Shown here: positions 1 through 64,000 of the stretch, piece by piece | Layout: each line of letters begins with the position of its first letter | Position numbering within the stretch: position 1 is the stretch's first letter | Origin: Archaeoglobus profundus DSM 5631 | Lineage (GTDB): Archaea > Halobacteriota > Archaeoglobi > Archaeoglobales > Archaeoglobaceae | Direction of reading: 5' to 3' | DNA: 64,000 bases | Assembly (NCBI RefSeq): GCF_000025285.1 | Contig: NC_013741.1 | Coordinates: forward strand, 496,001 to 560,000 | Made by a program: the position numbers and the translations under genes | The notes under the pieces: generated by a model | What the model was told of the DNA's origin: nothing | The model's input: only the letters and a program-made list of their open reading frames with translations | Databases searched by the model: none

Positions 1-160
1 CTATTAGGGGTGTTAATTTTGCTAGAGCCTTGAGCACATTGAAGTTGAATGCGATAGTCAAAATTAAAATCGGTAACGACATCCTTTGATCAACTAAAAT
101 GCTCAAACTTAGCAGTAACATTGAAATCAAAGCAGTTCTGGCTTCAAATCTCGACGACAT
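1..160 (-). CDS. ECF transporter transmembrane (T) component, partial
   Basis: Partial gene running off the left edge. An ATG at 160 (minus strand) opens a frame that stays open to base 1 and encodes a short N-terminal tail followed by very hydrophobic sequence typical of the first helices of EcfT/CbiQ/BioN proteins. The start overlaps the last codons of the ATPase gene, the usual coupling in ECF operons. The role would be to couple ATP hydrolysis to the BioY substrate-binding subunit in the membrane. Only about 53 residues are visible, so the family call rests on hydrophobicity and on operon position after an ECF-type ATPase and bioY. Confidence 0.6.
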   Translation of the reverse strand, partial: MSSRFEARTALISMLLLSLSILVDQRMSLPILILTIAFNFNVLKALAKLTPLI

Positions 161-1166
161 GATCGCAGAACTCCAAAATATCTTCATCGTGTGTGGCCAT
201 AATTATAGTCTTCTTAAGCTCTCTTGCTCTTTTAAGAATCTGAAACTTCTTCGTAATGTCCAATCCTGCAGTTGGTTCATCCCACAGGAGTATATCTGCC
301 TTGAACGTCCTCTCCAAAGCCTTAATCTTGGCCTCTCCGAAGCTTATTGGTTCTTGGACGTGGTAGTAAGGATTTGAGAGACAATGTCCAATTTTACCCT
401 TTACACTTATTTCACCGCTCCAAGGTTTTAAGATTCCAGCCAAGAGCTTTATCAGAGTAGTCTTACCGCAGCCGTTCATACCTACTACAGCAAGAATCTC
501 ACCCCTCCTAGCCTCAAATGTGACATCTTTAAGAAGCGAATCTTTGTATCCAAAGCATAGATCCTCAACCCTCAAAACGACTTCTCCTATCTCTCCCTTT
601 GGCAATTCGAAGTGGAAATCTGGTACATCACGTATTTTACCGTTCTCAAGCCAGATGAAGTCCTCACAAAGACTGATTCTGTGTTCCGCTATAATGAAAG
701 GCTCTTTCAGTACTTTCAGTACTTTTTCAGCCACCTTCGGATGCAGATTAGCGAAGGGCTCGTCAAGAGCTAAGCAGTCGCCCTTAAGTAAGGCTAGAGC
801 AATCGTTAAAAGCCTCTTCTCACCATCGGAAAGCTTTGAAGTTTCTCTTTCCAAAATATGCACGATCCCCAACTTCCTTGCAATTCTCAACACTTCATCG
901 AGATCCCTTCCACACTGAACAGCCTGAATTAGAAGTTCATTTTTAACCTTGCTGAAGAGGATGTAATCGTCTGCATTTTGATGAACGTAAACCGCTCTGC
1001 CTTCCACAATCCCTTTATCAGGTTTTAGAAGACCGGAGGCAATCTTAAGCAGTGTAGTCTTACCCGATCCGTTGTAACCACAGATGAAAGTTCTATCTAC
1101 ATCCAAGCTCACACCTCTCAGCACGGGCTTTGAATAGGAAAACCAGATATCCCTAAGAGATACCAT
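144..1166 (-). CDS. ECF transporter ATPase, two fused ABC domains
   Basis: A 340-residue protein with two ABC ATPase domains in tandem. Walker A motifs are GYNGSGKT (30-37) and GMNGCGKT (229-236); Walker B motifs end in LALDEP (about 137) and LLWDEP (about 298). The first domain has a normal signature (LSDGE, 112-116) and a Q-loop glutamine (VHQN). The second has a degenerate signature (SFGEAK) and Ser where the Q-loop Gln is expected, suggesting one asymmetric ATP site. It lies between bioY (overlap 14 bases) and an ecfT start, so it should energise biotin uptake, the role of EcfA1/EcfA2 or BioM dimers. Other substrates remain possible if the module is shared. Confidence 0.85.
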   Translation of the reverse strand: MVSLRDIWFSYSKPVLRGVSLDVDRTFICGYNGSGKTTLLKIASGLLKPDKGIVEGRAVYVHQNADDYILFSKVKNELLIQAVQCGRDLDEVLRIARKLGIVHILERETSKLSDGEKRLLTIALALLKGDCLALDEPFANLHPKVAEKVLKVLKEPFIIAEHRISLCEDFIWLENGKIRDVPDFHFELPKGEIGEVVLRVEDLCFGYKDSLLKDVTFEARRGEILAVVGMNGCGKTTLIKLLAGILKPWSGEISVKGKIGHCLSNPYYHVQEPISFGEAKIKALERTFKADILLWDEPTAGLDITKKFQILKRARELKKTIIMATHDEDILEFCDHVVEI

Positions 1167-1761
1167 AGCTCTTGAGAAACTTTTGGATGTGCTTGAAAAC
1201 TGTAATGGCGATTACGTGATCCATGAAGATGTCTTGAGGAAAAAATATCACTACAGTTGCAAAGAATGCTGCCCAGAAAGGTGACAAGTTCAATCCGAAT
1301 GCCCTTGTAACTTCCAAGCAGTAGTTTAAGAGTCCGGAGCTTCCGCTCGTCCATAGCCAGAAGACGTAAAATCCGAGAATGTACAGTGGGATCACTGCCA
1401 ATATACTACCGATCCAGAGCATAACAACCTCCCTCGAATCTCCCTTTCTCCAAACTCTCTCTCTCACCAACCCCATAATTGTTGCACTCAGAGGAAAACT
1501 CCAGATGTAGCCAGCTGTGTATCCTAGGAGGATACCTAAGCCACCACCCCTTGCACTTGCTGGAAATCCCAACGCAATCATGCCAATGTATATGAGTTGT
1601 GGAACAAATCCATATTTCCCCAAAACGAGTCCAGAAAGTATTACCGCAAAGTTCTGAAATGTGTAGGGTATCATTCCTATGTAGAACTTTATCTGGGAAG
1701 TTAGAGCAGTTAGAACGGCTAAAGCACATGCCAGCGTGAATCTGAGGTAGTTGTTAACCAT
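1153..1761 (-). CDS. bioY: BioY-family biotin transporter S component
   Basis: A 202-residue integral membrane protein with about six hydrophobic segments. It carries the BioY hallmarks: a P-x-T-x-Q-x-F-A-V stretch with LSGLVLG at about residues 33-49, and a glycine-rich GGGLGILLGYTAGY segment near 72-85. BioY is the substrate-capturing subunit of the biotin ECF transporter. The gene opens a leftward operon with the ATPase and T component. The start ATG at 1761 lies inside a perfect inverted repeat of the BirA operator type, which independently supports the biotin assignment. Confidence 0.9.
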   Translation of the reverse strand: MVNNYLRFTLACALAVLTALTSQIKFYIGMIPYTFQNFAVILSGLVLGKYGFVPQLIYIGMIALGFPASARGGGLGILLGYTAGYIWSFPLSATIMGLVRERVWRKGDSREVVMLWIGSILAVIPLYILGFYVFWLWTSGSSGLLNYCLEVTRAFGLNLSPFWAAFFATVVIFFPQDIFMDHVIAITVFKHIQKFLKSYGIS

Positions 1762-1781
1762 ACATTCGCAAAGGTTAACAA
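1751..1781. promoter_or_regulatory. BirA-type biotin operator
   Basis: Perfect inverted repeat TTGTTAACC (1751-1759), 13-base spacer, GGTTAACAA (1773-1781). The half-sites match the conserved BirA recognition signal of bacteria and archaea (TTGT-A/T-AACC and its complement). It covers the bioY start codon and probable transcription start, just downstream of a TATA-like TTTTAAAA at about 1784-1791. An HTH-containing biotin protein ligase bound here would block transcription when biotin is plentiful. The birA gene is not in this window. Confidence 0.85.
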
Positions 1782-1805
1782 GTGTTTTAAAAGGTTGTGT
1801 AATTG

Positions 1806-1866
1806 GCGGCTTGCCGACGGCAGTTCATCGAAGGCATATACCCTCTCCAGCCGTAACGGCGGTCGC
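1806..1866. other. GC-rich imperfect inverted repeat in intergenic region
   Basis: In the 178-base gap between bioY and the GTPase gene, GCGGC (1806-1810) pairs with GTCGC (1862-1866, one G-T pair). GCCGACGGC (1813-1821) pairs with GCCGT-AA-CGGC (1850-1860). The result is a stem of about 14 pairs with small internal bulges and a 28-base loop. It lies upstream of both predicted TATA boxes, so it is not obviously in either leader. Function unknown: a structured RNA or a protein-binding site are options. Confidence 0.4.
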
Positions 1867-1939
1867 ATTTTGTAGGATGCAAACTATTTATCGTTTGCGA
1901 TCGGAACTTAAATATACTACCAAGTCGAATTGAGAGAAA

Positions 1940-3505
1940 ATGAGGTGCTTGGAGGACATAGTTCAGAACGGGGAGAGGGAAAATATCGAGTTTAAAGAGT
2001 ATTTGACCTCATATCATCTCAAGGAGAACAGATTTCAGGAATTAGCTTGTCAGATGAATCATAGGATAATAATGGGTAGAGGAAAGGCAATCTACGTTAT
2101 CGGTGTTTCTGACAACGGTGAGCTTAAGGGGATAGATGAGGATAAGTTTAAGGAGACAGTCGAAGTTTTGAAGAAGATAGCTGAGGAGATTTCAGCTAAG
2201 ATAAAGTCTGTTGAGATGTTTAAGGTAGATTCGGGCTATGTCGGTATAGTTGAGATTGTGAAGTCGAAGGCTAAGGAGCACATCATCGTAGGAACTGCTG
2301 GACACGTTGATCACGGTAAAAGCACATTGGTGGGATGCTTGATAACGGGAAGACCTGATGACGGTGATGGATTGACTAGAATGTATTTGGATACACTCAA
2401 GCACGAAATAGAGAGGGGTTTGAGTGCCGATCTGCACTTTGCAGTTTTCGGTTTTAAGGACGGAAAGCCCATGAGAATGAAGAATCCCTTGAACAAGAAC
2501 GAGAGAGCTTTTGTAACTGAGAAAGCCGACAAACTAATATCGTTTGTTGACACCGTAGGACACGAACCTTGGCTTAGAACTACAATAAGGGGTTTGCTCG
2601 GGCAGAAGATAGATTATGGACTTCTAGTCGTGGCTAGCAACGATGGAGTTATGAGGACTACAAAGGAGCACTTGGGAATTCTCTTAGCTATGGAGTTACC
2701 GGTTATCATAGCGATAACGAAGATCGATATGGTTGACGAGAAGAGGGTTAACGAGGTTGTAGATCAGGTTTCGAGGCTTTTGAGGACTGTGGGGAGAATT
2801 CCCTACGTTGTTAAGGATGCAGAGGACGTTAAGAAGGTTGTTAGGCTGATGAGGAAAAGTTTGGTCGTTCCAATAGTTAAAACGTCTGCTGTAACCCTTG
2901 AGGGATACGACCTGCTTGAGGAGTTGCTTTTAAGGTTGCCGAAGAGGACTTACAAGGGTAAGGGTTTCCTGATGTACATAGACAGAATTTACAAGGTTAC
3001 GGGAGTGGGAACAGTCGTGAGCGGTAGCGTTAAGAGGGGTGAGGTTGAAGAGGGTGAGGAGGTCTACATAGGTCCATTCAGGGACGGTAGCTTTAAGCTT
3101 GTCAAGGTGCAGAGCATCGAGATGCACTACTACAGGGTTGACAGAGCCGAGGCTGGAGACATAGTCGGTATAGCTGTGAAGGGTGTCAAGTACGATGAAC
3201 TTAGAAGAGGAATGGTCTTGACAAAGGAGGAGCCCAAAGCTGTTAAAGAGTTCGATGCAGATGTTTACATCTTTACACATCCTACGAGAATAAAGAGGGG
3301 CTACGAGCCAGTCATACACATAGAAACGATCTCTGAAACTGTGATATTCAAGGAGATGGATAGGGAGTACATGAAGGCTGGCGATAGAGGAAAGGTCAGA
3401 ATAGCTTTCAAGTACAATCCACAGTTCGTTTACGAGGGTCAGAAGTTCATATTCAGAGAGGGAAGAAGCAAGGGGATGGGCGAGATAACGAAGGTTTACA
3501 CATGA
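1940..3505 (+). CDS. GTPBP1-like translational GTPase
   Basis: A 521-residue GTPase. After an N-terminal domain of about 115 residues comes an EF-Tu-type G domain: GHVDHGKS (G1), DTVGH (G3) and TKID (G4), then two beta-barrel domains. This arrangement matches the GTPBP1/GTPBP2 family found in archaea and eukaryotes, related to EF-1alpha and aSelB. A TATA-like TTAAATATA at 1909-1917 is about 25 bases before the ATG, implying a nearly leaderless message. The stop overlaps the next start (ATGA). The cellular role, perhaps translation-associated quality control, is inference. Confidence 0.8.
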   Translation: MRCLEDIVQNGERENIEFKEYLTSYHLKENRFQELACQMNHRIIMGRGKAIYVIGVSDNGELKGIDEDKFKETVEVLKKIAEEISAKIKSVEMFKVDSGYVGIVEIVKSKAKEHIIVGTAGHVDHGKSTLVGCLITGRPDDGDGLTRMYLDTLKHEIERGLSADLHFAVFGFKDGKPMRMKNPLNKNERAFVTEKADKLISFVDTVGHEPWLRTTIRGLLGQKIDYGLLVVASNDGVMRTTKEHLGILLAMELPVIIAITKIDMVDEKRVNEVVDQVSRLLRTVGRIPYVVKDAEDVKKVVRLMRKSLVVPIVKTSAVTLEGYDLLEELLLRLPKRTYKGKGFLMYIDRIYKVTGVGTVVSGSVKRGEVEEGEEVYIGPFRDGSFKLVKVQSIEMHYYRVDRAEAGDIVGIAVKGVKYDELRRGMVLTKEEPKAVKEFDADVYIFTHPTRIKRGYEPVIHIETISETVIFKEMDREYMKAGDRGKVRIAFKYNPQFVYEGQKFIFREGRSKGMGEITKVYT

Positions 3506-4659
3506 AAACATCGCTCTGCCTCCTAATCTCTATCGCCACTATTCTGATACTGATCAGAAGGTTTCACGTAAGCGTAGCGGTACTTGTAGGTGCTTTTGTT
3601 CTGGGAATTCTTACTCTTGGGCTGGATTGCTTTAACGTGATGTTTTCAACATTAACATCTTTCCAAACGCTCAAATTCTTGGTGATAATCACCTTAGCAT
3701 TCACGTTAGCCTATTCGATGAAAGAATCTGGAGCTTTGGATATGATAACTCAATCTTCACTCTCGTTGTTCGGAAAGGCTAGCATGTTCGTAATTCCTGC
3801 GATGATAGGTTTGTTGCCAATGCCGGGTGGAGCGATAGTTTCGGCTGTCATGCTGAGAGATATTGTTAAGAAGTTCAAAATACCCCCTGAGAAGGCAACT
3901 TTCCTAAACTACTGGTTTAGGCACGTTTGGGCTTGCTTGGATCCAATCTATCCGAGTGTTATAATAACGCTTGCAATTCTCGAGATAAGTTTCTCAACTT
4001 TACTTAAGTCAACATATTTCATAACCTTGGCGATGATAGCTTTCGGATTACCTTTCGCATCGCTTGAAAAGTCGAATAATCCGAAGGATCTGAAAGGTTT
4101 CCTATACCTAGCACCGATTCTGATTGTCATGGTACTGACCGTATCGGGCATTGATCTCACGTTGTCTCTAATACTGGCTATCTTGCTTCTTTACATCTTC
4201 AAGAGACCAGACTTAAGAAAAGTTACCAAGAAAGCAGTCGATATAAAGATCTACATCCTCATTGTCGCTCTGTTGTACTACAAGGATTTGATAATGAAAA
4301 CTGGCTCCTCTCACGAACTTCTTAAAGATTTGACATCATTAGGTGTTCCTCAACCAGTTACAGCTACGATCTTGTCTTTTATACTGGGATTCGCTACTGG
4401 GATAGAGTCCGGTTATGCAGCTATGGCCATTCCTCTTTTAGCTCCATTCACTGGAATTGGTGAAAAAATTGTGGCAAAGAATCTGATGCTCGTCGTTGGT
4501 GCTGGAATATTAGGTGTAATGTTTTCTCCGCTCCACCTTTGCCTAATACTTACGAGGGAATACTACTCTGCAGACCTTGAGAAAGTTTACACCCGTTATC
4601 TCATTCCTGCAGGTCTCTTAACACTTCTAAGCCTTTTTTTGGCTTATCTGATATTATGA
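3502..4659 (+). CDS. DUF401-family predicted permease
   Basis: A 385-residue polytopic membrane protein with about ten hydrophobic segments. The stretch LPMPGGAIVSAVML (near 110-123) and the following charged HVWACLDPIYPS segment are typical of DUF401 proteins, a family of predicted transporters in archaea and some bacteria. The gene starts by ATGA overlap with the GTPase and ends just before a new promoter for mpgS. The substrate is unknown. Confidence 0.75.
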   Translation: MKTSLCLLISIATILILIRRFHVSVAVLVGAFVLGILTLGLDCFNVMFSTLTSFQTLKFLVIITLAFTLAYSMKESGALDMITQSSLSLFGKASMFVIPAMIGLLPMPGGAIVSAVMLRDIVKKFKIPPEKATFLNYWFRHVWACLDPIYPSVIITLAILEISFSTLLKSTYFITLAMIAFGLPFASLEKSNNPKDLKGFLYLAPILIVMVLTVSGIDLTLSLILAILLLYIFKRPDLRKVTKKAVDIKIYILIVALLYYKDLIMKTGSSHELLKDLTSLGVPQPVTATILSFILGFATGIESGYAAMAIPLLAPFTGIGEKIVAKNLMLVVGAGILGVMFSPLHLCLILTREYYSADLEKVYTRYLIPAGLLTLLSLFLAYLIL

Positions 4660-4692
4660 AACATTTATATACTCCCGAACAGAGTCGAACCA

Positions 4693-5862
4693 ATGCTCAT
4701 CGAATTACCAAAGCATAGTGAGGTTTTTGGCAGTATAAAGATTCACGAACTTCAAAAGGTACTCAAACTCGAGTCTAGTAAGGTAATAGCCCCACTGATC
4801 AGGGGATTTTCAAGAGATGAATTGAGAGAAATATTCAGCAGAATGGCAGTCGTCATACCTGTAAAGGATGAGAGGTTGCACCTGTTGGATGGGGTTCTCA
4901 GATCTATACCTGATGATTGCACAATAGTAGTTGTTTCCAACAGTAGAAGAGTCGAGCAGGACGTGTTTAAGCTTGAGTGCGATTTGGTCTCAAACTTCTA
5001 TAAGATATCGAATCAGAGAATTGCTATAGTTCATCAGAAAGATCCGGGATTGAGCTTGGCCTTCCAAGAAGTAGGATACAATGCCATATTGGACAAGACG
5101 GGTGTCGTAAGGGATGGTAAAGGAGAGGGAATGGTCATAGGAATCCTTCTGGCGAAGATGTTTGGATGTGACTACGTCGGATTCGTAGATGCGGATAACT
5201 ACATTCCCTGCTCCGTAAACGAGTACGTCAGCATATACGCTGGGGTTCTAAGCTTAGCCGAAACACCATATGCAATGGTCAGACTGCATTGGAGGTACAA
5301 GCCTAAGGTGATGGAGGACAGGCTCTACTTCAGAAAGTGGGGTAGAGTTAGTGAGATAACAAACAAGTACATCAACATGCTACTCTCGATGAAAACGGGA
5401 TTTGAAACACTTATCATGAAGACTGGGAATGCTGGAGAACATGCGATGACTATGAAGCTTGCGGAGATAATGGAGTTCTCAACTGGTTATTCGATAGAAC
5501 CATATCAAATAATCTACCTCTTGGAGGAATTTTGGGAGGGAGAAACGAGATTCAAAGATGCTTTGAGCAGTGGTGTCTCGATATATCAGGTTGAAACTAT
5601 AAATCCGCACGTTCACGAGGAAAAGGGGGAAGAACACATAAAGGACATGCTGTTAGCTTCTCTGGCAGTTATATATCACAGTAAACTCGCAAAGGATGAG
5701 CTGAAGGATAAGATATTTGAGGAGTTGAAGAACAACGAGGTTGTTAAAAGCAGGAGGGATATAAAGAAGTGTGTAAAGATGCCACCGATATGCGACATAG
5801 ATCTCAAGAAGTTCATTGAAGTCTTTGAGAGATATACCGAAACATTCCTATGCTATGATTAA
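4693..5862 (+). CDS. mpgS: mannosyl-3-phosphoglycerate synthase
   Basis: A 389-residue GT55-type glycosyltransferase that transfers mannose from GDP-mannose to 3-phosphoglycerate, the first step of mannosylglycerate synthesis. Visible features are a VIPVKDERLHLL start to the nucleotide-binding domain (about 52-63), KGEGMVIG, the FVDADN metal-binding aspartates (about 163-168), and a conserved GNAGEHAMT segment. A TATA box (ATTTATATAC, about 4663-4672) precedes the start. mpgP follows five bases after the stop, the standard two-gene arrangement. Mannosylglycerate is a salt- and heat-stress solute of hyperthermophiles. Confidence 0.93.
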   Translation: MLIELPKHSEVFGSIKIHELQKVLKLESSKVIAPLIRGFSRDELREIFSRMAVVIPVKDERLHLLDGVLRSIPDDCTIVVVSNSRRVEQDVFKLECDLVSNFYKISNQRIAIVHQKDPGLSLAFQEVGYNAILDKTGVVRDGKGEGMVIGILLAKMFGCDYVGFVDADNYIPCSVNEYVSIYAGVLSLAETPYAMVRLHWRYKPKVMEDRLYFRKWGRVSEITNKYINMLLSMKTGFETLIMKTGNAGEHAMTMKLAEIMEFSTGYSIEPYQIIYLLEEFWEGETRFKDALSSGVSIYQVETINPHVHEEKGEEHIKDMLLASLAVIYHSKLAKDELKDKIFEELKNNEVVKSRRDIKKCVKMPPICDIDLKKFIEVFERYTETFLCYD

Positions 5863-5867
5863 AAGCT

Positions 5868-6617
5868 ATGATTAAAATAATATTTACCGACTTGGACGGA
5901 ACTTTGCTAGACAAAAATTACAGATGTGACAAAGCCTTGGAGCTGATTAAAAAGCTGGAAGTTCCTATCGTGTTCGTATCTGCGAAGACGATATTTGAAC
6001 AGGAGGTCTTTAGAAAGATGCTTGGAATAAGCGATCCGTTCGTGGTTGAGGACGGTTCCGCGATATACGCACCTCTGAACTACTTCGGAAGGCGCATAGG
6101 GTATAGGAGGCACGGATACGATGCCTTAATATTGGGTGTTGAAAGGGAAGTGATACTTCAACATATCAAATCCCTGAACGTTAAGAGCTACGCTAATATG
6201 AGTGTTGAGGAGATTTCTAAATTAACGGGATTGAGCTTGGAAATGTCTGAACTTGCCAAGAGAAGGGAATTCAGCGAAGTAATAGTTGAAGCAGATGAAA
6301 AGGCTTTAAAATACCTCAAAAAGTTCTTCAACGTTCAAATCGGTGGGAGGTTCATTCACGTATACGGGAAAGGTGCAGATAAGGGTAAAGCTGTAAGAAT
6401 ACTTACGGAACTTTACGAAGATTTGTACGGAGAGGTAGTGACGATAGGTATAGGCAACTCCTATACGGACATACCCATGTTAAGGGAGGTGGACATTCCT
6501 GCCCTTGTTAGGAACGAGGATGGTTGGATCGAGGTAGATTTTGAGGTTTATAGGGCTAATGGGGTTGCAACTGAGGGTTGGGTTGAAGTTGTTAAGAAGT
6601 TTGTTGGAGGTGATTGA
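5868..6617 (+). CDS. mpgP: mannosyl-3-phosphoglycerate phosphatase
   Basis: A 249-residue HAD-superfamily (Cof/SPP-like) phosphatase that removes phosphate from mannosyl-3-phosphoglycerate to give mannosylglycerate. The catalytic FTDLDGTLL motif is at residues 6-14. A lysine in GKGADKGKAV and the GIGNSYTDIPML metal-binding motif lie in the C-terminal half. It follows mpgS by five bases and abuts the mannosidase gene with no gap, so the three genes are very likely co-transcribed. Confidence 0.92.
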   Translation: MIKIIFTDLDGTLLDKNYRCDKALELIKKLEVPIVFVSAKTIFEQEVFRKMLGISDPFVVEDGSAIYAPLNYFGRRIGYRRHGYDALILGVEREVILQHIKSLNVKSYANMSVEEISKLTGLSLEMSELAKRREFSEVIVEADEKALKYLKKFFNVQIGGRFIHVYGKGADKGKAVRILTELYEDLYGEVVTIGIGNSYTDIPMLREVDIPALVRNEDGWIEVDFEVYRANGVATEGWVEVVKKFVGGD

Positions 6618-9188
6618 ATGGAGGAGAGGGATGTAATATACCTCGTTCCGCACTCACATTACGATGCGATGTGGATTTTCACAAAAGAGGATTATTTCTA
6701 TATTAACATTGATATAATTTTGAAGAAAGTAATTGAGATAATGGAGGAATCTAAGGATTACAAATTCCTGATAGAGCAGACACATCTCCTCGAAGAAGTC
6801 GAGAGGAGGTATCCTGACCTCTTTAAGAAAATTGGAGAGTACATCAGAGAAGGCAGGATAGAGATAGCTGACGGAGAATACGTGATGGCTGATACAATGC
6901 TCCCTCAGGAGGAGACATTGATTAGAGAGATACTCTTTGGAAAGAGGTATGTTAGGGAGAAGTTTGGTGCCGATGTCGTTGTGATGTGGGTTGCCGACAG
7001 CTTCGGCCTAAACGCTCAACTTCCACAAATTTACAGAAAGTGCGGTTACAAGTACGTTGCCTTCAGGAGAGGCTGTCCCGAAATAAAACCTTCCGAATTC
7101 CTCTGGGAAGGGCTTGATGGAACTAGGATAATTGCCCACTTCTTCCCCTTGGGTTACAGAGCCGGTCTGTATCTGGACAGGCTTGAGGAAGCTTATGCGA
7201 AGCTTAAGAGGGTCGCTTTTTCGAATCATATCCTAATGCCATCTGGAAGTGGCTCTATTCCACCGCAGGAAGAGACTCCGAAAGTTGTGGAGGAGTGGAA
7301 CAAAAAGCACAGGGCATTGATGAAAATTGCAACTCCCTCGGAGTTTTTCAAGGCTATTGAGAAGTTTAAGGATAAGTTACCTGTGAGAAAGGGTGAGATG
7401 TACTCTGGAAAATATTCTCAGGTGTTTCCGGATACTGCTTCAAGCAGAATATGGGTTAAGAAGAATTTGAGAAAGTTCGAAAACTGGATACTCTTCTTCG
7501 AACGCTTCTCGACCATAAACTACCTTTTAGGAGGAGAGTACAGGGTTGAAGAGTTGAAGAACTGCTGGAAGAAGGTTCTCTTTATGGCTTTCCACGATGT
7601 TGTTCCGGGGACGAGCATGGACACGGGTTATCAGGACATAAGGCATGACATCGATTTCCTGAAAACAAAGCTGAGTTACCTTACCCCGAGGGTTTTGAAA
7701 GAGATAATTGAGAGGGACAGCGATGGAGAGGACTTCGGTGACGTTATAGTCTTCAACCCTCTTAGCTGGGATGTTACGAACTGGGTTGAGGTGGATTTGA
7801 ACTTCGATGAGGGGCAGGTTTACAGGATAGAGGGTTTGAAGTGTGGAGATGAGGAGATAGACGTTGAAGTTATAAGGTTCAGAAGATACGATGATGAATC
7901 TCTCAGCTACGCAAGGATAGGATTTGTAGCAAGTGTTCCAGCCTTGGGGTATAAGGTTTACAAGATCGTTGAGGAGAGAAAAAGGAAGAGGAGAGAGAAA
8001 AACTTCATAAGGATCGTTGGAAACACCATAGAGACCAAACACTTCAACGTAACATTTTCGCCAGAGGACGGGCTGATTACGGTAACGAAGAACGGGAAAA
8101 CCATCTTTAGAGACGGAAACGAGCTTGTGATTGAAAGTGAGATAGGAGACCTCTACTACCACAGAGAGGACATAGACATTCCCATAAGAACTGAAGGAGG
8201 AGAGGGTTTACAGTTCGGCTCTTTCAGAGTCAAGAACTTCTGGATCGAGAAATCACCGCTGAGGAGGGTAATTAACGTTCATACGGACTACTATTCCGTT
8301 AGATGGCCCTACAGATACATAGAAAGATTTAAACCGCTGATGTGGAGACATAGATTCATCTCTTTCAGGAAGAAAATCATCGTTTACAGGGATATACCGC
8401 GAATAGACTTCGTAACGTATGTGGACAACAAGCATCCGAGAGTAAGGCTGAGAGTTAGATTCAAAACTGACATGAACCTTCCAGAATACACGTGCGAGTG
8501 CCAGTTTGGTGCTGTGAACAGGAAAACGAACACTTACTACTTCAAACCCAAGGATTGGAAGGAAAAACCATCGGGCGTTTATCCCTCTCTGCGATGGATA
8601 GATTACAGCGATGGAGAAAAGGGTTTAGCCATTTTAAACAGGGGTAATCCAGAGAACGAAGTTAGGGATGGAAACGTTTACATAACACTGCTAAGGTCTG
8701 TCGGAATACTTTCAAACGGCTCAGCTGGTCCTGTTATCCCAGTTCCAGATGCGAGGGAGCTTAAGAGGTATTCGTTTAAATATGCAGTCTATCCACATGA
8801 AGGAGACTGGAAGCAAGCTAAAGTTTACAAGATGGGTTACGAGTTCAACTACAATTTGGTGGCTTTACAGGTTCCGAGAAATAGAAGGTATAGACTCAAG
8901 AGGAGCTTTTTAAGAATAGATCCAGATAACGTAATTCTAACTGCTTTCAAACTGGCTGAAGATGGAGACGGAATAATAGTCAGGTTTTACGAGGCTGAAG
9001 GTAGTGAAGTTAAAGCCAAACTCACGTTCTTCAAGGAGATTAAGGAGGCTAAGGTCGTGAACATGCTTGAAGAGACAGACGAAGAGTTTGAGAGGGAATT
9101 TGGCAAAGATGTTAAGGTCGATGGAAATGTTGTAGAGGTAGAGATGAAACCTTTCGAAGTTGTTACGCTGAAAGTGAAATTCGATTGA
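6618..9188 (+). CDS. GH38 alpha-mannosidase
   Basis: An 856-residue glycoside hydrolase of family 38. The zinc-binding HSHYDAMW motif is at residues 12-19. The nucleophile aspartate lies in VADSFGLNAQLPQ (about residue 128). Long beta-rich domains fill the C-terminal half, as in the family. It begins directly after the mpgP stop. In Escherichia coli the GH38 enzyme MngB acts in mannosylglycerate breakdown, so a role in turning over the solute made by its neighbours is a reasonable inference. Glycan trimming is the alternative. No signal peptide is seen, so it is probably cytoplasmic. Confidence 0.88.
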   Translation: MEERDVIYLVPHSHYDAMWIFTKEDYFYINIDIILKKVIEIMEESKDYKFLIEQTHLLEEVERRYPDLFKKIGEYIREGRIEIADGEYVMADTMLPQEETLIREILFGKRYVREKFGADVVVMWVADSFGLNAQLPQIYRKCGYKYVAFRRGCPEIKPSEFLWEGLDGTRIIAHFFPLGYRAGLYLDRLEEAYAKLKRVAFSNHILMPSGSGSIPPQEETPKVVEEWNKKHRALMKIATPSEFFKAIEKFKDKLPVRKGEMYSGKYSQVFPDTASSRIWVKKNLRKFENWILFFERFSTINYLLGGEYRVEELKNCWKKVLFMAFHDVVPGTSMDTGYQDIRHDIDFLKTKLSYLTPRVLKEIIERDSDGEDFGDVIVFNPLSWDVTNWVEVDLNFDEGQVYRIEGLKCGDEEIDVEVIRFRRYDDESLSYARIGFVASVPALGYKVYKIVEERKRKRREKNFIRIVGNTIETKHFNVTFSPEDGLITVTKNGKTIFRDGNELVIESEIGDLYYHREDIDIPIRTEGGEGLQFGSFRVKNFWIEKSPLRRVINVHTDYYSVRWPYRYIERFKPLMWRHRFISFRKKIIVYRDIPRIDFVTYVDNKHPRVRLRVRFKTDMNLPEYTCECQFGAVNRKTNTYYFKPKDWKEKPSGVYPSLRWIDYSDGEKGLAILNRGNPENEVRDGNVYITLLRSVGILSNGSAGPVIPVPDARELKRYSFKYAVYPHEGDWKQAKVYKMGYEFNYNLVALQVPRNRRYRLKRSFLRIDPDNVILTAFKLAEDGDGIIVRFYEAEGSEVKAKLTFFKEIKEAKVVNMLEETDEEFEREFGKDVKVDGNVVEVEMKPFEVVTLKVKFD

Positions 9189-9227
9189 ATGGAGAAAATT
9201 TTAATTCAATTACCGAAACGGTTGGTC

Positions 9228-10499
9228 ATGAAACTAGAAAAGTCTAAGGCTCTTTACGAAGAGGCTGTAAAACTCCTTCCCGGTGGTGTAAGCAGTCCAG
9301 TTAGGGCAATAAAGCCCTTTCCTTTCTACACGGCTAAGGCTGAAGGCTCCAAGATTTACGATGTCGATGGAAATTGTTACATCGATTACTGCCTTGCTTA
9401 CGGCCCTCTAATACTTGGACATGCAAATCCAGTAGTTAAATCTGCATTGATGGAGCAGTTGGAGAAAGGATGGCTTTACGGAACGCCGATAGAACTTGAA
9501 GTGAAGTATGCCAAGCTTATAACAAAGCTATACAAGAGCATAGAAATGCTGAGGTTTGTAAATACCGGTAGTGAGGCTACTATGAGTGCAATAAGGCTCG
9601 CAAGGGGATTTACTGGAAGAAATAAGATTTTGAAGATAGAGGGCAGTTTTCACGGTTCGCACGATGCTGTTCTAGTTAAGGCTGGGAGCGGTGCAACTAC
9701 GCATGGAATTCCCAATTCGGCTGGAGTACCGCCCGACTTTGTTAAGCATACACTTCAAGTTCCCTTCAACGATGTTGAGGCTTTAGCTGAAGTTGTTGAG
9801 AAAAATAGGGACGATTTGGCATGCGTTATAATGGAACCAGTAATGGGCAACTCTTCGCTCATAATCCCCGAAGAAGGCTATTTAAAGGAGGTTAGAAAGA
9901 TCACTGCGGAAAACGATGTCCTATTAATATTCGATGAGGTCATAACGGGATTCAGATTGGCATTGGGTGGTGCTCAGGAGTTTTATGGAATTGAAGCGGA
10001 TTTAACGACATTGGGCAAAATAGCCGGAGGAGGACTACCGATAGGGATATTCGGTGGAAGGAGAGAGATTATGGAGCATGTTGCACCTTCGGGCAATGTC
10101 TATCAAGCCGGAACATTCAGCGGAAACCCCTTAAGCTTGACGGCTGGTTACACGACCGTGAAATTCATGATTGAGAATAAGGTCATCGATGTCGTGAACA
10201 GAACTACTGAAGAACTTGTTAAAGGCTTGAAGGATCAGATAGAAGATTCCAATGCAAATCTTGAAATCGATAGCATTGCATCGATGTTCTGCGTATACTT
10301 TGGCAGAAAGCCCAAGAATTATGCAGATGCTCTAAAACTTGATAAAGACAGATACATGAAATTCTTCTGGAAGATGCTCGAAAATGATGTATTCTTCCCA
10401 CCCTCCCAGTTCGAGACGTGCTTTGTGAGCTACGCTCATACAAAAGAGGATGTTGAAAAGACCATCGAAGCTTTCGGCTTATGTCTGAGAGAGTTGTAG
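9228..10499 (+). CDS. hemL: glutamate-1-semialdehyde 2,1-aminomutase
   Basis: A PLP-dependent class III aminotransferase that makes 5-aminolevulinate, the C5 route to tetrapyrroles. It shows the family N-terminus ([19 protein letters not shown]), the SFHGSHDA loop, FDEVITGFR and the PLP lysine in [14 protein letters not shown]. The ATG at 9228 is chosen because the family starts with this sequence; an in-frame ATG at 9189 would add 13 atypical residues and abuts the mannosidase stop. The 3' end overlaps hemC by 19 bases, tying it to the tetrapyrrole genes downstream. Confidence 0.93.
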
Positions 10500-11359
10500 T
10501 TGGGACGAGAGGAAGCAAGCTAGCTTTAGCTCAGACATCAAAGGTAGTGGAAAGGCTGAAAGAAGAAGGCTATAGCGTTGAAATCAGGATTATCAAAAGC
10601 ACGGGAGACATAATGAAAGACAAACCGCTCTACGAATTCAAAGGCTCTGGAGCTTTCGTCAGAGCATTGGAGCACGCTTTAGTTAGAGGTGAGATAGATG
10701 TGGCAGTTCACAGCTATAAAGACATTCCCAGCAACATGCTCGAAGGAGTTACGGTTTCAGCCGTTTTGGAGAGAGATTCTCCTTACGATGCTTTCATTGC
10801 AAGGAATGGAGAAAGCTTAGAGGAGATAAAGCCGAATGCTGTAATAGGGACATCAAGCCTAAGGAGAAGGGCACAGCTCAAGCTTTACAGATCCGATCTA
10901 AGATTTGAAAACTTGAGAGGGAATGTCGATACAAGGTTGAGAAAGCTGAGAGAGGGATTATACGATGCGATAGTATTGGCTGAGGCTGGCATTCAAAGGC
11001 TCGGTTTGAATGTTAAGTATCAGAGGCTACCTATTGAGAGATTCGTGCCACCAGCTAATCAGGGGATAATTGCAGTTCAAACGAGAGTTGGAGAAGAGGA
11101 TCTTGTAAAGTTCATGAATCACGAAGAAACTTGGATTGAGGCTGAAGTTGAGAGGATAGTCATGAAGACATTGGGAGTTGGATGCGCAATTCCAGCTGGA
11201 ATTTATGCGGAATGCAGAGGCAAAGTTAGGCTTATTGTACAAGTCATAAGGGATGGCAGAGAATTTAAGGTTATTGAGGAGCTTAGCAGGGAGAGCGCAA
11301 TCGAAGAGGCGAGGGAGATAGCTGAGAATTTTAGAGAGGAGGTAGGTTTAAGGGCATGA
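10481..11359 (+). CDS. hemC: hydroxymethylbilane synthase (porphobilinogen deaminase)
   Basis: A 292-residue enzyme that polymerises four porphobilinogens into hydroxymethylbilane. Diagnostic segments are [12 protein letters not shown] at the N-terminus, [19 protein letters not shown], and GVGCAIPAG, which carries the cysteine that binds the dipyrromethane cofactor. It overlaps hemL at its start and cobA by 4 bases at its end, so translation is likely coupled along hemL-hemC-cobA. Confidence 0.95.
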
Positions 11360-12126
11360 CGGGCAAGGTTTACATCGTTGGAGCTGGTCCAGGAGACCCG
11401 GATCTTTTAACTGTAAAGGCTCTGAAAGTTTTGAGGGAAGCTGACGTAATTCTGTACGACGAGCTTATCGGAGATGAGATTAGAGAATTGCTCAGATCGT
11501 TGAAAGCCGAGCTTGTTGATGTTGGAAAGAGGGCTGGAAAGCACAAGATGAAACAGAATGAAATAAACGAGCTTATGGTTAAGCTTGCAAGGGAAGGAAA
11601 GATCGTTGTAAGACTAAAGGGTGGAGATCCGTTCGTTTTTGGAAGGGGTGGAGAGGAGGCTGAATACTTGGCTAAGCATGGAATACCGTTTGAGATCGTT
11701 CCGGGTATAACTTCGGCGATAGCGGTTCCAGCTTATGCGGGAATTCCTATAACTCACAGGGAATTTGATCCTGCGGTAGTTTTCATAACTGGAAGGGAGT
11801 GGAAGGAAAGGCTGAATTGGAAGGCTTTAGCAGAGTTAAACGCAACAATAGTAGTTTTGATGGGTGTTTCAAATTTGGAGAAGATCGTTAAGAAGCTCTT
11901 GGAGAACGGCAAAAACCCTAAAACGCCAGTTGCAATAATCGAAAGAGGTTGTACACTACGGCAGAGAGTTGTTATCTCCAATTTGGAAAACGTTGTCGAT
12001 GTTGCAAGGAGAGAAGGTGTTAAAGCGCCTGCCGTAATCGTTATAGGAGATGTAGTTAGACTTAGAGAGAAACTCGCAAAGTTTTTACAAAACTTGGGAA
12101 ATTTTGACCATGCAGAAGGTAATTAA
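11356..12126 (+). CDS. cobA: uroporphyrinogen-III C-methyltransferase
   Basis: A 256-residue SUMT that methylates uroporphyrinogen III at C2 and C7 to precorrin-2 using S-adenosylmethionine. It shows the VYIVGAGPGDPDLLT start, YDELI, the LKGGDPFVFGRGGEE motif and the GITSAIAVPAYAGIPITHR motif. Precorrin-2 feeds siroheme, needed by dissimilatory sulfite reductase, and cobalamin. This gives a rationale for its coupling to hemC. hemD and the siroheme dehydrogenase are not in this cluster. Confidence 0.94.
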   Translation: MTGKVYIVGAGPGDPDLLTVKALKVLREADVILYDELIGDEIRELLRSLKAELVDVGKRAGKHKMKQNEINELMVKLAREGKIVVRLKGGDPFVFGRGGEEAEYLAKHGIPFEIVPGITSAIAVPAYAGIPITHREFDPAVVFITGREWKERLNWKALAELNATIVVLMGVSNLEKIVKKLLENGKNPKTPVAIIERGCTLRQRVVISNLENVVDVARREGVKAPAVIVIGDVVRLREKLAKFLQNLGNFDHAEGN

Positions 12127-12655
12127 CGAAATGATAAAGATCGGAAGGAAGTTGGGTCAGTTTAGGCTTGTAGATGGTGCTAGCGGGAACATGAGTTGTA
12201 GAATTGGAGATTTCATGCTCATTACAAGAAGTGGGTCAATTTTGGATGATCTAACTCCTCAAGATTTCGTTTACGTCAAGATTGGAGAATTTTGCAAGGG
12301 TATTTCGAGTGATTGGAAAGTTCACAAAGCGATTTACGAGAAAACGGATTACAAAGCAGTTTTACACTGTCACGGCGTTTACAACGTAGTTCTTTCACTT
12401 ATTCATGATGAAATCGTTCCAAGAGATTTGGAGGGAGGTATTTTTCTCAAGAAGGTGAGGGTTGTTGAAGGAGAATTTGGAAGTGACGAAGTTGCTGAGG
12501 CTATCGCAGATGAAATTGCAAGGAATGGTATAGCTATTCACAAGGGGCACGGAATATATTCCGCTGGCAAAGACATGATTGAGGCTTTTAACAAAGCCTG
12601 CTACTTGGAGCACTCATGCGAAATTCTGTATAGGCTAAAGGTGTTGAAGCGTTGA
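12110..12655 (+). CDS. class II aldolase/adducin-family protein (FucA-like)
   Basis: About 181 residues. Zinc-binding histidines appear in LHCHGVYN and HKGHGIYSAG, with the GNMSCR and TRSGS phosphate-binding segments, as in fuculose-phosphate aldolase and ribulose-5-phosphate epimerase relatives. The usual SSEW catalytic glutamate position reads SSDW here, so the exact reaction is open. ATG at 12110 is preferred over a TTG two codons upstream; the gene overlaps the cobA end by 17 bases. Physiological substrate unknown. Confidence 0.8.
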   Translation: MQKVINEMIKIGRKLGQFRLVDGASGNMSCRIGDFMLITRSGSILDDLTPQDFVYVKIGEFCKGISSDWKVHKAIYEKTDYKAVLHCHGVYNVVLSLIHDEIVPRDLEGGIFLKKVRVVEGEFGSDEVAEAIADEIARNGIAIHKGHGIYSAGKDMIEAFNKACYLEHSCEILYRLKVLKR

Positions 12656-13887
12656 GCTTAAGTGAAGGGTATATCCAAGATCTGAGTTTCGGTCTCATGA
12701 TAGTTGCAATTGCGAGAGCCAAGAAAGATGCAAAAGCCTTAAAGCATGCTCTGAATTGTGAAGTGCTGAGTTTGGGTGGTATAAGGAGTCTTGAGTCTGT
12801 AGATTTCTCGATTTTTAGGGATAAAATTCCGATATTCTTCTTCGGTAAGGATGAGGTTGATTTAGCTCTTGAGGCTGAACGAATGATAAAAGAGGTTACG
12901 CCGATATATCAGATCGTTGTTTTGAGTAAGAAAGCCGTAAGAAACACAAGGATGGAGGAAATCAGAGAGAAGTTTGAAATGGCTAAAGCTAAGATAAGGC
13001 TTGGAGTCAAATTCGACAAGGTTTTCGTGTTCTCTCCTAAGAACGAGTTTGGAATTGAAATTCATCCAGATTACGACTCCTATTTCATAATCGGGAAAGG
13101 TTTCATCGAGAACATGAGGAAAATAGGTGTCGATGTTGAAGAGGGAAATTTGATACTCAGAAAGCTCTACAACGAGGAAAACGTCTATGTGCCTGAGCTT
13201 AAGGCTATTGTCAGTAAAAGGATAGGTGAAAAGGTTCGTGTGAACTACTTGAGCGATGTAGAACCAAAGAAGATGCCTATTGACAAAACAATTGAGAAAA
13301 ACAGGATGTTTCTAGAGGTTATGGAACGAATCTCGATCAAATTTATAAGAGAGCACGCAAACAATGTTGCTGTTCCCTTCAGCGGTGGTAAAGATAGCTT
13401 AGCCTGCCTAATTTTGGCTAAAAAGGCTTTGGGCGATGTTAAGGCAATCTACATCAAAACAAACTACGAGATGCCTTACACTGAGGAATACATTGAAAGG
13501 GTTTGCAAAAGGTTGGGAGTTGATTTAATAGTTGAAAGCGTTAAATTCGATGTTGAGAAGTATGGAATGCCAACACATCAAAACAGGTGGTGCACCAAGC
13601 TGAAGATGGAGGCTTTGGAAAGGGTAGTGAAATCGGAAGAAGTAAAAACTTTGATTGTTGGCGATAGGGATGCCGAGAGTAGAGTTAGGAGAGAAAGACC
13701 AGTAGTTTTTGAGAGAATAGCAAAGGAGATTTTTCCAATAAAGTATTGGAGCGGAGCCATGGTGCAGCTATACATACTCATGAATGGTTTAGATCTGCAC
13801 CCGTTGTATTACAAGGGATTTTACCGCTTAGGATGCACAATCTGCCCTTCACTCAGCGAATGGGAGAAGAATTTACTTGAGTCATGA
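12652..13887 (+). CDS. PAPS reductase/ATP pyrophosphatase-family protein
   Basis: A 411-residue protein with an N-terminal domain of about 230 residues and a C-terminal PP-loop domain. The PP-loop is FSGGKDSLACL (about 243-253); downstream cysteines lie in NRWCTKLK and LGCTICPS, as in archaeal phosphoadenosine-phosphosulfate-reductase-like proteins. The start is TTG at 12652, overlapping the aldolase stop, with AGGTG a few bases upstream. The family includes sulfonucleotide reductases and thiolation enzymes, so the reaction is uncertain; the cysteines suggest sulfur or Fe-S chemistry. Confidence 0.7.
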   Translation: MSLSEGYIQDLSFGLMIVAIARAKKDAKALKHALNCEVLSLGGIRSLESVDFSIFRDKIPIFFFGKDEVDLALEAERMIKEVTPIYQIVVLSKKAVRNTRMEEIREKFEMAKAKIRLGVKFDKVFVFSPKNEFGIEIHPDYDSYFIIGKGFIENMRKIGVDVEEGNLILRKLYNEENVYVPELKAIVSKRIGEKVRVNYLSDVEPKKMPIDKTIEKNRMFLEVMERISIKFIREHANNVAVPFSGGKDSLACLILAKKALGDVKAIYIKTNYEMPYTEEYIERVCKRLGVDLIVESVKFDVEKYGMPTHQNRWCTKLKMEALERVVKSEEVKTLIVGDRDAESRVRRERPVVFERIAKEIFPIKYWSGAMVQLYILMNGLDLHPLYYKGFYRLGCTICPSLSEWEKNLLES

Positions 13888-13908
13888 ATGTATTTTCCAT
13901 GCGGTCAC

Positions 13909-14502
13909 TTATTTTTTTAGCACGGGTATCAGATCGCTTCTACCTATTTCAATTAGCCTTCTCTTTATCGCCTCTCTAAGGTTGTTTATCTTCCCTTCCT
14001 TCGCGGAAATAGGATATATCACGTGAGTCCAATCCTTCCAAGGTGGAGTCATTCCAAGCTTTAAGGCAATTGCATCCAAAACTTCATTAGGGTTATCGAC
14101 TTTATCCATCTTGTTAACAGCCAAAAACACCTTTGAGCAAACTTCGTTCAAGAATTCGAACATCTCAACTTCAACTGGTATGTAACCTCTTCTTTCCCAT
14201 CTTTCGGCAATTTCCAAAAAAGATTTTCCATCTACGACTTGAACAGCTAAAATTATTCTTTCGGCATTTTTCTCAATATACTCAACTATAAAGTCCTTAA
14301 CTCTCTCGTTGAATTCCTTGTCAACTCCAGAGATGTAGCCAAATCCGGGTAAATCTGTAACTAGGAGGTCTTTAAACTTGATCTGATTGGGCTTTATCGT
14401 AGTTCCCGGTCTCTTTCCCCTTCTAACTTTGACACCAAAAAGCTGCGAAAAAAGTGTTGATTTACCAACGTTTGATCTTCCAGCAAAGACTATTTCGATC
14501 AT
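13909..14502 (-). CDS. engB: EngB/YihA-type GTPase
   Basis: A 197-residue TRAFAC GTPase. It shows GRSNVGKST (G1, residues 8-16), an RPGTT switch I, DLPGFGY (G3), NKMDK (G4) and an SAKEG-like G5. EngB proteins act in assembly of the large ribosomal subunit in bacteria; the archaeal role is assumed similar. It overlaps the Sec61-beta gene end by 4 bases on the leftward strand and converges on the PAPS-reductase-like gene, whose stop is about 20 bases away. Confidence 0.85.
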   Translation of the reverse strand: MIEIVFAGRSNVGKSTLFSQLFGVKVRRGKRPGTTIKPNQIKFKDLLVTDLPGFGYISGVDKEFNERVKDFIVEYIEKNAERIILAVQVVDGKSFLEIAERWERRGYIPVEVEMFEFLNEVCSKVFLAVNKMDKVDNPNEVLDAIALKLGMTPPWKDWTHVIYPISAKEGKINNLREAIKRRLIEIGRSDLIPVLKK

Positions 14503-14678
14503 TTAGGCCAGAGACCGTAGTAAGCGTTCAATATTATTACGAGAACACCTACAGTTAAACCGAATGCCAGAACACTCTTGGGACTGATTCTAATCTGCGT
14601 CTTCTCTTCTTCAAAGTACCTCATTATTCCAGCTGAGGACATCAACGGTGGTGTCTTCACCTTCTCTCTCTTAGCCAT
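14499..14678 (-). CDS. secG: preprotein translocase subunit Sec61-beta/SecG
   Basis: A 59-residue protein starting at ATG 14678 (a longer frame to 14699 lacks family resemblance). It has a basic N-terminus, the conserved MSSAGIMRYFEEE segment, and one C-terminal membrane helix (about residues 36-54), the layout of archaeal Sec61-beta. It is the small non-essential subunit of the SecYE translocon. Adjacent to engB, with which it shares a 4-base overlap. Confidence 0.88.
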   Translation of the reverse strand: MAKREKVKTPPLMSSAGIMRYFEEEKTQIRISPKSVLAFGLTVGVLVIILNAYYGLWPK

Positions 14679-14708
14679 GAGCGAAGATCTTTGGAACAAT
14701 ATTTAACA

Positions 14709-15251
14709 CTATCGCCTCCTCGATTCTTTGTGAATCAAAGCTGAAGCAACGAGATGAGCTATCCTTAAAGGCTCAGGTATTTTTCCCTTTCGTATCGTAA
14801 GCTTCAGAATTTTTTCAGCAAATTCTAAATCGCATCCCTTCAGCTGAACCAAAACCTTTCTAACCTTTCTAATCTCTCCAGCCTTTTTTACCAATTCTAT
14901 CCTTCTTTCGAACCCTTCAAGGTTTCTTAGAGCCCTTTCTATTCTCTCAAAGTCTGGATATCTTTCCAAAATCACTATCACGGGGATCCCAAGGTTTTCG
15001 TATATGAATTCCAAATCGGCAACGTTAAATCCAGCAAAGGTTATTCCACTCAAAAGCACACATTTGATCTGCTTGTAGAACTTAGAGTTTGAGATTAACT
15101 CAACTATCTTTTCGCTAACATCCCAACCGTCAACTTCGATTCTGTCAATTAAAAAACCCTCAACATAATCCTTACAGGTTACACAGCCGACTATGTAAGC
15201 TAAATTGTCTTTAAAGCTGTCGTCAAAGCCCACAACCCTCCAGAGCTTCAC
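14709..15251 (-). CDS. DUF99-family protein
   Basis: A 180-residue protein with the DUF99 start (VVGFDDSF...NLAYIVG) and the LLSGITFAGFNVAD segment. DUF99 proteins are widespread in Euryarchaeota and have been suggested to share an endonuclease V-like RNase H fold, but no activity is established. It sits upstream of Sec61-beta on the same strand with about 30 bases between. Confidence 0.75.
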   Translation of the reverse strand: MKLWRVVGFDDSFKDNLAYIVGCVTCKDYVEGFLIDRIEVDGWDVSEKIVELISNSKFYKQIKCVLLSGITFAGFNVADLEFIYENLGIPVIVILERYPDFERIERALRNLEGFERRIELVKKAGEIRKVRKVLVQLKGCDLEFAEKILKLTIRKGKIPEPLRIAHLVASALIHKESRRR

Positions 15252-15275
15252 GATTTTAGTAGCATAATCAAAAAA

Positions 15276-15578
15276 TTAGCTTATCGAAATCGAGAAAATG
15301 TAGTAAGCCAAGACACCAAATATTATCGAAACTCCCAAGTTTTTTGATTTGGCGTAAGATGCGTAGACAATTGTAAGTGATATCAATCCTATCGTTAAAT
15401 CTCTCGGATTTATCGGAAAGCTGACGAAAGATGTTACGAATAGAGCGGAGATTAGGGCTGTAGAGGAGTATGAAAGCCATTCACTCCACTTTTCAAGATT
15501 TAACTTGTCTCTAAATAAGAGCGGTAGTAACCTTGTCAGATATGTTCCAATCGCAACAGTAACAATTATTTCGATCAT
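15276..15578 (-). CDS. azlD: AzlD-family branched-chain amino acid transport subunit
   Basis: A 100-residue, three- to four-helix membrane protein starting at ATG 15578; the frame upstream of this is only the shadow of azlC. It has the TYLTRLLPLLF start typical of AzlD. With AzlC it forms a predicted branched-chain amino acid exporter. The start overlaps the azlC stop by four bases. Confidence 0.8.
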   Translation of the reverse strand: MIEIIVTVAIGTYLTRLLPLLFRDKLNLEKWSEWLSYSSTALISALFVTSFVSFPINPRDLTIGLISLTIVYASYAKSKNLGVSIIFGVLAYYIFSISIS

Positions 15579-16210
15579 TCTAAGCACCTCCTGAGAGTTG
15601 AGGTTACAAAGGGACTTACTATACCGGCAAGGAGTATGCCAAAGGATGTGTATCCCAAGATGTGAAGAATTAAGGCGATTAGGCCTCCGAAGATGGCCGA
15701 AATAAGATTCCAACTTCTGTTTGGAATTAGGAGTATAAAGAAGAGTGCTGGGAATGCGAAGACAAGCGATCTGTGTAGAGCTTCATTGGAAACTATGAAA
15801 GTTCCTCCCAAAACGCCGACAACAGTTCCAGACACCCATGCGGAATATGCAATTAAGGCCAAGCCCCATATGAATCTCTCATTATCCCCCTTAAATGACA
15901 TCGCAAATACCTCATCTGTCAAACCAAAGGCTGTTATGAAGGGTTTGCTTATTTTGATCCTCTTGGAAAGTATACAGCCGTATATCAGATGCCTTAGGTT
16001 GAGAAGAATTGGAACGATCGTTGCGTTGATTGGAGAATCTATGAGCGTTGCCAAGGCGAATTGAGCGGAGCCAGCGAAAATTAGAAGTGAAGCGAGAACT
16101 GCCTCGTAATCTTTCAAGCCCATAGCCATTGCTGTCAGTCCGAATGTTACCGCAACGGGGAAGTAGCCGAGCGCTATAGGTATTCCAGCTACGATGCCTT
16201 TCTTTATCAT
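15575..16210 (-). CDS. azlC: AzlC-family branched-chain amino acid permease
   Basis: A 211-residue polytopic membrane protein. It shows the AzlC signature near the N-terminus (IPIALGYFPVAVTFGLTA, about 10-27) and the FAGSAQFA segment, followed by LNLRHLIYG and DEVFA motifs. It pairs with AzlD immediately downstream. In bacteria AzlCD exports branched-chain amino acids or analogues; the substrate here is not shown by the sequence. Confidence 0.85.
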   Translation of the reverse strand: MIKKGIVAGIPIALGYFPVAVTFGLTAMAMGLKDYEAVLASLLIFAGSAQFALATLIDSPINATIVPILLNLRHLIYGCILSKRIKISKPFITAFGLTDEVFAMSFKGDNERFIWGLALIAYSAWVSGTVVGVLGGTFIVSNEALHRSLVFAFPALFFILLIPNRSWNLISAIFGGLIALILHILGYTSFGILLAGIVSPFVTSTLRRCLE

Positions 16211-16306
16211 TGCCTATCTCGAAGTTCGAGGGCACATATCTTTTTTTGAAGAAAAGCTTAAAAGACGAATGAGACTAAGATCGACACAATTTTCCACGGT
16301 GATAGT

Positions 16307-16870
16307 ATGTATGCAAGGGTAAAGGTTAGGGATGTAGTCAGAGTTCCCCCGAACAGGCTTAACGAGGATCTGGAGGAGGTTATTCACGATTTACTCTGGG
16401 AACAGTTCGAAGGGAAGTTGGATACAGAGTATGGCATGGTTATTGGAATTGAAAGCGTTGATAGCATTGGTGAGGGAAAAATCGTTGAGGGAGACGGAGG
16501 AGTTTACTTTGACGTGGAATTCACAGCTTTGACGTTCAAGCCACTCCTTCAGGAGGTTGTTGAAGGCGAAGTTGTTGAAGTTGTGGAATTCGGAGCATTC
16601 GTTTCCATAGGTCCTTTGGATGCCTTACTGCACAGGAGTCAGATCATGGATGACTACATAGTTTACGATGAGAAGAATGAGAGATTGATAGGGAAAGAAA
16701 CGAAGAGAACTATAGAGAAGGGAGACTTGGTTAGAGCGAGGATAGTTGCTCTGAGCCTTAAGGAGAAAGATCCATCGAAGAGCAAGATCGGTTTAACTAT
16801 GAGACAGCCTTGGTTGGGGAAGCTTGAGTGGATTGAAGAGGAAATAAAGAAGAGGGGTGAGCATGGCTGA
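16307..16870 (+). CDS. rpo7: RNA polymerase subunit Rpo7 (RpoE1)
   Basis: A 187-residue homologue of eukaryotic RPB7. It has the N-terminal tip domain (MYARVKVRDVVRVPP...) and a C-terminal S1/OB domain (GEVVEVVEFGAFVSIGPLDALLH). Rpo7 forms the polymerase stalk with Rpo4 and helps open the promoter and bind RNA. It starts the conserved euryarchaeal block rpo7-spt4-dephospho-CoA kinase-rps24e-rps27ae-kae1. Confidence 0.95.
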   Translation: MYARVKVRDVVRVPPNRLNEDLEEVIHDLLWEQFEGKLDTEYGMVIGIESVDSIGEGKIVEGDGGVYFDVEFTALTFKPLLQEVVEGEVVEVVEFGAFVSIGPLDALLHRSQIMDDYIVYDEKNERLIGKETKRTIEKGDLVRARIVALSLKEKDPSKSKIGLTMRQPWLGKLEWIEEEIKKRGEHG

Positions 16871-17051
16871 GCTGGCTTGCAAGCGCTGTAAGTTTATAAA
16901 TGTGGATACGGAAGTTTGCGTAAACTGCGGAAGTACCGAATTAACAAAGGAGTGGTACGGATACTTGATAATAATTGATCCTGAGAAGAGCGAGATAGCG
17001 AAGAAGCTTGGAATAACAAAGCCGGGTAAATACGCGTTGCAAGTGGAATAA
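16863..17051 (+). CDS. spt4: transcription elongation factor Spt4 (RpoE2)
   Basis: A 62-residue zinc protein: CKRC near the N-terminus and CVNC about ten residues later form the zinc knuckle. It partners Spt5 to make the polymerase processive. ATG 16863 is chosen over the GTG at 16857 because GGGGTG lies at the right distance upstream. It overlaps rpo7 by 8 bases and shares TAATG with the next gene. Confidence 0.92.
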   Translation: MAELACKRCKFINVDTEVCVNCGSTELTKEWYGYLIIIDPEKSEIAKKLGITKPGKYALQVE

Positions 17052-17623
17052 TGTTAAAGCTGACAGAAGAAGTAAGAGCTTTCGCGAAGAAGCCTTTTGG
17101 ACTACTTTATAGGGGAGAGGGAGTTGATGTCGTCAAAAGAGTTCTGAAGGGAGACGAATTTCTAGTTTGTGTTGGCGATATAGTTTCTCTAACAACTCTC
17201 AAGGCTGGTTTTAAGCCGAAAATAATAGTTTTTGACGGTAAAAGCATTAGAAGGGAGTTGAATTCTGTTGTTAATAGGATTAGAGATCTTTCAAGAGGAT
17301 ATAAAGAGATCGTTGCTGAGAATCCTGCTGGTTGCATTACTGAGGATTTAGCCGAGAAAGTTTTTGAAGCCGTAAATTCGGCTTTGGAGGGTTTAAACGT
17401 CAGGATATACGTTAGAGGGGAGGAGGATTTAGCAGTAATGCCTTTGGTAGCATTGCTACCGAATGGAGCTGTTATCTTGTACGGACAGCCGAACGAAGGT
17501 GTTGTGAGAGTTGATGTAAACGATGAGAGAAAGATTATAATATTGAGCATGCTTGAAAGGATGGAGAAACATGGAAAGACTTTGGAGAAGATAAGGAGGT
17601 GGTCGAATGGAGGTAGTCGTTGA
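17051..17623 (+). CDS. GTP-dependent dephospho-CoA kinase (DUF359)
   Basis: A 190-residue protein of the former DUF359, shown in archaea to phosphorylate dephospho-CoA with GTP, the last step of coenzyme A synthesis. Conserved stretches are KPFGLLYRGEG, VGDIVSLT, VFDGKS, ENPAGCIT, VRGEEDLAVMPL and LYGQPNEGVV. It is fixed in this position between spt4 and rps24e in many Euryarchaeota, and overlaps rps24e by 17 bases. Confidence 0.9.
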   Translation: MLKLTEEVRAFAKKPFGLLYRGEGVDVVKRVLKGDEFLVCVGDIVSLTTLKAGFKPKIIVFDGKSIRRELNSVVNRIRDLSRGYKEIVAENPAGCITEDLAEKVFEAVNSALEGLNVRIYVRGEEDLAVMPLVALLPNGAVILYGQPNEGVVRVDVNDERKIIILSMLERMEKHGKTLEKIRRWSNGGSR

Positions 17624-17936
17624 AAAGGACAGATACAATCCACTGTTAAAGAGAAGGGAGATACATGCAAGGATAGTATACTGGGGAGAAGGGCCAACAC
17701 CTACGAGACAGGCCGTGAGAGAGAAGTTCGCTGGGCTTTTCAATGCGGAGCTCGATAGAATCGTTGTAGACTACATAAAGCCAGAGTTCGGAAAGCAGGA
17801 AGCTAGGTGCTATGTAAAAATTTACGACACACCCGAAGATTTGAGAGCTATAGAGGACGAACACATAATCAGAAGGAACTTCGGAGAGGAAACTGGGGAG
17901 CAGGGTGAAGGAGGACAGGTTGAACAAGCTGAATGA
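17607..17936 (+). CDS. rps24e: 30S ribosomal protein S24e
   Basis: A 109-residue archaeal/eukaryotic-type small-subunit protein. It starts MEVVVEKDRYNPLLKRREI and contains TPTRQAVREKFAG and YDTPEDLRAIE, all family hallmarks; the last dozen residues are Gly/Glu/Gln rich. A strong GGAGGTGG lies just upstream of the ATG inside the kinase gene. rps27ae follows ten bases after the stop. Confidence 0.95.
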   Translation: MEVVVEKDRYNPLLKRREIHARIVYWGEGPTPTRQAVREKFAGLFNAELDRIVVDYIKPEFGKQEARCYVKIYDTPEDLRAIEDEHIIRRNFGEETGEQGEGGQVEQAE

Positions 17937-17946
17937 GGTGGTGTAA

Positions 17947-18111
17947 ATGGCTAAGGGCGCGGAATGTGTTTCGAAGTATTATGAGATAAAGGGTGATAAG
18001 GTCATAAGAAAGAGGAAGTTCTGTCCGAGATGCGGAGAAGGTGTATTCTTGGCAGAACATAAGGACAGAAGGACATGCGGAAAGTGTGGTTACACTGAGT
18101 TTAAGAAGTGA
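17947..18111 (+). CDS. rps27ae: 30S ribosomal protein S27ae
   Basis: A 54-residue zinc-ribbon ribosomal protein: CPRC and CGKC pairs hold the metal, with a [15 protein letters not shown] lead. In eukaryotes the homologue is fused to ubiquitin; here, as in other archaea, it stands alone. GAGGTGG precedes the ATG. It lies between rps24e and kae1 in the conserved order. Confidence 0.95.
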
Positions 18112-19101
<990 letters not shown>

Positions 19102-19102
19102 A

Positions 19103-19132
19103 AGTTTTTATTTTCTTAATTTTCTTACTGTG
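19103..19132 (+). terminator. T-rich transcription terminator after kae1
   Basis: Immediately after the kae1 stop there is a run of T-rich sequence (GTTTTTATTTTC, then TTTTCTT) without a stem, the usual form of archaeal intrinsic termination. It separates the housekeeping block from the accessory island. Confidence 0.45.
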
Positions 19133-19139
19133 TGTTGAA

Positions 19140-19440
19140 AGCCATGATATAATTTCTCAATCTGGGGATGTAATCAAGACATTGTTACACATCTGTGCTC
19201 GAAGAATCCCCTAGAGTGGGAGAAGAAGTTTACAAGTTCCAAAACATTTGGGGGCTAAGGAACTTAATGAGATTGCAAAAAGCATTTGACAATTTTACTC
19301 ACGTCTGACAGTGAGGTTACACGTTCGGTCAAAAACACTGTCGAGAAGTTTTTACGTATCTATCTGAGGCATCAATGCAATAGTGATCGATAAAAACCAG
19401 CTCTAATCTCCTTGTAATTTATTGTTTGTAAGGCCAATGT
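19140..19440 (+). pseudogene. possible remnant of a winged-helix regulator gene
   Basis: The gap of about 410 bases between kae1 and the RNA ligase gene has no intact reading frame. Short overlapping stretches in different frames (one with LNEIAKSI ending in a stop near 19290, the next continuing LTSDSEVTRSVKNTVEKFL to about 19360) together resemble an HTH recognition region of MarR type. This suggests a decayed gene broken by frameshifts. The resemblance is weak and could be chance. Confidence 0.25.
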
Positions 19441-19515
19441 ATACTGGGCCATAAAGCTTACATAGATTTTGGAAAGAAACGCTTAAACTTGGTCCAGATT
19501 AAAAACAGCAGGACA

Positions 19516-20155
19516 ATGATAACGTACAAAATAAGGAGGTTCAACATAGAAGGGTTTGAGATAAGAGGGAAGAAGTATCTCAGCCCTGAAGAAGAGTTTC
19601 TACTTTCTAAGAAGGTTTTCGTGCAAGAGAAGGTTGACGGAAAGTTCACATGCAGGGATTTTGGAGATTTCTTAATTCTATGCGAAGACTTGAGGGACAC
19701 GCACACAATATACTACAAGAATTTGCCATCAAGGTTTCTGGGTTTTGACGTATATCAAAAGGATGAAGGATTTTTGGAGGTTAAGGAAGCTTACAAAATC
19801 ATGTTAGAGTACGGGATAATACCGGTTCCAATAATATATGTCGGCAAAGTCGATAAAGAAATGATAAAAAATTTCGTTCTCGAGAAAAACTCAGAATTCT
19901 TAACAGAAATAAATCCAAAAATGAGGGACATTGCAAAGGAAGTAGCTCCAGATATCGTCGGGAAAAAGAATTTCATAGAAGGTGTTGTCGTCAAGTATTA
20001 CGAGAACAACAGACTATACGCTGGAAAAGCCGTGAATCCAGCCTTTGAAAAAATAGGCCGGTAGATATGAAATGTACAAGCACAGGAACAGAATTACCCC
20101 TTGGAGCGAAGAAAAACTCAACAAATATTTTAGAAGAGTGTTTTCTTGGCTGTAG
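19516..20155 (+). pseudogene. RNA ligase-family protein gene with C-terminal frameshift
   Basis: The open frame from ATG 19516 encodes 182 residues of a nucleotidyltransferase-fold ligase: nucleotidyl lysine in EKVDGK (K39), motif III FLGFDVY (74-80), motif IV EGVVVKYY (155-162) and motif V AGKAVNPAFEK (169-179). It stops at 20064, but the +1 frame from about 20053 to the stop at 20155 encodes a further 30 or so basic residues (GRYEMYKHRNRITPW...) that look like a natural continuation. So one frameshift near GGCCGG separates the tail. All core motifs are upstream, so a shortened active enzyme is conceivable. It converges with the E1 gene. Confidence 0.6.
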
Positions 20156-20167
20156 ATCTTTATTTAT

Positions 20168-20968
20168 CTAGGATTCATCTAAGGCCGAACAAATCTCGCA
20201 ACGAGGATTTCTCTTCAAATTAGCCGTGCTGAATTTCATCTCTGCGAGATTTACTGAAATGTAGTTAGGTGGTTTTGAAATCTCGAAAAGTACATTAAAA
20301 GCTATCATAGCAGCGAGACTTGCCAAAAAACTTAGAGTTGGAGCAGGACTAACAGCGTAACCTGTTTTCATGCTTAAATCTACTTTATCGCTAAGATTTG
20401 TTTTGTCAAGTACCGGCAACTCGAAGTAACTACACCTGAGGCATGCAGTCTTACCGGGAATTATTAACCTTACATGTCCCCTTAATCCATCCGTCGTAAA
20501 CCCAGTATCAATCATTGTGGTATTAGTTTCCACACAAATGTCGTTAACGTAAATTCTAGAGCTTGTATTGTCAGTAGCAGTTACAACCAAATTTGCTTCT
20601 TCTACAATTTCTTGTAAGTCAATTTCAAGAACATTCTTTGGTATTGCCTCAATTCTCACGCTATGGTTTTCAAATATCTTCTCGAGCTTACGCTTCAAGA
20701 TCTCGGCTTTATTTTTTCCTATATCGCAGACTTCAAATCCATCTCTGTTTAGATTTTCAATTTCGACTATATCATTGTCTATCAAGACCAAATTGCCGAT
20801 ACCTAGTCTTGTAATCAGCCTCGCAATTGGATTGCCTAAGCCACCACAGCCGACGATTATTACCTTCATTTCTCTCGCTTTTTCGTAGCTCCACCCCTTT
20901 AGACCTATGAGTCTGCTAAACTCTCTCGGAGTCGAATCACTAGAAGAGGAAAAATTCGGTAACGCCAT
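20168..20968 (-). CDS. E1-like ubiquitin-activating/ThiF-MoeB family adenylyltransferase
   Basis: A 266-residue ThiF/MoeB/E1 protein. The ATP loop is VGCGGLG (39-45), the ribose aspartate is in IDNDIVE (64-66), the ENLNR arginine finger region is 71-75, and ATDNTSSR is 131-138. Paired cysteines CLRC (176-179) and CEIC (257-260) form the usual structural zinc site. The crossover region (about 195-215), where ThiF and E1 enzymes carry the catalytic cysteine, has none. It should adenylate the C-terminus of a ubiquitin-like protein; how a thioester forms is unclear. Last gene of the ten-gene operon, overlapping the previous gene by 29 bases. Confidence 0.88.
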   Translation of the reverse strand: MALPNFSSSSDSTPREFSRLIGLKGWSYEKAREMKVIIVGCGGLGNPIARLITRLGIGNLVLIDNDIVEIENLNRDGFEVCDIGKNKAEILKRKLEKIFENHSVRIEAIPKNVLEIDLQEIVEEANLVVTATDNTSSRIYVNDICVETNTTMIDTGFTTDGLRGHVRLIIPGKTACLRCSYFELPVLDKTNLSDKVDLSMKTGYAVSPAPTLSFLASLAAMIAFNVLFEISKPPNYISVNLAEMKFSTANLKRNPRCEICSALDES

Positions 20969-21233
20969 CTTTCACGACCTCCTCCATATTTAATCTAACT
21001 TTCATCCCGTTCCTAGTTACAGTGAAGTTTGTAAACTCAAAATCTAGGAAACCATTCACGACTACACTTTTAAACCACTCGGAGTACGTAATCGCATTTT
21101 TTACGAAAAAGTACAATGGTACTTTGTTCTTATATTTCAAGGAAACTACTCTCGGTTTTCGGTAGTATATTATAGATTCTTCTTCATTTAGGTCATAAAC
21201 TCCAAATAACTGAGATTCGCTATCTGCTATCAA
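20940..21233 (-). CDS. small unknown protein between JAMM and E1 genes
   Basis: A 97-residue protein I do not recognise. It is rich in aromatic residues and predicted beta strands (for example the segments around residues 28-45 and 58-82) with an acidic N-terminus, and ends in FFLF. It overlaps the JAMM gene by 14 bases and the E1 gene by 29 bases, so it is certainly translated as part of the operon. It has no Gly-Gly tail, which argues against its being the conjugated modifier. A compact beta fold acting as an adaptor is a guess. Confidence 0.6.
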   Translation of the reverse strand: MIADSESQLFGVYDLNEEESIIYYRKPRVVSLKYKNKVPLYFFVKNAITYSEWFKSVVVNGFLDFEFTNFTVTRNGMKVRLNMEEVVKDGVTEFFLF

Positions 21234-21768
21234 TATGGTACTTAACTGTGGCTTTTTCGAGGTAATCCGCAGAAGCTAGAGTGTAAACTCTGAATGGTAT
21301 ACCATATTTGTAGAAGATCTTGACTTTCACTTTAGAAAAAATTTCGTGATCTTCAACAACTTTAAGCCTAATCTGCTTACCGTTTTTATTGAACGCTTTA
21401 ATTTCGAACTTTTTTGGATCCATAACTAAAGCTATCCTGTTAAGTTTGCTTTTCCTTAAGTTTGCGAGATCCGTGCTTGAAAGATACGCTCCAAATCCAA
21501 CGTGAGTGTGGATAGTCCCTAAATTTTCGAGCCCTGCTGGTAGGAAAGAGTTTTCAAGCTGATTGTAAGTTACACTTACAGGAGACGAGGTTCCCTTGTA
21601 TTTGAATATGCTCAAGACCAAGTAGCCTTCATCAGTTACCACTCCAACCAGTGCTCCCACTATTTCATTTTCTCCCGCTTTTACAGCAGCTTCGTAGAAG
21701 TCTAGTAGCTCAGTTTCACTTACTAGCACATACTCACAGTTAGCTCTACAAAAGTTTAAGAGGAACAT
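21220..21768 (-). CDS. JAMM/MPN-domain metallopeptidase (deubiquitinase-like)
   Basis: A 182-residue JAB/MPN protein with a complete JAMM motif: glutamate in NEIVGALVG (E35), then HTH (H87, H89), seven residues, S97-S-T-D100. These residues bind zinc and activate water in Rpn11, AMSH and CsaB-type isopeptidases. It starts at the base after the Ubl-E2 stop. In this operon it would process a ubiquitin-like precursor or remove it from targets. The C-terminal third, after about residue 130, is extra to the minimal domain and not recognised. Confidence 0.9.
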   Translation of the reverse strand: MFLLNFCRANCEYVLVSETELLDFYEAAVKAGENEIVGALVGVVTDEGYLVLSIFKYKGTSSPVSVTYNQLENSFLPAGLENLGTIHTHVGFGAYLSSTDLANLRKSKLNRIALVMDPKKFEIKAFNKNGKQIRLKVVEDHEIFSKVKVKIFYKYGIPFRVYTLASADYLEKATVKYHIDSR

Positions 21769-22542
21769 CTACTCACCCCTTAGAATTCTTAAAATGTCCG
21801 ACATTTCTCTGAGTGTTGTAGATTTCTCCCCTAAAGCTTCGTATCCGATCCTGATCCAAGGAAACACAACATCCGAAATATAGTGTGCTATGCCTAGCCT
21901 CCCAGTCCAATTCTGAAGATACTTTTTATCACCACATACCACAATTATTTTCTTACCATTAATGTAGAACGGATAGACATGTTTGTGAATATTTGAGGCC
22001 ATGTATTTGTCAAAAAATCTTCCACGAAGAGTTGCCTCGGGATGGACAAGTGGGTATGCTGGCGGTAAGAATACAAGCAGTTCAACTGATCCATAGCTTC
22101 CCACTCTTATACATCCCTTAACCGTCTTTAAACCTTCATACGTATAAAACGCTGGATTTACATAAGCAAACCCAGGGTTGTTTCTCCCTATCAGGTTGTT
22201 AAGCATTTTAATCCTGACGATTTCTTCCCTTGCCCTTTCATTCCACTTCGGACTGTTTACTTTAACATTCCTCAAAAAATTGGGGAAATCAGGGATTATA
22301 CCCTGATCCCCCTCACTTAAAACCCTAAATCTAGTTTCTCCTGTCTCTCTTACAATATCTCTGACTGTCTTGCCAGGATCAACTGGTAATCCAGAAGTTG
22401 TGGCGATAATTGACTCTCTCCACTTTTCGGGAGGCACAGCTCTCATACCGACCTCAAAAAGCCTTTCATTTGGGTTTGCCTCAACATATATTTCCTCTCC
22501 ATCTACCTCCAAAATTAAGGGTATTGCCCCCATACCGAACAC
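21769..22542 (-). CDS. ubiquitin-like domain fused to E2/UBC-fold conjugating enzyme
   Basis: A 257-residue two-domain protein. Residues 7-76 look like a beta-grasp ubiquitin-like domain (ILEVDGEEIYVEANPNERL...KTVRDI...FRVLSEG). Residues 100-240 look like an E2: strand then proline turn FLPPAYPLVHPEA (158-170), then GKKIIVVCGDKKYLQNW, where Cys203 and Trp212 fall at the places of the E2 catalytic cysteine and the tryptophan after it. There is no internal Gly-Gly after the Ubl part, so that domain is probably a docking module rather than the modifier. GGGGGTG precedes the ATG. It should accept the activated modifier from the E1. Confidence 0.82.
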   Translation of the reverse strand: MFGMGAIPLILEVDGEEIYVEANPNERLFEVGMRAVPPEKWRESIIATTSGLPVDPGKTVRDIVRETGETRFRVLSEGDQGIIPDFPNFLRNVKVNSPKWNERAREEIVRIKMLNNLIGRNNPGFAYVNPAFYTYEGLKTVKGCIRVGSYGSVELLVFLPPAYPLVHPEATLRGRFFDKYMASNIHKHVYPFYINGKKIIVVCGDKKYLQNWTGRLGIAHYISDVVFPWIRIGYEALGEKSTTLREMSDILRILRGE

Positions 22543-22545
22543 CCC

Positions 22546-22728
22546 CTAACGAATTAAACTCACAATCGAAGGAATTACACTCTTAATTCGAACAACCCAG
22601 AATGTCCAGACCTGTTTAGCAAACGATATCAGTTCTGGTATCGTTAAGTTCGTTGGGACGTCGACTTTACCTTCTATGATCGGTATAGCGATTGCCAAAA
22701 AATAATGAAAATCAGAATCTTCTTGCAC
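22546..22728 (-). CDS. small hydrophobic protein of the Ubl operon
   Basis: A 60-residue protein with probable GTG start at 22728 preceded by GAGGGGTG. It has an acidic N-terminus (MQEDSD), a hydrophobic stretch at about 9-18 and a second amphipathic to hydrophobic segment at about 38-59 ending in SLIR. Three bases separate its stop from the Ubl-E2 start. It is not recognised; a short membrane-associated peptide is plausible from composition. Confidence 0.5.
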   Translation of the reverse strand: MQEDSDFHYFLAIAIPIIEGKVDVPTNLTIPELISFAKQVWTFWVVRIKSVIPSIVSLIR

Positions 22729-22745
22729 ATGGCATTACACCCCTC

Positions 22746-22886
22746 TTATAGCCCTCTCCACCATTCTATGTCATCTTCGCATGGGCGTGCTGTCCTTCGG
22801 TTTCTTATTTTTCTCAGAACCCATACTATCAGCACGGTCAGTAAGAGTCCTGCTACAGTTGCGGCAAAAATTAAGTTGGAGTTCAT
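22746..22886 (-). CDS. 46-residue single-pass membrane protein
   Basis: A short frame with ATG at 22886 and TAA at 22746 encodes a protein that begins MNSNLIFAATVAGLLL, has one clear membrane helix (about residues 5-24), then a basic stop-transfer cluster (RKIRNRRTAR) and an acidic/aromatic tail with EDDIEWWRGL. A GGGGTGAGG ribosome site lies just upstream, and the gene begins five bases after the FtsZ-like stop. The Trp-rich cytoplasmic tail looks like a docking peptide. Function unknown. Confidence 0.6.
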   Translation of the reverse strand: MNSNLIFAATVAGLLLTVLIVWVLRKIRNRRTARPCEDDIEWWRGL

Positions 22887-22891
22887 ACTCC

Positions 22892-24088
22892 TCACCCCCT
22901 TACAAAGTTCTCCAAAACCTCGTCATCGACCAATCCTGTACCAAGGTAGTTCTCTAGTTCAGGAATAGCCTCATCAACAATCTTTCTGTGGTTGTGAAGA
23001 AAGTGCCTGATTGCCATTTCGTTACCCTTCAGGAAGGCAGTCACGGAGATTGGGATGTACTTTATTGGCAGGTGAAATCCGTCAGCTATAATATTTTCTG
23101 CAAACTCAAACTCCTTGCCGAAGATTTCTAGATCTACAATTTTAACCGGAGAAATTATCGAGATTCTCACGAGTTCGGAATCTCTTGCATGGAACACGGC
23201 TCTCGCGTATAGCGAAGTAGAATCGAAGTCAATAGCCCTTTTGGCGAGTTTGAATATATCCTCTCCACCGATGCTCTTTACCCTAGGTAAATGTGTGATA
23301 GATCTGTATTCTGTGTTCGTTGTAAAGAATCCTCCTCTTCCGATGATGTCTGTCAGATCTATTCTGTTAATTCCTGCCTTGTATTTCGAAAGCAAGAGTG
23401 TCATTATCGTGTTGAGTATATTTAGATCGCTCAGCTTTTTAAGTGTTGGTTCTCTATCGAAGTAGCTCAAAATTAGGCTACGTCTGTCTCCAACTTCGTT
23501 CATTAGCTTTAGCGTGACGAGAATCGAATTGGCAATTTGTGGAGCATAGTCACCCCTCGAAAGGCTTACGTAATCGATTATCTGAGCTTTACTTTCAATG
23601 CTCCTTACAAGTTTCTTAACCTCGTTTGAAACTGCTAGTGCGTAACCAGAAGACGTCCCGCCTGCGAATATAAGCTCGATAAATGTAGATGGTACTACTC
23701 CGTACTTGGATTTAAGCTCGTTTAAGTATTTGTTTATCTTAAAGCTAATCTCTGCGGACATTGGACGAATTGTCTCATAACCGACCATCGCGTTTTTTCC
23801 ACAGCCGTCTATACCTAAACCTATTACCAGCGCCGAACGGAAGCAGTGCTTAACTTTTTCAAAGACGGCCGATGCTACATTATCGTCGGCTAAAATACAT
23901 ATCAAGTGAGTGTATTTCCTGAGTATTGCCGGAAGCTTTGTGGTGACAAGGTTAGCAGATTCATCTCCAACTGATGTTAGAAAGTAGCCATTGGACCACA
24001 TGTTTCTCCATTCCGGTGGCTCGTAGATTTCTTTGCCAAACGATTCTGGCTTTATATTGAAAACCGTCCTCACAAACATCCTCATCAC
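22892..24088 (-). CDS. divergent FtsZ/tubulin-superfamily protein
   Basis: A 398-residue protein resembling FtsZ/tubulin. The segment ELIFAGGTSSGYALAVSNEV has AGGTSSG (142-148) in place of the tubulin GGGTGSG phosphate loop (T4), with the helix after it. Before it come GLGIDGCGKNAMVGYE (90-105) as a T3-like region and VIG-type strands; after it, NSILVTLKLMNEVGDRRSLIL fits the guanine-binding helix H7 region. The N-terminal T1 loop is degenerate (SVGDESAN). It overlaps the preceding membrane-protein gene by ATGA, so the two are translationally coupled. A polymerising GTPase tied to a ubiquitin-like system is suggested; sequence divergence leaves some doubt. Confidence 0.68.
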   Translation of the reverse strand: MMRMFVRTVFNIKPESFGKEIYEPPEWRNMWSNGYFLTSVGDESANLVTTKLPAILRKYTHLICILADDNVASAVFEKVKHCFRSALVIGLGIDGCGKNAMVGYETIRPMSAEISFKINKYLNELKSKYGVVPSTFIELIFAGGTSSGYALAVSNEVKKLVRSIESKAQIIDYVSLSRGDYAPQIANSILVTLKLMNEVGDRRSLILSYFDREPTLKKLSDLNILNTIMTLLLSKYKAGINRIDLTDIIGRGGFFTTNTEYRSITHLPRVKSIGGEDIFKLAKRAIDFDSTSLYARAVFHARDSELVRISIISPVKIVDLEIFGKEFEFAENIIADGFHLPIKYIPISVTAFLKGNEMAIRHFLHNHRKIVDEAIPELENYLGTGLVDDEVLENFVRG

Positions 24089-24867
24089 CTCAACAACCTA
24101 AAATTCGTTTGAGCAAATTCTTCCTCCTCCTTAGGCAACTTATTAGCCAGATAGTACCTCCAGACAAAGACTGCCGTGCCAGCGATTAATGCTAAAATCA
24201 CTACAGCCAAAATCGGAGACGAGTTGTCAGGCTCTGACACGGTTAGTAATCCCTCTATTTCGTTTAAAATTGCATTTGCTTCTTCCAGTTGCCCGTCTTC
24301 CAGCGTACTTTTAGCAATTCTGAACTTCTCCTCGATGATTAGCTGAAGTCTTTCTGGAATTGCACTCTTGACTTTTTCGTATTTAGCATAAAGTTCTCCG
24401 TACCTTTTCAACAACTGTAATCGTTCAGATTGGGTAGTGGACTTATCTCTCGTCGTCTTTTGCGGAGTTAGTGTAAGTTCTTTTTGGATAGAAGGGGAGT
24501 CGATACGGTAAGCATTTGGAAATATGACTGCCAATGTTTCTGCATCAGGCATATCACCTATTATTGTAATCTCGACGGTTTGGCCCTTTGAAATTTTGAA
24601 ATCGATTGTGTCTGACTTGATTGTATTGTATGGTACACTCTCTTTCGTTAAAACATCAACTACCTTAAACGTCGGATTCTTGAGCTTTGTGTATACTTGG
24701 ACACTCTCGTCTTGTTGTCCCAAGATAGTTACGTAAATTCCAACTACATCACCAACTGTCGGATTTTCTGGTCTGACTTTTGCACTCACGACAAGTGGCT
24801 CCGCTGCACAAGCTATGGGTAGAATAACTATTGCCATTACTACAGCCAAAAACTTAGCCCAATACAT
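24085..24867 (-). CDS. exported, C-terminally membrane-anchored protein
   Basis: A 260-residue protein starting at ATG 24867, set by GGAGGTGG just upstream (a longer frame to 24891 has no such site). Residues 1-22 form a signal peptide ending ACAA (the cysteine at 20 could also be a lipidation site). Residues 24-133 are beta-rich with an immunoglobulin-like look (VVSAKVRPENPTVGDVV). Residues 146-208 are helical, probably coiled coil. One membrane helix at about 218-238 precedes a short cytoplasmic tail (KLPKEEEEFAQTNFRLLR). The outside-facing domain and inside tail, coupled to the FtsZ-like gene, suggest a membrane tether. Confidence 0.7.
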   Translation of the reverse strand: MYWAKFLAVVMAIVILPIACAAEPLVVSAKVRPENPTVGDVVGIYVTILGQQDESVQVYTKLKNPTFKVVDVLTKESVPYNTIKSDTIDFKISKGQTVEITIIGDMPDAETLAVIFPNAYRIDSPSIQKELTLTPQKTTRDKSTTQSERLQLLKRYGELYAKYEKVKSAIPERLQLIIEEKFRIAKSTLEDGQLEEANAILNEIEGLLTVSEPDNSSPILAVVILALIAGTAVFVWRYYLANKLPKEEEEFAQTNFRLLR

Positions 24868-24891
24868 TCTAACCACCTCCGTTTTACCCAA

Positions 24892-25013
24892 TTCGAGGCC
24901 ACGTCTCGCTAAAGATAAACTAAAAAATAAAAACTAAATATTAAGAATACATAGGATTTTCTTGTGCCTTATCAGAATTAGACGTTGTACTCCACAGTTC
25001 TTCGCATTCTTTC
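24892..25013. promoter_or_regulatory. AT-rich gap, possible internal promoter
   Basis: About 120 bases of very AT-rich sequence separate the two small upstream genes from the membrane-protein gene. On the minus strand it holds T-rich and TTAATATTTAG-like stretches that could both terminate and restart transcription. It is the only sizeable gap inside the operon, so the first two genes may form a separate unit. Confidence 0.3.
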
Positions 25014-25322
25014 TCAACTAAGGTCTTTAAGAGATCGACCAACTTCTGTTTGATAAGTCCATTGAACAGAAAATCTCTCTAGTTTGTTATACCTCGGAAA
25101 CAATACAAGCTTAAGCAAGAATTCGTAGTAATCTATGCATGATAACGCAAATTTCTCTAAAACAAATTCGACATCTTCAAGCTTTACGCTACCCAGATCT
25201 CTTTGAATAGCTTCTCTGGCAAATAAGAGTGCTTTAAATACGATGAAGCGCGTTGGATCTTCTTCAATTTTCCTAAAAACTTCCTCTATAAACTCTTCAT
25301 AATCTACCATATCCGACATCAT
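25014..25322 (-). CDS. small acidic helical protein of the Ubl operon
   Basis: A 102-residue protein, not recognised. The N-terminal 80 residues are acidic and predicted mostly helical (DYEEFIEEVFRKIEEDP; VKLEDVEFVLEKFAL), ending in a more polar tail. A strong GGGGGTGAT lies just before the ATG. It sits upstream of the membrane-anchored protein on the same strand after a 120-base gap. It could be an adaptor or substrate of the conjugation system; nothing in the sequence says which. Confidence 0.5.
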   Translation of the reverse strand: MMSDMVDYEEFIEEVFRKIEEDPTRFIVFKALLFAREAIQRDLGSVKLEDVEFVLEKFALSCIDYYEFLLKLVLFPRYNKLERFSVQWTYQTEVGRSLKDLS

Positions 25323-25358
25323 ATCACCCCCTTATTTTTCAAAAGTCAAATAAAAAAT

Positions 25359-25553
25359 TTAAATAAAAAATATTTTTGATAACTCTTCTAGCGCCTTGCG
25401 TTTATCGAGTTTTCCCTTAAAAACTACTGTTGCACGATGGATGTAGCCATCTTTACCGAGATAGCGGAACTTTACTAAGCTAATGTCTCGATCTGCAATA
25501 TATCTAACAACTACCACATTATCCACGCTCCTTAGGTAGTCGGTGGTCCACAT
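25359..25553 (-). CDS. small basic protein opening the Ubl operon
   Basis: A 64-residue protein with alternating beta strands (NVVVVRYIADRDISLVKFRYLG...ATVVFKG) and a C-terminal helix (KALEELSKIFFI). Not recognised. It has no Gly-Gly terminus, although the size and beta-rich pattern are compatible with a compact beta fold. A perfect hairpin sequence lies five bases upstream of the ATG and there is no clear ribosome site, so translation may be controlled. Confidence 0.5.
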   Translation of the reverse strand: MWTTDYLRSVDNVVVVRYIADRDISLVKFRYLGKDGYIHRATVVFKGKLDKRKALEELSKIFFI

Positions 25554-25557
25554 CTCA

Positions 25558-25589
25558 GCCCTGCCCTATTCGCTAATCTCGGGCAGGGC
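25558..25589 (-). promoter_or_regulatory. perfect 9-bp inverted repeat before the Ubl operon
   Basis: GCCCTGCCC (25558-25566) and GGGCAGGGC (25581-25589) are exact inverted repeats around a 14-base AT-rich loop, very GC-rich in an AT-rich neighbourhood. Its edge is five bases from the start codon of the first operon gene. It could be an operator in DNA or a leader hairpin hiding the translation start. Confidence 0.6.
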
Positions 25590-25806
25590 CTCACTAACCC
25601 TCAATACTAGATATATACTAATATGTTTAATATTTTTCGGTCGAAAAAAATGGATAATACTTATTTTGTTGGATAAATTGAATATAGCAATTATCTTGTT
25701 AAAGAATAGTAGAGGGAACAATAAATTGCAAAATTTGCAAAGTATGTAAACCTTTGCAAAATTGATTATAAATAGTGTTAAATAAATTATATCAACTAGA
25801 ATCGTT
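25590..25806. promoter_or_regulatory. divergent AT-rich promoter region
   Basis: AT-rich sequence between the leftward Ubl operon and the rightward orphan pair. It contains several TATA-like tracts: TAGATATATACTAATATG at 25608-25625 and TTATAAATAG at 25765-25774. The latter is about 33 bases before the ATG at 25807 and suits a short-leader or leaderless start. No larger repeat was seen. Confidence 0.4.
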
Positions 25807-26223
25807 ATGGAGTTTGGTAGGATAATTGTACACAACAAAGTACATGGTACTGAACAAATAAAGCTCGCACCCCCAGGAGGGGCAAGGGTAAGACACTACA
25901 TATTTAGGATATATTACGATGATGGAAGCGTTGAAAAAAGTCCAACATTCTCCGTAGGTCCTGTAGGTCCAGGAGGTGAAATGAAATACGTTCACGGATT
26001 AATAGATGTTGAGGGAGTAATACTACCCGCAGACATTAAAGATGACCCAATACACTTGGAGTACTATGACGAGAAGTTAAAAAGAGCTAAATATATAATA
26101 CGTGTTAATAAAATAAATCGATTCGAAATAGGTGGTTGGACACCCTCAAAATTGTCTACAAGACAAAAAGGAATAAAAATAATTGAGTTGATAGAATATG
26201 ATACTGCATTAGTAGAGGTGTAA
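25807..26223 (+). CDS. unknown protein, AT-rich orphan gene 1
   Basis: A 138-residue protein, not recognised. The first 80 residues are rich in beta-strand pattern with Gly/Pro turns (APPGGARVRHYIFRIYYDDG; VGPVGPGGE), the rest alternates Lys/Ile. Codon choice is far more AT-rich than the housekeeping genes, with many ATA, AAT and AAA codons, a sign of foreign origin. Three bases separate its stop from the next start, so the pair is one unit. It is divergent from the Ubl operon. Confidence 0.55.
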   Translation: MEFGRIIVHNKVHGTEQIKLAPPGGARVRHYIFRIYYDDGSVEKSPTFSVGPVGPGGEMKYVHGLIDVEGVILPADIKDDPIHLEYYDEKLKRAKYIIRVNKINRFEIGGWTPSKLSTRQKGIKIIELIEYDTALVEV

Positions 26224-26226
26224 TTT

Positions 26227-27279
26227 ATGGTAGAGGAAGATGTGTTTAAGAGAGAATATTGGGACAACGAGAGCGTAAACAGGTATTTAGAGAAATTAGG
26301 TGTGTCACCAGAACAAAAAGCTTTGTATTTTGCAACAACCTTTTTTGGAGTACGTGACGACGGGAGATATAACCCACAAGAAGCTATTATCAAAGAGGCA
26401 AATAGAATTTATGAAATGTTTGAAGGTCGGCGAGGTCGTATAGATTCGAGAACTTTTAATAAGTTATGGGAGACAGGACTCTTAGCCCCTGTTGATTATT
26501 TCTATGTTGATCCTATAATACTAGCAGAAGGTAGAGGTTCAAAAAAAACTTGGATTGGAATCCATCCTTGGGTGCTGGAATTACTAGAGGAGGTTGATAA
26601 AAGGAAACAATCATTAGATTCAATTTTTATGAATATACCATTGAAACCAAGACCTTATTCTCCAGATTATAATTACTGGTTCAGAGCAAAGGGTAAGTAC
26701 ACTTTCATAACTAAAACTTTCTACAGATTTATGTATGGTTATATGATCAGCAACATATTATGTAGCATCAATGATGATAAAGTAGCGAACATTAAAATAA
26801 GAACCCTAACTCGCACAACTAGAATCGAAAAAGATATTAATAAAATTATACAATATCTTGAAAGTAATCTGGAGAACATAAATTTCGATGTTAGATATTA
26901 CCACGAAGAAAAGTTCGAAATACTTACAACACTAATCCAAAGTTTAAAGGATAAAATCGAAGAGTTTATTACGCCAGATTCAAAAATTAATCGTTTATTA
27001 AACTTGATAACATCGATATTGATAAAACAAAACAATATACTAAACAACATTTCGAAAATAGAAAAAATTTGGCTTGTAGAAATTAGAAGAAAAGGTGAAC
27101 CAAAAGAGGTAACATTTGGTGGAAACATTGCATCATATACTCCTGGCTTCCTAGAGACAAAAAAGTACGGAAGCACCATATACGTCAATAGAGAGGATTT
27201 CATCAAGTACGTTCAAGAATTATTTAACCTATTGGATATGATCGACGATGAGAAAGATGAACTTCAAGTATTATTTTAA
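26227..27279 (+). CDS. unknown protein, AT-rich orphan gene 2
   Basis: A 350-residue protein, not recognised. The N-terminal half has an aromatic-rich region (YNYWFRAKGKYTFITKTFYRFMYGYM, about 148-173, shown here only in part as FRAKGKYTFI). The region about 195-275 is Asn/Ile/Lys-rich and likely coiled coil. The C-terminus is acidic. Like its partner it is unusually AT-rich and has no signal peptide or clear membrane helix. A T-rich terminator follows. Possibly a virus- or plasmid-derived gene. Confidence 0.55.
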   Translation: MVEEDVFKREYWDNESVNRYLEKLGVSPEQKALYFATTFFGVRDDGRYNPQEAIIKEANRIYEMFEGRRGRIDSRTFNKLWETGLLAPVDYFYVDPIILAEGRGSKKTWIGIHPWVLELLEEVDKRKQSLDSIFMNIPLKPRPYSPDYNYWFRAKGKYTFITKTFYRFMYGYMISNILCSINDDKVANIKIRTLTRTTRIEKDINKIIQYLESNLENINFDVRYYHEEKFEILTTLIQSLKDKIEEFITPDSKINRLLNLITSILIKQNNILNNISKIEKIWLVEIRRKGEPKEVTFGGNIASYTPGFLETKKYGSTIYVNREDFIKYVQELFNLLDMIDDEKDELQVLF

Positions 27280-27280
27280 T

Positions 27281-27300
27281 CTTCTTTTTTTATTAACTTT
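27281..27300 (+). terminator. T-rich terminator after orphan pair
   Basis: CTTCTTTTTTTATTAAC directly after the stop of the 350-residue gene, a typical archaeal U-tract terminator that closes the island transcription unit. Confidence 0.45.
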
Positions 27301-27400
27301 TAAGAAAATAACAGATGCATGCTGAAATTGAGTATAAACTCATGTGCCGTAAGTAAAGTGGAATGTCGTTGAGGTAGTCGTCAAAGAGGTTTTAAACACC

Positions 27401-27604
27401 TTACCTCACTTGGTTCTGTGCGGATGACATTTTGAACTTTGAATCAACGAGTCCTTGAGCTTCCAAGTTTGCCAAAACACTCCTAACATCTTCAAGCTTG
27501 ACGTTGAGCTTTTTGGCTATATCTTTTGGCGTTCTTAATCCGTTGGCTATTGCCAGAAGCACGGCCTCCTCAAAATCCATGAATTTCATTTGAACTTGCA
27601 TCAA
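27401..27604 (-). CDS. small winged-helix DNA-binding protein
   Basis: A 67-residue protein with one winged-helix domain: FEEAVLLAIANGLRTPKDIAKKLNV, then LEDVRSVLANLEAQGLVDSK as recognition helix and wing. It is transcribed divergently from the adjacent flavoprotein gene with only about 45 bases between the starts, so it may control that gene and itself. The exact start among the N-terminal methionines is uncertain. Confidence 0.7.
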   Translation of the reverse strand: MMQVQMKFMDFEEAVLLAIANGLRTPKDIAKKLNVKLEDVRSVLANLEAQGLVDSKFKMSSAQNQVR

Positions 27605-27649
27605 AAAACTTTTGGCAAACTTTATCTAATTCGCATTCCTTCCGCTTTC

Positions 27650-29317
27650 ATGGACATAGTAGTTATAGGTGGAGGTGCTTGCGGCCTCAAGGCTGCGTGC
27701 AGAGCCAGAAGGAGAAACGAGGAAGCGAATATAACCGTTGTCGATGCAAGCCCCTATCCGTCTTTGGGAAGGTGCGGTTTGCCGTACTACATTGGTGGGA
27801 TCGTCCACACCGTTGATGATTTGAGAAAAACGCTTTCCGGAACTGTCAGAGATGAGGATTACTTTAAGAAGGTCAAAAATATAGATGTCCTAACGAGAAC
27901 TAGAGCTGTTAAGATAGACAGAGAAAAGAGAATCGTAAAGATTGTAAAGCCCGATGGAAGTGAGGACGAATTGAATTATGATTACTTGGTTTTGGCAACC
28001 GGTGCAAGGCCTATAAGGCTGGATATACCCAATGCAGATGCCGATGGTGTTACAACACTCTTCAATCCAGAGGATGCTGAAAAGATTCTGGACATGTGGG
28101 ATGAGGGAATTCTGGAAAAGGCTGTGATAATCGGTGGTGGACTCATAGGAATGGAAACTGCAGAAGCTCTGAGCAATTTGGATGTTGAGGTAACGATAGT
28201 TGAAATTATGGATTACATACTTCCCGCTCTGCTTGATAGGGAGATGGCGATGCTCGTCGAAAGCTATCTGAGGGAGAAGGGAATAAATGTGATGACAAAA
28301 AGCACTGTAACAGAGATTTTGACAAAAGATGGAAGAGTCAGTGGTGTTAAGATCAACGGAACTAAGGAAGTGCCTTGTGATCTAGTTCTGATGGCTGTTG
28401 GAGTTAGACCTAACGTTGATTTAGCAGTTGACTGCAGTTTGGAAGTAAGCAAGTTTGGGATAAAGGTCGATGAATACCTCAGAACGAGCGACGAAAGGAT
28501 CTTTGCTGGTGGAGATTGCGTTGAGAATAAATTCTTGGTTACAGGTGATCCTATTTACACTCCGATGGGTAGCGTTGCGAATAAGCACGGAAGGGTTATA
28601 GGAGACAACATAACGGGAGGAAGTTCAAGGTTCCCCGGTGTTTTGGGTACGACGATCTTCAAGATATTTGATCTAAACGTTGCGAGAACAGGTTTAACTG
28701 AGAAGAGAGCTAGAGAGTTAGGATACGATGTTGTAACTTGCTTGGTTCCCGGACCAGATAGAGCCCATTACTATCCACATCAGAAACCCATCAGAATCAA
28801 GTTGATAGCGGATAGAAAGACTGGAAGAATTTTAGGTGCTCAGATAGTGGGATGGGGTGTTGTGGATAAGAGGATTGATGTAGTAGTTTCCGCCATGCAC
28901 ATGAACGCCACCGTACATGACTTGGCAAACTTCGACTTAGCTTATGCACCTCCATACGCTCCAGCCATCGATACACTCATACACGCCGCCAACACCGTTA
29001 GAAACAAGATGGATGGGTTACTTGAAACGATTTCAAGCTTTGAACTTAAAGAGAAGCTTGATAAAGGTGAAGACTTCGTCATACTTGACATCAGGTATGA
29101 GGATGAAGTCAGAAAGTTCAAGAGGATCGAAGACAGCAGGGTAGTTCACATACCCTACAATGAGCTTAGAGAGAGGTATAAGGAACTTCCAATGGACAAG
29201 GAGATCGTTATAATCTGCCAGATAGGAAACAGAGCATACGATGTCTACAGGTTCTTGAAGAGTAAAGGATTTAACTGCAAGGTGTTGGATGGCGGTTTAG
29301 CCTTCTGGTTCTGGTGA
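27650..29317 (+). CDS. CoA-disulfide reductase / NADH oxidase with C-terminal rhodanese domain
   Basis: A 555-residue flavoprotein. The FAD-binding VVIGGGACGLKAA start (residues 3-15) is followed by the redox-active SLGRCGLPYYIGG segment, an NAD-binding VIIGGGLIGMETAE (about 161-174), and a FAGGDC motif. The last 90 residues are a rhodanese domain with ILDIRYEDEV and active-site cysteine in ICQIGNRA. Such fusions reduce CoA disulfide, CoA persulfide or polysulfide and fit sulfur metabolism. A TATA-like TTTATCTAA about 25 bases before the ATG supports this start. Confidence 0.88.
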   Translation: MDIVVIGGGACGLKAACRARRRNEEANITVVDASPYPSLGRCGLPYYIGGIVHTVDDLRKTLSGTVRDEDYFKKVKNIDVLTRTRAVKIDREKRIVKIVKPDGSEDELNYDYLVLATGARPIRLDIPNADADGVTTLFNPEDAEKILDMWDEGILEKAVIIGGGLIGMETAEALSNLDVEVTIVEIMDYILPALLDREMAMLVESYLREKGINVMTKSTVTEILTKDGRVSGVKINGTKEVPCDLVLMAVGVRPNVDLAVDCSLEVSKFGIKVDEYLRTSDERIFAGGDCVENKFLVTGDPIYTPMGSVANKHGRVIGDNITGGSSRFPGVLGTTIFKIFDLNVARTGLTEKRARELGYDVVTCLVPGPDRAHYYPHQKPIRIKLIADRKTGRILGAQIVGWGVVDKRIDVVVSAMHMNATVHDLANFDLAYAPPYAPAIDTLIHAANTVRNKMDGLLETISSFELKEKLDKGEDFVILDIRYEDEVRKFKRIEDSRVVHIPYNELRERYKELPMDKEIVIICQIGNRAYDVYRFLKSKGFNCKVLDGGLAFWFW

Positions 29318-29439
29318 TCTCATAAATCTTTTTTACGTGAACTTTCTTTCAGTTCCTTCTACACTCCCACGCTACTACTTCCTGATAATTCTACGTTAAT
29401 TTACCTCAATTCAATGAAACATCCGATGATTCGTAGTTC

Positions 29440-29467
29440 CTTTCAATCGTAGCGAAGTGATTTCAAA
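29440..29467 (+). repeat. solitary CRISPR-repeat-like sequence
   Basis: The 28 bases begin CTTTCAATC and end TGATTTCAAA, the same ends as the roughly 30-base CRISPR repeats I recall from Archaeoglobus genomes (CTTTCAATCCC...TGATTTCAAC), with a different middle. Only one copy is present, with no spacers, so it could be a relic or coincidence. It lies in the 183-base gap before mdh. Confidence 0.25.
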
Positions 29468-29500
29468 AATTGTTTAAATCGACGTTTGGCAAATTAACCC

Positions 29501-30385
29501 ATGAAACTCGGATTTGTTGGTGCTGGAAGGATTGGTTCTACAACAGCTTTCACGTGCATTCAGCACTTAGACTTGGATGAAGTCGTTTTGGTAGATATAG
29601 TAGAGGATTTGGCTGTTGGGGAGGCCATGGATTTATCACATGCTATCGTTGGGCTTGACAAATACGCTAAGATCGTCGGTGGAAGCGATTACTCCTTGCT
29701 GAAAGGTTGCGATTTAATAGTCGTTTCAGCTGGACTGGCAAGAAAGCCGGGGATGACTAGGCTCGATTTGGCTAAAAAGAATGCGGAAATAATGAGGAGC
29801 GTTGCTAAAAATATCGTAAAGCATGCTAGTGATAGCAAGATTCTCGTCGTGACAAATCCTTTGGATGTCATGACTTACGTGATGTGGAAGGAGACTGGAA
29901 AGGATAGAAGGGAAGTTTTCGGAATGGGTAGCTTGCTCGATACGGTAAGGCTTAAGGAGAGGATAATTGCGTTGGGCGGGAAGCCTAGGAGAATATTTAT
30001 GATGGGTGAGCACGGAGATTCGATGTTCTGCCCGAAGAGCTTGGCTGAAGTTGAGGGTGAGGTCGATTTGGACAGGGCCATTGAGGAGACGAGAGGCGTT
30101 GCAATGGAGGTCATAAAGAGGAAAGGAGCTACATTCTACGCCCCAGCTGTCTGCATTTACAGGATGGTTAAAGCGGTGTTGGAAGATACTAAGGAGGAGA
30201 TTCCAACAAGTGTAGTCTTACAGGGAGAATACGGGATAAGTGATGTTGCTTTGGGTGTTCCAGCGATACTTGGAAGAGATGGGGTTGAAAGAATTGTAGA
30301 ATACGACTTGACTGATGAAGAAAAAGCTATGCTGATGAAATCGGCTGAAATACTCAAGGAGAGATTGAAAGAGCTTGGATATTAA
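29501..30385 (+). CDS. mdh: malate dehydrogenase
   Basis: A 294-residue LDH-like malate dehydrogenase, the same length as the Archaeoglobus fulgidus enzyme and very similar in reading. It has the Rossmann GFVGAGRIGS (4-13), LVDIVEDLAVGEAMDLSHA, GLARKPGMTRLDL, VTNPLDVMTY and the catalytic GEHGDSM. It interconverts malate and oxaloacetate with NAD(H). TTTAAAT about 25 bases before the ATG indicates a nearly leaderless single-gene transcript. Confidence 0.95.
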   Translation: MKLGFVGAGRIGSTTAFTCIQHLDLDEVVLVDIVEDLAVGEAMDLSHAIVGLDKYAKIVGGSDYSLLKGCDLIVVSAGLARKPGMTRLDLAKKNAEIMRSVAKNIVKHASDSKILVVTNPLDVMTYVMWKETGKDRREVFGMGSLLDTVRLKERIIALGGKPRRIFMMGEHGDSMFCPKSLAEVEGEVDLDRAIEETRGVAMEVIKRKGATFYAPAVCIYRMVKAVLEDTKEEIPTSVVLQGEYGISDVALGVPAILGRDGVERIVEYDLTDEEKAMLMKSAEILKERLKELGY

Positions 30386-30602
30386 GCATATTTGCTCCTC
30401 TAGTTTCATCATCTATATCTATTTCTTTCAGCTAAAGTTCTAGCCTTCTTAAGGTTCTTGATACTTGCCACAACTCTAAAAGAGCTGTGTTGTGTCTAGA
30501 TGTCGTAAAGCTTCTCAAAACTTTCGATGTACCCCCTAGGATAGCCACAACATCGCTAAGGCAACAGCATGCTTTTTATATCTCTTAAGCGTAGTTAATC
30601 CA

Positions 30603-30674
30603 GCCCCCGTGGGGTAGGCGGACATCCTGAGGGTCTCCGGAACCCTCGACCCGGGTTCAACTCCCGGCGGGGGC
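30603..30674 (+). tRNA. tRNA-Arg (anticodon CCG)
   Basis: A 72-base cloverleaf. Acceptor GCCCCCG pairs with CGGGGGC. The D arm has conserved A14 and G18-G19. The anticodon stem AGGGT/ACCCT encloses loop CTCCGGA with anticodon CCG. A four-base variable region leads to T stem CCGGG/CCCGG with loop TTCAACT. CCA is not encoded and no intron is present. A TTTATATCTC box about 30 bases upstream would be the promoter. Confidence 0.9.
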
Positions 30675-30779
30675 GTACGAGTTGTATTTGACGATACGAT
30701 GTAGACAATCATGATACAATTATGATGAGGAAAAGTTTAAATCACTATCACACAGACTAGGATTATAAGGGTAGGGGAA

Positions 30780-31775
30780 ATGTGGGCTGAACTTGTTAAA
30801 GTTGATGAGATCGGAGATTTGGATGCAGTCAGTTTGATAATATTTGCATCTGATAGCTGTTACGAGGAGCTAAGAGAACAATTCGGTAATATCAAAGCTA
30901 AAAACGTATTTGGGGCGGTATTTCCCGGAGTAATTTTCGATGGAAAGAAGTATGAAGATAGAGCTATCGCTTTAAGATTTGATTTTGAGATTTCTGGCTT
31001 TAGAGGATGCGTTCCGGCTGACGTAAAGGCCGAGACCTTACTAACATTGGCAGATGGATTCCACGAGAATGTCGAGAGCACACTTGAGAATGTGTACTTC
31101 AAGCTTGGTAATACTGTGAAGTATTTGGGAGGCGGGGCAGGTTCTCTCAACAGGCGAATAGATTGTTTGTTTGATAAAGATGGATTCTTCTCGAATGACG
31201 TACTGTTTGTATCTTTACCTTTCGACTGCAACATAGCCGTTCGTCATGGATGGCAGGAGACGGGATATTCGTTTGTCTCTACAAGAACATCTGGGAGAAA
31301 AATACTTGAACTCGACTGGACTCCCGCTTTTGAGGCTTACAAAGATATTCTAGCCCAGTTTGATATTGAGATAAGCAGAAAAAACTTTTTCGATGTTGCG
31401 ATGGCGTATCCATTTGGCATATCGAAGATTTGTGGAGAAGATATTATAAGGGATCCGCTGTATCTCGATAAATCATCGATAATTTGTGCTGGAAAAGTTC
31501 CACGAAATCACATACTGAAGTTAATGAGGGGAGAGAAGGATAGACTTGTTGAGGCTGCAAGAGAGTGCGCCGAAGCTGTTGAAGGGAACGTATCCTTCGA
31601 TTGTATATCACGTGTTCTGTACTTGGGTGACGAGTTTAAGAGGGAGGCAAGGCACTTGAAAGGGACATTTGGAGCTTTGACCATAGGCGAAATTGCGTGT
31701 AGCAGGGGAATAGTTGAGTTTTTCAACAAAACTTTGGTAGTGGGTGGTATTCATGAAAAAGTATACCTTGCATGA
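30780..31775 (+). CDS. FIST-domain sensory protein
   Basis: A 331-residue FIST_N plus FIST_C protein. It shows FGAVFPGVIFDGKKYEDRAIAL, a GGGAGSL segment (near 119-125), GWQETGYSF, and the C-terminal FGALTIGEIA typical of FIST_C. FIST domains are predicted ligand sensors, perhaps for amino acids. AGGGG precedes the ATG. It overlaps the histidine kinase gene by 23 bases, so it probably delivers the signal for that kinase. No signal peptide, so cytoplasmic. Confidence 0.85.
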   Translation: MWAELVKVDEIGDLDAVSLIIFASDSCYEELREQFGNIKAKNVFGAVFPGVIFDGKKYEDRAIALRFDFEISGFRGCVPADVKAETLLTLADGFHENVESTLENVYFKLGNTVKYLGGGAGSLNRRIDCLFDKDGFFSNDVLFVSLPFDCNIAVRHGWQETGYSFVSTRTSGRKILELDWTPAFEAYKDILAQFDIEISRKNFFDVAMAYPFGISKICGEDIIRDPLYLDKSSIICAGKVPRNHILKLMRGEKDRLVEAARECAEAVEGNVSFDCISRVLYLGDEFKREARHLKGTFGALTIGEIACSRGIVEFFNKTLVVGGIHEKVYLA

Positions 31776-33321
31776 GAAGGGCAAGCTAATAACGACTTTA
31801 TTAGACCTATCTACCTTCATAAGGCCCGGTAAACCTGAGAGTATCGTTATAAATTTTGGAAAAGAATTGATGAGAAGGTTTGGGCTAACGTACTTTGAAG
31901 CCGAAGTACCGATTATCAACTTCAAGGTTAGAATCCCCGAAGTCGCTGAATGTAATCAGCCTGTAGAGTATGTAGGTTCTACTATCAGATTGCGCTTTGA
32001 GGGAGATATACGTGATATACACATTAAGGCGCTGAGACCTCTATTTGAAGAACTTGATGATATACTAGCCCACACAATCTTTCATGACGTGCTCACAAAA
32101 ATGCTCGAATTTTCTCAGGACATAATTTTCGTTGTTGATGAAAATGGAAGAGTTGTCGAGATGAACAAAAAGGCTAGGGAAACTTTTGGAAGTGTTGAAA
32201 AATTACCTGAAGCCCTTGATAAGGATATCTGCGATTGTGGAGGTAAAACTTACTCGATTGCTGCGTACGATCTGGGAAATCTAAAGGTCGTTGTTGGTAG
32301 AGATATAACGGAGATAAAGAGGCTTGAAGAGTCAGCAAGAGAGGGAGAAGAGAGATTTAGACGTTTGGCTGAAGCAGTTCCAGTAGCAGTCTTTGCCTAT
32401 CAAAAAGATGGTTTGATTTTTGTAAATAAGGCAGCTGAGTATCTTACGGGTTACAGTAGAGATGAGTTGATTAGAGAAGCTTTCTGGAACATCTTTCCGG
32501 AAGAGGAGGTTGAAAAGGTTAAAAGGGCTATGAAAAGTAGGTTGCGCGGAGAAGTCGTTGAACCTTACAAGCTTAAAATCCGAAGAAAGGATGGATCCGA
32601 AAGGATTGTTCGCGTTCATGGAACTACCATTAGTTGGAATAGGGAAAGGACAGGTATTGCTACTTTGTTGGATATCACGGATTTGGAGGAGGAGAGGAGA
32701 AAGCTTGAAGAGTTATCAAAGATGCTATCCCTTATAAACAGAATTCTTCGCCACGATGTTTTGAATGCTATAACGTCTGCAGTCGGGTATCTGGAACTCT
32801 ATAAGGAAACTAGAGACGAATCTCTCCTTGAAAAGGTTGCAATTTCGCTTGAGAGATGTGCTAACGTTGTGAGAACTATGAAATCATTTGAGGAGATGGT
32901 ATCGGAAGGAAAACTTAGAATTGTCAACGTGGGTAAGATAGCTGAAGATGTTGCTAAAAGTTTTGTAATTCCAGTAAACATTGAGGGCGACTGTGAAGTC
33001 GTTGCAGATGAAGGGCTGAGAGCAGTTATTGAAAATATTGTGCAGAATGCAATTCAACACGGCAAAACTGACAGAGTAGATATAAGGATTAGTAGAGTTC
33101 ATGATTACTGCGAGATAAGAATTGCCGACTACGGGAAAGGTATTCCGGATGAGATAAAGAGCAGAATATTTGAGGAGGGGTTCACATACGGTGAAAGTGC
33201 CGGTACGGGTATGGGATTGTATATAGCGGAGAGGATAGTTGAGAGGTATGGAGGCAAGATATGGGTTGAGGACAATGAGCCTCAGGGGACAACATTTGTA
33301 ATAAGGCTCAAAAGTCCGTAA
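31753..33321 (+). CDS. PAS-domain sensor histidine kinase
   Basis: About 522 residues, no membrane segment. After an N-terminal region of about 110 residues come two PAS domains (about 115-195 and 205-320), a HisKA dimerisation helix with phospho-acceptor histidine in ILRHDVLN, and an HATPase_c domain (IENIVQNAIQHG; DYGKGIP; GTGMGLYIA). Start ATG 31753 follows GGTGG. No response regulator lies next to it, common for archaeal kinases. Coupled to the FIST gene, it likely reads a soluble ligand. Confidence 0.9.
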   Translation: MKKYTLHEKGKLITTLLDLSTFIRPGKPESIVINFGKELMRRFGLTYFEAEVPIINFKVRIPEVAECNQPVEYVGSTIRLRFEGDIRDIHIKALRPLFEELDDILAHTIFHDVLTKMLEFSQDIIFVVDENGRVVEMNKKARETFGSVEKLPEALDKDICDCGGKTYSIAAYDLGNLKVVVGRDITEIKRLEESAREGEERFRRLAEAVPVAVFAYQKDGLIFVNKAAEYLTGYSRDELIREAFWNIFPEEEVEKVKRAMKSRLRGEVVEPYKLKIRRKDGSERIVRVHGTTISWNRERTGIATLLDITDLEEERRKLEELSKMLSLINRILRHDVLNAITSAVGYLELYKETRDESLLEKVAISLERCANVVRTMKSFEEMVSEGKLRIVNVGKIAEDVAKSFVIPVNIEGDCEVVADEGLRAVIENIVQNAIQHGKTDRVDIRISRVHDYCEIRIADYGKGIPDEIKSRIFEEGFTYGESAGTGMGLYIAERIVERYGGKIWVEDNEPQGTTFVIRLKSP

Positions 33322-33350
33322 ACCTTTAACTTCAGCGCTAAATTTGAACT

Positions 33351-33524
33351 ATGATCTGGATCGATTACGAGAAATGTACGAACTGCAAGAAGTGTTTACA
33401 TTGCCCTCAAGGTGTTTTTGAGGATGTCGGATACATCATTGTTGCAAATCCAGAGTACTGTAACGGATGCTGTTATTGCGTTCAAGTTTGTGAGGTAGAA
33501 GCCGTTCATGTTGATGAATGTTAA
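33351..33524 (+). CDS. small ferredoxin-like Fe-S protein
   Basis: A 57-residue protein with ten cysteines. The second cluster motif is a normal CxxCxxCxxxC (C37, C40, C43, C47; Glu follows instead of Pro). The first is CxxCxxCxxCP (C9, C12, C15, C18), one residue shorter than usual before the last cysteine. It looks like a 2[4Fe-4S] ferredoxin with atypical spacing. TTTAACTT about 25 bases upstream may be its promoter. It stands between the kinase and the HEAT-repeat gene. Confidence 0.8.
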   Translation: MIWIDYEKCTNCKKCLHCPQGVFEDVGYIIVANPEYCNGCCYCVQVCEVEAVHVDEC

Positions 33525-33551
33525 ACTTTCTTGCCCACCTAAACGCGTATA

Positions 33552-34139
33552 TTGGGCGTGATCATATTGAAGTTCGTGAAAGCTGAAGAATTGTTAGAAA
33601 GGAGAGAGTTCGAGAAGTTAACTCCAAAAGTTGCAATGAAATTTCTCTATCATCCGAACGAGTTTTACAGGTTTAGGGGTGCTGAGGCTCTGGGATATCT
33701 ATGCAAGGGTGAGAAAGCTAGGAACTACATATTGAGGCTTTTCTGGCACTTAAGTGATGAGAGCGGTGCCTACTGTATTGGCGCGCCTTTGGGTATAGCT
33801 GAGATAGGCCTGAATAATCCAGAAGTCTTTGAAGGATTTAAGAATAGGTTTGTATCTCTTTTGGACGACTGGGAGGTGGAGAGAAAATACGTTGCTTACG
33901 GAATTGCGAGAACGGCACATCTCGTCAAAGATGCCTATCCCAATCCAGTCGAAAAGTTGTTAGAAGTCTTGAAGGAGCTTAAAGACAATCCCGACTTCGT
34001 TGCATACGCTCTTTTCGCGCTAAAAAGGTTGAAAGCTGAAATTCCGAATGAGTTCAAAAAAGATTGCAGATTTGCAAAATTCTACGACGGCGAAGGCATT
34101 AAAAGTATTAGGATCTGCGAGTTGCTCGATATCATTTGA
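33552..34139 (+). CDS. HEAT-repeat protein (DVU0298-like)
   Basis: About 190 residues of alpha-helical repeats: segments such as FYRFRGAEALGYLCKGE and WEVERKYVAYGIARTAH have the HEAT pattern. Similar proteins in sulfate reducers are grouped as the DVU0298 family, with unknown function. The start is uncertain (TTG 33552, GTG 33558 or a later codon). It converges with the glycosylase gene, overlapping it by 8 bases. Confidence 0.6.
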   Translation: MGVIILKFVKAEELLERREFEKLTPKVAMKFLYHPNEFYRFRGAEALGYLCKGEKARNYILRLFWHLSDESGAYCIGAPLGIAEIGLNNPEVFEGFKNRFVSLLDDWEVERKYVAYGIARTAHLVKDAYPNPVEKLLEVLKELKDNPDFVAYALFALKRLKAEIPNEFKKDCRFAKFYDGEGIKSIRICELLDII

Positions 34140-34758
34140 GGACTTTTTCAGTCATCTCGAACCAGAGTACTAGATCTAGCTCGGCCAAAGTCAGGTTTCT
34201 TTCCTTCGCAATCCTTCTAAGGACTTCTTCAGCCTTAACGTACTCTCTCGGCAACTTGAATCTGTAACCCCTTCTTTCTAGCCATCTGAGAATGTGCCTG
34301 TCTACGATAGCCAAATTCCTTCTTCCAACGTTTCTCAAGAAGTGACTGCTTTCTTTCATTCCTAAACCCTTTAACTTCAAAAGCATCCTCCTTGCACCAA
34401 AATCTTCAAGCTTCAACGCTTTCTCAACTATATCAAAGTTCTCTAAAGCAGTTTTGAGGTATTTTGCTTTTCTTGAGGCAAATCTAACTCCAGCTTCTCT
34501 CATCAGTTCTTCAATTTCTCCAACGCTTAGATCGTTAAGGCTTAATCCTTCCAGAGACTTCTGAAACTTTAAGCCTGATAGAGCGGAGGAGTTTGCTGTT
34601 GATATGCAGAATGCTAGTTCGGTTTCGATTGTAGCATCTATCTTCAAATCCAAAAATGGTCTGAAATCAAATGTGGTTTTACCTCTCTCCCCAAGCTTCC
34701 TGAACTCTTCCATTCTTTTAGCAATCACTTCAAAACATCTAAAACGATCGATGGACAT
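34132..34758 (-). CDS. ogg: 8-oxoguanine DNA glycosylase/AP lyase, Ogg2 type
   Basis: A 208-residue helix-hairpin-helix-GPD enzyme. LKGLGMKESSHFLRNVG carries the hairpin and the catalytic lysine, and AIVDRHILRWL carries the catalytic aspartate. This is the archaeal Ogg2 family that excises 8-oxoguanine and nicks the AP site. It overlaps the end of the Lrp gene by 34 bases; an internal ATG at 34713 could be the real start. Its place beside a peroxiredoxin and oxygen-defence genes is consistent with oxidative damage repair. Confidence 0.85.
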   Translation of the reverse strand: MSIDRFRCFEVIAKRMEEFRKLGERGKTTFDFRPFLDLKIDATIETELAFCISTANSSALSGLKFQKSLEGLSLNDLSVGEIEELMREAGVRFASRKAKYLKTALENFDIVEKALKLEDFGARRMLLKLKGLGMKESSHFLRNVGRRNLAIVDRHILRWLERRGYRFKLPREYVKAEEVLRRIAKERNLTLAELDLVLWFEMTEKVLK

Positions 34759-35141
34759 ACTCTTTTAACCCCTTCTATCCTCTCTATTCTCTTGTGTACA
34801 TCTGAAAGTTCATCAACTCCCTTTACAACAATTTCAAGAATGAGTGTGTGATCTCCCGTTGTTAGCCACATAGCTTTGACTTCCTTCCACCTCTTAAGCT
34901 CTTCTGCAACGCTCCAAAGTTTTTCAGGCTCAACATCTACGCCAGTTAAAGAGCAGAAAAGATTTGCTACCTTGTAATTAATAACGGCTCTATACCCGAT
35001 TATCACTCCAGAACTCTCAAGTTTTTGAATTCTCTTTCTCACAGCAGTCTCGGTAACTCCCAAAGCTTCGGCTATCCTGACCTTAGGAATTCTGGCATTC
35101 TCCAAAAGCATTTCGATTATCTTCAAATCCTTTTCGTCCAC
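34725..35141 (-). CDS. Lrp/AsnC-family transcription regulator
   Basis: A 138-residue Lrp-type protein: N-terminal winged helix (KIIEMLLENARIPKVRIAEALGVTETAVRKRIQKLE) and C-terminal RAM ligand/oligomer domain. Its promoter TATATATAC (about 35163-35171) lies 20-30 bases upstream. A perfect palindrome between this promoter and that of the divergent peroxiredoxin gene is a candidate binding site. It is transcribed with the glycosylase gene. Confidence 0.88.
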   Translation of the reverse strand: MDEKDLKIIEMLLENARIPKVRIAEALGVTETAVRKRIQKLESSGVIIGYRAVINYKVANLFCSLTGVDVEPEKLWSVAEELKRWKEVKAMWLTTGDHTLILEIVVKGVDELSDVHKRIERIEGVKRVCPSIVLDVLK

Positions 35142-35175
35142 TTGAATTAGTCTGAGTCGTAGTATATATACACAA

Positions 35176-35192
35176 TGTTCGAAAATCGAACA
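35176..35192. promoter_or_regulatory. palindromic operator between lrp-like and peroxiredoxin genes
   Basis: TGTTCGA-AAA-TCGAACA, exact inverted repeat with a 3-base centre, between the two divergent TATA boxes. Lrp-family proteins bind short palindromes of this size, so autoregulation and control of the peroxiredoxin gene by the adjacent Lrp protein is a simple reading. Confidence 0.6.
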
Positions 35193-35226
35193 AAAAGTTT
35201 TTATGATGTGCCTTTAAGATTACGAT

Positions 35227-35874
35227 ATGGGCTGTCCGAGGATTGGAGACAGTGTGGAGTTCAAGGCTTTGACGACACACGGCATGATCGATTTCCCAAA
35301 AGACTTTGAAGGTAAGTGGGTCGTACTGTTCTCACACCCAGCAGACTTCACACCAGTTTGCACAACGGAGTTCGTGGCATTTGCCAAGAGATACGATAAG
35401 TTTAAAGAGTTAAACTGCGAACTTATCGGCTTAAGTATCGATCAAGTCTTCAGCCACATAAAGTGGGTTGAGTGGATAAAGGAGAAGCTAGGTGTTGAAA
35501 TACCTTTTCCAGTGATTGCCGATGATAGGGGACAGATAGCCGAAAAACTGGGTATGATTCACCCAGCTAAGGGAACAAATACTGTGAGAGCGGTTTTCAT
35601 ATTTGACCCTAAAGGCGTTATAAGGGCCATTCTCTACTACCCGCAAGAGCTGGGCAGGAATATAGACGAAATTCTAAGAATTGTCAGAGGATTGCAGGTG
35701 AGTGATGCCAACGGAGTTGCACTACCGGCAAACTGGCCGAACAACGAATTAATTGGAGATAAGGCTATAATTCCACCACCGACTGATGAAAAAACTGCTA
35801 AGGAGAGATTGGAGAAGGCTAAGGCTGGTGAAATCGAGTGCTTTGATTGGTGGTTCTGCTACAAGAAGGTTTGA
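35227..35874 (+). CDS. peroxiredoxin (Prx6/AhpC type)
   Basis: A 215-residue thiol peroxidase. The peroxidatic cysteine is in [11 protein letters not shown] (about residue 46), with partner Arg/Thr residues, and two further cysteines near the end (ECFDWWFC) resemble the resolving cysteines of archaeal Prx6 enzymes. It reduces H2O2 and organic peroxides. TTTTTATGA about 25 bases upstream is its TATA box. It is followed by the rubrerythrin-rubredoxin-superoxide reductase operon. Confidence 0.93.
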
Positions 35875-35933
35875 TAAAAATCTCAAAAAGTTTTAAATAT
35901 TTTCCAGACTAAAATTCGCAAGAGGTGCCAAAC

Positions 35934-36500
35934 TTGGAAACTCGGAAAAATTTGCTTAGAGGATATATAAGTGAGAGCGTTGCTATAAGCAGATATCTTA
36001 TCTATTCTGACATTGCTGAGAAGGAAAAGCTGATCTATGTGTCTAAATATTTCAAGGAGGTTGCCGAAAACGAGAAGAAACATGCTGAGATATATGCCAA
36101 TTTTATAAAGGAGTTGGAAGTAGAGCCAACGGATGTTGAAATAAAAGCCCCGATAAAGTTTGGAGATAGTGCCGAAAACCTGAGAATTGCTGTTGAGAGT
36201 GAAAGGTTGGAGGCTGAAGAGATATATCCGAAAATGGCTGAAGTTGCTGAGAAAGAGGGTTTTAAGCAGATAGCCGAAAGAATTAGAACGCTCGCAGAGG
36301 TTGAAAAGCAGCACTTTACGAAGTTTTCCAAGCTTTTAGAGCTTTTGGAAACTGGTAAGATGTTTAAGAGAGATGAAGAAGTTGAATGGATGTGCCTTGT
36401 TTGCGGTTATGTGCATAAAGGTAGAGAACCGCCAAAAGTCTGTCCGAACTGCGGTGCAGAGTATTACTACTTCGTATCAAAAGATATTCTGGCTTTGTGA
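35934..36500 (+). CDS. rubrerythrin 1
   Basis: About 188 residues: an N-terminal four-helix diiron domain ([28 protein letters not shown] ligand regions) and a C-terminal rubredoxin-like domain with CLVCG and CPNCG. Rubrerythrin reduces peroxide with electrons from rubredoxin. TTG at 35934 is preferred because GAGGTG is correctly spaced from it and the protein then aligns with its neighbour; GTG 35925 is the alternative. First gene of the detoxification operon. Confidence 0.9.
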
Positions 36501-36510
36501 GGTGGTTGTA

Positions 36511-37083
36511 ATGAAAACGCTCGAAAATTTGGTTAAGGCTTTTATAGGGGAGAGCATGGCGAGAAACAGATACACATTCTACGCTAAGATTGCAAAGGAG
36601 GAGGGCTACGTTTACGTTCAGAGAGTTTTCTTGGAGACTGCAGAAAATGAGAAGGAGCATGCAGAAGTTCTTTTTGAGTTTATACAGAAGCTGAAAGGTA
36701 ATGTTGATTCGATAAAAGTTGAAGCTGAAGCTCCCCTGACATTGGGATCCACAGCAGAAAATTTGAGGTCTGCAATTGAAGGTGAAAACTACGAACACAC
36801 AAAGATGTATCCAGAATTCGCTAAAGTCGCTGAAGATGAGGGGTTTAACGAAATTGCGGCAAGGTTGAGGGCGATAGCTAGGGCCGAGGAGCACCACGAA
36901 AACAGATACAGAGTCTTGCTCGAAGCTATTGAAAAAGGAACTTACTTCAAAAGGGATGAAGAAGTTGAGTGGGTCTGTTTGGAGTGTGGATACGTGCACA
37001 AGGGTAGGGAACCACCCGAGAAGTGTCCCTCCTGCGGACATCCTAAGGCGTATTACGTTGCAAGAGATCTGTTAATTCTGTGA
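36511..37083 (+). CDS. rubrerythrin 2
   Basis: A 190-residue paralogue of the preceding gene starting at ATG 36511 after GAGGTGG. Diiron residues sit in [22 protein letters not shown] and [10 protein letters not shown]; the rubredoxin domain has CLECG and CPSCG. The two genes are a tandem duplication that has diverged mainly in the helical domain, so they may differ in substrate or partner. A frame running further upstream is only an artefact. Confidence 0.93.
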
Positions 37084-37108
37084 ATCAAAAGAGATGGGAG
37101 CTGAGAGC

Positions 37109-37270
37109 ATGAAATGGAAGTGTAAGTGTTGCGGATACGTCTACGATGAAAGCGTTGGTGATCCTTTCAACGACATACCTCCCGAAACAAAGTTTGAAGA
37201 TTTACTGGATGACTGGGTTTGTCCAGTGTGCGGTTGCTCCAAAGACAAGTTCGTTCCTCTAAGCTTGTGA
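37109..37270 (+). CDS. rubredoxin
   Basis: A 53-residue rubredoxin: [15 protein letters not shown], then [15 protein letters not shown]. The iron-binding pairs are at 5/8 and 38/41. It carries electrons to rubrerythrin, superoxide reductase and the flavodiiron protein encoded beside it. ATG 37109 matches the family start; an ATG at 37094 would add five residues. Confidence 0.93.
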
Positions 37271-37280
37271 GGTGGTTTGC

Positions 37281-37649
37281 ATGTTGGAGAAATTTGTGTA
37301 TAGTAAAGAGAGGGCTGAGGGTGAAATCATAAGTAAGGTGGAAACGCATACGCCAGAGATAGAATGTCCCGATGTCGTTAAGGCTGGAGAACCTTTTGAA
37401 GTTAGAATCTCAGTCACAAAACATCCCAACAAGCTCGAGCACTCGATAAGGTATGTGGATGTGTTCTTTATCGAGGAAGGCAGGGCTTTCAACCCCGTAA
37501 AAGTTGCGAAAGTTCAGTTTACTCCAGAATATGCTGAAGCTGAAGCTGTACTGAAGCTAAAGATACAGAAAAGTGGAAAGATAGTAGCTTTGGCCTACTG
37601 CAATCTGCACGGCCTTTGGGAGAATTACAAAGAGGTTAAAGTAGAATGA
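37281..37649 (+). CDS. superoxide reductase (neelaredoxin type)
   Basis: A 122-residue one-iron superoxide reductase without the extra desulforedoxin domain. Iron ligands are seen in KVETHTPEI, TKHPNKLEHSIRY (two histidines) and AYCNLHGLWEN (cysteine and histidine). It reduces superoxide to peroxide, which the rubrerythrins then remove. ATG 37281 follows GAGGTGG ten bases after the rubredoxin stop. Confidence 0.93.
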   Translation: MLEKFVYSKERAEGEIISKVETHTPEIECPDVVKAGEPFEVRISVTKHPNKLEHSIRYVDVFFIEEGRAFNPVKVAKVQFTPEYAEAEAVLKLKIQKSGKIVALAYCNLHGLWENYKEVKVE

Positions 37650-37672
37650 ACAGCTGAGTAAAGGTGGTGATT

Positions 37673-38851
37673 ATGGAAGTAGGAAATAGGGTATACTGGG
37701 TTGGAATTCTTGACTTTCCAGAGAGGGATTTTCACAACTTCACTACGCACAGAGGAATAACTTACAACTCCTACTTGATATTGGATGAACATGTGACAGT
37801 TATAGATGGCGTTAAGCACAAATACGCAAGAGATCAGCTAAGGAAGATTTCAAAGTACGTCGATCCGAAAAAAATTGAATACGTTATTGTCAATCACATA
37901 GAGCCAGATCATTCAAGTGGTTTGCCGGATTTAGCCAAAATTGCAAATCCAACGTTTGTCTGCACAAAAAAAGCTAAGGAAGGTTTGGAAAAGTACTACA
38001 ATGCCGATTGGAATTTTAAGGTCGTAAGGAGTGGAGACGAACTTAAAATTGGAGAAAACACGTTAAGATTCATCGAGACACCCATGCTACACTGGCCGGA
38101 CAGCATGATGACATACATGGTTGAACAGCAAATACTGTTCTCTATGGATGCATTCGGACAGCACATCGCAAGTGAGGAAAGATTTGACGAAGATTTGGGC
38201 GTTGAAGAGGCTTTAAAATGGGCTAAGGTGTATTACGCGAACATACTGATGCCATACTCAAACCTCGTCTTAAGGATACCCAAGATATTTGAAAAGTTCG
38301 ATGTTAAGCCAAAGATCATAGCTCCTTCTCACGGCATTATATGGAAGAATCCGGAGAGGATTTTGAGAGCTTACGAGAAGTGGGCGAAGTTCGAAGTGGA
38401 AAAGAAGGCTGTTGTGATATACGACACTATGTGGCATTCAACCGAAAGAATTGCTTTTGCCATTGCTGACGGAATAGCCTCTACTGGAGTAAAAACACTC
38501 GTTTTCAACGTAAGAAAGGATACATGGGCGGATATAGTTACCGAAGTCTTGGATGCTAAGGCTGTTTGCATTGGAGCTCCGACAATGCACAACCATGTAT
38601 TTCCACCAATGGCAGGCTTTCTAACGTACCTCAAAGGATTGAGACCAAAGAACAAGATCGGAATTGCCTTCTGCAGTTACGGATGGGGAAGTGGAGCTTA
38701 CGAGGATATAGTTGAAGTTATGGAAGGTTTGGGTTGGGAGGTTGTTGAGGGTTTGCAGGTTCAGTTTAGGCCGAGCGAGAGTGAGTTGAAAAAGGCATTT
38801 GAGTTGGGTGTTAAAGTAGGTGAAATGGTAGGAGGTGGTTTGAATGGGTGA
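37673..38851 (+). CDS. flavodiiron protein (FprA/ROO type)
   Basis: A 392-residue A-type flavoprotein that reduces O2 or NO to harmless products. The N-terminal metallo-beta-lactamase-like domain has the diiron motif NHIEPDHSSG and further His/Asp ligands (MLHWPDSM; DAFGQHIAS; SHGIIWK). A flavodoxin domain follows (YDTMWHSTERIA). ATG 37673 follows AAGGTGGTG. It overlaps the next small gene by 8 bases. Confidence 0.93.
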   Translation: MEVGNRVYWVGILDFPERDFHNFTTHRGITYNSYLILDEHVTVIDGVKHKYARDQLRKISKYVDPKKIEYVIVNHIEPDHSSGLPDLAKIANPTFVCTKKAKEGLEKYYNADWNFKVVRSGDELKIGENTLRFIETPMLHWPDSMMTYMVEQQILFSMDAFGQHIASEERFDEDLGVEEALKWAKVYYANILMPYSNLVLRIPKIFEKFDVKPKIIAPSHGIIWKNPERILRAYEKWAKFEVEKKAVVIYDTMWHSTERIAFAIADGIASTGVKTLVFNVRKDTWADIVTEVLDAKAVCIGAPTMHNHVFPPMAGFLTYLKGLRPKNKIGIAFCSYGWGSGAYEDIVEVMEGLGWEVVEGLQVQFRPSESELKKAFELGVKVGEMVGGGLNG

Positions 38852-39107
38852 AAAAATCGAGTATGGAGAGTTCGAGAAGGAGATGGAGTTGAGTAAGGAA
38901 GAACTCAAAGCGTTCTTGCAGAAAATGATAGAAAAAATCGATCAGGGGAGAATTACATGCGAGTTTAAGGAAAGGGAAATCTACGTCGATTTCGTTGAGC
39001 CTGTTAAGGTAAAGGTGGAATACGAGGGAAGTAGCGAAGAAGAGGAACTTAAGATAAAGTTCAAGTTCAAGGGAAAGGTCTTACCAGAGGTACCCAAGTT
39101 CCAGTAA
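38844..39107 (+). CDS. amphi-Trp-like small protein
   Basis: An 87-residue, highly charged protein: an N-terminal helix (EKEMELSKEELKAFLQKMIEKI) then alternating strands (YVDFVEPVKVKVEYEG; LKIKFKFKG). The pattern resembles amphi-Trp-domain proteins, with Phe in the usual Trp positions. Function unknown. It overlaps the flavodiiron gene, so it closes the operon. Confidence 0.5.
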   Translation: MGEKIEYGEFEKEMELSKEELKAFLQKMIEKIDQGRITCEFKEREIYVDFVEPVKVKVEYEGSSEEEELKIKFKFKGKVLPEVPKFQ

Positions 39108-39135
39108 TTTCCAATTTTTTATTCAATTTTTCTTG
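39108..39135. terminator. T/A-rich bidirectional terminator region
   Basis: AATTTCCAATTTTTTATTCAATTTTTCTTG between the convergent amphi-Trp-like gene and the TrmB-like gene. T-tracts are present on the plus strand and overlap the end of the leftward gene. Confidence 0.4.
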
Positions 39136-39499
39136 TCTTAATTTCCGATATCAATTCGTCAACTCTCTTTGCAATCATGTTTCTCAAACTATCGATTGGA
39201 ACTGGTCTGTAGATGTACTTGTAACCTCCTGTTCTCACTATCTTATAATTCTTGACGACAAGACCTCTCTCCTCCAACCTCTTCAGAGCCCTGTAGACGG
39301 TTGCTTTGTTCTTTTCAACAGCTTTTGCAATACTATCGACGTCAGCAAATCCTTTATCAAGAAGTGCTAGGTACACTTCAGCTTCGAAACATTTTAAGCC
39401 CAATATACAAGCCAGAAGACAGGTTGAAGGATTACACTTTCGCATGAATTCAAGGTGTTGACTTAAGGAATAATTCTCTATCGGTTGTAGTATTGGCAT
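39119..39499 (-). CDS. TrmB-like winged-helix regulator
   Basis: A 126-residue regulator starting at ATG 39499, supported by AGAGGTT eight bases upstream; the longer frame to 39571 would run into the ccmF start. A short Cys-containing N-terminal region (RKCNPSTCLLACILGLKC, four cysteines) precedes the winged helix (EAEVYLALLDKGFADVDSIAKAV; ATVYRALKRLEERGLV). The cysteines could bind a metal or sense redox state. It is divergent from the cytochrome c maturation genes, a likely target. Confidence 0.75.
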   Translation of the reverse strand: MPILQPIENYSLSQHLEFMRKCNPSTCLLACILGLKCFEAEVYLALLDKGFADVDSIAKAVEKNKATVYRALKRLEERGLVVKNYKIVRTGGYKYIYRPVPIDSLRNMIAKRVDELISEIKTRKIE

Positions 39500-39565
39500 A
39501 GGGGAACCTCTTGAGATTATTGTTTCTAGCATAAGCTTGAAATACAATCGATTTCGAAGGTGTCC

Positions 39566-41365
39566 ATGCACATAACCCTAGCTCCTTTCGTAGCTGCAAT
39601 CATCTTAGCGATTCTAGATACCTACAAGTCTTTTAGAGGTGATAAATCATCTTTTGGAATTTTAGGATACATTTCAATATTCATTGGTCATTTACTATTT
39701 GTAAGATCATTCCTAATTAACGACTTTACACTTAAAGAAGTCTTCTTATATTCTTCAAAATATTTAGATCTTGCATACAAATTTTCCGCATCTTGGGCCG
39801 GGAGTGGTGGGTTTATAGTCTGGTGGTTATTTATATTTACCATCCTAACATCTCTGAGAAGATTAAAATCTCCAGATTCGAAGATGACGTATCACAACCT
39901 CATGATAATAGGTTTGATAGTAGCGGCGATCCTGAACGGAGCTTTTGAGAGATTGAACTTTTCCCCTGAAAACGGTTTAGGCTTGAACCCTCTACTGAAA
40001 ACATTTTGGATGCTCTTTCACCCTCCAGCCTGTTTTATTGGGTATGCTTTGGGATTCTTAATAGCCATAGAGGTCCTTTTGGGTAGGGAGAACAGATTTT
40101 TAATTGGGCTTACGTGGATATTTCTGACTCTCGCCAACGTTCTTGGAGGCGTTTGGTCATACTTCACTCTTGGCTGGGGTGGCTATTGGGCGTGGGATCC
40201 AGTAGAGACGGGTTTGCTCTTGCCTTGGCTAAGTCTAACGGCATGCTTTCACAATCCAAAACTTAGAAGAAACTTGATATTATTAACAGGATTCTCGGTA
40301 GCCTTCGCAGCTTTCGTTACGAGGGGTGGAATTTCTCCACTACACGGCTTTGGAATCAACACATCAGGCTACGCGATAATCCTTTTAGGTATTCCTTTCC
40401 TTGTAAAGGCCTTAAAGGACTGGCATTTCGACTTTAAGGTAAATCCTCTGAATGTTGCAACATATTCCCTAATCGGGAGCTACATTGTTTGCTTTCTAGG
40501 TCTAATCTACCAGTTCTTTGGTAAGGTCAGTGTTGATTACTATAACTTTGCAAACATGCCTTTCATACTTGCACTTCTTTCAGTTTTGCCGATATGCGGA
40601 GCTAAAGATTACGGAAATTATTTGAAGCTTTTAGTTCTAACTTACATCTCTTCGATAGTATTGACAGCTTTAACTGTCTTCGGCTACATAACTTGGTGTG
40701 AGGATGCTCCGATCTACGTAAACTATGCAGTATCTCTCATTTTGCCCGTAGCCTTTTTCAGCCTTCTTTCAATTCTGAAGCTGCAAAGGATTGAACTCAA
40801 GATATTACACGTCTCTATCTCACTGTTGGTAATAGCTGTGAGTATAAGCTGGCCTTACGCCTACTATTCTAACTACAAGTCCATTTATGTCGATGATAGT
40901 GCATATATCGATGATCTGCATATTCAGATAGTTTCAAAGGAATTCAAGATGGGAGTTGAGGAAAGTTTTGAAATAGTTAAGTTGCGTGTGAACGGTAAAG
41001 ATGTTGAGTGTAGAGTTAGATTAGACCTGAATTGGCTCTTTAGAAGTGGAAACTTCATATTTCCAGATCCTGCAGTCGTGAATATCTGGTTGGATAATTA
41101 TTATATAGTGATACCTAGGGCTATGGATCTGTTTATGTTCACATGCAAATACCTCTATGAGAGAAACGAAACGTACACTTTGATGATGGTATCTCACGTG
41201 ACAGGTCTGAACTACGAAACACTTATAGAAGAGGTTAAGAACTGGAAACCGAAAGAGGGTGTCATGCTAGTGTACAAAAAAATACCATTCATAAATCTTG
41301 TCTGGATTGCCTGCGCCTTAATGATATTCGGTGAAATAATCGCATTGGCAAGGTGGGCAAAATGA
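39566..41365 (+). CDS. ccmF: cytochrome c maturation protein CcmF (heme lyase component)
   Basis: About 599 residues with more than ten membrane helices. The heme-handling WWD motif appears as GWGGYWAWDPVE (about residues 203-214), flanked by conserved histidines, and a soluble segment follows at about 430-560. CcmF takes heme from CcmE and attaches it to apocytochrome c. ATG 39566 follows AAGGTG. The stop overlaps ccmC (ATGA). Confidence 0.9.
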   Translation: MHITLAPFVAAIILAILDTYKSFRGDKSSFGILGYISIFIGHLLFVRSFLINDFTLKEVFLYSSKYLDLAYKFSASWAGSGGFIVWWLFIFTILTSLRRLKSPDSKMTYHNLMIIGLIVAAILNGAFERLNFSPENGLGLNPLLKTFWMLFHPPACFIGYALGFLIAIEVLLGRENRFLIGLTWIFLTLANVLGGVWSYFTLGWGGYWAWDPVETGLLLPWLSLTACFHNPKLRRNLILLTGFSVAFAAFVTRGGISPLHGFGINTSGYAIILLGIPFLVKALKDWHFDFKVNPLNVATYSLIGSYIVCFLGLIYQFFGKVSVDYYNFANMPFILALLSVLPICGAKDYGNYLKLLVLTYISSIVLTALTVFGYITWCEDAPIYVNYAVSLILPVAFFSLLSILKLQRIELKILHVSISLLVIAVSISWPYAYYSNYKSIYVDDSAYIDDLHIQIVSKEFKMGVEESFEIVKLRVNGKDVECRVRLDLNWLFRSGNFIFPDPAVVNIWLDNYYIVIPRAMDLFMFTCKYLYERNETYTLMMVSHVTGLNYETLIEEVKNWKPKEGVMLVYKKIPFINLVWIACALMIFGEIIALARWAK

Positions 41366-41994
41366 TACTTGTCTTTTTGATAGCTTTAGATATAGCGACG
41401 GTAATCTACTCCGTTTTTTTCGGGTACTATCCAAACATAACACTCTTCGATGCAACCTGCTACAGAATACTCTATATTCATGTGCCGCTGGCTTGGAACA
41501 TGTACATAGCTTTCACTTTAACCTTCGCATTTAGTCTGGCCTACCTTCTAAAAGAGAATCCTAAATTTGATGCAGTAGCATTCTGTTCGGCAGTATTGGG
41601 AATTCTATACGGTGTAGGTGCCATCATAAGTGGAATGCTCTGGGCCAAAGAAGTTTGGGGATCTTATTGGAGCTGGGATCCAAGACAAACCACAACATTG
41701 ACAGCTTTATTAGCTTACATAGGTTACCTTGCTTTAAGATCATCCATCTTAGAGATTGAAAGAGCTAGAAGAATTTCGTCTGTTTTCGGTGTTTCAGCAT
41801 ACATAACAATTCCGTTGAGCTTTGTTTCGGCAGTTGTAGTCCAAAGCTTGCACACACAACTACCTCAACAGCCTCTAGGTGAAGAGGCGCACATTCTGCT
41901 CGCTTTGAGGGTCATAGTTTCGTTTGCAACATTCTTAGCCTTGCTGAGAATGTACTACACAAGCGTGATGAGGAAATTTGAGGAGAAAGTATAA
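41362..41994 (+). CDS. ccmC: cytochrome c maturation protein CcmC
   Basis: A 210-residue six-helix membrane protein with the WWD motif WGSYWSWDPRQT (about 99-110) and flanking histidines (LYIHVPLAW; LHTQLPQQP). CcmC presents heme for attachment to CcmE. Starts at ATG 41362, overlapping the ccmF stop; followed after 22 bases by a tiny CcmD-like gene. Confidence 0.92.
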   Translation: MILVFLIALDIATVIYSVFFGYYPNITLFDATCYRILYIHVPLAWNMYIAFTLTFAFSLAYLLKENPKFDAVAFCSAVLGILYGVGAIISGMLWAKEVWGSYWSWDPRQTTTLTALLAYIGYLALRSSILEIERARRISSVFGVSAYITIPLSFVSAVVVQSLHTQLPQQPLGEEAHILLALRVIVSFATFLALLRMYYTSVMRKFEEKV

Positions 41995-42016
41995 AACCGT
42001 AAGTAAATCCGAAAGT

Positions 42017-42112
42017 ATGTATTGGGGGGTTTACGCCTCACTCGCAATCTATATCGTAATATTGGCGATGGCAACAGCAGTAGTGAGAAGGGGGTTCGCG
42101 ATCCATGAATAA
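42017..42112 (+). CDS. ccmD: CcmD-like small membrane protein
   Basis: A 31-residue protein with one membrane helix preceded by MYWGVYAS and followed by VRRGF, the layout of CcmD, which helps release heme-loaded CcmE from CcmABC. It lies between ccmC and ccmE and overlaps the ccmE start (ATGAATAA). Too short for sequence proof; position and shape make the case. Confidence 0.65.
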   Translation: MYWGVYASLAIYIVILAMATAVVRRGFAIHE

Positions 42113-42476
42113 GTTTGTTCCCGTCATAGCTTTGACTATGGTATTTGGATTGATAGGATACCTGACTCTGAGTTCTACAAGCTACTTGAGCGTATCAGAC
42201 CTCAAGGAAATAAAGGACATAAGAAGGGTTGTTGTGATTGGGAATGTTACAAAGGGTAGTGTGAAGTTCGAAGACCATCTTGAGTTCAGAATAAACGATG
42301 GTGTCTGGGAGGTTAAGGTGATCTATCCAAGCTACGTTAGACTTGACAATGCGAGTGGCTATGGCACGGTTGTCGTTGAAGGAACTTACTATCCGGAAAA
42401 CAAAACAATATTTGCCGTCAGAATTGAATCAAAGTGCCCATCCAAGCAGGTCGTAGAGGCTTACAAAGGTGTGTGA
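42105..42476 (+). CDS. ccmE: heme chaperone CcmE, variant heme-binding motif
   Basis: A 123-residue periplasmic-side OB-fold protein with one N-terminal membrane anchor (about 5-23). Bacterial CcmE binds heme through HxxxY; archaeal and some sulfate-reducer forms use CxxxY. Here the motif is KCPSKQ: cysteine present (about residue 109) but Gln where Tyr is expected, with the next tyrosine eight residues further on. It sits correctly between ccmD and ccmA and so is very probably functional. Confidence 0.88.
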   Translation: MNKFVPVIALTMVFGLIGYLTLSSTSYLSVSDLKEIKDIRRVVVIGNVTKGSVKFEDHLEFRINDGVWEVKVIYPSYVRLDNASGYGTVVVEGTYYPENKTIFAVRIESKCPSKQVVEAYKGV

Positions 42477-43100
42477 ATGATCGAGCTTGAAGACGTTTGG
42501 AAGAGATTTAAAAAGGAGTGGATACTTAAGTCAGTAAACCTTAGATTAAACGGCAACGGATTGTTTGCAATTCTTGGAGAGAACGGTAGCGGTAAAACAA
42601 CTCTTCTTAAAATAATGTGCGGTCTTATAAAGCCGAACAGGGGTAGGGTAAGAATTCTCGGCATTGATTTGAGGAAAGACAAGAGTTATAAGAGATATAT
42701 AGGTGTTCTGCTTCACGAAAACGTACTATACGAGGAACTTACGGTAGAGGAGAATCTAAAGTTCTACGCAAAGGCCTATGGATGTTACAGCGAGATTGCT
42801 AGGAACATGTCAAAGAGACTTGGATTGGACAAATATATGAGCGCGAAGGTTAAGGATCTCTCGTTTGGGTGGAAAAAGAGAGCTAACCTTGTCAGAGCCT
42901 TGCTTAACGATCCAAAGGTAGTCCTGCTTGACGAACCTTTTTCTGGGTTGGACGAAAGTGCAAGGATTGATGTTTGCGAGATTTTGAAAGAGTTGTCAAA
43001 GGATAGGATAGTTATCTTTACAACGCCCGTTAGCCCAGAGATTGATTGCAAAGTCTTTAGACTCGAAAAAGGTGTTCTGCATGCTGGAATTGCTGATTAA
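42477..43100 (+). CDS. ccmA: cytochrome c maturation ABC ATPase CcmA
   Basis: A 207-residue ABC ATPase with Walker A GENGSGKTT (about 36-44), signature LSFGWKKRANL, Walker B VVLLDEPFSGLD. With CcmB it powers release of heme-bound CcmE. It starts immediately after the ccmE stop and overlaps ccmB by 20 bases. Confidence 0.9.
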   Translation: MIELEDVWKRFKKEWILKSVNLRLNGNGLFAILGENGSGKTTLLKIMCGLIKPNRGRVRILGIDLRKDKSYKRYIGVLLHENVLYEELTVEENLKFYAKAYGCYSEIARNMSKRLGLDKYMSAKVKDLSFGWKKRANLVRALLNDPKVVLLDEPFSGLDESARIDVCEILKELSKDRIVIFTTPVSPEIDCKVFRLEKGVLHAGIAD

Positions 43101-43677
43101 AGATCTCAAGATTGAGGTCAGAAGGAAGTTCGAAATATTGGCTTCTCTCTCATTTGTACTCGTATCATCGCTTTTAATTGCTCAATCATCTTACTTACTA
43201 GCAAGAAACTTGATAGTTCCAGCATTTTTCATTGTACTAATCTTTGTAGCTGTTTTCACATCGACGACATCCTTCTTAAGAGAGATGGATTCAAAAACGA
43301 TCTACGGCTTAAAGTTGCTACCGTATCACCCGTACACGATCTTTATTGCAAAAACAATCTTTACATTCGTCTTAATATTATTTCAAGGCTTCTTGGGGAT
43401 GGTGTTTTTGGCAGTTTTCTCAAATGATTTTAGTCTGTTCGGCCTTACCTTAACATTCATAGTGTTTTCATTCTACATAGCAATCATATCAGCATTCTCA
43501 TCCGCTCTCGTGATGTATTCCGAGGGTAGGTCTTTCCTTATACCAATGATCGTGTTTGTCTTTGCAGTGCCAGTCTTAACGCCACTTCTAAAACAAGATA
43601 CGGTTGCACTAATATTAGAATCTTCAGCCGTAACACTAGCTTTGGTGTCCTTATCACCGTACATCTTGGAGGACTAA
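43081..43677 (+). CDS. ccmB: cytochrome c maturation membrane protein CcmB
   Basis: A 198-residue protein with about six membrane helices starting at ATG 43081 (MLELLIKDLKIEVRRKFE, typical CcmB opening). It is the membrane partner of CcmA and the last gene of the F-C-D-E-A-B cluster. No ccmG or ccmH thiol-reducing partner follows within the window. Confidence 0.88.
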   Translation: MLELLIKDLKIEVRRKFEILASLSFVLVSSLLIAQSSYLLARNLIVPAFFIVLIFVAVFTSTTSFLREMDSKTIYGLKLLPYHPYTIFIAKTIFTFVLILFQGFLGMVFLAVFSNDFSLFGLTLTFIVFSFYIAIISAFSSALVMYSEGRSFLIPMIVFVFAVPVLTPLLKQDTVALILESSAVTLALVSLSPYILED

Positions 43678-43710
43678 AAACTTATCTTTTTAGCGATTAA
43701 ACTACAATTA

Positions 43711-44340
43711 ATGAGACTTGACAGACTCCTCGTGATTAAAGGATACTTTTCATCGAGGCAGAAGGCGAAGGAAGCAATTAGAAGGAGATTTGTTATTGTG
43801 AATGGTAAGGTAGTTACGAAACCCTCCTACGATGTGGACTTCGATGTTGAGATAAGAGTTTTGCAAGAGGAAAAGCCAAAGGGGTACTGGAAGCTAAAAG
43901 AACTTGATGAAATGTGGAATTTGATCAAGAAAGACGATATAGTTTTGGATCTAGGAAGTAGCGCTGGTGGATTTCTTCTCTATGCGAGCGAAAAGGCTGA
44001 GAGAGTTTACGGGATTGAGTACAGCAGGGAGTTTGAAGACAAGCTCAAAGAGATTGAAAGAGAAAGGGATAACGTTAAAATATTCATCGCTGACGCTTTT
44101 ACATTCGATCTGAGCGAGCTTGAGCCAGTTGATGTAATTCTGAGCGACCTAACCTTGAAGCCTTCATACGCTTGGAAAGCTACGAAGAGATTTATTCCTC
44201 TTTTGAAACCTCAGGGTAGGGTTTTGTTCGTTGCAAAAACTGGCGTTTACAATGAAGAAATCGATTTCTCCCCTCTGAAAGTTGTTGATTGGATAGATTC
44301 AAAGGATAGAAAGGAAAGGTATTACCTATTGAAAATTTAG
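43711..44340 (+). CDS. S4-domain FtsJ/TlyA-like RNA methyltransferase
   Basis: A 209-residue protein: N-terminal S4 RNA-binding domain ([23 protein letters not shown]...), then an FtsJ-type methyltransferase domain with SAM motif [15 protein letters not shown] and [12 protein letters not shown]. The family methylates ribose in rRNA. TTATCTTTTTAG precedes the start. It converges with the pyruvate kinase-like gene with a 4-base overlap. Confidence 0.8.
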
Positions 44341-44915
44341 CGCTTCTCTCTGGGCATACATATTATCTCCTTTATCTGCATGTCGAAGAAGTTGTTCATG
44401 TGTGCCGGCCTTATCACAACAGCTGTATCAGCACCTCTACTCCTTCCTCCCACCGCTACAACCTCCTCAATCGGAATTGCTCCGCTGTCCGCAGCCATTA
44501 TCGTTATCTCAACACACACCTTTAATCCGTGACCGAACAAAGCCCTTAAAGCCTCAGCAACTGCTTCAGTCCTAGAAAGACCTCCGAACTTCCTTGTAAA
44601 GCTCCTTTCCAACCCAGAGAGTATATGACTCTGCCTGACTATCGTAACTCCGTTCTTTCTCAAAAACTCTTCGATCTCAGGTTTCATCGAATTTACTCCT
44701 TCCTCGTAAAAACCCGTGTGGTAAGTTACCACAACTAAGTTAATGTCCTTATCTCTGACTAGCTCGTAAGCCTTCTTTCCCGTCTCTCCGCTTGAAGAAG
44801 CAACAATTAAATACCTTATCCCGAGTTCCTCGCATCTCTCAACGGCAAGCTTAAGTGTGGCGTCGGTGTTCATGTAACCGGGCTTATCGAAGTAAACGAT
44901 CTTTTTCTCGATCAT
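44337..44915 (-). CDS. stand-alone pyruvate kinase C-terminal-like domain protein
   Basis: A 192-residue protein of the pyruvate kinase alpha/beta (PK_C) fold, without the catalytic barrel: [66 protein letters not shown]. Archaea carry such free-standing domains with unknown ligand and role. It overlaps the following DUF131 gene by 4 bases. Confidence 0.75.
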
Positions 44916-45217
44916 GAACTTAAGCTGATCAGTAGGATTATAGACATTACCATCAAGACTATCGTCAAAATTAGGGCGTAGAAAGCGTATTTAGAATCTC
45001 CAAAGACTATCGGTATTGGGCCTATGAGAATGACTCCCCCGGCTTTAACTTCCTTCTTTCGCTTCTCTTCACGTTTACCTCTAAAAGCCTTCTGCAATTC
45101 TACTTCCTCTTCTTCAAACTCTTCCTCCTCTTCGAATTCCTTAAAACCTGTCAGAAGACCTAAAATTACCAGAAATATTCCCAAGAATATCAGAATCAAA
45201 GCTAACAGCCAAAACAT
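44912..45217 (-). CDS. DUF131-family membrane protein
   Basis: A 101-residue protein with an N-terminal helix (about 2-24), a charged central segment with a run of glutamates followed by a Lys/Arg-rich stretch (28-60), the [14 protein letters not shown] motif shared with the next gene, and a C-terminal helix. The motif is the hallmark of small archaeal DUF131/TIGR00304 proteins. Function unknown. Confidence 0.7.
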
Positions 45218-45218
45218 C

Positions 45219-45428
45219 CTACCACCTCGCTAAGATTAGCATGAAAGTTAGGAGTATTAAAGCTAAAACTATTCCGAGAATAACCATATCTGGTGAAGAG
45301 CCAAAAACGATCGGAAAAGGCCCTATGATTACTACTCCACCGTAGTGAACTTGGCCAGCACTCAATCCTAACAGGGCAATTCCTAGGAGTATCAGTGCAA
45401 TTCCTACAAATATCAAGTCTATACGCAT
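45219..45428 (-). CDS. DUF131-family membrane protein (paralogue)
   Basis: A 69-residue paralogue of the adjacent gene: two membrane helices around YGGVVIIGPFPIVFG. It lacks the acidic/basic insert of its neighbour. The two stops and starts are only a couple of bases apart, so both are co-transcribed, apparently with the pyruvate kinase-like gene. Confidence 0.7.
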   Translation of the reverse strand: MRIDLIFVGIALILLGIALLGLSAGQVHYGGVVIIGPFPIVFGSSPDMVILGIVLALILLTFMLILARW

Positions 45429-45470
45429 GACTTAGATAAGCCTTTTCTACAATTAAGTTTAGCGGATGCG

Positions 45471-46718
45471 ATGGTCAGGCTTAGGGGATTCAAGGAAAGG
45501 ACGATAGTAAGAGATGCAGTTAAAGCTTTAGAAGGTGTAAGGTTTAAGCGGGTAGATTCCGAGATAGTTGAGATAACTAGAGCATGTGGTAGAATTTTGG
45601 CTGAAGATATCATTGCAAAATACAACGTTCCTCACTTCGACAGATCAGCTGTTGACGGTTACGCTGTTGTTGCTGAAGACACCTTTGGCGCCAATTTGAA
45701 CAATCCCGTAATGCTCAAAATCGTTGGAGAGGTGGAGATGGGTGAAGAGCCTATCGAAATGAGTAGAGGTACAGCTGTTCGCGTTTCAACTGGTTCAGCT
45801 TTGCCAAAGGGAGCTAATGCAGTTGTTATGCTCGAATACACGAAGGAGGTTGGAGAATTTGTTGAAATATATAGGCCAGTAGTCCCTTTTGAGAATGTTT
45901 CTAGGGAGGGGGAGGACATAAAAGCGGGAGAGGTTGTTCTGAAGGCTGGTGAGATTCTGCAACCGCAGGATATAGGTGTTTTAGCTTCTCTAGGCTATGC
46001 GAAGGTTAAGGTTCTGAAAAAGCCAAGAGTTGTAATAATATCTACGGGCAACGAGCTTGTCGAGATCGGAGAGGAGTTGGAAGTTGGGAAGGTTGTTAAC
46101 TCGAATGCGTATATGCTATTCTGTGCCTTAAAAATGTACAACTGCGAACCTTCAGTTTATGGAATAGTTAGAGACGACTTCGACGAATTGAAGAAGGCGA
46201 TAATTCAAGCTTTGAGTGTGGGTGATTGCGTTATTACAACCGGTGGAACTTCCGTAGGTAAGGGCGATTTGGTTCCAGAGGTTGTTAAGGAAATAGGCAA
46301 AATCGTTTTTCACGGGATATCGATAAAACCGGGGATGCCCACTGGTTTGGGAGTTATTGATGGAAAACCTGTTTTGATGCTCTCTGGATTCCCAGTTGCA
46401 TGTTTAATCGGATTTGAACTAATATTTCCACACGTTTTAGCCAAGCTAACCGGTGTTAGGGTTGTGAAGCGTAGGGGTGAGGGTGTTAAAGCCAAGCTAA
46501 AGAGAAGGATTCCTTCAAAGGCTGGAGTTAGAACTTTTGCGAGAGTAATTTATAAGGATGGCTTTGCAGAGCCTTTAATGACCTCAGGTTCTGGTATTTT
46601 GACTTCTATGGTTAGAGCAAACGGCATAGTTGTAGTTCCAGAGGAGAAGGAGGGATTTGAGGAAGGGGAGGAAGTAAACGTCGTTCTTGTAAGAGATTTG
46701 ATCGAAGAAGTTACCTGA
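45471..46718 (+). CDS. moeA: molybdopterin molybdenumtransferase MoeA
   Basis: A 415-residue MoeA: PHFDRSAVDGYAV in domain I, VRVSTGSALPKGANAVV, then the MoCF-type ISTGNELVE and ITTGGTSVGKGDLV motifs, and the C-terminal domain IV. It inserts molybdate or tungstate into adenylylated molybdopterin. It converges with tiaS, overlapping it by 8 bases. Confidence 0.93.
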   Translation: MVRLRGFKERTIVRDAVKALEGVRFKRVDSEIVEITRACGRILAEDIIAKYNVPHFDRSAVDGYAVVAEDTFGANLNNPVMLKIVGEVEMGEEPIEMSRGTAVRVSTGSALPKGANAVVMLEYTKEVGEFVEIYRPVVPFENVSREGEDIKAGEVVLKAGEILQPQDIGVLASLGYAKVKVLKKPRVVIISTGNELVEIGEELEVGKVVNSNAYMLFCALKMYNCEPSVYGIVRDDFDELKKAIIQALSVGDCVITTGGTSVGKGDLVPEVVKEIGKIVFHGISIKPGMPTGLGVIDGKPVLMLSGFPVACLIGFELIFPHVLAKLTGVRVVKRRGEGVKAKLKRRIPSKAGVRTFARVIYKDGFAEPLMTSGSGILTSMVRANGIVVVPEEKEGFEEGEEVNVVLVRDLIEEVT

Positions 46719-47988
46719 AAATATGCCTTTTCACACCTTTCATTCTGATAAGCGGCTTTGAGAGATGTCTTCTTGCACACGGAGGGACTTCGTAAAAGCC
46801 AGTATCCAAATACCTCTCAACCTTCTTTCTAATCTTTTCAAAAGCTTTCGTCTTGCACCTCTTACACCTAAACCCCTTACCCCTACCAGCGGATTCCATT
46901 CTTTTACCGCAAATTGGACATATCGGATTTTCCTCAACCCAAATCTCAGCAACTTCTAAAATATTTATCTTCTCCAAGTTTATCGTTTTCTTCTTCATCG
47001 AGCCGTAAACTTCAACGACGTCACCTTCTCTCAACTGTCTGACTACCTCTCTAAACTGTTTTGTAGGTTCAAATGCCGCACACTTAACCTCTCCAAACTT
47101 GGTTTCAATATGGAAGAATACGTGTCCACCGGTTATCTCGTAAGGTTCAACAGTCACAACTCCTTTAAGGATGTAGGAGTGAAAATCCTCAAGCTTATCA
47201 ACCTCGCTCTCGTGAATTAAATGCATATCCGTCCCCTGATTCGTTATGAATACCATGTACTTGTCTATCGGCTCAGTTTTAACCATCTCAAACGCTTTCA
47301 TCACAGCATTGAAATCGTCCCCTCTGATTCCAAACAGGACTGGATCGGGTGAGTTAGGTACGGCAACAACGACCTCGTTCATCCAATCAACGGTATCCCA
47401 AGTTAAAGGATAGGTTTCGTAATCCGCATCGAAGAATGATTCTTCATCGTATTCTCTCGGCAAACCGAATCTCTCAGGTTTTCTGTAAGCTAAAACCTCT
47501 ATAGTTCTATCTGGTAACTCCAAGCCTACAGAGGCTAAAGCTCCTATTAACCCTCTCCCCTTCTTAAATTTCAAATGGGGTATCATGTACTTTCCAATGA
47601 TGAAAAGGGCAGTATCCAAAGATACGACATCCCTGACAACCTTTAAAGCAAATCTCGATAAATAATCCATGACCTCACTCTCATCATCTACAAAGACCAC
47701 ACCGGGATTGGTATTTTCATCTTCAAGCTCCGCATACTCCTCAACAATTTCCCTTGCGATATCTATTACCTCATCCCTTCTTCCATCGTCAACCTCCAAA
47801 AGGAAGGAGACTGCTCCATTCCCTCTCGTTTTGTAAGGAATTGTCGGATTCAGCCTTATGAGGCGGGGAAAACCCATGAGCTTTCCTACCCTCTCCTTCT
47901 CAAGTCTTTCAATCATTAATGTTGCCAGATAAGTTGTACACATTCCCTTCCTCGAATCCGTGTCATCTATTCCTATCCAGAGTTTCAT
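46711..47988 (-). CDS. tiaS: tRNA(Ile2) 2-agmatinylcytidine synthetase TiaS
   Basis: A 425-residue archaeal enzyme that modifies C34 of tRNA-Ile(CAU) with agmatine so it reads AUA. It has [17 protein letters not shown] at the N-terminus, the kinase-like core, an OB-fold domain (about 275-345), and a C-terminal zinc ribbon [12 protein letters not shown]...CKRCKTK. Overlaps the leuC-like gene end by 4 bases. Confidence 0.93.
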
Positions 47989-49241
47989 ACCTTTCTGGGA
48001 TCCGTTATCTCACCGTAAATGGCTGAAGCTGCGGCTGTAGCTGGAGAGCAGAGATATATGAACCCTTTCGGACTCCCCTGCCTCCCGATGAAGTTTCTGT
48101 TCGATGTTGACAGACTGACTTCGCCACTTGCAATTAGTCCAAAACTACCGCCCATGCAAGGACCACAACACGGGAACTCAACTATAGCCCCTGCATCTAC
48201 GAGCTTTTCGATAATCCCGTCCTTTAAAGCCTTGATGTAAACTCTTTTGCTTGCCGGAACTACTATCAGCCTAACTCCTTTCGTGACACTTTCCCCTTCA
48301 AGTATATCGGAAGCTATCTTCAAATCTTCGTACCTACCATTCGTGCAAGAACCTATGAAAACCTGATCGATCTTAGTTCCCTCAACCTCCTCAACATCTA
48401 CGACGTTATCGACTTTATGGGGCTTTGCAACTTGAGGTGACATATCGGTTACGTCCAATTCAACAATTTTCTCGTAATTTGCATCTTCATCGCTCCTAAG
48501 CTCTTCAACATCGCCATCAAACTCTATTTCCATCTCCTTGAGATATTCTAAAGTGACTTTATCTGGTTCAACGATCCCCGTTTTTCCACCCATTTCAACA
48601 GCCATGTTGCACATCGTAAGCCTTTCACTGACGTTCAGCTCTCTTACCACCTCTCCACCAAACTCGCACGCCTTATAAGTTGCTCCTTTTGCCGAAACCA
48701 TTCCTATCAGCTTGAGTATTATGTCCTTACCGTAAACGTGCTTACCCAACTTCCCGTTTATCTCGAATCTTATCGTCTCAGGCACCTTAAACCAAAGCTT
48801 TCCACTTGCAAAAACGCATCCCATATCAGTTGATCCAACTCCCGTTGCAAAAGCTCCCAAAGCTCCGTAGGTGCATGTATGCGAATCTGCACCTACTACG
48901 AGCATTCCCGGCTTAACATGCTTCTCAACCATTATCTGATGGGCTATTCCTTCTCCAACATCGTATAAAATTACACCTTCCTCCTTAGCAAATTCTCTCA
49001 GCATCTTGTGGTTTTCAGCGGCAGTAACACTATCTGCTGGAGCTTGATGATCGAAAACTATGACTATCTTCTTAGGATCGAAGACACCTTTTCCCTTAAT
49101 CTCCCTAAAAGCCTTTACAGCTAAAGGTGCTGTTATATCGTTAGCCATAGCCATGTCTACTGGAGCGAAAACGAACTCACCTGCTTTAACATCCTTTCCA
49201 CAAGCTCTTGAAAATATCTTCTCTGTGATAGTCTGACCCAT
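47985..49241 (-). CDS. leuC: 3-isopropylmalate/homoaconitate-type dehydratase large subunit
   Basis: A 418-residue aconitase-family protein. [4Fe-4S] ligands are in [11 protein letters not shown] and [33 protein letters not shown] is the substrate-binding region. This archaeal LeuC/HacA group isomerises 2-isopropylmalate, with relatives acting on citramalate or homocitrate, so the exact substrate is not fixed by reading. The small subunit is not adjacent. Confidence 0.88.
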
Positions 49242-49277
49242 GCTGAAAATTGGAAGGGATTATTTAAATGTTGATGC

Positions 49278-49727
49278 TCAAGCTAGACCTTCCAAAGCCT
49301 TATCAACAGCTTCTTCAGGAGATTCGGCAATCTCTAAACCGGGTAAAACAACCTCAGGCTCAATAGCAACGACCTTCTTACCCAATTTTAGCGCTATAGC
49401 CATCTCAGAAATAGTTCCGTAGCCTCCTCCTATAGCGATCATTGCATCGCAACTCTGAGCTATTATAACGTTTCTAGCATGACCCATGTCCGTCACTATG
49501 ACTATGTCGATGTACTGGTTCGCATCCTCCTTCCTATCACTTGGAATTATCCCAACAGTTAAACCTCCCTTGAGCTTGGCTCCAGCAGCAGAAGCTTCCA
49601 TGATTCCTCCCAATCCCCCGTTTACAACTACACAACCCCTCTCAGCCAATAGTCTTCCGACCTCATAGGCTATTCGATAGTGTCTTTCATCACACCTCTC
49701 ACTTCCAACCACAGCAACCTGTATCAT
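49278..49727 (-). CDS. LOG-like Rossmann protein (TIGR00725 type)
   Basis: A 149-residue protein related to lysine decarboxylase-like LOG enzymes: VNGGLGGIMEASAAGA, a GH-A-R-N segment, and IGGGYGTISEMAIAL, equivalent to the PGGxGTxxE motif. LOG proteins hydrolyse nucleoside 5'-monophosphates to free bases; activity here is inferred. Overlaps the hisC end by 4 bases. Confidence 0.8.
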   Translation of the reverse strand: MIQVAVVGSERCDERHYRIAYEVGRLLAERGCVVVNGGLGGIMEASAAGAKLKGGLTVGIIPSDRKEDANQYIDIVIVTDMGHARNVIIAQSCDAMIAIGGGYGTISEMAIALKLGKKVVAIEPEVVLPGLEIAESPEEAVDKALEGLA

Positions 49728-50770
49728 GATAGAATTTCTTCGAGAGCATTTAAAAGGGCATTGTTTTCTTCCGGCTTTCCTATGGTAATTCTAACGTGCT
49801 CACCAGATAATCCCATTAATCCCGTAACGTCTCTTACAAGAATTTTTCTTTTCTCAAGCTTCTCAGCTAATCTCAGATTCTCGGATTTAACGAGTAAGAA
49901 GTTTGCTTTTGATGGAAAAACCTCTATTTCTTCGAATTTTGAAAGCTCCCTGTAAACTCTTTCCCTCTCTTTAACGATTATATCTCTAATCTTTTTATAA
50001 TAATCCAAGCATTTTATCGCTTCGACGCCAGCAATGGCACCGATGTAGTTTATGCAGAACGGCAACCTTATCTTTTCCAAAGCCGAAACAACTCTTTCAT
50101 CCTTACAGATTCCGTAACCTATCCTTAATCCCGCCAAACCGAAGAACTTCGAAAATGTCCTCATTACTATCAAGTTTTCGTAAGTATCTGTCAGCTTGAT
50201 TGCAGAAGCATCGGAGAATTCAACATAAGCTTCATCCAGCGCCACATAACCCCTAACACTTTCAACAATCTCCTTAATTCTTTTAATCGGAATTGCATTC
50301 CCAGTAGGATTGTTGGGAGAGCATAGAAATACTAGCTTTGAATTTCTCACACTTTCTATAAAATCTTCTATATCAATTTTGTAATATGGATAAATTCTGT
50401 AGTTTATGCTTGCATCTCTAACAATCGAATACATTGCGTACATCGTGTAGCTTGGCATAGGTATCGTAACCTTATCGAGAGTATCTAACAGTGCGTTACA
50501 GATGTTGTATATGCAATCGCTTATTCCGTTTCCCAAGAATATTTCATTGACATCAACCTCGAGATATTCTGCTATAGCCCTCTTCAGCTCGGGATATTCG
50601 GGATCGGGATACCTATTTGTCACTTTTTTAATCGATCTTTCGATGGCTTTCAGAACGTCCTCAGCTGGGGGATAGGGGTTTTCGTTTGATGAGAGGATTA
50701 TGTAACTCTCACCTTTTGGAAACTTACCAGCATCGTATCTGTTTATTAGCTCGATTACAGGCCTAACCAT
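49724..50770 (-). CDS. hisC: histidinol-phosphate aminotransferase
   Basis: A 348-residue PLP-dependent class I/II aminotransferase. It shows SSNENPYPP near the N-terminus, GNGISDCIYNI, CSPNNPTGN, DEAYVEF, and the PLP lysine in MRTFSKFFGLAGLRIGYG. It transaminates imidazole acetol phosphate in histidine synthesis. TTTTGCAAATCGATTTAATC upstream holds its TATA box. Confidence 0.9.
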   Translation of the reverse strand: MVRPVIELINRYDAGKFPKGESYIILSSNENPYPPAEDVLKAIERSIKKVTNRYPDPEYPELKRAIAEYLEVDVNEIFLGNGISDCIYNICNALLDTLDKVTIPMPSYTMYAMYSIVRDASINYRIYPYYKIDIEDFIESVRNSKLVFLCSPNNPTGNAIPIKRIKEIVESVRGYVALDEAYVEFSDASAIKLTDTYENLIVMRTFSKFFGLAGLRIGYGICKDERVVSALEKIRLPFCINYIGAIAGVEAIKCLDYYKKIRDIIVKERERVYRELSKFEEIEVFPSKANFLLVKSENLRLAEKLEKRKILVRDVTGLMGLSGEHVRITIGKPEENNALLNALEEILS

Positions 50771-50841
50771 ACTGAAAAATTTTGCAAATCGATTTAATCG
50801 TTTCGAAAACGTTTTAATGCGCAGATAAAAAACTTCGCTTC

Positions 50842-51210
50842 ATGAAAGACTTGGCAGTGATCGCAGTGACGTTCGTAGTGATTACTTCGATGTACGTTCA
50901 CTACGATGGGGATGTTAAGGTCGTAATCAATTACGACTTGGATGGAGCGGAGGGATTCGGTGCATACCTCTTTGGAACCGATAAGATAAAGGATGATGTA
51001 CTTTCCATTTTCGAATCAAGTGATTATACGATAGAGAAACTTGATTTTCACACCGCAATTGTCAAATTTAGAACTCAAGATTTCGGAGATTATAGGTTCT
51101 TCGAAGGAGTAAAACTCGCTCATCCCGTTAACATGACAATCGTTCTTTCAAAGGTGTTCTCGTTCAACATAACATCTGATGAGATACCACAAGCCTACAT
51201 CTTTGAATAA
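50842..51210 (+). CDS. unknown protein with N-terminal hydrophobic segment
   Basis: A 122-residue protein, not recognised. Residues 4-18 are hydrophobic (LAVIAVTFVVITSMYV), a signal anchor; the rest is a mixed alpha/beta domain, probably outside the membrane. It precedes the diadenylate cyclase gene by 33 bases on the same strand, but that gene has its own TATA-like sequence. Confidence 0.55.
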   Translation: MKDLAVIAVTFVVITSMYVHYDGDVKVVINYDLDGAEGFGAYLFGTDKIKDDVLSIFESSDYTIEKLDFHTAIVKFRTQDFGDYRFFEGVKLAHPVNMTIVLSKVFSFNITSDEIPQAYIFE

Positions 51211-51242
51211 GATTTAAAACCTCTCACATCAAATCCTTTCTA

Positions 51243-52079
51243 ATGCTGAATACCTTAGTGAAGTTGGCCAAGGAACTCGCTAGGAAGATAAACACTGACA
51301 AGATAGTTCTAATCACGAAGAGCGATTTCGATTTTGAGGATGACGAATTTTCAATATTTGTAGCTCCAAAAAGATTCGTTACTATGCTTGAAAGTATGTT
51401 CTATACCATAGCTGAGGAAGAGTTGAGTGGTAAGGACGTATTCGAAAGAGCTCTGGCTTTTCTTCAGGTAAGCGAAATAACTCCTCTTCAGATGTATCTT
51501 AGGGGTATCGAACTGAAAGGAGGAGTAGTAGGCGTTCTCGATCTTGATATACTGAAAGGGTTGATGGTTATAGATCTTGAGAGGAGTAGGTTGCAGAAAG
51601 TTTTGAACGAATGTGCGGAAAGAGTTAACCCAAATGTACTGAAAGCTGTTCTCACAGTTGCGATAAACATAGCTCAAAAGGGTAGAGAGGGTAAGAGGAT
51701 AGGAACTGGATTTGTAATAGGTGATGTTGAGGAAGTCCTGAAGAGGTCTAGACAGCTGGTCATAAACCCCTATGAATGCCACAGTATCGAGGAGAAGGAT
51801 ATAAAGAACCCTGCAAACTGGGAGAGCGTTATGGAGTTTGCTCAGCTCGATGGTGTTTTCGTTTTGGATGAAGATGGTATAATAGTTTCCGCCGGTAGAT
51901 ATTTGGAAGTTTCAGTTAAAGATTTGAAGATTGCAAAAGGTTTTGGTGCAAGACATCTGGCATGTGCGGCGATAACGAGGGAAACTGAGGCGATAGCTGT
52001 TGTTGTATCTGAAAGTGGCGACATCAGAGTTTATAAGGATGGAGAGGAGATACTTGTCATAGATTCTACTATAATCTAA
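51243..52079 (+). CDS. DisA_N-type diadenylate cyclase (DacZ-like)
   Basis: A 278-residue protein whose C-terminal 130 residues are a DAC domain: [30 protein letters not shown] (the usual DGA reads DGV) and [27 protein letters not shown] (RH of the catalytic GTRH motif). Euryarchaeal DacZ makes cyclic di-AMP from two ATP. The N-terminal 140 residues form a separate family-specific domain. TTTAAAAC about 25 bases upstream is a TATA box. It converges with herA. Confidence 0.85.
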
Positions 52080-53656
52080 ACGATTAGATCCAAGTCTTTA
52101 AAGACTTCAGACTTCTCGCCGACTTTCCTCCACTCTTCAACTACATCTATGTCTCCTCCACCGTAGTATCCGTCCGGGTACTTCCTTATCTTTACAGCAA
52201 CCGGCAATTTTACGGCAGATCCAACTATAACAGCTTCTCCCTTCCCTAAGGATGCTATATCGTTCAGAAGATCCTCGCTTATCTGCTCACTTGCCTGCTG
52301 TACATACCTCTGATCATTGGGTTCGACTATCCTCAATATTATCTTGGTATTGCACTGGCTTAAGATGTCATCATTGATTTTCTTCGGCCTTTGAGATATT
52401 ATACCAATTCCAACTCCAAACTTCCTTCCCTCTCTCGCAATTCTCGAAAGCCATCTCACAACTTCACTGTCATCATTTTTCGGGGCGAATATGTGTCCCT
52501 CCTCGATAATTATCAGAACTGGAGCTTCGATTATCGGACAGTTCCTTTTAAATTCTGTGTAACCTCTGATGTACCTTATCCTACCCTTGAGTATGTTTCT
52601 GAGAAGGTAAGCGACGATTATTCGCATCTGATTCTCATCAAAACCGCTCAAGTTCACCACGTTGAGGTAACCTGTTCTCATGTTAGCTAAGGTGTCTTCA
52701 TTTGTCAGCAAGTCTTCGTAATTGCTTTGAAATCTTATTATGTAGTCTCTAACCCTTAAAAGGGAATCGAGGTCTCTCTGCCTTGTCAGCCTTGCGACCT
52801 TTCTCCTTCCCTTATAATCTGCGAATTCAACTTCACCGTTTTCTTCAGCAACTTCTATCCAGTTCTCTGCTAGCTCCAAAACTCTCTCAACAAAGTCTCT
52901 TCCACTGTAACCCTCGTACTTGGCCGTCGTAAACATTCTTTCCAGATGCAACCTCTGAACATTTGCATCTCTGCTAACTCCTAATAGAGAGGCGAATTCC
53001 CAAGGTTCGAGCGTTTCAGGTCTTATTCCGACTGGTAAAACCCTTCTCTTTTTACAGCTTCCGTCCGAGAATGTGAAGTGCACGTACTCTCCATGGGGAT
53101 CTATCAAAACTACTGTTCCGTTGAACTTCCGAACAATCTGATCCATTATGACGCAGGCTGTGTTAGATTTGCCTCCACCCGTCACGGACAGGATTGCAAA
53201 ATGCCTCAGAACGAGTTCTTTAACGTTCAATCCGACTTCAACACTCTCCCTAGCAAGCAAATTTCCAACAACTATCGAGTTTTCGTCGCATCTAAAGATT
53301 TCCTTCAAAAGTTCGTCTTCTGCAAGCCTAACCTCGGAACTTGGTTTTACGGGAACTCTGTTAGGTCTTATATCTCCATTTTCAACCACTCCCAAGACTC
53401 TCGCAGTCGCTACTACTATATCGTTCATTTCTATCAGAGTTTTTGAAAATCCTACATGCTTAAGGAGGTATTCGAATGAGAAGTGGTCATCTTCGATGAG
53501 CTTGTTCAGGTTGGAAATTTCTTTAACGACACCCAAAACTATTTCTCCATCCCTATTCTCAGTAACGACAAACTCACCAAACTTGGGTATATTGCTGGGA
53601 TTTACTGCGAAATTAAAGTGGTTAGTTGTAGCTCTACCGAACACCAATCCAATCAT
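52076..53656 (-). CDS. herA: HerA-family DNA translocase/helicase
   Basis: A 526-residue HerA/FtsK-superfamily ATPase: N-terminal HAS-barrel, Walker A SVTGGGKSNT (157-166), VLIDPHGEYVHF, a Walker B region VLIIIEEGHIF, and an IISQRPKKI sensor segment. HerA with nuclease NurA resects double-strand breaks in archaea. Here nurA, mre11 and rad50 are not adjacent; the upstream neighbour is lonB with a 24-base gap. Confidence 0.88.
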   Translation of the reverse strand: MIGLVFGRATTNHFNFAVNPSNIPKFGEFVVTENRDGEIVLGVVKEISNLNKLIEDDHFSFEYLLKHVGFSKTLIEMNDIVVATARVLGVVENGDIRPNRVPVKPSSEVRLAEDELLKEIFRCDENSIVVGNLLARESVEVGLNVKELVLRHFAILSVTGGGKSNTACVIMDQIVRKFNGTVVLIDPHGEYVHFTFSDGSCKKRRVLPVGIRPETLEPWEFASLLGVSRDANVQRLHLERMFTTAKYEGYSGRDFVERVLELAENWIEVAEENGEVEFADYKGRRKVARLTRQRDLDSLLRVRDYIIRFQSNYEDLLTNEDTLANMRTGYLNVVNLSGFDENQMRIIVAYLLRNILKGRIRYIRGYTEFKRNCPIIEAPVLIIIEEGHIFAPKNDDSEVVRWLSRIAREGRKFGVGIGIISQRPKKINDDILSQCNTKIILRIVEPNDQRYVQQASEQISEDLLNDIASLGKGEAVIVGSAVKLPVAVKIRKYPDGYYGGGDIDVVEEWRKVGEKSEVFKDLDLIV

Positions 53657-53680
53657 CGAATACCGTTGATTTCGAGTCTA

Positions 53681-56600
53681 TTAATGTTTTGCTCTCAGTT
53701 TCTCGATTAACTTTCTCTTCTTTTCACAGTCTACGAGAGCATGCTCTAAAACTTCTTCTATACGTGAAACGGGTATTATCTCAATCCTACCCTTGTGCTC
53801 AGCATCTAAAAGGACGTCATCGACGTTGTCTTTCGGAATTATGACCTTCTTCAATCCAGCCTGAATTGCTGCCTCTATCTTCCGCGTAACTCCTCCAACT
53901 GGTAATACATCTCCTCTAACGCTCAAGCTACCAGTCATTGCTACACTCTGATCAACCGGGATGTTTTCAAGAGCAGAAATTACCGCTGTGGCAACGCTTA
54001 TACTTGCTGAATCACCCTCAACACCCTCGTAAGTTCCGACGAACTGTATGTGAATGTCGTAGTTTGAAATGTCTCTACCTGTGTACTTCTTGATTATTGC
54101 CGAAACGTTCATTACGGCCTCCTGTGCAATCTCCTGCAATCTACCGGTAGCAATAACTCTCCCCTCCTCCTTGCTCATCGCTGGAGTAACTTCAGCTATT
54201 ATAGGTAGGACTATTCCAGCAGAATGCCCTATAACAGCCAATCCGTTCACCCTTCCTACCTCGCTGCCTTCAGTTTTAAACAGCTTGTAATCTTTTCTCC
54301 TTTCAATGTATTCGTCAGCGTACTGCTCCTCTATAGTCTTCGCAATCTGCTTGGCTTTAAGAACATGCTCAAGCTTTACAACATCGCTGCCTTCACTCTT
54401 GGCTATGTCTCCAGCAGTTCTAACCAAACCTCCAAGTTCTCTAAGCCTTAAGGTCAGATGTCCTCTCCTTCCCGCTCTCCTTCTAGCTTCTCTGATTATC
54501 TCGGCAACTGCCTCCCTTGTAAAGTGTGGTATCTTACCATCTCTAATCACTTCCTGAGCTACGAACCTTACGAGCTTTCTTCTGTTTTCTGGTGTATCTG
54601 GCATGGCATCGTTCATATATACCTCGTAACCGTAACCCTCAATTCTGCTCCTCAAAGCTGGATGCATTCCCATCAAAGCATCCATGTTTCCTGCAGCAAC
54701 CAAGATGAAGTCACAGGGAACAGGTTCAGTTCTAACCATCGCTCCGCTTGAGCGCTCACTTTGACCGGTTATGGGGAACTTCTTCTCCTGCATAGCAGTT
54801 AAGAGCTTCTGTTGGGATTCGATTGTTAGTGTGTTTATCTCGTCGATGTACAAGACACCTTTATGCGCTCTGTGAATTGCTCCAGCCTCAACTCTCTCGT
54901 GTGCCGGAGTTTCCAAACCACCCGAGTTCTTAACAAGGAGTCCGTTAGCCAATAGGTTGCCAGTTTCCGTCGTTATGTTGTAAGTCTCCTTGACTTTGAG
55001 TGTAACATTAACTTCTCTAAAGTTATTTCTAATGGACTGTATGTAGTTCAAACCAGCTACAAGCTTTTCGGATTTATCGGAGTTATACACTGGTCTGAAA
55101 ATTTCGATAAACTTTTGAACATTTTTCGGTTCGTGACTTATGAGCAACCTAAGTATCACCTTACCTCTTTCTGTTCTCTTTTCGCTAATAGCATTCAACT
55201 TAATACCGAAGAGGCCAAACATCAGTTTGATATCCTCCAGAAATTCTCTTCTGTTCTTTACTAAATCGGGATCGTTCTCGACTGTAACACTTATCGTTAA
55301 TGTTCCCTCTAAGTATCTTTTGTTCCCATAGCTAAACACACTACCATCTGCATCAAATAGTCCCCTCAGAAATTCCACGATAGTCTTTTCGGAAGTCAAG
55401 ACGAATTCGGGTACTCTCAACTTCTGTTCAGTCTTCTTTCCGATTGGAAATCCAAGAGCTACGAAGAATCTTATTATCTTACGATCGGTAGTTCTAAGGA
55501 TGTAGCTGTTACCTATTGAGCTATCGTTCTTTCTTATCTCATATGCGAAGTCTCCAAAGATTTCCCTCAAATCTTCAGCAATTTTCCTAAGAACTTCTGG
55601 CTTTGATGATACTATTGCAAATGTGTTTAGATTTCTATCTATGTTACCATCCCCGAGAGCGTATCCAAAGATCCTTGCGATGATAGGTAATCTCGGATCA
55701 TTCGATTTTAGTGGAACCAATCCAAGATGTTTAAGCTCTTCAACTGTCTTTACACTTATTGGTTTCATTCCAGCATACCACCATCTCAAAGTACTCGCCT
55801 TAAAGTTTAGTAGCTTGGATGCCCTCTTGTATCCTACGTTTGGATTCCTTGCCCTGAACTTCAGCCACTCTTGGTATCTCCTAAACTTCTCAAGCTCTTT
55901 ACTGCCATACGTCCTTACTATATCCTCCTCTGTCAGAATTGTGTATTTGAAACTGGGAATTCGTTGATCCTTGTAATTTCTGGCCTCGATCAGCCCTTTA
56001 TCCGTGTAAACCTTATGCTCGGGTGTCAGAATTACAAGTTTACCGTTGTGTTTAACGGGTATTACCTTGAATTCACCGATCCTCTTGTTCACACTCAGGA
56101 TTTTTGTTCTCTTTAGCTCACCGTTTTCAAGTGTGGCTGTGTAATAGTTAAAGTCTCTTAAGTCAACTGCTATATACTTCACGCCATCTTCTAAAACTCT
56201 TTCTTCAACTCTATCGCTGTGCTTTTCGATGATATAGTTGACAAAGTCTCCTATTTTAACGACCTTCTGATCATTTCCTTCACTTACTATAATCAAATTG
56301 TTTTTATCAAATGACTGGAATGGATCGTGCCTAACGTCTCCAAACAAAGCTCCTGCATGTGCTCCAGTTGCATCCTCAAATGGGGCGGTCTCTTTGTCCG
56401 CGTTGTCAACCAACAGCTTAGGTATGTTCTTTTCCTCTCTCGGCATTACGTATCGAGAGAACATCAGGAGCAGGATCGCAGCAATCACACCCCATATGAA
56501 ATCCTGAGGTCTGACAAGTATGACGTATCCGAGGAGCATGAAAATTAGCATAAACAGTAGCATGTTCCTTGCCTGAGCTTTCTTCATAGCCTCTTCCTTG

Positions 56601-56932
56601 TACCTTTCAACGATTTTCCTTCCTTCTCCTGCTGGGACAGTTCTTATTAAGGGCTGATTTGGATCCTTTGGATTGGGAAATACCAAGATGTCTTCAAGCT
56701 CTTCCTTCGGCAAGAGTTCAGCCATAGCTTTCGCGAGCATGGACTTGCCAGTTCCGGGAGAGCCTATGAGCATTACATGCCTCTTTTGGACAGCAGCCTT
56801 CTTGATAGCTTCAACCGCATGATCCTGCCCAATAACTTGATCGATTAACCTCTTAGGTACCTCTATATCCGCGGTGGTGTTGAACTTCAACCCTCCGACG
56901 AGTTCGTCAATCTCCTTTTCGCTGAGTTCCAC
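53681..56932 (-). CDS. lonB: membrane-bound ATP-dependent protease LonB containing an intein
   Basis: A 1083-codon gene. Removing the intein (residues 207-669) leaves a 620-residue archaeal LonB: AAA+ Walker A GSPGTGKS (57-64), two membrane helices (about 123-163) within the ATPase, Walker B VLYIDEI, then a C-terminal protease domain with catalytic Ser in GDSASISVA and Lys in GGVTRKIEAA. LonB degrades unfolded proteins at the membrane. The intein splits the conserved HDPFQ-SGG sequence ahead of Walker B, so splicing is required for activity. Confidence 0.93.
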   Translation of the reverse strand: MELSEKEIDELVGGLKFNTTADIEVPKRLIDQVIGQDHAVEAIKKAAVQKRHVMLIGSPGTGKSMLAKAMAELLPKEELEDILVFPNPKDPNQPLIRTVPAGEGRKIVERYKEEAMKKAQARNMLLFMLIFMLLGYVILVRPQDFIWGVIAAILLLMFSRYVMPREEKNIPKLLVDNADKETAPFEDATGAHAGALFGDVRHDPFQSFDKNNLIIVSEGNDQKVVKIGDFVNYIIEKHSDRVEERVLEDGVKYIAVDLRDFNYYTATLENGELKRTKILSVNKRIGEFKVIPVKHNGKLVILTPEHKVYTDKGLIEARNYKDQRIPSFKYTILTEEDIVRTYGSKELEKFRRYQEWLKFRARNPNVGYKRASKLLNFKASTLRWWYAGMKPISVKTVEELKHLGLVPLKSNDPRLPIIARIFGYALGDGNIDRNLNTFAIVSSKPEVLRKIAEDLREIFGDFAYEIRKNDSSIGNSYILRTTDRKIIRFFVALGFPIGKKTEQKLRVPEFVLTSEKTIVEFLRGLFDADGSVFSYGNKRYLEGTLTISVTVENDPDLVKNRREFLEDIKLMFGLFGIKLNAISEKRTERGKVILRLLISHEPKNVQKFIEIFRPVYNSDKSEKLVAGLNYIQSIRNNFREVNVTLKVKETYNITTETGNLLANGLLVKNSGGLETPAHERVEAGAIHRAHKGVLYIDEINTLTIESQQKLLTAMQEKKFPITGQSERSSGAMVRTEPVPCDFILVAAGNMDALMGMHPALRSRIEGYGYEVYMNDAMPDTPENRRKLVRFVAQEVIRDGKIPHFTREAVAEIIREARRRAGRRGHLTLRLRELGGLVRTAGDIAKSEGSDVVKLEHVLKAKQIAKTIEEQYADEYIERRKDYKLFKTEGSEVGRVNGLAVIGHSAGIVLPIIAEVTPAMSKEEGRVIATGRLQEIAQEAVMNVSAIIKKYTGRDISNYDIHIQFVGTYEGVEGDSASISVATAVISALENIPVDQSVAMTGSLSVRGDVLPVGGVTRKIEAAIQAGLKKVIIPKDNVDDVLLDAEHKGRIEIIPVSRIEEVLEHALVDCEKKRKLIEKLRAKH
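54926..56314 (-). mobile_element. LonB intein with LAGLIDADG homing endonuclease
   Basis: A 463-residue in-frame insertion. It begins with Ser (SFDKNNLIIV) after HDPFQ, has a block B LTPEHKVYT (T-x-x-H), and ends TGNLLANGLLVKN before SGGLETP, the resumed extein. The two endonuclease motifs are IFGYALGDGNID (about 215-226 of the intein) and LRGLFDADGSVF (about 316-327). The terminal Asn and +1 Ser are standard, but the penultimate residue is Lys instead of the usual His. The endonuclease looks intact, so the element may still be mobile. Confidence 0.92.
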
Positions 56933-57057
56933 AAACCCTTCAAATATTACCTAACTTAAATACGTTGTGTCAAACAGGTGTTTAAATAAAAATGATCCAA
57001 TTATAAACCAAAAGGTTTAAGGTTGTTAATACATTAAGATATAAATTAGGGATATCC

Positions 57058-58434
57058 ATGATAACGCTCGTAAATCCCCTGTCAAATACTGAGACTATAT
57101 CCAAGATCGATTTCAAAACACCACCAATAGGTTTAGCCTATCTTGCCTCGGTGCTGAGAGAAAACAGTTATAAAGTTAGAATCGTGGATAACGTAGTTGA
57201 AAAGCTGAGTTTGAATGAGTTGGTAAAGAAAATTAAGAACAGCGCTGTTGTGGGAATAACTACAACTACTCCGACATTTAATACTGCCTTAAAATACGCT
57301 AAGAAAATTAAATCTGCACTCGAAAATGTTTTCGTTATCTTGGGAGGAATTCACGTTTCTTTCATGCCCTACTCCGCTCTGAAGCATGAATACGTTGACG
57401 CGGTTTGTATTGGTGAGGGAGAGTACACACTGCTTGAAGCTGTCGAAAGGTTGGACAAGGAAAAAAGTTTGGAGGGAGTTAGGGGTTTAATTTACAAGGA
57501 AAACGGCAGAATAATAGATAACGGTAAGAGGGAGTTCATACAAAATTTGGACGAACTACCTTTCCCGGCCTACGATCTGTTACCACTCGAAAAGTATTCG
57601 GTACTCGGTCAAAAGCTTGAACACTTTCCGATGATGTCCTCGAGGGGTTGTCCGTTCGGATGCAGATACTGCGCATCTTCTCTCTTCATGGGAAGGCGTT
57701 TCAGGGCAAGAAGTGCGGAAAACGTTGTAGATGAAATCGAATGGCTTCAGGATAAATTTGGAGCGAGGTATGTTGGGTTTGGAGACGACACTTTTACTCT
57801 AAACAAGAAGAGGGTCTTAAAGATATGCGAGGAGATTAAGAGAAGGGGTCTCGATGTCGAATGGAGCTGTTCTTCGAGGGTCGATACGATAGATGGTGAA
57901 ACTATTAAAAAGATGAAGAGTGCCGGATGCAACTGCATATATTACGGAGTTGAATCAGCAAATCAGAAGATATTGAACGAGTACTATCGCAAGAGGATTA
58001 GTCTTGAGCAGGTGAAGGATGCGGTAAAGAAGACGAAGGAACATGGTATTCTTACGGTTTGCTCGTTCATTATCGGAGCTCCGATGGAAACAAGGGAAGA
58101 TATGATGAAAACCCTTAAGTTCTCGATAAAGCTAAATCCGGACTACGCCCAGTATTCGATTCTCACACCCTATCCCGGAACAGAGATATACAAGGAGGCT
58201 AAGGAGAAGGGTTGGCTTCTTACAGAAAACTTCGACGAATACACGTGCGGTAAACCAGTCCTGAAAAACTTCTATCTAACTCCTAAAGAAATTTCAAGGT
58301 TCTTGAGATACTGCTACATGCGTTTCTATCTGAGACCAAAATTTATTTGGAAGGAAATTAAAAATAAAAACATAAAAATTGCGTTTGAAATTGTTAAGAG
58401 GTTGCTATTTAGGAGGGGTGGTGAGAATGGGTGA
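57058..58434 (+). CDS. B12-binding-domain radical SAM protein
   Basis: A 458-residue class B radical SAM enzyme. The N-terminal 150 residues have a cobalamin-binding-like Rossmann pattern (GLAYLASVLRENSYKVRIVD; VILGGIHVSF; GEGEYTLLE). The Fe-S motif SRGCPFGCRYCAS (CxxxCxxC) is at about residues 195-207. Such proteins often methylate unreactive carbons in lipids or cofactors. It opens a three-gene rightward unit divergent from lonB, with AGATATAAATTAG as the likely TATA box. Substrate unknown. Confidence 0.85.
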   Translation: MITLVNPLSNTETISKIDFKTPPIGLAYLASVLRENSYKVRIVDNVVEKLSLNELVKKIKNSAVVGITTTTPTFNTALKYAKKIKSALENVFVILGGIHVSFMPYSALKHEYVDAVCIGEGEYTLLEAVERLDKEKSLEGVRGLIYKENGRIIDNGKREFIQNLDELPFPAYDLLPLEKYSVLGQKLEHFPMMSSRGCPFGCRYCASSLFMGRRFRARSAENVVDEIEWLQDKFGARYVGFGDDTFTLNKKRVLKICEEIKRRGLDVEWSCSSRVDTIDGETIKKMKSAGCNCIYYGVESANQKILNEYYRKRISLEQVKDAVKKTKEHGILTVCSFIIGAPMETREDMMKTLKFSIKLNPDYAQYSILTPYPGTEIYKEAKEKGWLLTENFDEYTCGKPVLKNFYLTPKEISRFLRYCYMRFYLRPKFIWKEIKNKNIKIAFEIVKRLLFRRGGENG

Positions 58435-59914
58435 GATAATTTTAACGGCTCCGGCAACCGAAATGAGTAATCATCACGGCAAGGAATTCATGGGATTTGG
58501 GACGTGTTCTCCTCCAACAGTAGTTCCATCTTGGTTCGTAAAAATGTTCTTCTATCCTAAGATAAAGTGTAAGAACGGTGAAGTAACTCAGGCACCTTAC
58601 GGTTTGAGGAAGGTCGAGGCATTGTTATTGAATGAAGGTTTCGACGTAGTAACAGTCCATCCCTACGACATCGAAAAGTATTTGGAAAAAGCGAAGGTTG
58701 TTGGGATTTCTGTAATGGATCCCCTCGGATTCGGTCCCGTTAGCGTTACCTTTTCATCGATACTCGGTGGTGATCCTTCAACCCGTATAGAGTTCGTCAA
58801 CCTGATGAAAACTCTCGAACCTTACAGGGACAGAATAAAGGTTATAATCGGCGGGGCGGGAGCTTGGCAGTTTGAGTGGGACGAGTATTGGAAGAGTAAG
58901 GTGGACTGCATAATAATTGGAGAAGGCGAATATGTAGTTGCGGAGGTATTCAGGAAGGCTTTGAGAGGAGAGGAATTGCCGAAAATTGTAAGGGGTAAGC
59001 CCGCAAGAGTTGAGGACATACCGACGATAAAGAGACCGTCTATAAACGGTTTAATCGAGATTTCGAGGGGTTGCGGAAGGGGTTGCAAGTTCTGCAGTGA
59101 AACCTTAAAGCTTAAGAGGGATATACCTATACAGAAGGTCGTTGAGGAGGCTAAGGTTTGCGTTAGAGAAACTAGGAGTGTAATTTTACATGCTGAAGAC
59201 GTTTTGCTTTACGGATGTAAAGACCCGAAGTTCATACCGAACGAAGAGAAGGTTTTAAAGCTTTTTAAAGCGGTCAGCGAAGTTACGGGTTACATAGGCG
59301 TCAGTCACTGCTCCTTAGCTGCAGTAGTTTCCAAACCATCCATCGTAGAGGGCATAAACGAAATCGTAGGTATGGGAGAAAGGATAAACATGTTCGGAGT
59401 TCAGACCGGTGTGGAGACTGGAAGCACGAGACTTATGGAGAAGTACATGCGCGGGAAGTGCCTACCTTTTCATCCGAGCGAGTGGTGCGATGTGGTCGAG
59501 GAAGCTTTCGCCATAATGCACGAGAACAATTGGGTTCCAGCTGCAACGCTAATAATCGGTTTGCCGGATGAGAGGGAGGAGGATGTCGTAAAAACCATAG
59601 AACTCGTCGAAAGACTTAGAGATTACTGTTCTCTAATAGTTCCCCTAATATTCATACCTATGGAAGTCTGCGCTTTGAGAAAGGAGAGATCGTTTACGAA
59701 GGAAAATCTCAAAGAGTATCATTACGAGCTTATGGCGGTTTGCATGGATCACGACGTTCATTGGGTGGACAAGCTGTTTAAGAAATACTTTGGAGGATAC
59801 AAGAACATTCCGATTAAACTCGGCTACTGGGCTTTTTCGAGGTGGATAAAGAGGAGTTGGGAGAAAAGAAGAAAAGAGCTTAAAGTTGTAGTGAGGAGTT
59901 TAATTGAGAGGTGA
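58427..59914 (+). CDS. radical SAM protein with N-terminal B12-like domain
   Basis: A 495-residue radical SAM protein starting at ATG 58427 (a longer frame lies inside the previous gene). An N-terminal domain with KVVGISVMDPLGFGPV and VIIGGAGAWQF precedes the Fe-S motif SRGCGRGCKFCSE (about 213-225). The C-terminal part is rich in aromatic and basic residues. It overlaps the first radical SAM gene by 8 bases; the two may act in one pathway. The reaction cannot be told from sequence. Confidence 0.8.
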   Translation: MGEIILTAPATEMSNHHGKEFMGFGTCSPPTVVPSWFVKMFFYPKIKCKNGEVTQAPYGLRKVEALLLNEGFDVVTVHPYDIEKYLEKAKVVGISVMDPLGFGPVSVTFSSILGGDPSTRIEFVNLMKTLEPYRDRIKVIIGGAGAWQFEWDEYWKSKVDCIIIGEGEYVVAEVFRKALRGEELPKIVRGKPARVEDIPTIKRPSINGLIEISRGCGRGCKFCSETLKLKRDIPIQKVVEEAKVCVRETRSVILHAEDVLLYGCKDPKFIPNEEKVLKLFKAVSEVTGYIGVSHCSLAAVVSKPSIVEGINEIVGMGERINMFGVQTGVETGSTRLMEKYMRGKCLPFHPSEWCDVVEEAFAIMHENNWVPAATLIIGLPDEREEDVVKTIELVERLRDYCSLIVPLIFIPMEVCALRKERSFTKENLKEYHYELMAVCMDHDVHWVDKLFKKYFGGYKNIPIKLGYWAFSRWIKRSWEKRRKELKVVVRSLIER

Positions 59915-59918
59915 TAGC

Positions 59919-60233
59919 ATGATTGAAAAGGTAGGATACTTTCTTGGAAAGCTTGTGAAGGTCGAAGATGGATTGAGTGGTCTAAAAAAGGGTTTTGAGA
60001 AGTTCTTTAATGAGCTCAAAGAGTTTCAGGATTTCGAATTTTCAGCAAAAATCACCGAAGATAAACTCATCACAAAGAGTAAGTGCCCCATTCACAAGTA
60101 CTTTGGTTTTTACTGTGATAAATTCTGTCTTAGCTTTGTTGAAGGCTTTGCAAGGGCCTATGGAGTTACAAAGGTTAGAAGAGTTGAAAGGCAGCCTAAG
60201 AGCGACTACTGCGTCTTCGAATTCGAGATATGA
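59919..60233 (+). CDS. small cysteine-containing protein, V4R-like
   Basis: A 104-residue protein starting at ATG 59919 after GAGAGGTGATAG. A conserved-looking cluster, KCPIHKYFGFYCDKFCLSFVEGFARAYG, spaces three cysteines in a way reminiscent of the metal- or ligand-binding part of 4-vinyl reductase (V4R) domains. Third gene after the two radical SAM genes, so perhaps a carrier or accessory protein. Its end overlaps the convergent larB gene by 38 bases. Confidence 0.5.
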   Translation: MIEKVGYFLGKLVKVEDGLSGLKKGFEKFFNELKEFQDFEFSAKITEDKLITKSKCPIHKYFGFYCDKFCLSFVEGFARAYGVTKVRRVERQPKSDYCVFEFEI

Positions 60234-60909
60234 GGTAAGCAAAAACTCCAGCGCCAAAGCCGTTGTCTATGTTTACCACGGCAACTCCTGCTGGACAGCT
60301 TAGGAGCATTGAAAATAGCGTTGTAATCCCACCCAAATTTACGCCGTAACCAACAGATGTAGGAACTGCTATAATTGGAACATCTACAAGTCCAGCCAAA
60401 ACTGAAGGAAGAGCGCCCTCCATCCCAGCTATTGCTATTATCGAATCCACATCCTCCTCCTTAACTCTCTTTAAAGGCTCAACCAGTCTGTATATGCATG
60501 CAATTCCGACATCGTAAAACTTCAAAACTTCTAAGCCTAGAAACATGGCTGTAACGCATGCCTCCTCAGCAACAGGCTTATCAGAAGTACCTGCCGTGAA
60601 AACGGCAGTTTTTCCTAACCCTTCAACTTTACCTTCTCTCAAATCTTTGGCTTTTTTACCGATTACTGCAATCTTTCCAATATCGTTGATGTAAACATCA
60701 TCGAAGCACTCTCTCAAAGCTTTGATCTGCTCATAGTTCAGTCTAGTGATTAAAACGGAATCTTTGCACTCTAAAAACGCTTCAACTATCTTAACAAGCT
60801 GCTCTGGAGTCTTGTTTTGAGCAAAAATAGCCTCAGGCTTTCCAGATCTAAATTCTCTGAATACATCTAGTCTTGCGAAGTCGTCAACTTTCTTTATCAT
60901 CCGCGACAC
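60196..60909 (-). CDS. larB: LarB-like pyridinium dicarboxylate (nickel pincer) synthase
   Basis: A 237-residue protein whose second half is AIR carboxylase-like: [47 protein letters not shown], and [18 protein letters not shown]. LarB carboxylates nicotinic acid adenine dinucleotide in the pathway to the nickel-pincer cofactor of lactate racemase-type enzymes. larC, larE and larA are not in the window. It overlaps carB by 26 bases at its start; an internal ATG at 60900 is an alternative. Confidence 0.88.
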
Positions 60910-63900
60910 CTATAGTCTCTTCAACTTCCTTGTGATACTCTTGAATGCTCTTTATCGTCATAATACTTCTCTTCTTAACAGCTTCAATACCCTTTACCGC
61001 AGCGATTGCACCTGCAAGGGTTGTTATGTATGGTATGTTGTAGTCCACGGCAGTTCTCCTTATAAGGTAGCCTTCGTCTCTACCCCTCTTTCCTTTGGGT
61101 GTATTTATTATCAGATGGACGTTTCCGTTGATTATCTCATCGAGGATGTTCGGTCTTCCCTCGCTGATCTTATTCACAACCTCCACATCAACTCCGTTCC
61201 TTTTGAGGTATTCAGCCGTTCCTCTCGTTGCGATTATCCTGAACCCCAATTCCTTCAACTTCTTAGCAACCCAAACTATCTTCTCGTTCTTGTCCTTGTC
61301 TTTGACACTTATGAAAGCAGTTCCCTCCAACGGCAGCCTCATTCCAGCACCTAGCTGGGCTTTGTAGTAAGCCAGTCCGAAGTCGTAATCAATTCCCATG
61401 ACTTCTCCAGTGGACTTCATCTCTGGACCAAGAACTGGATCGACTCCAGGCAGTTTCTGGAAGGGGAACACTGCCTCCTTAACAGCTACATGCTTGAGGT
61501 TCAACCTCTCCTTTATTCCAAGCTCCCTCAACTTTTTGCCCATCATCAGCTTTGCAGCGATCTTTGCCAAAGGAAGACCAGTAGCTTTGCTTATGAAGGG
61601 GACAGTTCTACTCGCTCTTGGATTTGCTTCAAGCACGTAAACGACATTGTCCTTTATCGCAAATTGGATATTTATCAGCCCGACAACCTTCAAAGCTAAA
61701 GCTATTTTGCGAGTGTAATCGATTATCGTATCTATGATGTGTTTTGGTAGGGAAATCGGCGGGATAACACAGGCCGAATCACCGCTGTGAACTCCAGCTT
61801 CTTCAATGTGCTCCAAAATTCCACCTATGACAACCTCTTCCCCATCGCATAGAGCATCAACCTCAGCCTCTACTGCATCTTCCAAGAACTTGTCTATTAA
61901 GATCGGCTTTTCAGGTGAAACCTCGACTGCCTCTCTCACATATCTCTCAAGTTCCTCGTCGTCGTAAACGATCTCCATAGCTCTTCCACCTAAAACGTAC
62001 GAAGGTCTTACTAGAACTGGATATCCTATCTTCCTCGCAACCTCCTTAGCCTCTTCAACGCTGTGCGCAATCCCGTGCTCGGGCTGAGGTATACCCAGCT
62101 CCTCCAGAAGCTTTGAAAACCTCTCTCTATCCTCCGCAAAATCTATTGAATCGACTGAAGTCCCCAAAATCTTAGCTCCGGATTCTTCCAAATCTTTGGC
62201 TATGTTCAAGGGCGTTTGTCCTCCGAACTGAACTATCACTCCCTCAGGCTTTTCGTTGTCGTAGATGTTCATGACGTCCTCATGAGTTATGGGCTCGAAG
62301 TACAGTCTGTCAGAGGTGTCGTAGTCTGTTGAAACTGTTTCTGGGTTGCAGTTCACCATGATAGTCTCGTAACCCTCTTCTTTCAAGCTAAAGACCGCAT
62401 GACAGCAACAGTAGTCGAATTCAATACCCTGCCCTATCCTGTTTGGTCCACTACCTAGAATCATAACTTTCTTTCTCGGAGTTGGTGGAGCATCGTTCTC
62501 ATCCTCATAAGTTGAGTAGTAGTAGGGTGTCTTAGCTTCGAACTCTGCGGCACAGGTATCGACCATCTTGAAAACAGCCGAAATTCCCCTCTTCTTTCTA
62601 GCCCTTCTAACAGTCCTTTCGTCCGTCTTGAATATGTAAGCGAGCTGGTAATCCGAGAACCCCAAACGCTTTGCTTCCCTCAAAACCTCGTAGGGAACTT
62701 TCTCGATGTCGTAGTTGGTCTTCTTAGCCCACTCCTTAAGCTTCTCCTCCATTTCAACTATGTTCTTTATCTTTCTTATAAACCACCTGTCTATCTTCGT
62801 TAATTCGTAAATTTCATCGACGGTGAAACCTTTCTTTAAGGCGTAGCGGATGTAGAAAATCCTATCAGCATTCGGTGTTCTCAGCTTTTGAATTATCTCC
62901 TCTCTGCTTGGATCCTTATCTTTTCCATCGCAACCCAATCCGTATCTTCCAATTTCCAAGCTCCTTATAGCCTTCTGTAGTGCCTCTTCGAAAGTTCTGC
63001 CTATAGCCATGACTTCTCCAACACTCTTCATCTGAGTGCCCAATGTGGAATCAGCAGTTGGGAACTTGTCGAATGCAAAGCGTGGAATCTTAACTACGAC
63101 GTAATCTATTGTAGGCTCGAAGCTCGCAGGAGTTTCTTTGGTTATGTCGTTTGGAATTTCATCTAGGGTATAACCAACAGCAAGCTTTGCAGCAATTTTC
63201 GCTATCGGAAATCCAGTTGCTTTCGAAGCTAAAGCGGATGATCTACTAACTCTTGGATTCATCTCGATTGCAACTATTCTTCCATTTTCGGGATGGACTG
63301 CGAACTGTATATTACTACCTCCTGTTTCTACTCCAATTGCTCTGATTATCTTAATCGCAGCATCTCTCAATTGCTGATATTCGACATCACTCAGAGTTTG
63401 AGCTGGAGCAACGGTTATACTGTCACCCGTGTGAATCCCCATAGGATCGAAATTCTCAATTGAGCAGATTATCACAACATTATCGGCCAAATCTCTCATT
63501 ACCTCAAGCTCGTACTCCTTCCAGCCGATTACTCCTTCCTCAATTAGCACCTGATGAATTAATGAAAGTTTCAAACCCTTCTCAACTATCTCTCTAAGCT
63601 CCTTCTTGTTATATGCTATACCTCCACCAGTCCCACCTAAGGTGAAAGCTGGCCTTACGACAACGGGGTAGCCGATCTCTTCAGCTATAGCCAAAGCTTC
63701 ATCAACATCTCTAGCGATATCACTTCTAGGCACATCTAAGCCAATTTTGCGCATGCATTCCTTGAAAAGCTCTCTATCTTCAGCCTTCTTTATAGCATCG
63801 AGCTTAGCACCTATTAGCTCGACTCCGTACTCATCAAGCACACCCATCTCACCCAGTTCAACAGCCAAGTTCAAAGCAGTCTGGCCTCCCAGTGTCGGCA

Positions 63901-64000
63901 GTAAAGCGTCTGGAGTTTCTCTTTCAATAATCTTTGCAACAACATCTGCAGTTAACGGCTCTATGTAAACTCTGTCGGCCATATCTGGATCTGTCATTAT
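60884..64000 (-). CDS. carB: carbamoyl-phosphate synthase large subunit, partial
   Basis: The gene enters from the right edge, so roughly 70 N-terminal residues are missing. The visible 1038 codons show two ATP-grasp halves ([44 protein letters not shown]), the oligomerisation region between (with [19 protein letters not shown]), and the C-terminal regulatory MGS-like domain. It makes carbamoyl phosphate for pyrimidines and arginine. Single long chain rather than the split carB1/carB2 seen in some archaea. Confidence 0.95.

What the first reader, a model, noticed from the sequence alone, without database searches (positions are those of the whole stretch)
20168..25553. Ten-gene operon joining E1, Ubl-E2 and JAMM proteins to an FtsZ-like GTPase and membrane proteins
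Seen: ten leftward genes with gaps of 0-36 bases or overlaps (one gap of about 120) encode E1-like, JAMM, Ubl-E2, FtsZ/tubulin-like, exported anchored, single-pass membrane and small unknown proteins. Known: prokaryotic E1/E2/JAB clusters exist, some now linked to phage defence, and divergent FtsZ-like families have been proposed in membrane remodelling. Inference: this archaeal set couples ubiquitin-type modification to a membrane-tethered cytoskeletal polymer, perhaps for vesicle formation, cell shape, or defence. I know of no described system with this exact composition.
Basis: partly seen in the sequence, partly recalled or inferred. Interest (0 to 1): 0.95.

Follow-up and report, generated by a model that had tools for sequence, protein, structure and literature searches.

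The report
Archaeal ubiquitin-like tagging operon with tubulin-like protein
A heat-loving archaeon carries a rare, mobile-looking gene set that joins a ubiquitin-type protein-tagging kit, related to one that bacteria use against viruses, to a distant FtsZ/tubulin-like protein and small membrane proteins, a combination not found described.

Summary
The operon is real. It lies in the genome of Archaeoglobus profundus, and a second Archaeoglobus (MAG GB_MAG3_049) keeps eight of its genes in the same order at 35-71% protein identity. It is found in 2 of 59 Archaeoglobi and in no other sampled Halobacteriota, and its segment is absent from the closest relative. The missing clue was the ubiquitin-like (Ubl) domain: it is homologous to BilA (DUF2604), the modifier of the bacterial BilABCD antiphage system (P = 2.6e-8). 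The order Ubl, E2, JAMM, E1 is the Bil order A-B-C-D, with A and B fused. BilA's C-terminal glycine aligns with a conserved Gly at the Ubl/E2 junction, so the JAMM probably cuts there. The cassette departs from Bil: the E1 has no IAD or Cys domain and a Tyr at the UBA5 Cys position, and the E2 lacks BilB's CEHH. The FtsZ-like call is moderately supported (profile match to FtsZ/CetZ, T4 loop and T7 motif in register), not proven. 'Ten genes' needs correction: three genes are frameshifted relative to the relative (the 97-aa ORF is the JAMM C-terminus), and the 64-aa ORF has no counterpart. Best reading: a membrane-tethered, Bil-related tagging system, probably antiviral; function untested.

The parts
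20168..20968 (-). E1-like adenylating enzyme (266 aa), minimal ThiF/UBA5/MccB type; CxxC...CxxC zinc tetrad kept; no Cys in the crossover loop (Tyr where UBA5 has its Cys)
   Evidence: Pfam ThiF 3e-47; 71% identical to G032 orthologue; UBA5/MccB nearest solved structures and alignment
20940..21218 (-).
   Evidence: in-frame fusion in G032 (281 aa); 52% identity continues across the junction
21220..21768 (-). JAMM/JAB metalloprotease domain, HTHVGFGAYLSSTD with upstream Glu; BilC-like
   Evidence: Prok-JAB 1e-6; nearest solved relative is an Rpn11-like archaeal DUB; BilC P=6e-4
21769..22299 (-). E2 (UBC) domain with LPPxYP, catalytic-type Cys (codon 21934-21936) and Trp (21907-21909); no HPN motif
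   Evidence: full-length profile alignment to Ubc4; secondary structure of low-confidence AF2 model
22300..22533 (-). Ubiquitin-like domain of the BilA/DUF2604 family, fused to the E2; predicted JAMM cut after Gly of GDQG (codon 22300-22302)
   Evidence: hhalign to BilA prob 95, P=2.6e-8, 0/300 shuffles; Foldseek to BilA 8tyx and UFM1, prob 1.00; PDB profile hit
22546..22730 (-). Small exported protein; signal peptide from ATG 22728-22730 is out of frame with the mature part because of a 1-nt shift at T6 22697-22702
   Evidence: 67-aa intact orthologue with signal peptide in G032
22746..22886 (-). Single-pass membrane protein (46 aa) with conserved cytoplasmic-type tail C-x-DDIEWW-x-x-L
   Evidence: hydropathy 2.65; tail conserved in G032
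22892..24079 (-). FtsZ/CetZ/tubulin-like GTPase (395 aa), T4-like loop AGGTSSG, T7-like motif NRIDLTD
   Evidence: hhalign to CetZ and FtsZ profiles with T1/T3/T4/T7 in register; 1/271 and 0/271 shuffles score as high; 61% identical to G032
24085..24867 (-). Exported, membrane-anchored protein: signal peptide, beta-rich then helical extracellular part, one TM helix, short cytoplasmic tail ending NFRLLR
   Evidence: two hydrophobic segments; tail NFRL[LM]R conserved in G032
24941..25078 (-). Out-of-frame continuation of the 102-aa ORF (RDFLFNGLIKQKLVDLLKTLV...)
   Evidence: three-frame translation compared with 136-aa G032 orthologue
25014..25322 (-). Helical protein, 102 aa as read here, 136 aa in G032; C-terminus frameshifted
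   Evidence: tblastn E=5e-9 to G032 p136
25359..25553 (-). 64-aa ORF, not supported by conservation; may be leader or chance
   Evidence: no counterpart in the 187 nt upstream in G032
19102..30602 (.). Segment absent from the closest sequenced relative at this place (Kae1 is followed directly by tRNA-Arg there); the operon sits inside
   Evidence: blastn against G002, tRNA-Arg 30603-30675

Best explanation
An accessory Ubl-conjugation system, related to bacterial BilABCD, working together with a membrane-tethered FtsZ/CetZ-like GTPase. Proposed steps. (1) The JAMM protease cuts the Ubl-E2 precursor after the conserved GDQG glycine (inferred from the BilA alignment). (2) The minimal E1 adenylates the freed Ubl and, lacking a thioester Cys, hands the adenylate directly to the E2 Cys (inferred). 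(3) The E2 tags nearby proteins and the JAMM removes tags (inferred from the families). (4) The GTPase polymerises under the membrane, held by the conserved short tails of the exported and single-pass proteins, and concentrates the tagging enzymes or is itself their target (inferred). Most likely use: antiviral or other conflict function at the cell envelope. Shown here: the gene set, its order, the Ubl homology, the E1/JAMM assignments and the patchy distribution.
For: Ubl is homologous to BilA with conserved VEANPN, PPExW and terminal Gly. Same order Ubl-E2-JAMM-E1 as three Bil operons on rhizobial plasmids. Whole order conserved in a second genome with purifying selection. Two or three gene products have signal/TM segments and two have conserved tails. 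FtsZ/CetZ-like profile match in register. Patchy: 2/59 Archaeoglobi, 2/394 Halobacteriota; segment missing from the closest relative. Bil tags a phage tail fibre (PMC12948488) and BilC frees the BilA C-terminal Gly (PMC11354881).
Against: No E3, effector or target identified; no mobile-element gene or recognised defence neighbour in the island. No test links the polymer to tagging. The tubulin assignment rests on modest scores, and AF2 models were poor (mean pLDDT 40 and 53) because only two sequences are known. In this strain three genes are frameshifted, so the system may be partly broken here.
Confidence: 0.5

Rival explanations
1. Envelope remodelling without any link to viruses: the GTPase shapes the membrane or forms vesicles and the tagging enzymes turn the polymer over.
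For: FtsZ/CetZ relatives act in division and shape (established knowledge); the FtsZl1 family was linked to membrane remodelling (PMC2875224); membrane proteins with conserved tails.
Against: Present in 2 of 59 Archaeoglobi, while the relatives examined all carry standard FtsZ/CetZ genes; frameshifts in this strain argue against an essential role; the tagging half is nearest to a defence system.
Confidence: 0.3
2. The E1 without a thioester Cys serves sulfur transfer or peptide adenylation (MoeB/MccB-like), and the Ubl is a carrier, not a tag.
For: E1 nearest to UBA5 and MccB and no crossover-loop Cys.
Against: E2 domain with Cys and a JAMM in the same operon, and a BilA-type Ubl; none of these is needed for sulfur transfer or MccB chemistry.
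Confidence: 0.1
3. In A. profundus the locus is a decaying remnant of a formerly active system (compatible with the best explanation for the relative).
For: Three frameshifts against the relative in 5.4 kb while the genome error rate is reported below 1 in 100,000 (PMC3035285).
Against: All catalytic genes are open and conserved at the expected residues; 454 homopolymer error remains possible for the T6 run.
Confidence: 0.3
4. The 395-aa protein is not tubulin-like but another Rossmann-like protein with a chance glycine motif.
For: No significant Pfam or PDB sequence match; low-confidence model; top Foldseek hits mixed.
Against: Unguided profile alignment places T1, T3, T4, the H6 Asn and T7 in register with CetZ; 1/271 and 0/271 shuffles reach the score; gamma-tubulin, FtsZ and TubZ are among the top Foldseek hits.
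Confidence: 0.15

Closest known systems
BilABCD (bacterial ISG15-like antiphage conjugation system)
   Same: Ubl of the BilA/DUF2604 family; Ubl-E2-JAB-E1 gene order; JAMM protease; E1
   Different: A and B fused; E1 minimal (266 vs about 519 aa) without inactive domain, Cys domain or thioester Cys; E2 without CEHH but with canonical-type Cys/Trp; accompanied by FtsZ-like and membrane proteins; archaeal
Caldiarchaeum/Asgard ubiquitin operons
   Same: Archaeal Ubl, E1, E2 and Rpn11-like JAMM together
   Different: No RING E3 found here; Ubl is BilA-type; extra GTPase and membrane genes
FtsZl1/FtsZl2 and CetZ families (FtsZ-tubulin superfamily)
   Same: T4 glycine loop and T7-type acidic motif in a superfamily-like layout; linked to membrane genes
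   Different: Below Pfam thresholds; no VWA, OmpA or small GTPase neighbours; no long coiled-coil extension; tied to Ubl genes
UFM1-UBA5
   Same: Minimal E1 of UBA5 type; Ubl fold close to UFM1
   Different: Crossover-loop Cys absent; Ubl sequence nearest to BilA

Membership tests
BilABCD | BilA/DUF2604 ubiquitin-like modifier | tested here: met
   hhalign P=2.6e-8, 33% identity over 76 columns, 0/300 shuffles
BilABCD | Gene order Ubl-E2-JAB-E1 | tested here: met
   L104-L106 annotation against window and G032; Ubl and E2 are fused here
BilABCD | E1 with inactive plus active adenylation domains and Cys domain (Cys417 in BilD) | tested here: not met
   266 aa, single domain, Tyr at the UBA5 Cys position; BilD features from PMC11354881
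BilABCD | E2 with CEHH motif | tested here: not met
   no significant profile match to BilB, P=0.05; residues after Cys203 do not fit the C-x5-E-x-H-x4-H spacing
BilABCD | JAB protease (Glu, HxH, SxxD) that frees the Ubl C-terminal Gly | tested here: inconclusive
   motif met; Gly conserved at the junction; cleavage not testable here
BilABCD | Antiphage activity | not testable with these tools
   needs experiment
FtsZ-tubulin superfamily | T4 GGGTG(S/T)G loop and T7 acidic motif in a tubulin layout | tested here: inconclusive
   AGGTSSG and NRIDLTD in register with CetZ; 8/271 (FtsZ), 1/271 (CetZ), 0/271 (both) shuffles reach the score; Pfam Tubulin_2 only E=0.1
FtsZl1 membrane-remodelling system | VWA, OmpA-type and small GTPase partners; coiled-coil C-terminus | tested here: not met
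   no such genes among operon or neighbours
E2 (UBC) enzymes | UBC fold with active Cys | tested here: inconclusive
   full-length alignment to Ubc4, Cys and Trp in register, 13/300 shuffles as high; HPN motif absent; no Pfam hit
Archaeal RING-type ubiquitin operon (Caldiarchaeum) | RING E3 gene | tested here: not met
   no RING-like Pfam hit in operon proteins

The most novel reading that the evidence does not exclude
Ubiquitin-type conjugation in an archaeon directly controls a membrane-bound tubulin-family polymer: a self-contained tagging-plus-cytoskeleton machine outside eukaryotes, with a Cys-less E1 and a Ubl released from its own E2.
Probability: 0.3. Interest if true: 0.95.

Novelty: new variant of a known kind. 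Interest (0 to 1): 0.8.

Why it matters
It extends Bil-type ubiquitin-like conjugation to an archaeon in a compact Ubl-E2 fusion form with a simplified E1, and ties it for the first time, as far as the held literature shows, to a tubulin-family protein and membrane anchors. If functional it gives a small, heat-stable system in which tagging, removal of tags and a GTPase polymer could be reconstituted, and it makes the question of how tagging and cytoskeleton can become coupled testable.

Tried and rejected
Scans of IMG/VR, phages and plasmids for the FtsZ-like and Ubl-E2 proteins found no relatives. A designed multi-motif alignment (A4, made of randomly altered rows, used only to steer the pattern choice) to widen the scan gave nothing. 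The first GTDB scan with the FtsZ-like protein found nothing; the second, with the E1 pair, returned only the G032 contig and three TrkA-type chance hits. AF2 with two sequences gave weak models: usable for the Ubl, not for the GTPase, so the Foldseek result for the latter is only suggestive. HHalign of the JAMM C-terminal domain to the Ubl was not significant (P=0.62), so I dropped the idea that it is a second Ubl. Prok-E2_B and DUF2604 Pfam searches in 247 Halobacteriota found no other members; for Prok-E2_B no control rang, so that absence is weak. The neighbouring 350-aa gene has no match in G032, G002 or phages. Programmed frameshifting was considered for the three broken genes and judged less likely than mutation: the shifts differ in direction and context. 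One shuffle run timed out and was repeated in a lighter form.
Full report
What is there. The window lies in a 1,563,423-base genome of two contigs, the larger of 1,560,622 bases, which matches Archaeoglobus profundus AV18T (chromosome 1,560,622, plasmid 2,801; PMC3035285). The ten leftward ORFs are present as described. Pfam confirms the E1 (ThiF, 3e-47) and the JAMM (Prok-JAB, 1e-6); the other eight have no family above its cut-off.

A second copy. Searches of relatives found the FtsZ-like and Ubl-E2 genes in one other genome, Archaeoglobus sp. GB_MAG3_049 (G032, contig JACDNU010000072.1, 5,384 bases). It holds, in the same order, a 136-aa protein, the exported protein, the FtsZ-like protein, a 44-aa membrane protein, a 67-aa signal-peptide protein, Ubl-E2, a 281-aa JAMM protein and E1. 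Identities run from 35% (p102) and 42% (membrane protein) to 71% (E1); pN/pS is 0.24-0.36 in E1, JAMM, Ubl-E2 and FtsZ-like (synonymous sites are near saturation, so this is a rough measure), so these are selected genes, not chance ORFs.

Corrections to the gene list. Compared with G032, three genes of the window are frameshifted. The 97-aa ORF is the C-terminal part of the JAMM protein; similarity runs through the junction in another frame. The 60-aa ORF lacks its signal peptide, which is present upstream but one base out of frame across a T6 run. The 102-aa ORF ends in the wrong frame and its homologous C-terminus lies at 24941-25078. The genome paper gives an error rate under 1 in 100,000 after Illumina polishing, which predicts about 0.05 errors in 5.4 kb, so real mutations are likelier than artefacts, though the T6 run is a classic 454 error context. 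The 64-aa ORF has no counterpart in the 187 nt available upstream in G032.

The tagging half is Bil-related. A profile of the two Ubl-E2 proteins finds BilA (8tyx) weakly in the PDB (E=0.12) with VEANPN in common, and Foldseek places the Ubl domain on UBA5-bound UFM1 and BilA with probability 1.00. The BilA sequence leads to DUF2604 genes on rhizobial plasmids; the three examined lie in an operon DUF2604 - E2 - Mov34/MPN - E1 (the second gene is annotated 'putative metal-binding protein' or hypothetical and taken as BilB from its place and the CEHH-type residues). HHalign of the window/G032 Ubl against those three BilA sequences gives probability 95 and P=2.6e-8 over 73-76 columns; none of 300 column shuffles reaches half the score, and the same Ubl does not match ubiquitin significantly. 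The last Gly of BilA aligns with the Gly of GDQG, just before the E2 domain begins. Since BilC exposes the BilA C-terminal Gly (PMC11354881), the simplest reading is that the JAMM here releases the Ubl from the Ubl-E2 precursor. This cleavage is inferred.

Differences from Bil. BilD has an inactive and an active adenylation domain plus a Cys domain; the E1 here is a single 266-aa domain whose nearest solved relatives are UBA5 and MccB. In the HMMER alignment UBA5's 'GVCAAS' stands opposite 'TGYAIS' in G032 (window: TGYAVS): no Cys. The E2 has no detectable relation to BilB (P=0.05) and lacks the CEHH arrangement, but aligns over its length with yeast Ubc4 with the Cys and the following Trp in register (13 of 300 shuffles reach the score, so this is supportive, not proof). 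It also lacks HPN. I therefore call the cassette Bil-related, not a BilABCD member.

The FtsZ-like protein. A. profundus already has three standard superfamily members found by PF00091; this is a fourth, not reached by Pfam thresholds. HHalign against FtsZ and CetZ profiles built from relatives gives P of 0.015-0.05; against column shuffles, 8 of 271 (FtsZ), 1 of 271 (CetZ) and 0 of 271 (FtsZ+CetZ) reach the score. The unguided alignment puts the T1 region, GLGIDGCGKNA near T3, GGTSSG on T4, the helix-6 Asn and NRIDLTD on T7. The AF2 model is poor (mean pLDDT 40), with gamma-tubulin, FtsZ and TubZ among mixed Foldseek hits. I hold the assignment at about 0.85.

Membrane parts. The exported protein has a signal peptide, an extracellular part, one TM helix and a short tail ending NFRL[LM]R; the small membrane protein ends C-x-DDIEWW-x-x-L. 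Such short conserved tails are what one expects of docking peptides; whether they bind the GTPase or the E2 is untested.

Distribution. Two of 59 Archaeoglobi and two of 394 sampled Halobacteriota genomes carry it. In the same-genus genome G002 the flanking Kae1 gene (93% identical) is followed directly by the tRNA-Arg that lies at 30603 in the window: 19102-30602 is missing there. Part of that segment (malate dehydrogenase-like and disulfide-reductase/rhodanese genes) is ordinary, so rearrangement as well as insertion is possible. The pattern suits an accessory element; A. profundus is reported to have no CRISPR repeats.

Verdict. The new points are the BilA homology, the Bil gene order, the Cys-less E1, the second genome and the frameshifts. 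The function is undecided between antiviral tagging at the membrane (favoured) and envelope remodelling.

Noticed in passing
window 19489-20064 (+): Small RNA-ligase-like protein (PF09414, 7e-9), convergent with the operon, inside the segment missing from G002; weak matches in jumbo phages (about 34% over 82 aa).
   Followed up: partly
window 25807-27279 (+): Two divergent genes of unknown family (138 and 350 aa) in the lowest-GC part of the island (0.32-0.36); the 350-aa one had no match in G032, G002 or phages.
   Followed up: partly
L105 5941-10971: On Rhizobium etli p42a the Bil-type operon is followed by TIR-domain and caspase-family genes, a possible composite defence locus.
   Followed up: no
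window 22697-22702: T6 run at the frame break of the small signal-peptide gene; a candidate for slippage or a 454 error.
   Followed up: partly
window 21480-21510 against L008 JAMM: The Pro usually found after HxH in JAMM proteases is Val in the window (HTHV) but Pro in the relative (HTHP).
   Followed up: no

Follow-up and report, generated by a model that had tools for sequence, protein, structure and literature searches.

A predicted Ubl-E2 fusion protein with a UFC1-like E2 domain in a conserved gene set of Archaeoglobaceae

What does a ubiquitin-like (Ubl) domain do at the N-terminus of an archaeal E2, and to which conjugation machinery do the two belong? In 2010 archaeal E2s had not been found (PMC2948915), and in 2015 UFM1 was described as absent from archaea and bacteria (PMC4327156). 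By 2023 UFM1 and UFC1 were reported to be exclusively eukaryotic, with prokaryotic relatives known for UBA5 and UFL1 (PMC10183829), which raises the question of where the modifier and the E2 of the UFM1 pathway came from. Our literature search returned nothing that contradicts a eukaryote-only UFM1 and UFC1; preprints and subscription papers lay outside its scope, and an earlier description is possible. Here, we analysed a gene for such a fusion protein in a 64,000-nucleotide stretch of an Archaeoglobaceae genome (the window, to which all coordinates refer unless a locus is named).

The fusion gene and its neighbours

The Ubl-E2 gene occupies positions 21769..22542 of the minus strand and encodes 257 amino acids from a GTG start; the initial annotation had placed the ORF exactly and given no strand. 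A Shine-Dalgarno-like stretch (GGGGGTG) lies 6 nt before an ATG at 22533, which is probably the true start rather than the GTG. Archaeoglobus sp. GB_MAG3_049 (L003 below) encodes a homologue with 60% identity (L003:2963-3736), and the two genes differ by 0.32, 0.21 and 0.59 at codon positions 1, 2 and 3. Given this identity, the shared gene order and the codon-position differences, the ORF is more than a product of chance: it is real and under purifying selection. The gene set is present in two of the 57 genomes of the order and two of the 392 of the phylum, namely the window genome and that of L003. Plasmid searches (tblastn) with the Ubl-E2 and with the tubulin-like protein of the set gave zero matches, viral contig scans with the same two proteins gave none, and an Rfam scan found no match. 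A G001 match was rejected as chance; it is interrupted by stops.

In both genomes the set comprises, in the same order, genes for a helical 102-aa protein, a membrane protein, a tubulin-like protein, two small membrane proteins, the Ubl-E2, a JAB protein and an E1, all on the minus strand of the window. Its core proteins are 45-72% identical between the genomes, with the differences concentrated at third codon positions. The 102-aa protein at the head (25014..25322; 35% identical to L003:188-598) is followed by a 268-aa protein with a signal peptide, an extracellular beta domain, a coiled region and a C-terminal TM segment (24085..24891; 45% identical to its L003 homologue) and by a 398-aa protein (22892..24088) that is likewise confined to these two genomes. 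We tentatively describe the latter as tubulin/FtsZ-like: it carries an AGGTSSG loop, Tubulin_2 matches below the cut-off (E 0.1), and FtsZ aligns in register at a Z of 0.6. Then come a 49-aa single-TM protein (22746..22895; 44 aa in L003) and a small secreted or TM protein (22546..22760), a remnant or frame-broken in the window and intact, with 67 aa, at L003:2734-2937. The frame of this signal-peptide gene changes at a T6 run, and a second frame break lies within about 1.5 kb; both breaks involve a single nucleotide and are lacking in L003; they may reflect sequencing error or decay.

A gene of the RNA_ligase family (E 7e-9) adjoins the operon on the plus strand (19489-20064). PADLOC matched its generic E1 and JAB models only, and the scanned neighbours included no recognisable defence genes. 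Because the upstream genes and the Ubl genes strictly co-occur (two genomes), the arrangement suggests that conjugation targets lie within the conserved gene set. CBASS Cap2, for comparison, acts on the cyclase of its own operon.

The two domains of the fusion protein

The UFC1-like E2 domain spans residues 83-257 (21772..22296, minus strand, as for all features below). PPAYP at residues 160-164 (22051..22065) is the counterpart of the E2 PxYP turn, and Cys203 (21934..21936), aligned with UFC1 Cys116, is the predicted catalytic, thioester-forming residue. Exactly nine residues on stands Trp212 (21907..21909), in the C-x8-W spacing of UFC1 (C-x7-W in UBE2D2). Both the turn and the Cys-Trp pair were thus as initially annotated, and a check for variability of Cys203 among orthologues found Cys203 and Trp212 unchanged in 22 of 22 archaeal E2 sequences; Tyr163, Pro164 and His220 are invariant in the same alignment.

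When a profile of two sequences (A1) was searched against 227 genomes of the Asgard phylum, it matched Asgard E2 domains at E-values of 7.5e-9 (best), 2.5e-8 and down to 6e-4. Four of these loci, and others besides, were independently matched by Pfam UFC1, with 12 genomes above the curated cut-off; for the E2 of L042, Pfam UFC1 gave 6e-10 versus 0.015 for UQ_con. A second profile (A5), made of the 22 archaeal E2s including that of the window and searched against the whole PDB, retrieved 26 UFC1 chains at 2e-10 to 2e-9, the next family being UBE2N at 0.025. In pairwise comparisons, for which the human UFC1 and UFM1 query sequences were letter-for-letter identical to PDB entries, the window and L003 E2s reached Z 6.1 and 9.1 against human UFC1, 2.7 and 4.8 against UBE2D2, and about 0 against UBC9. 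Against BilB, the E2 of the Bil (bacterial ISG15-like) systems, the archaeal E2s scored -0.7 to 0.5. In the tree, the archaeal E2s and UFC1 are separate from the canonical E2s (support 100/100), and the Archaeoglobaceae branch is long. The window protein itself has no direct match to Pfam UFC1 (PF08694), unlike its Asgard relatives, and scans of its E2 with Pfam, PADLOC and NCBIfam gave nothing above cut-off. On profile, alignment and tree evidence, we firmly assign the window E2 to the UFC1 lineage, related through Asgard intermediates. The E2 domain of the initial annotation is upheld by the profiles; it is not an ordinary ubiquitin E2 of the Caldiarchaeum/Asgard operon type.

The AlphaFold model of the Ubl-E2, run with two sequences, is reliable for the Ubl half only. 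In the E2 part pLDDT is mostly below 50, so the UBC fold rests on the profiles and not on the model, whose helices at 86-92, 206-211 and 214-236 and an extra one at 242-254 share these mostly low values. UFC1 itself is characterised by an extra N-terminal helix, a helix directly after the Cys, a long unbroken alpha2 and the lack of alpha3 and alpha4 (PMC8481289). No E2 chain is among the structural matches listed for the Ubl-E2 model, because these are taken up by the Ubl.

For the N-terminal Ubl domain (residues 5-81; 22300..22530), structure and sequence matches are both available. The modelled Ubl half (residues 1-80) has a pLDDT of mostly 60-89, and in VIA-align comparisons its top match was UFM1 (Z 10.6), which we count as tied with BilA (Z 9.7, 24% identity); the beta-grasp segment noted initially is supported by this model and these matches. 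By sequence the Ubl is nearer to BilA than to UFM1. BLOSUM45 alignments with BilA/DUF2604 gave Z 10.5-11.7 and end at the terminal glycine of BilA, and Pfam DUF2604 remained below threshold (E 0.015, and 0.0004 for the L003 homologue). The alignments indicate that the domain is clearly homologous to the BilA/DUF2604 modifier family. The initial claim of a Ubl domain joined to an E2 whose catalytic cysteine is conserved is thus supported.

At the junction of the two domains, the invariant Gly81 (22300..22302) is the proposed cleavage and conjugation point. Free Asgard Ubls, UFM1 and BilA, which ends in a single Gly or in Gly-Ala, have their C-terminal Gly in the aligned position. The junction reads SEGDQG followed by II in the window and ARGDQG followed by GI in L003, the conserved Gly being the first of the two in L003; the lack of Gly-Gly noted initially therefore holds for the window, but the L003 homologue does read GG. 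UFM1 has been described as unique in its Val-Gly, not Gly-Gly, terminus (PMC12355090); the window Ubl ends in ...DQG, not Val-Gly, and is hence not classed as UFM1. Its Asgard relatives also occur as free proteins of 87-92 aa, nearly all ending in ...VG (...VGL in L037), and in other Asgard operons the Ubl is joined to the E2, this glycine marking the junction. With UFM1 ending in Val-Gly, free Asgard Ubls ending at the Gly and BilA in a single Gly or Gly-Ala, the step from a missing Gly-Gly to an E1-docking module is not supported. Since the Asgard Ubls also occur free, ending in ...VG, and the fused Ubls keep this glycine (Gly81), what the fusion carries is most likely the modifier proper, in a precursor from which the JAMM protease of the operon would release it. 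We see no further candidate modifier in the operon. An archaeal JAMM protease, CsRpn11, processes a Ub precursor (PMC6043591).

Protease, activating enzyme and Asgard relatives

The gene for the JAB/MPN+ (JAMM) metalloprotease (21220..21768; Prok-JAB E 1e-6, above cut-off) begins at the base directly after the Ubl-E2 stop. Its metal site, E ... HxH-x10-D, is intact (EIVGALVG and HTHVGFGAYLSSTD), and the L003 homologue has an archaeal Rpn11-like protein as best PDB match (6fjv, E 1.3e-4). In L003 the counterpart of a 97-aa ORF (20940..21233) is the C-terminal domain of the JAB protein, encoded there by a single 281-aa ORF. At 21190-21265 of the window a shift of one nucleotide separates the two frames, and the split may be due to sequencing error, gene fission or frameshifting. 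AlphaFold modelled the JAB protein with this C-terminal domain at a pLDDT of 34. The idea of the 97-aa ORF as a second Ubl received no support from hhalign and was discarded.

Overlapping the 97-aa ORF is the gene for a 266-aa adenylating enzyme of the ThiF/UBA5/MccB type (20168..20968; ThiF E 3e-47), with Zn CxxC pairs present and MccB (3e-31) and UBA5 (1e-29) as nearest matches. At the position of UBA5 Cys250 it has Ala205 (20354..20356); L003 also has Ala, and 16 of 16 aligned Asgard E1s have Cys. The crossover region reads GYAVSPAPT in the window and GYAISPAPT in L003, both without cysteine, and the Asgard E1s keep the Cys of the KREGVCAASLPTT motif. Asgard E1s of such operons are clearly UBA5-like (2e-43 for L042), and the window E1 ends shortly past the Zn cysteines. 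In the E1 tree, which contains two wrong ORFs as own-genome rows, the window E1 was placed nowhere with support, and our reading of it rests on the catalytic-site alignment. By that alignment it has no equivalent of the catalytic Cys250, and we class it as ThiF/UBA5-related only. Lacking this cysteine, it cannot support the standard cascade of UFMylation, and the Ala in its place suggests direct transfer from adenylate to E2.

Among the Asgard loci L037-L055 we found operons of a UBA5-like E1, a JAB protein, a VG-ending UFM1-like Ubl and a UFC1-like E2, several with Ubl-E2 fusions. They are apparently undescribed in the literature searched, and these relatives of the operon look like a prokaryotic UFM1 pathway. 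A divergent cluster at L054:3523-10030 contains an 88-aa Ubl-like ORF ending in ...DQLGF and two adjacent E2-like genes; JAB and E1 are encoded on the opposite strand at a distance of about 3.5 kb, and a gene for an AAA-type ATPase is directly downstream. UFL1 was detected in 15 of the 17 Asgard genomes with the E2 versus 95 of 227 overall (Fisher p 6e-5, relatedness ignored). In 60 further genomes the archaeal E2 profile gave only 2 weak, partial matches, both among the 40 with UFL1. Since UFL1 occurs in 95 of 227 genomes, far more than have a detectable UFC1-like E2, it must have other work in Asgards.

The operon can be set against four known or newly found systems. It resembles UFMylation in its E2 of the UFC1 lineage (C-x8-W, and an extra N-terminal helix in the low-confidence part of the model), its Ubl of UFM1-like fold with a single-Gly end and its compact one-domain ThiF/UBA5-type E1. 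Unlike UFMylation, it has the Ubl fused to the E2, a JAMM protease in place of the UFSP cysteine protease and an E1 without a Cys250 equivalent or UIS/UBS tail, and UFL1 is absent from both Archaeoglobaceae genomes. With Bil systems it shares the Ubl homologous to BilA (DUF2604), the JAMM protease and the order Ubl-E2, JAB, E1 (BilA-B-C-D). It differs from them in an E2 unrelated to BilB by sequence, the fusion, an E1 without N-terminal extension and catalytic Cys, and the extra tubulin-like and membrane genes; with a BilB-type E2 missing, we do not class it as a Bil system. The Asgard operons likewise cluster UBA5-like E1, JAB, Ubl and UFC1-like E2, but their E1 has the catalytic Cys, their order is E1-JAB-Ubl-E2, their JAB proteins are longer and no tubulin-like gene was detected in them. 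The Caldiarchaeum ubiquitin operon, to which CsRpn11 belongs, is another archaeal E1/E2/JAMM conjugation cassette, but has a canonical UBC E2, a Gly-Gly ubiquitin and a RING E3, none of which occurs in the window operon.

A proposed pathway and its alternatives

Ubiquitin-like tagging would be the function of an operon for which we establish domain identities, the invariance of Cys203, Trp212 and Gly81, gene order, the conservation of every gene of the set in L003 and, through Asgard intermediates, the relatedness of the E2 to UFC1. We consider it likely that modifier and E2 are made together, as one self-contained precursor serving a reversible system of ubiquitin-like conjugation. The JAMM protease of the operon would cut after Gly81, leaving a Ubl with a single C-terminal glycine, which the compact E1, as expected of its family, would adenylate. 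As the E1 Ala suggests, Cys203 of the UFC1-like E2 may then attack the Ubl-adenylate directly, or another cysteine may relay the Ubl. We infer that the E1 does no more than adenylate and that the Ubl passes from the adenylate to Cys203, the least certain step of the mechanism. More speculatively, the E2 might pass the Ubl to a target, most likely one from its own operon or envelope complex (the tubulin-like protein or membrane proteins), and the JAMM protease might reverse the conjugation.

Against precursor cleavage stands the Ile that follows Gly81 in the window. Ile82, together with the missing Gly-Gly, fits a reading along the initial lines, in which the Ubl is never released and serves as a docking site for the E1 or as a regulator of the E2, while a separate modifier (such as a SAMP/MoaD-type protein encoded elsewhere in the genome) is conjugated. 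For recruiting UFC1, UBA5 moreover relies on additional sequences (PMC8481289); the window E1 has no such tail, and the tether could substitute for it. But the domain also has free-standing Asgard homologues whose chains stop at the conserved Gly, and it shares homology with BilA, a conjugated modifier. UFM1 functions without Gly-Gly (PMC12355090), and we see no further Ubl in the operon that ends in glycine; we regard docking as unlikely. To be taken seriously, although of no great probability, is the rival view that the operon is an archaeal Bil-type antiviral system which tags virus proteins and had its E2 replaced by a UFC1-like one. Homology of the Ubl to BilA/DUF2604, the identical gene order and the very patchy spread (2 of 392 genomes), as expected of a mobile defence cassette, would fit. 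However, the E2 scores Z ~0 against BilB, the E1 has no catalytic Cys, the conserved partners are tubulin-like and membrane proteins, and neither the PADLOC matches, confined to generic models, nor the neighbours scanned point to defence.

We give little credence to a decaying or non-conjugating operon, in which a former Ubl cassette serves adenylation or sulphur transfer or is being lost. An E1 without thioester Cys does recall MccB, which only adenylates, and the window has two frame breaks. Yet each break comes down to a single nucleotide and is absent from L003, in all core genes codon positions 1 and 2 change little compared to position 3, and both genomes preserve Cys203, Trp212 and the JAMM residues.

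Beyond the modifier-plus-E2 precursor itself, we tentatively propose, as a possibility somewhat short of even, that UFC1-type conjugation is pre-eukaryotic: an archaeal cassette, also found in Asgards, of UFM1-like, UFC1-like, UBA5-like and JAMM proteins would be the ancestor of UFMylation. The Archaeoglobaceae would then have a stripped-down variant, whose E1 lost its thioester Cys and whose fused E2 takes the Ubl from the adenylate. In archaea, a UFC1-lineage E2 is genetically linked to a modifier as well as to a JAMM protease and a UBA5/ThiF-type E1, and in Asgards to UFM1-like proteins with a Val-Gly end, so that the origin of the modifier and E2 of the UFM1 pathway can be tested directly with recombinant proteins. 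A fused Ubl-E2 and an E1 that lacks the thioester Cys point to a shortened cascade, which may show how E1-E2-Ubl relays are assembled.

Follow-up and report, generated by a model that had tools for sequence, protein, structure and literature searches.

The 64,000-nucleotide stretch analysed here (the window) corresponds to positions 496001-560000 of a 1,560,622-base contig of Archaeoglobus profundus DSM 5631, whose genome measures 1.56 Mb. An operon runs from about 25322 to 20168, on the minus strand throughout, and combines genes for membrane proteins and a tubulin-like protein with a ubiquitin-like (Ubl) tagging set. The parts, in operon order and window coordinates, are:

24941-25322, minus strand: first gene, homologous to the 136-aa first gene of a second copy of the operon (L003, below), where its place in the order is kept
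24085-24867, minus strand: exported membrane anchor, 260 aa, 44% identical to the L003 protein
22892-24088, minus strand: open reading frame for a 398-aa tubulin/FtsZ-like protein that likely starts at ATG 24079, 61% identical to L003
22746-22886, minus strand: single-TM protein of 46 aa, from ATG 22886, predicted N-out/C-in, with the tail DDIEWW
22546-22730, minus strand: small protein with a signal peptide, 67 aa long in L003 and frameshifted in A. profundus
22300-22542, minus strand: ubiquitin-like domain of BilA/DUF2604 type by profile and fold comparison, ending in SEGDQG (Gly81)
21769-22296, minus strand: E2-like domain fused to the Ubl, UFC1-like, with Cys203 and His220 conserved
21220-21768, minus strand: JAB/JAMM protease (EIVG...HTHVGFGAYLSSTD), matched by Prok-JAB and by Rpn11, CSN5 and AMSH in the PDB
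about 20940-21233, minus strand: C-terminal extension of the JAB protein
20168-20968, minus strand: E1-like adenylyltransferase (ThiF), 266 aa, nearest solved structures MccB and UBA5

The second copy lies on a 5384-base contig of Archaeoglobus sp. GB_MAG3_049 (L003/L028, hereafter L003) and has the identical order from the first gene to the E1. Identity between the two is 33% for the 46-aa protein, 60% for the Ubl-E2 fusion, 59% for the JAB and 71% for the E1, and all seven gene comparisons indicate purifying selection (pN 0.20-0.47, pS 0.72-0.88), with pN below pS in every operon gene and far below it in most. The L003 contig (1-5384) starts just ahead of the first gene and stops just past the E1; a search for terminal overlap found none, and a circular element is therefore not indicated. 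Presence is scattered: among 392 genomes of the phylum two carry the operon, which is missing from both sampled same-genus genomes and from the remainder; besides L003, neither the tubulin-like protein nor Ubl-E2 turned up again in genome contigs or the 392 phylum genomes, and viral contigs, plasmids and phages yielded no copy of either. The operon is a rare, accessory archaeal set and, since only two copies are known, the association of its genes rests on one comparison. A precise empty site could not be defined in the sister genome. On the flanks, an RNA ligase-family gene (PF09414; 19489-20064, opposite strand) adjoins the operon and has no match at E 1e-20 in two same-genus genomes or in genome G188; upstream lie a small ORF (25359-25553) and, at 25807-27279 on the plus strand, two genes of 138 and 350 aa, none with a convincing Pfam family.

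The product of 22542-21769 is a 257-aa fusion of a ubiquitin-like and an E2-like domain. With hhalign the ubiquitin-like domain matched BilA at 95.2% (E 2.7e-8), while cross-comparisons to BilB, BilC and BilD stayed below 0.3%, and local alignment to BilA gave z values of 10-13. Scored as isolated domains against DUF2604 (cut-off 25 bits), the L003 domain lay above the threshold at 25.6 bits and the A. profundus domain below it at 20.4; rhizobial BilA proteins are annotated DUF2604 and adjoin JAB and E1-E2 genes. The structural model of the domain was usable (pLDDT 57-88 per block of ten residues) and has a ubiquitin fold over model residues 1-79, matching UFM1 (Z 10.8) and BilA (8tyx; Z 10.0, 2.6 A over 74 residues, 24% identity). 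On profile and predicted fold together, the domain appears clearly related to bacterial BilA. UFM1 was considered as its family and set aside, as the domain resembled UFM1 in sequence no more closely than it did ubiquitin or NEDD8 (in a comparison with hand-entered UFM1, ubiquitin, NEDD8 and SUMO1 sequences) and the Pfam Ufm1 and UFC1 models miss the locus; a conserved LRGE at the C terminus of the fusion, considered as a ubiquitin-like tail, was rejected in turn, since it overlies the ribosome-binding site of the next gene. The C-terminal Gly of BilA aligns with Gly81, after which IIP or GIP leads into the E2 domain. BilA is processed by its JAB partner (PMC11354881), and from this and the Gly81 alignment we infer that the JAB separates Ubl and E2 here, probably by cutting the fusion at Gly81.

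The second domain (residues 83-257) comprises a helix and strands whose order fits the UBC fold, with Cys203 and the downstream His220 invariant in both copies; a conserved Cys with a downstream His has been described for the E2 folds of one bacterial operon type (PMC1779556). Compared with a UFC1 reference sequence checked against PDB 7ovc, the L003 domain scored 64 (z 7.5), which none of 1000 shuffles or 183 decoy segments reached, and the alignment placed Cys on Cys and shared a GxAH...PW stretch. The A. profundus domain alone scored 39 (z 2.2); the joint z was about 6, with the best of 3000 shuffles reaching 115 against an observed 103, and these significances are somewhat overstated because the resemblance to UFC1 was first spotted by eye. 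Neither UFC1 nor any E2 family of Pfam matches the domain, and it bears no detectable similarity to BilB (hhalign 0.2%, local z below 2). We treat it as a probable E2 of the UFC1 type, an assignment with moderate support.

The JAB protein carries the JAB/JAMM metal site (E, HxH, SxxD; the Glu in EIVGALVG, and HTHVGFGAYLSSTD) and matches Prok-JAB at 1e-6, above the cut-off; among PDB matches (Rpn11 at 1.3e-4, CSN5, AMSH), CsRpn11 is nearest. Its conserved C-terminal part of about 95 residues (pN 0.30, pS 0.86) belongs in L003 to one 281-aa ORF with the JAB and forms in A. profundus a separate frame after an apparent frameshift; it has no family match, and its candidacy as a second Ubl was dropped for want of profile support. 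This part overlaps the E1 gene by 29 nt, an equal length in both genomes. The E1 matches ThiF (PF00899) at 161 bits against a cut-off of 28.1, and MccB and UBA5 about equally (~1e-30). The catalytic Cys250 of UBA5 aligns with a Tyr in the L003 alignment, within TGYA in both species, and the protein (one adenylation domain) has neither the inactive half nor the Cys domain of a Bil-type E1. The presence of a Ubl tagging set (Ubl-E2, JAB and E1) in this operon is well supported.

Several known systems share parts of this arrangement. As in bacterial Bil (ISG15-like; BilA-D) and in the rhizobial operons with DUF2604 that make up class 6c in Iyer et al. 2006 (PMC1779556), a BilA-type Ubl with a predicted C-terminal Gly tail, an E1, a JAB and a probable E2 are encoded together; unlike Bil, the archaeal operon fuses the Ubl to an E2 that is not BilB-like, has an E1 of half the size that lacks the second adenylation domain as well as the Cys domain, and adds tubulin-like and membrane genes. 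Its E1 is near UBA5 in size and sequence, the catalytic region of its probable E2 is UFC1-like, and its Ubl has a single predicted C-terminal Gly and a fold match to UFM1 on a par with that to BilA, all of which recalls the UFM1-UBA5-UFC1 pathway; however, a Tyr stands in for the UBA5 catalytic Cys, a JAB replaces the UFSP protease, similarity of the Ubl to UFM1 in sequence is marginal, and Pfam UFC1 does not recognise the E2. The Caldiarchaeum ubiquitin operon (CsUb, E1, E2, RING, Rpn11; PMC5654768, PMC6043591) likewise offers an archaeal E1-E2-JAB set, and the JAB is nearest its CsRpn11, but here the Ubl is BilA-type and E2-fused, no RING was recognised, and the tubulin-like and membrane genes are additional.

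Between the anchor and the Ubl set lies the gene that an earlier note, made from the sequence, had read as a divergent FtsZ/tubulin. Its open frame (398 aa, minus strand), its AGGTSSG loop and its degraded T1 loop are all borne out: residues 34-48 read GYFLTSVGDESANLV, nothing resembling canonical T1, and the glycine-rich T1 is replaced by TSVGDESANLV, without GxGG. The frame is conserved beyond chance (pN 0.24 against pS 0.88 between A. profundus and L003). The segments of interest are:

23774-23821, minus strand: T3-like segment GLGIDGCGKNAMVGYE, residues 90-105, aligned to Tubulin_2 by hhalign in this register
23645-23665, minus strand: T4-like loop AGGTSSG, residues 142-148, in a Tubulin_2 match of residues 117-176
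23348-23359, minus strand: T7-like DLTD, residues 244-247, then GG; DITD in L003

These T3-, T4- and T7-like motifs occur in order and at FtsZ spacing; the acidic T7 pair (DxxD/E) lies at the FtsZ distance from T4, D244, T246, D247 and the following GG are invariant in both copies, and the S1-to-T7 length is 229 positions against 231 in FtsZ. The T4 signature [SAG]GGTG[SA]G is broken, a Ser replacing the Gly after Thr (SGGTSSG in L003). Tubulin_2 (PF13809) is the sole family listed at E up to 1 in a search against 24,736 Pfam models, at E 0.1 and 12.3 bits, below its cut-off of 27 bits, and PF00091 gave no match. Profile comparison placed Tubulin_2 sequences in the first 12 places ahead of the first decoy, and our own Tubulin_2 profiles reached about 1e-4 per sequence with both orthologues, the best of 5000 shuffles being slightly higher. 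A global S1-to-T7 comparison with FtsZ/CetZ scored 39.9 against 38.4 for the best of 113 decoy segments; the same test with CetZ only failed, and FtsZ-only and CetZ-only profiles did not separate the protein from shuffles. The AlphaFold model, built from two sequences, was too poor to use (pLDDT 40), and its matches to CetZ (Z 6.5) and FtsZ (Z 5.7) stand among many Rossmann-type folds.

A reading in which the Ubl operon is real and the 398-aa protein is some other Rossmann-type alpha/beta protein, for example a substrate adaptor, with its T4 likeness due to chance, draws on the broken signature, the lost T1, the mixed Rossmann matches of the low-confidence model and further weak matches to PfpI and allophanate hydrolase. 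That no Pfam family other than Tubulin_2 was listed, in correct register and outranking decoys, and that the S1-to-T7 region agrees with FtsZ in its motifs and lengths, argue against it, and we regard this reading as possible and distinctly the less favoured. Membership of the tubulin superfamily is, on balance, the assignment we favour, with moderate confidence. The distant relationship proposed earlier is thus plausible, but the canonical signature is broken, T1 is lost and the fold is not confirmed; we caution against filing the protein as FtsZ or tubulin, of which it is a probable distant relative, and since three canonical FtsZ/CetZ-type genes lie elsewhere in the genome it is not this genome's FtsZ. 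FtsZl1/Tubulin_2 (Makarova and Koonin 2010, PMC2875224) is similar in its predicted membrane-associated operon and in the weak profile match around T3-T4-H4, but the archaeal operon has a Ubl pathway instead of vWA, GTPase and OmpA partners, and the 398-aa protein lacks the long coiled-coil C-terminal part and falls below the family cut-off. With FtsZ and CetZ and their anchors (SepF, FtsA, ZipA) it shares possible T3, T4 and T7 loops and a membrane partner; here T1 is lost and the signature broken, and the anchor is an exported single-TM protein for which no kinship with SepF, FtsA or ZipA was recognised.

The upstream gene does encode the exported anchor described earlier. By hydropathy, by which all membrane segments were assigned, it has an N-terminal hydrophobic signal segment (residues 9-27), an ectodomain that is first beta-rich and then helical, a single TM helix (217-235) and a short cytosolic tail. 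The ATGA overlap reported between this gene and the tubulin-like gene was a misreading: the junction is GTGA with a GTG start, or TGATG with an ATG at 24085. The likelier start is ATG 24079, because the L003 N terminus (MFEDSEVNIQPEFFGKE) aligns from Met4 of the A. profundus frame; with that start the two genes lie a few bases apart, and GAGGTGAT serves the second as ribosome-binding site. The L003 genes stand 4 nt apart, and there a true ATGA overlap joins the tubulin-like gene to that of the 46-aa protein. The 46-aa protein, encoded directly downstream of the tubulin-like gene, owes its predicted N-out/C-in orientation to positive charges following the TM segment. The anchor ends in NFRLLR in A. 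profundus and NFRLMR in L003, and the C-terminal peptides NFRL[LM]R and DDIEWW are far better conserved than the TM segments and the remainder of both proteins, a pattern that suggests docking peptides. The proposal that the anchor recruits a polymer to the membrane, as FtsA and ZipA do, is reasonable in its anchoring part, given these tails, but the analogy overlooks the Ubl pathway: the tails at the membrane may be there for the Ubl machinery no less than for the polymer. C53 binds UFM1 by means of an IDWG/D motif (PMC10183829), which DDIEWW resembles; this may be a lead.

Taken together, these observations lead us to propose, tentatively and at a little under even chances, that a Bil-like Ubl pathway works at the membrane with a probable tubulin-superfamily GTPase, both encoded by one accessory archaeal operon. 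E1 enzymes of this family adenylate the C-terminal glycine of their Ubl. Ubl-E2 would be made as a precursor that the JAB cuts after Gly81 (SEGDQG, before IIP), as the BilA alignment implies, leaving a Ubl with a C-terminal Gly; the ThiF/UBA5-type E1 would adenylate this glycine, and the Ubl would pass to Cys203 of the E2, perhaps straight from the adenylate, a direct transfer proposed because the UBA5 catalytic Cys is a Tyr here. Targets would then be tagged, and the JAB could reverse the tagging. The tubulin-like protein would assemble beneath the membrane, where the anchor and the 46-aa protein would hold it by their tails, and could be a scaffold or a substrate of tagging. In a more specific version, the pathway would either tag a membrane-tethered tubulin-like polymer of its own or use that polymer as its scaffold, the Ubl-E2 fusion would be processed, and the E2 would be a prokaryotic relative of UFC1; this version we hold to be speculative and, in its full detail, rather improbable.

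The same parts could serve defence. Bil systems have an anti-phage role. By analogy, the Ubl might be put on viral particles or proteins, with the membrane parts and the tubulin-like protein detecting infection or killing; the joint occurrence of a BilA-type Ubl with E1, E2 and JAB, the patchy distribution described above and the location of the rhizobial relatives on conjugative plasmids all point that way. PADLOC, however, gave only generic E1-E2 models (for the ThiF protein) and a weak JAB match, no neighbouring defence genes were recognised and no virus or plasmid copy was found, and a defence role is one we regard as conceivable and on the unlikely side. Beside the BilA operon of Rhizobium etli p42a (L098, 9613-10971) stand a gene with a TIR domain and one of the caspase family, an arrangement like that of defence loci.

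The operon might instead be decaying, its accessory genes pseudogenes and the remaining frames leftovers. In comparison with L003 the frame appears to shift at three points (near 25080, ~22690 and ~21225), which speaks for this, and all three are confined to accessory parts: the first gene, for which a Pfam search gave no family and whose A. profundus copy is a 102-aa ORF (25322-25014) with the frame resuming past the first break, the small signal-peptide gene and the C-terminal part of the JAB. But the six main frames (anchor, tubulin-like, 46 aa, Ubl-E2, JAB catalytic, E1) are open with purifying pN/pS ratios, and at least one frameshift, that at ~22690 in a T-run, falls within a homopolymer, where faulty sequencing may account for it, so that we think decay improbable as an account of the whole. 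The three breaks themselves may be sequencing errors or early decay; programmed frameshifting was judged less likely than either. Least probable, and in our view quite doubtful, is a simple FtsZ-type system for division or shape, having a membrane anchor and unrelated Ubl neighbours: the exported anchor adjoins the tubulin-like gene and is translationally close to it, but L003 keeps the contiguous order including Ubl-E2, JAB and E1, and the genome already has its canonical FtsZ/CetZ-type genes.

Ubl conjugation involving an E2 is rare among archaea. Here, one euryarchaeal operon combines a BilA-type Ubl, a UFC1-like E2 and a UBA5-type E1, where a 2023 survey placed UFM1 and UFC1 in eukaryotes only (PMC10183829). 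The system is compact and could be rebuilt in E. coli, making cleavage, charging and polymerisation directly testable. If the tubulin-like protein is real, a Ubl pathway and a member of the tubulin family would here be linked genetically, directly and outside eukaryotes.
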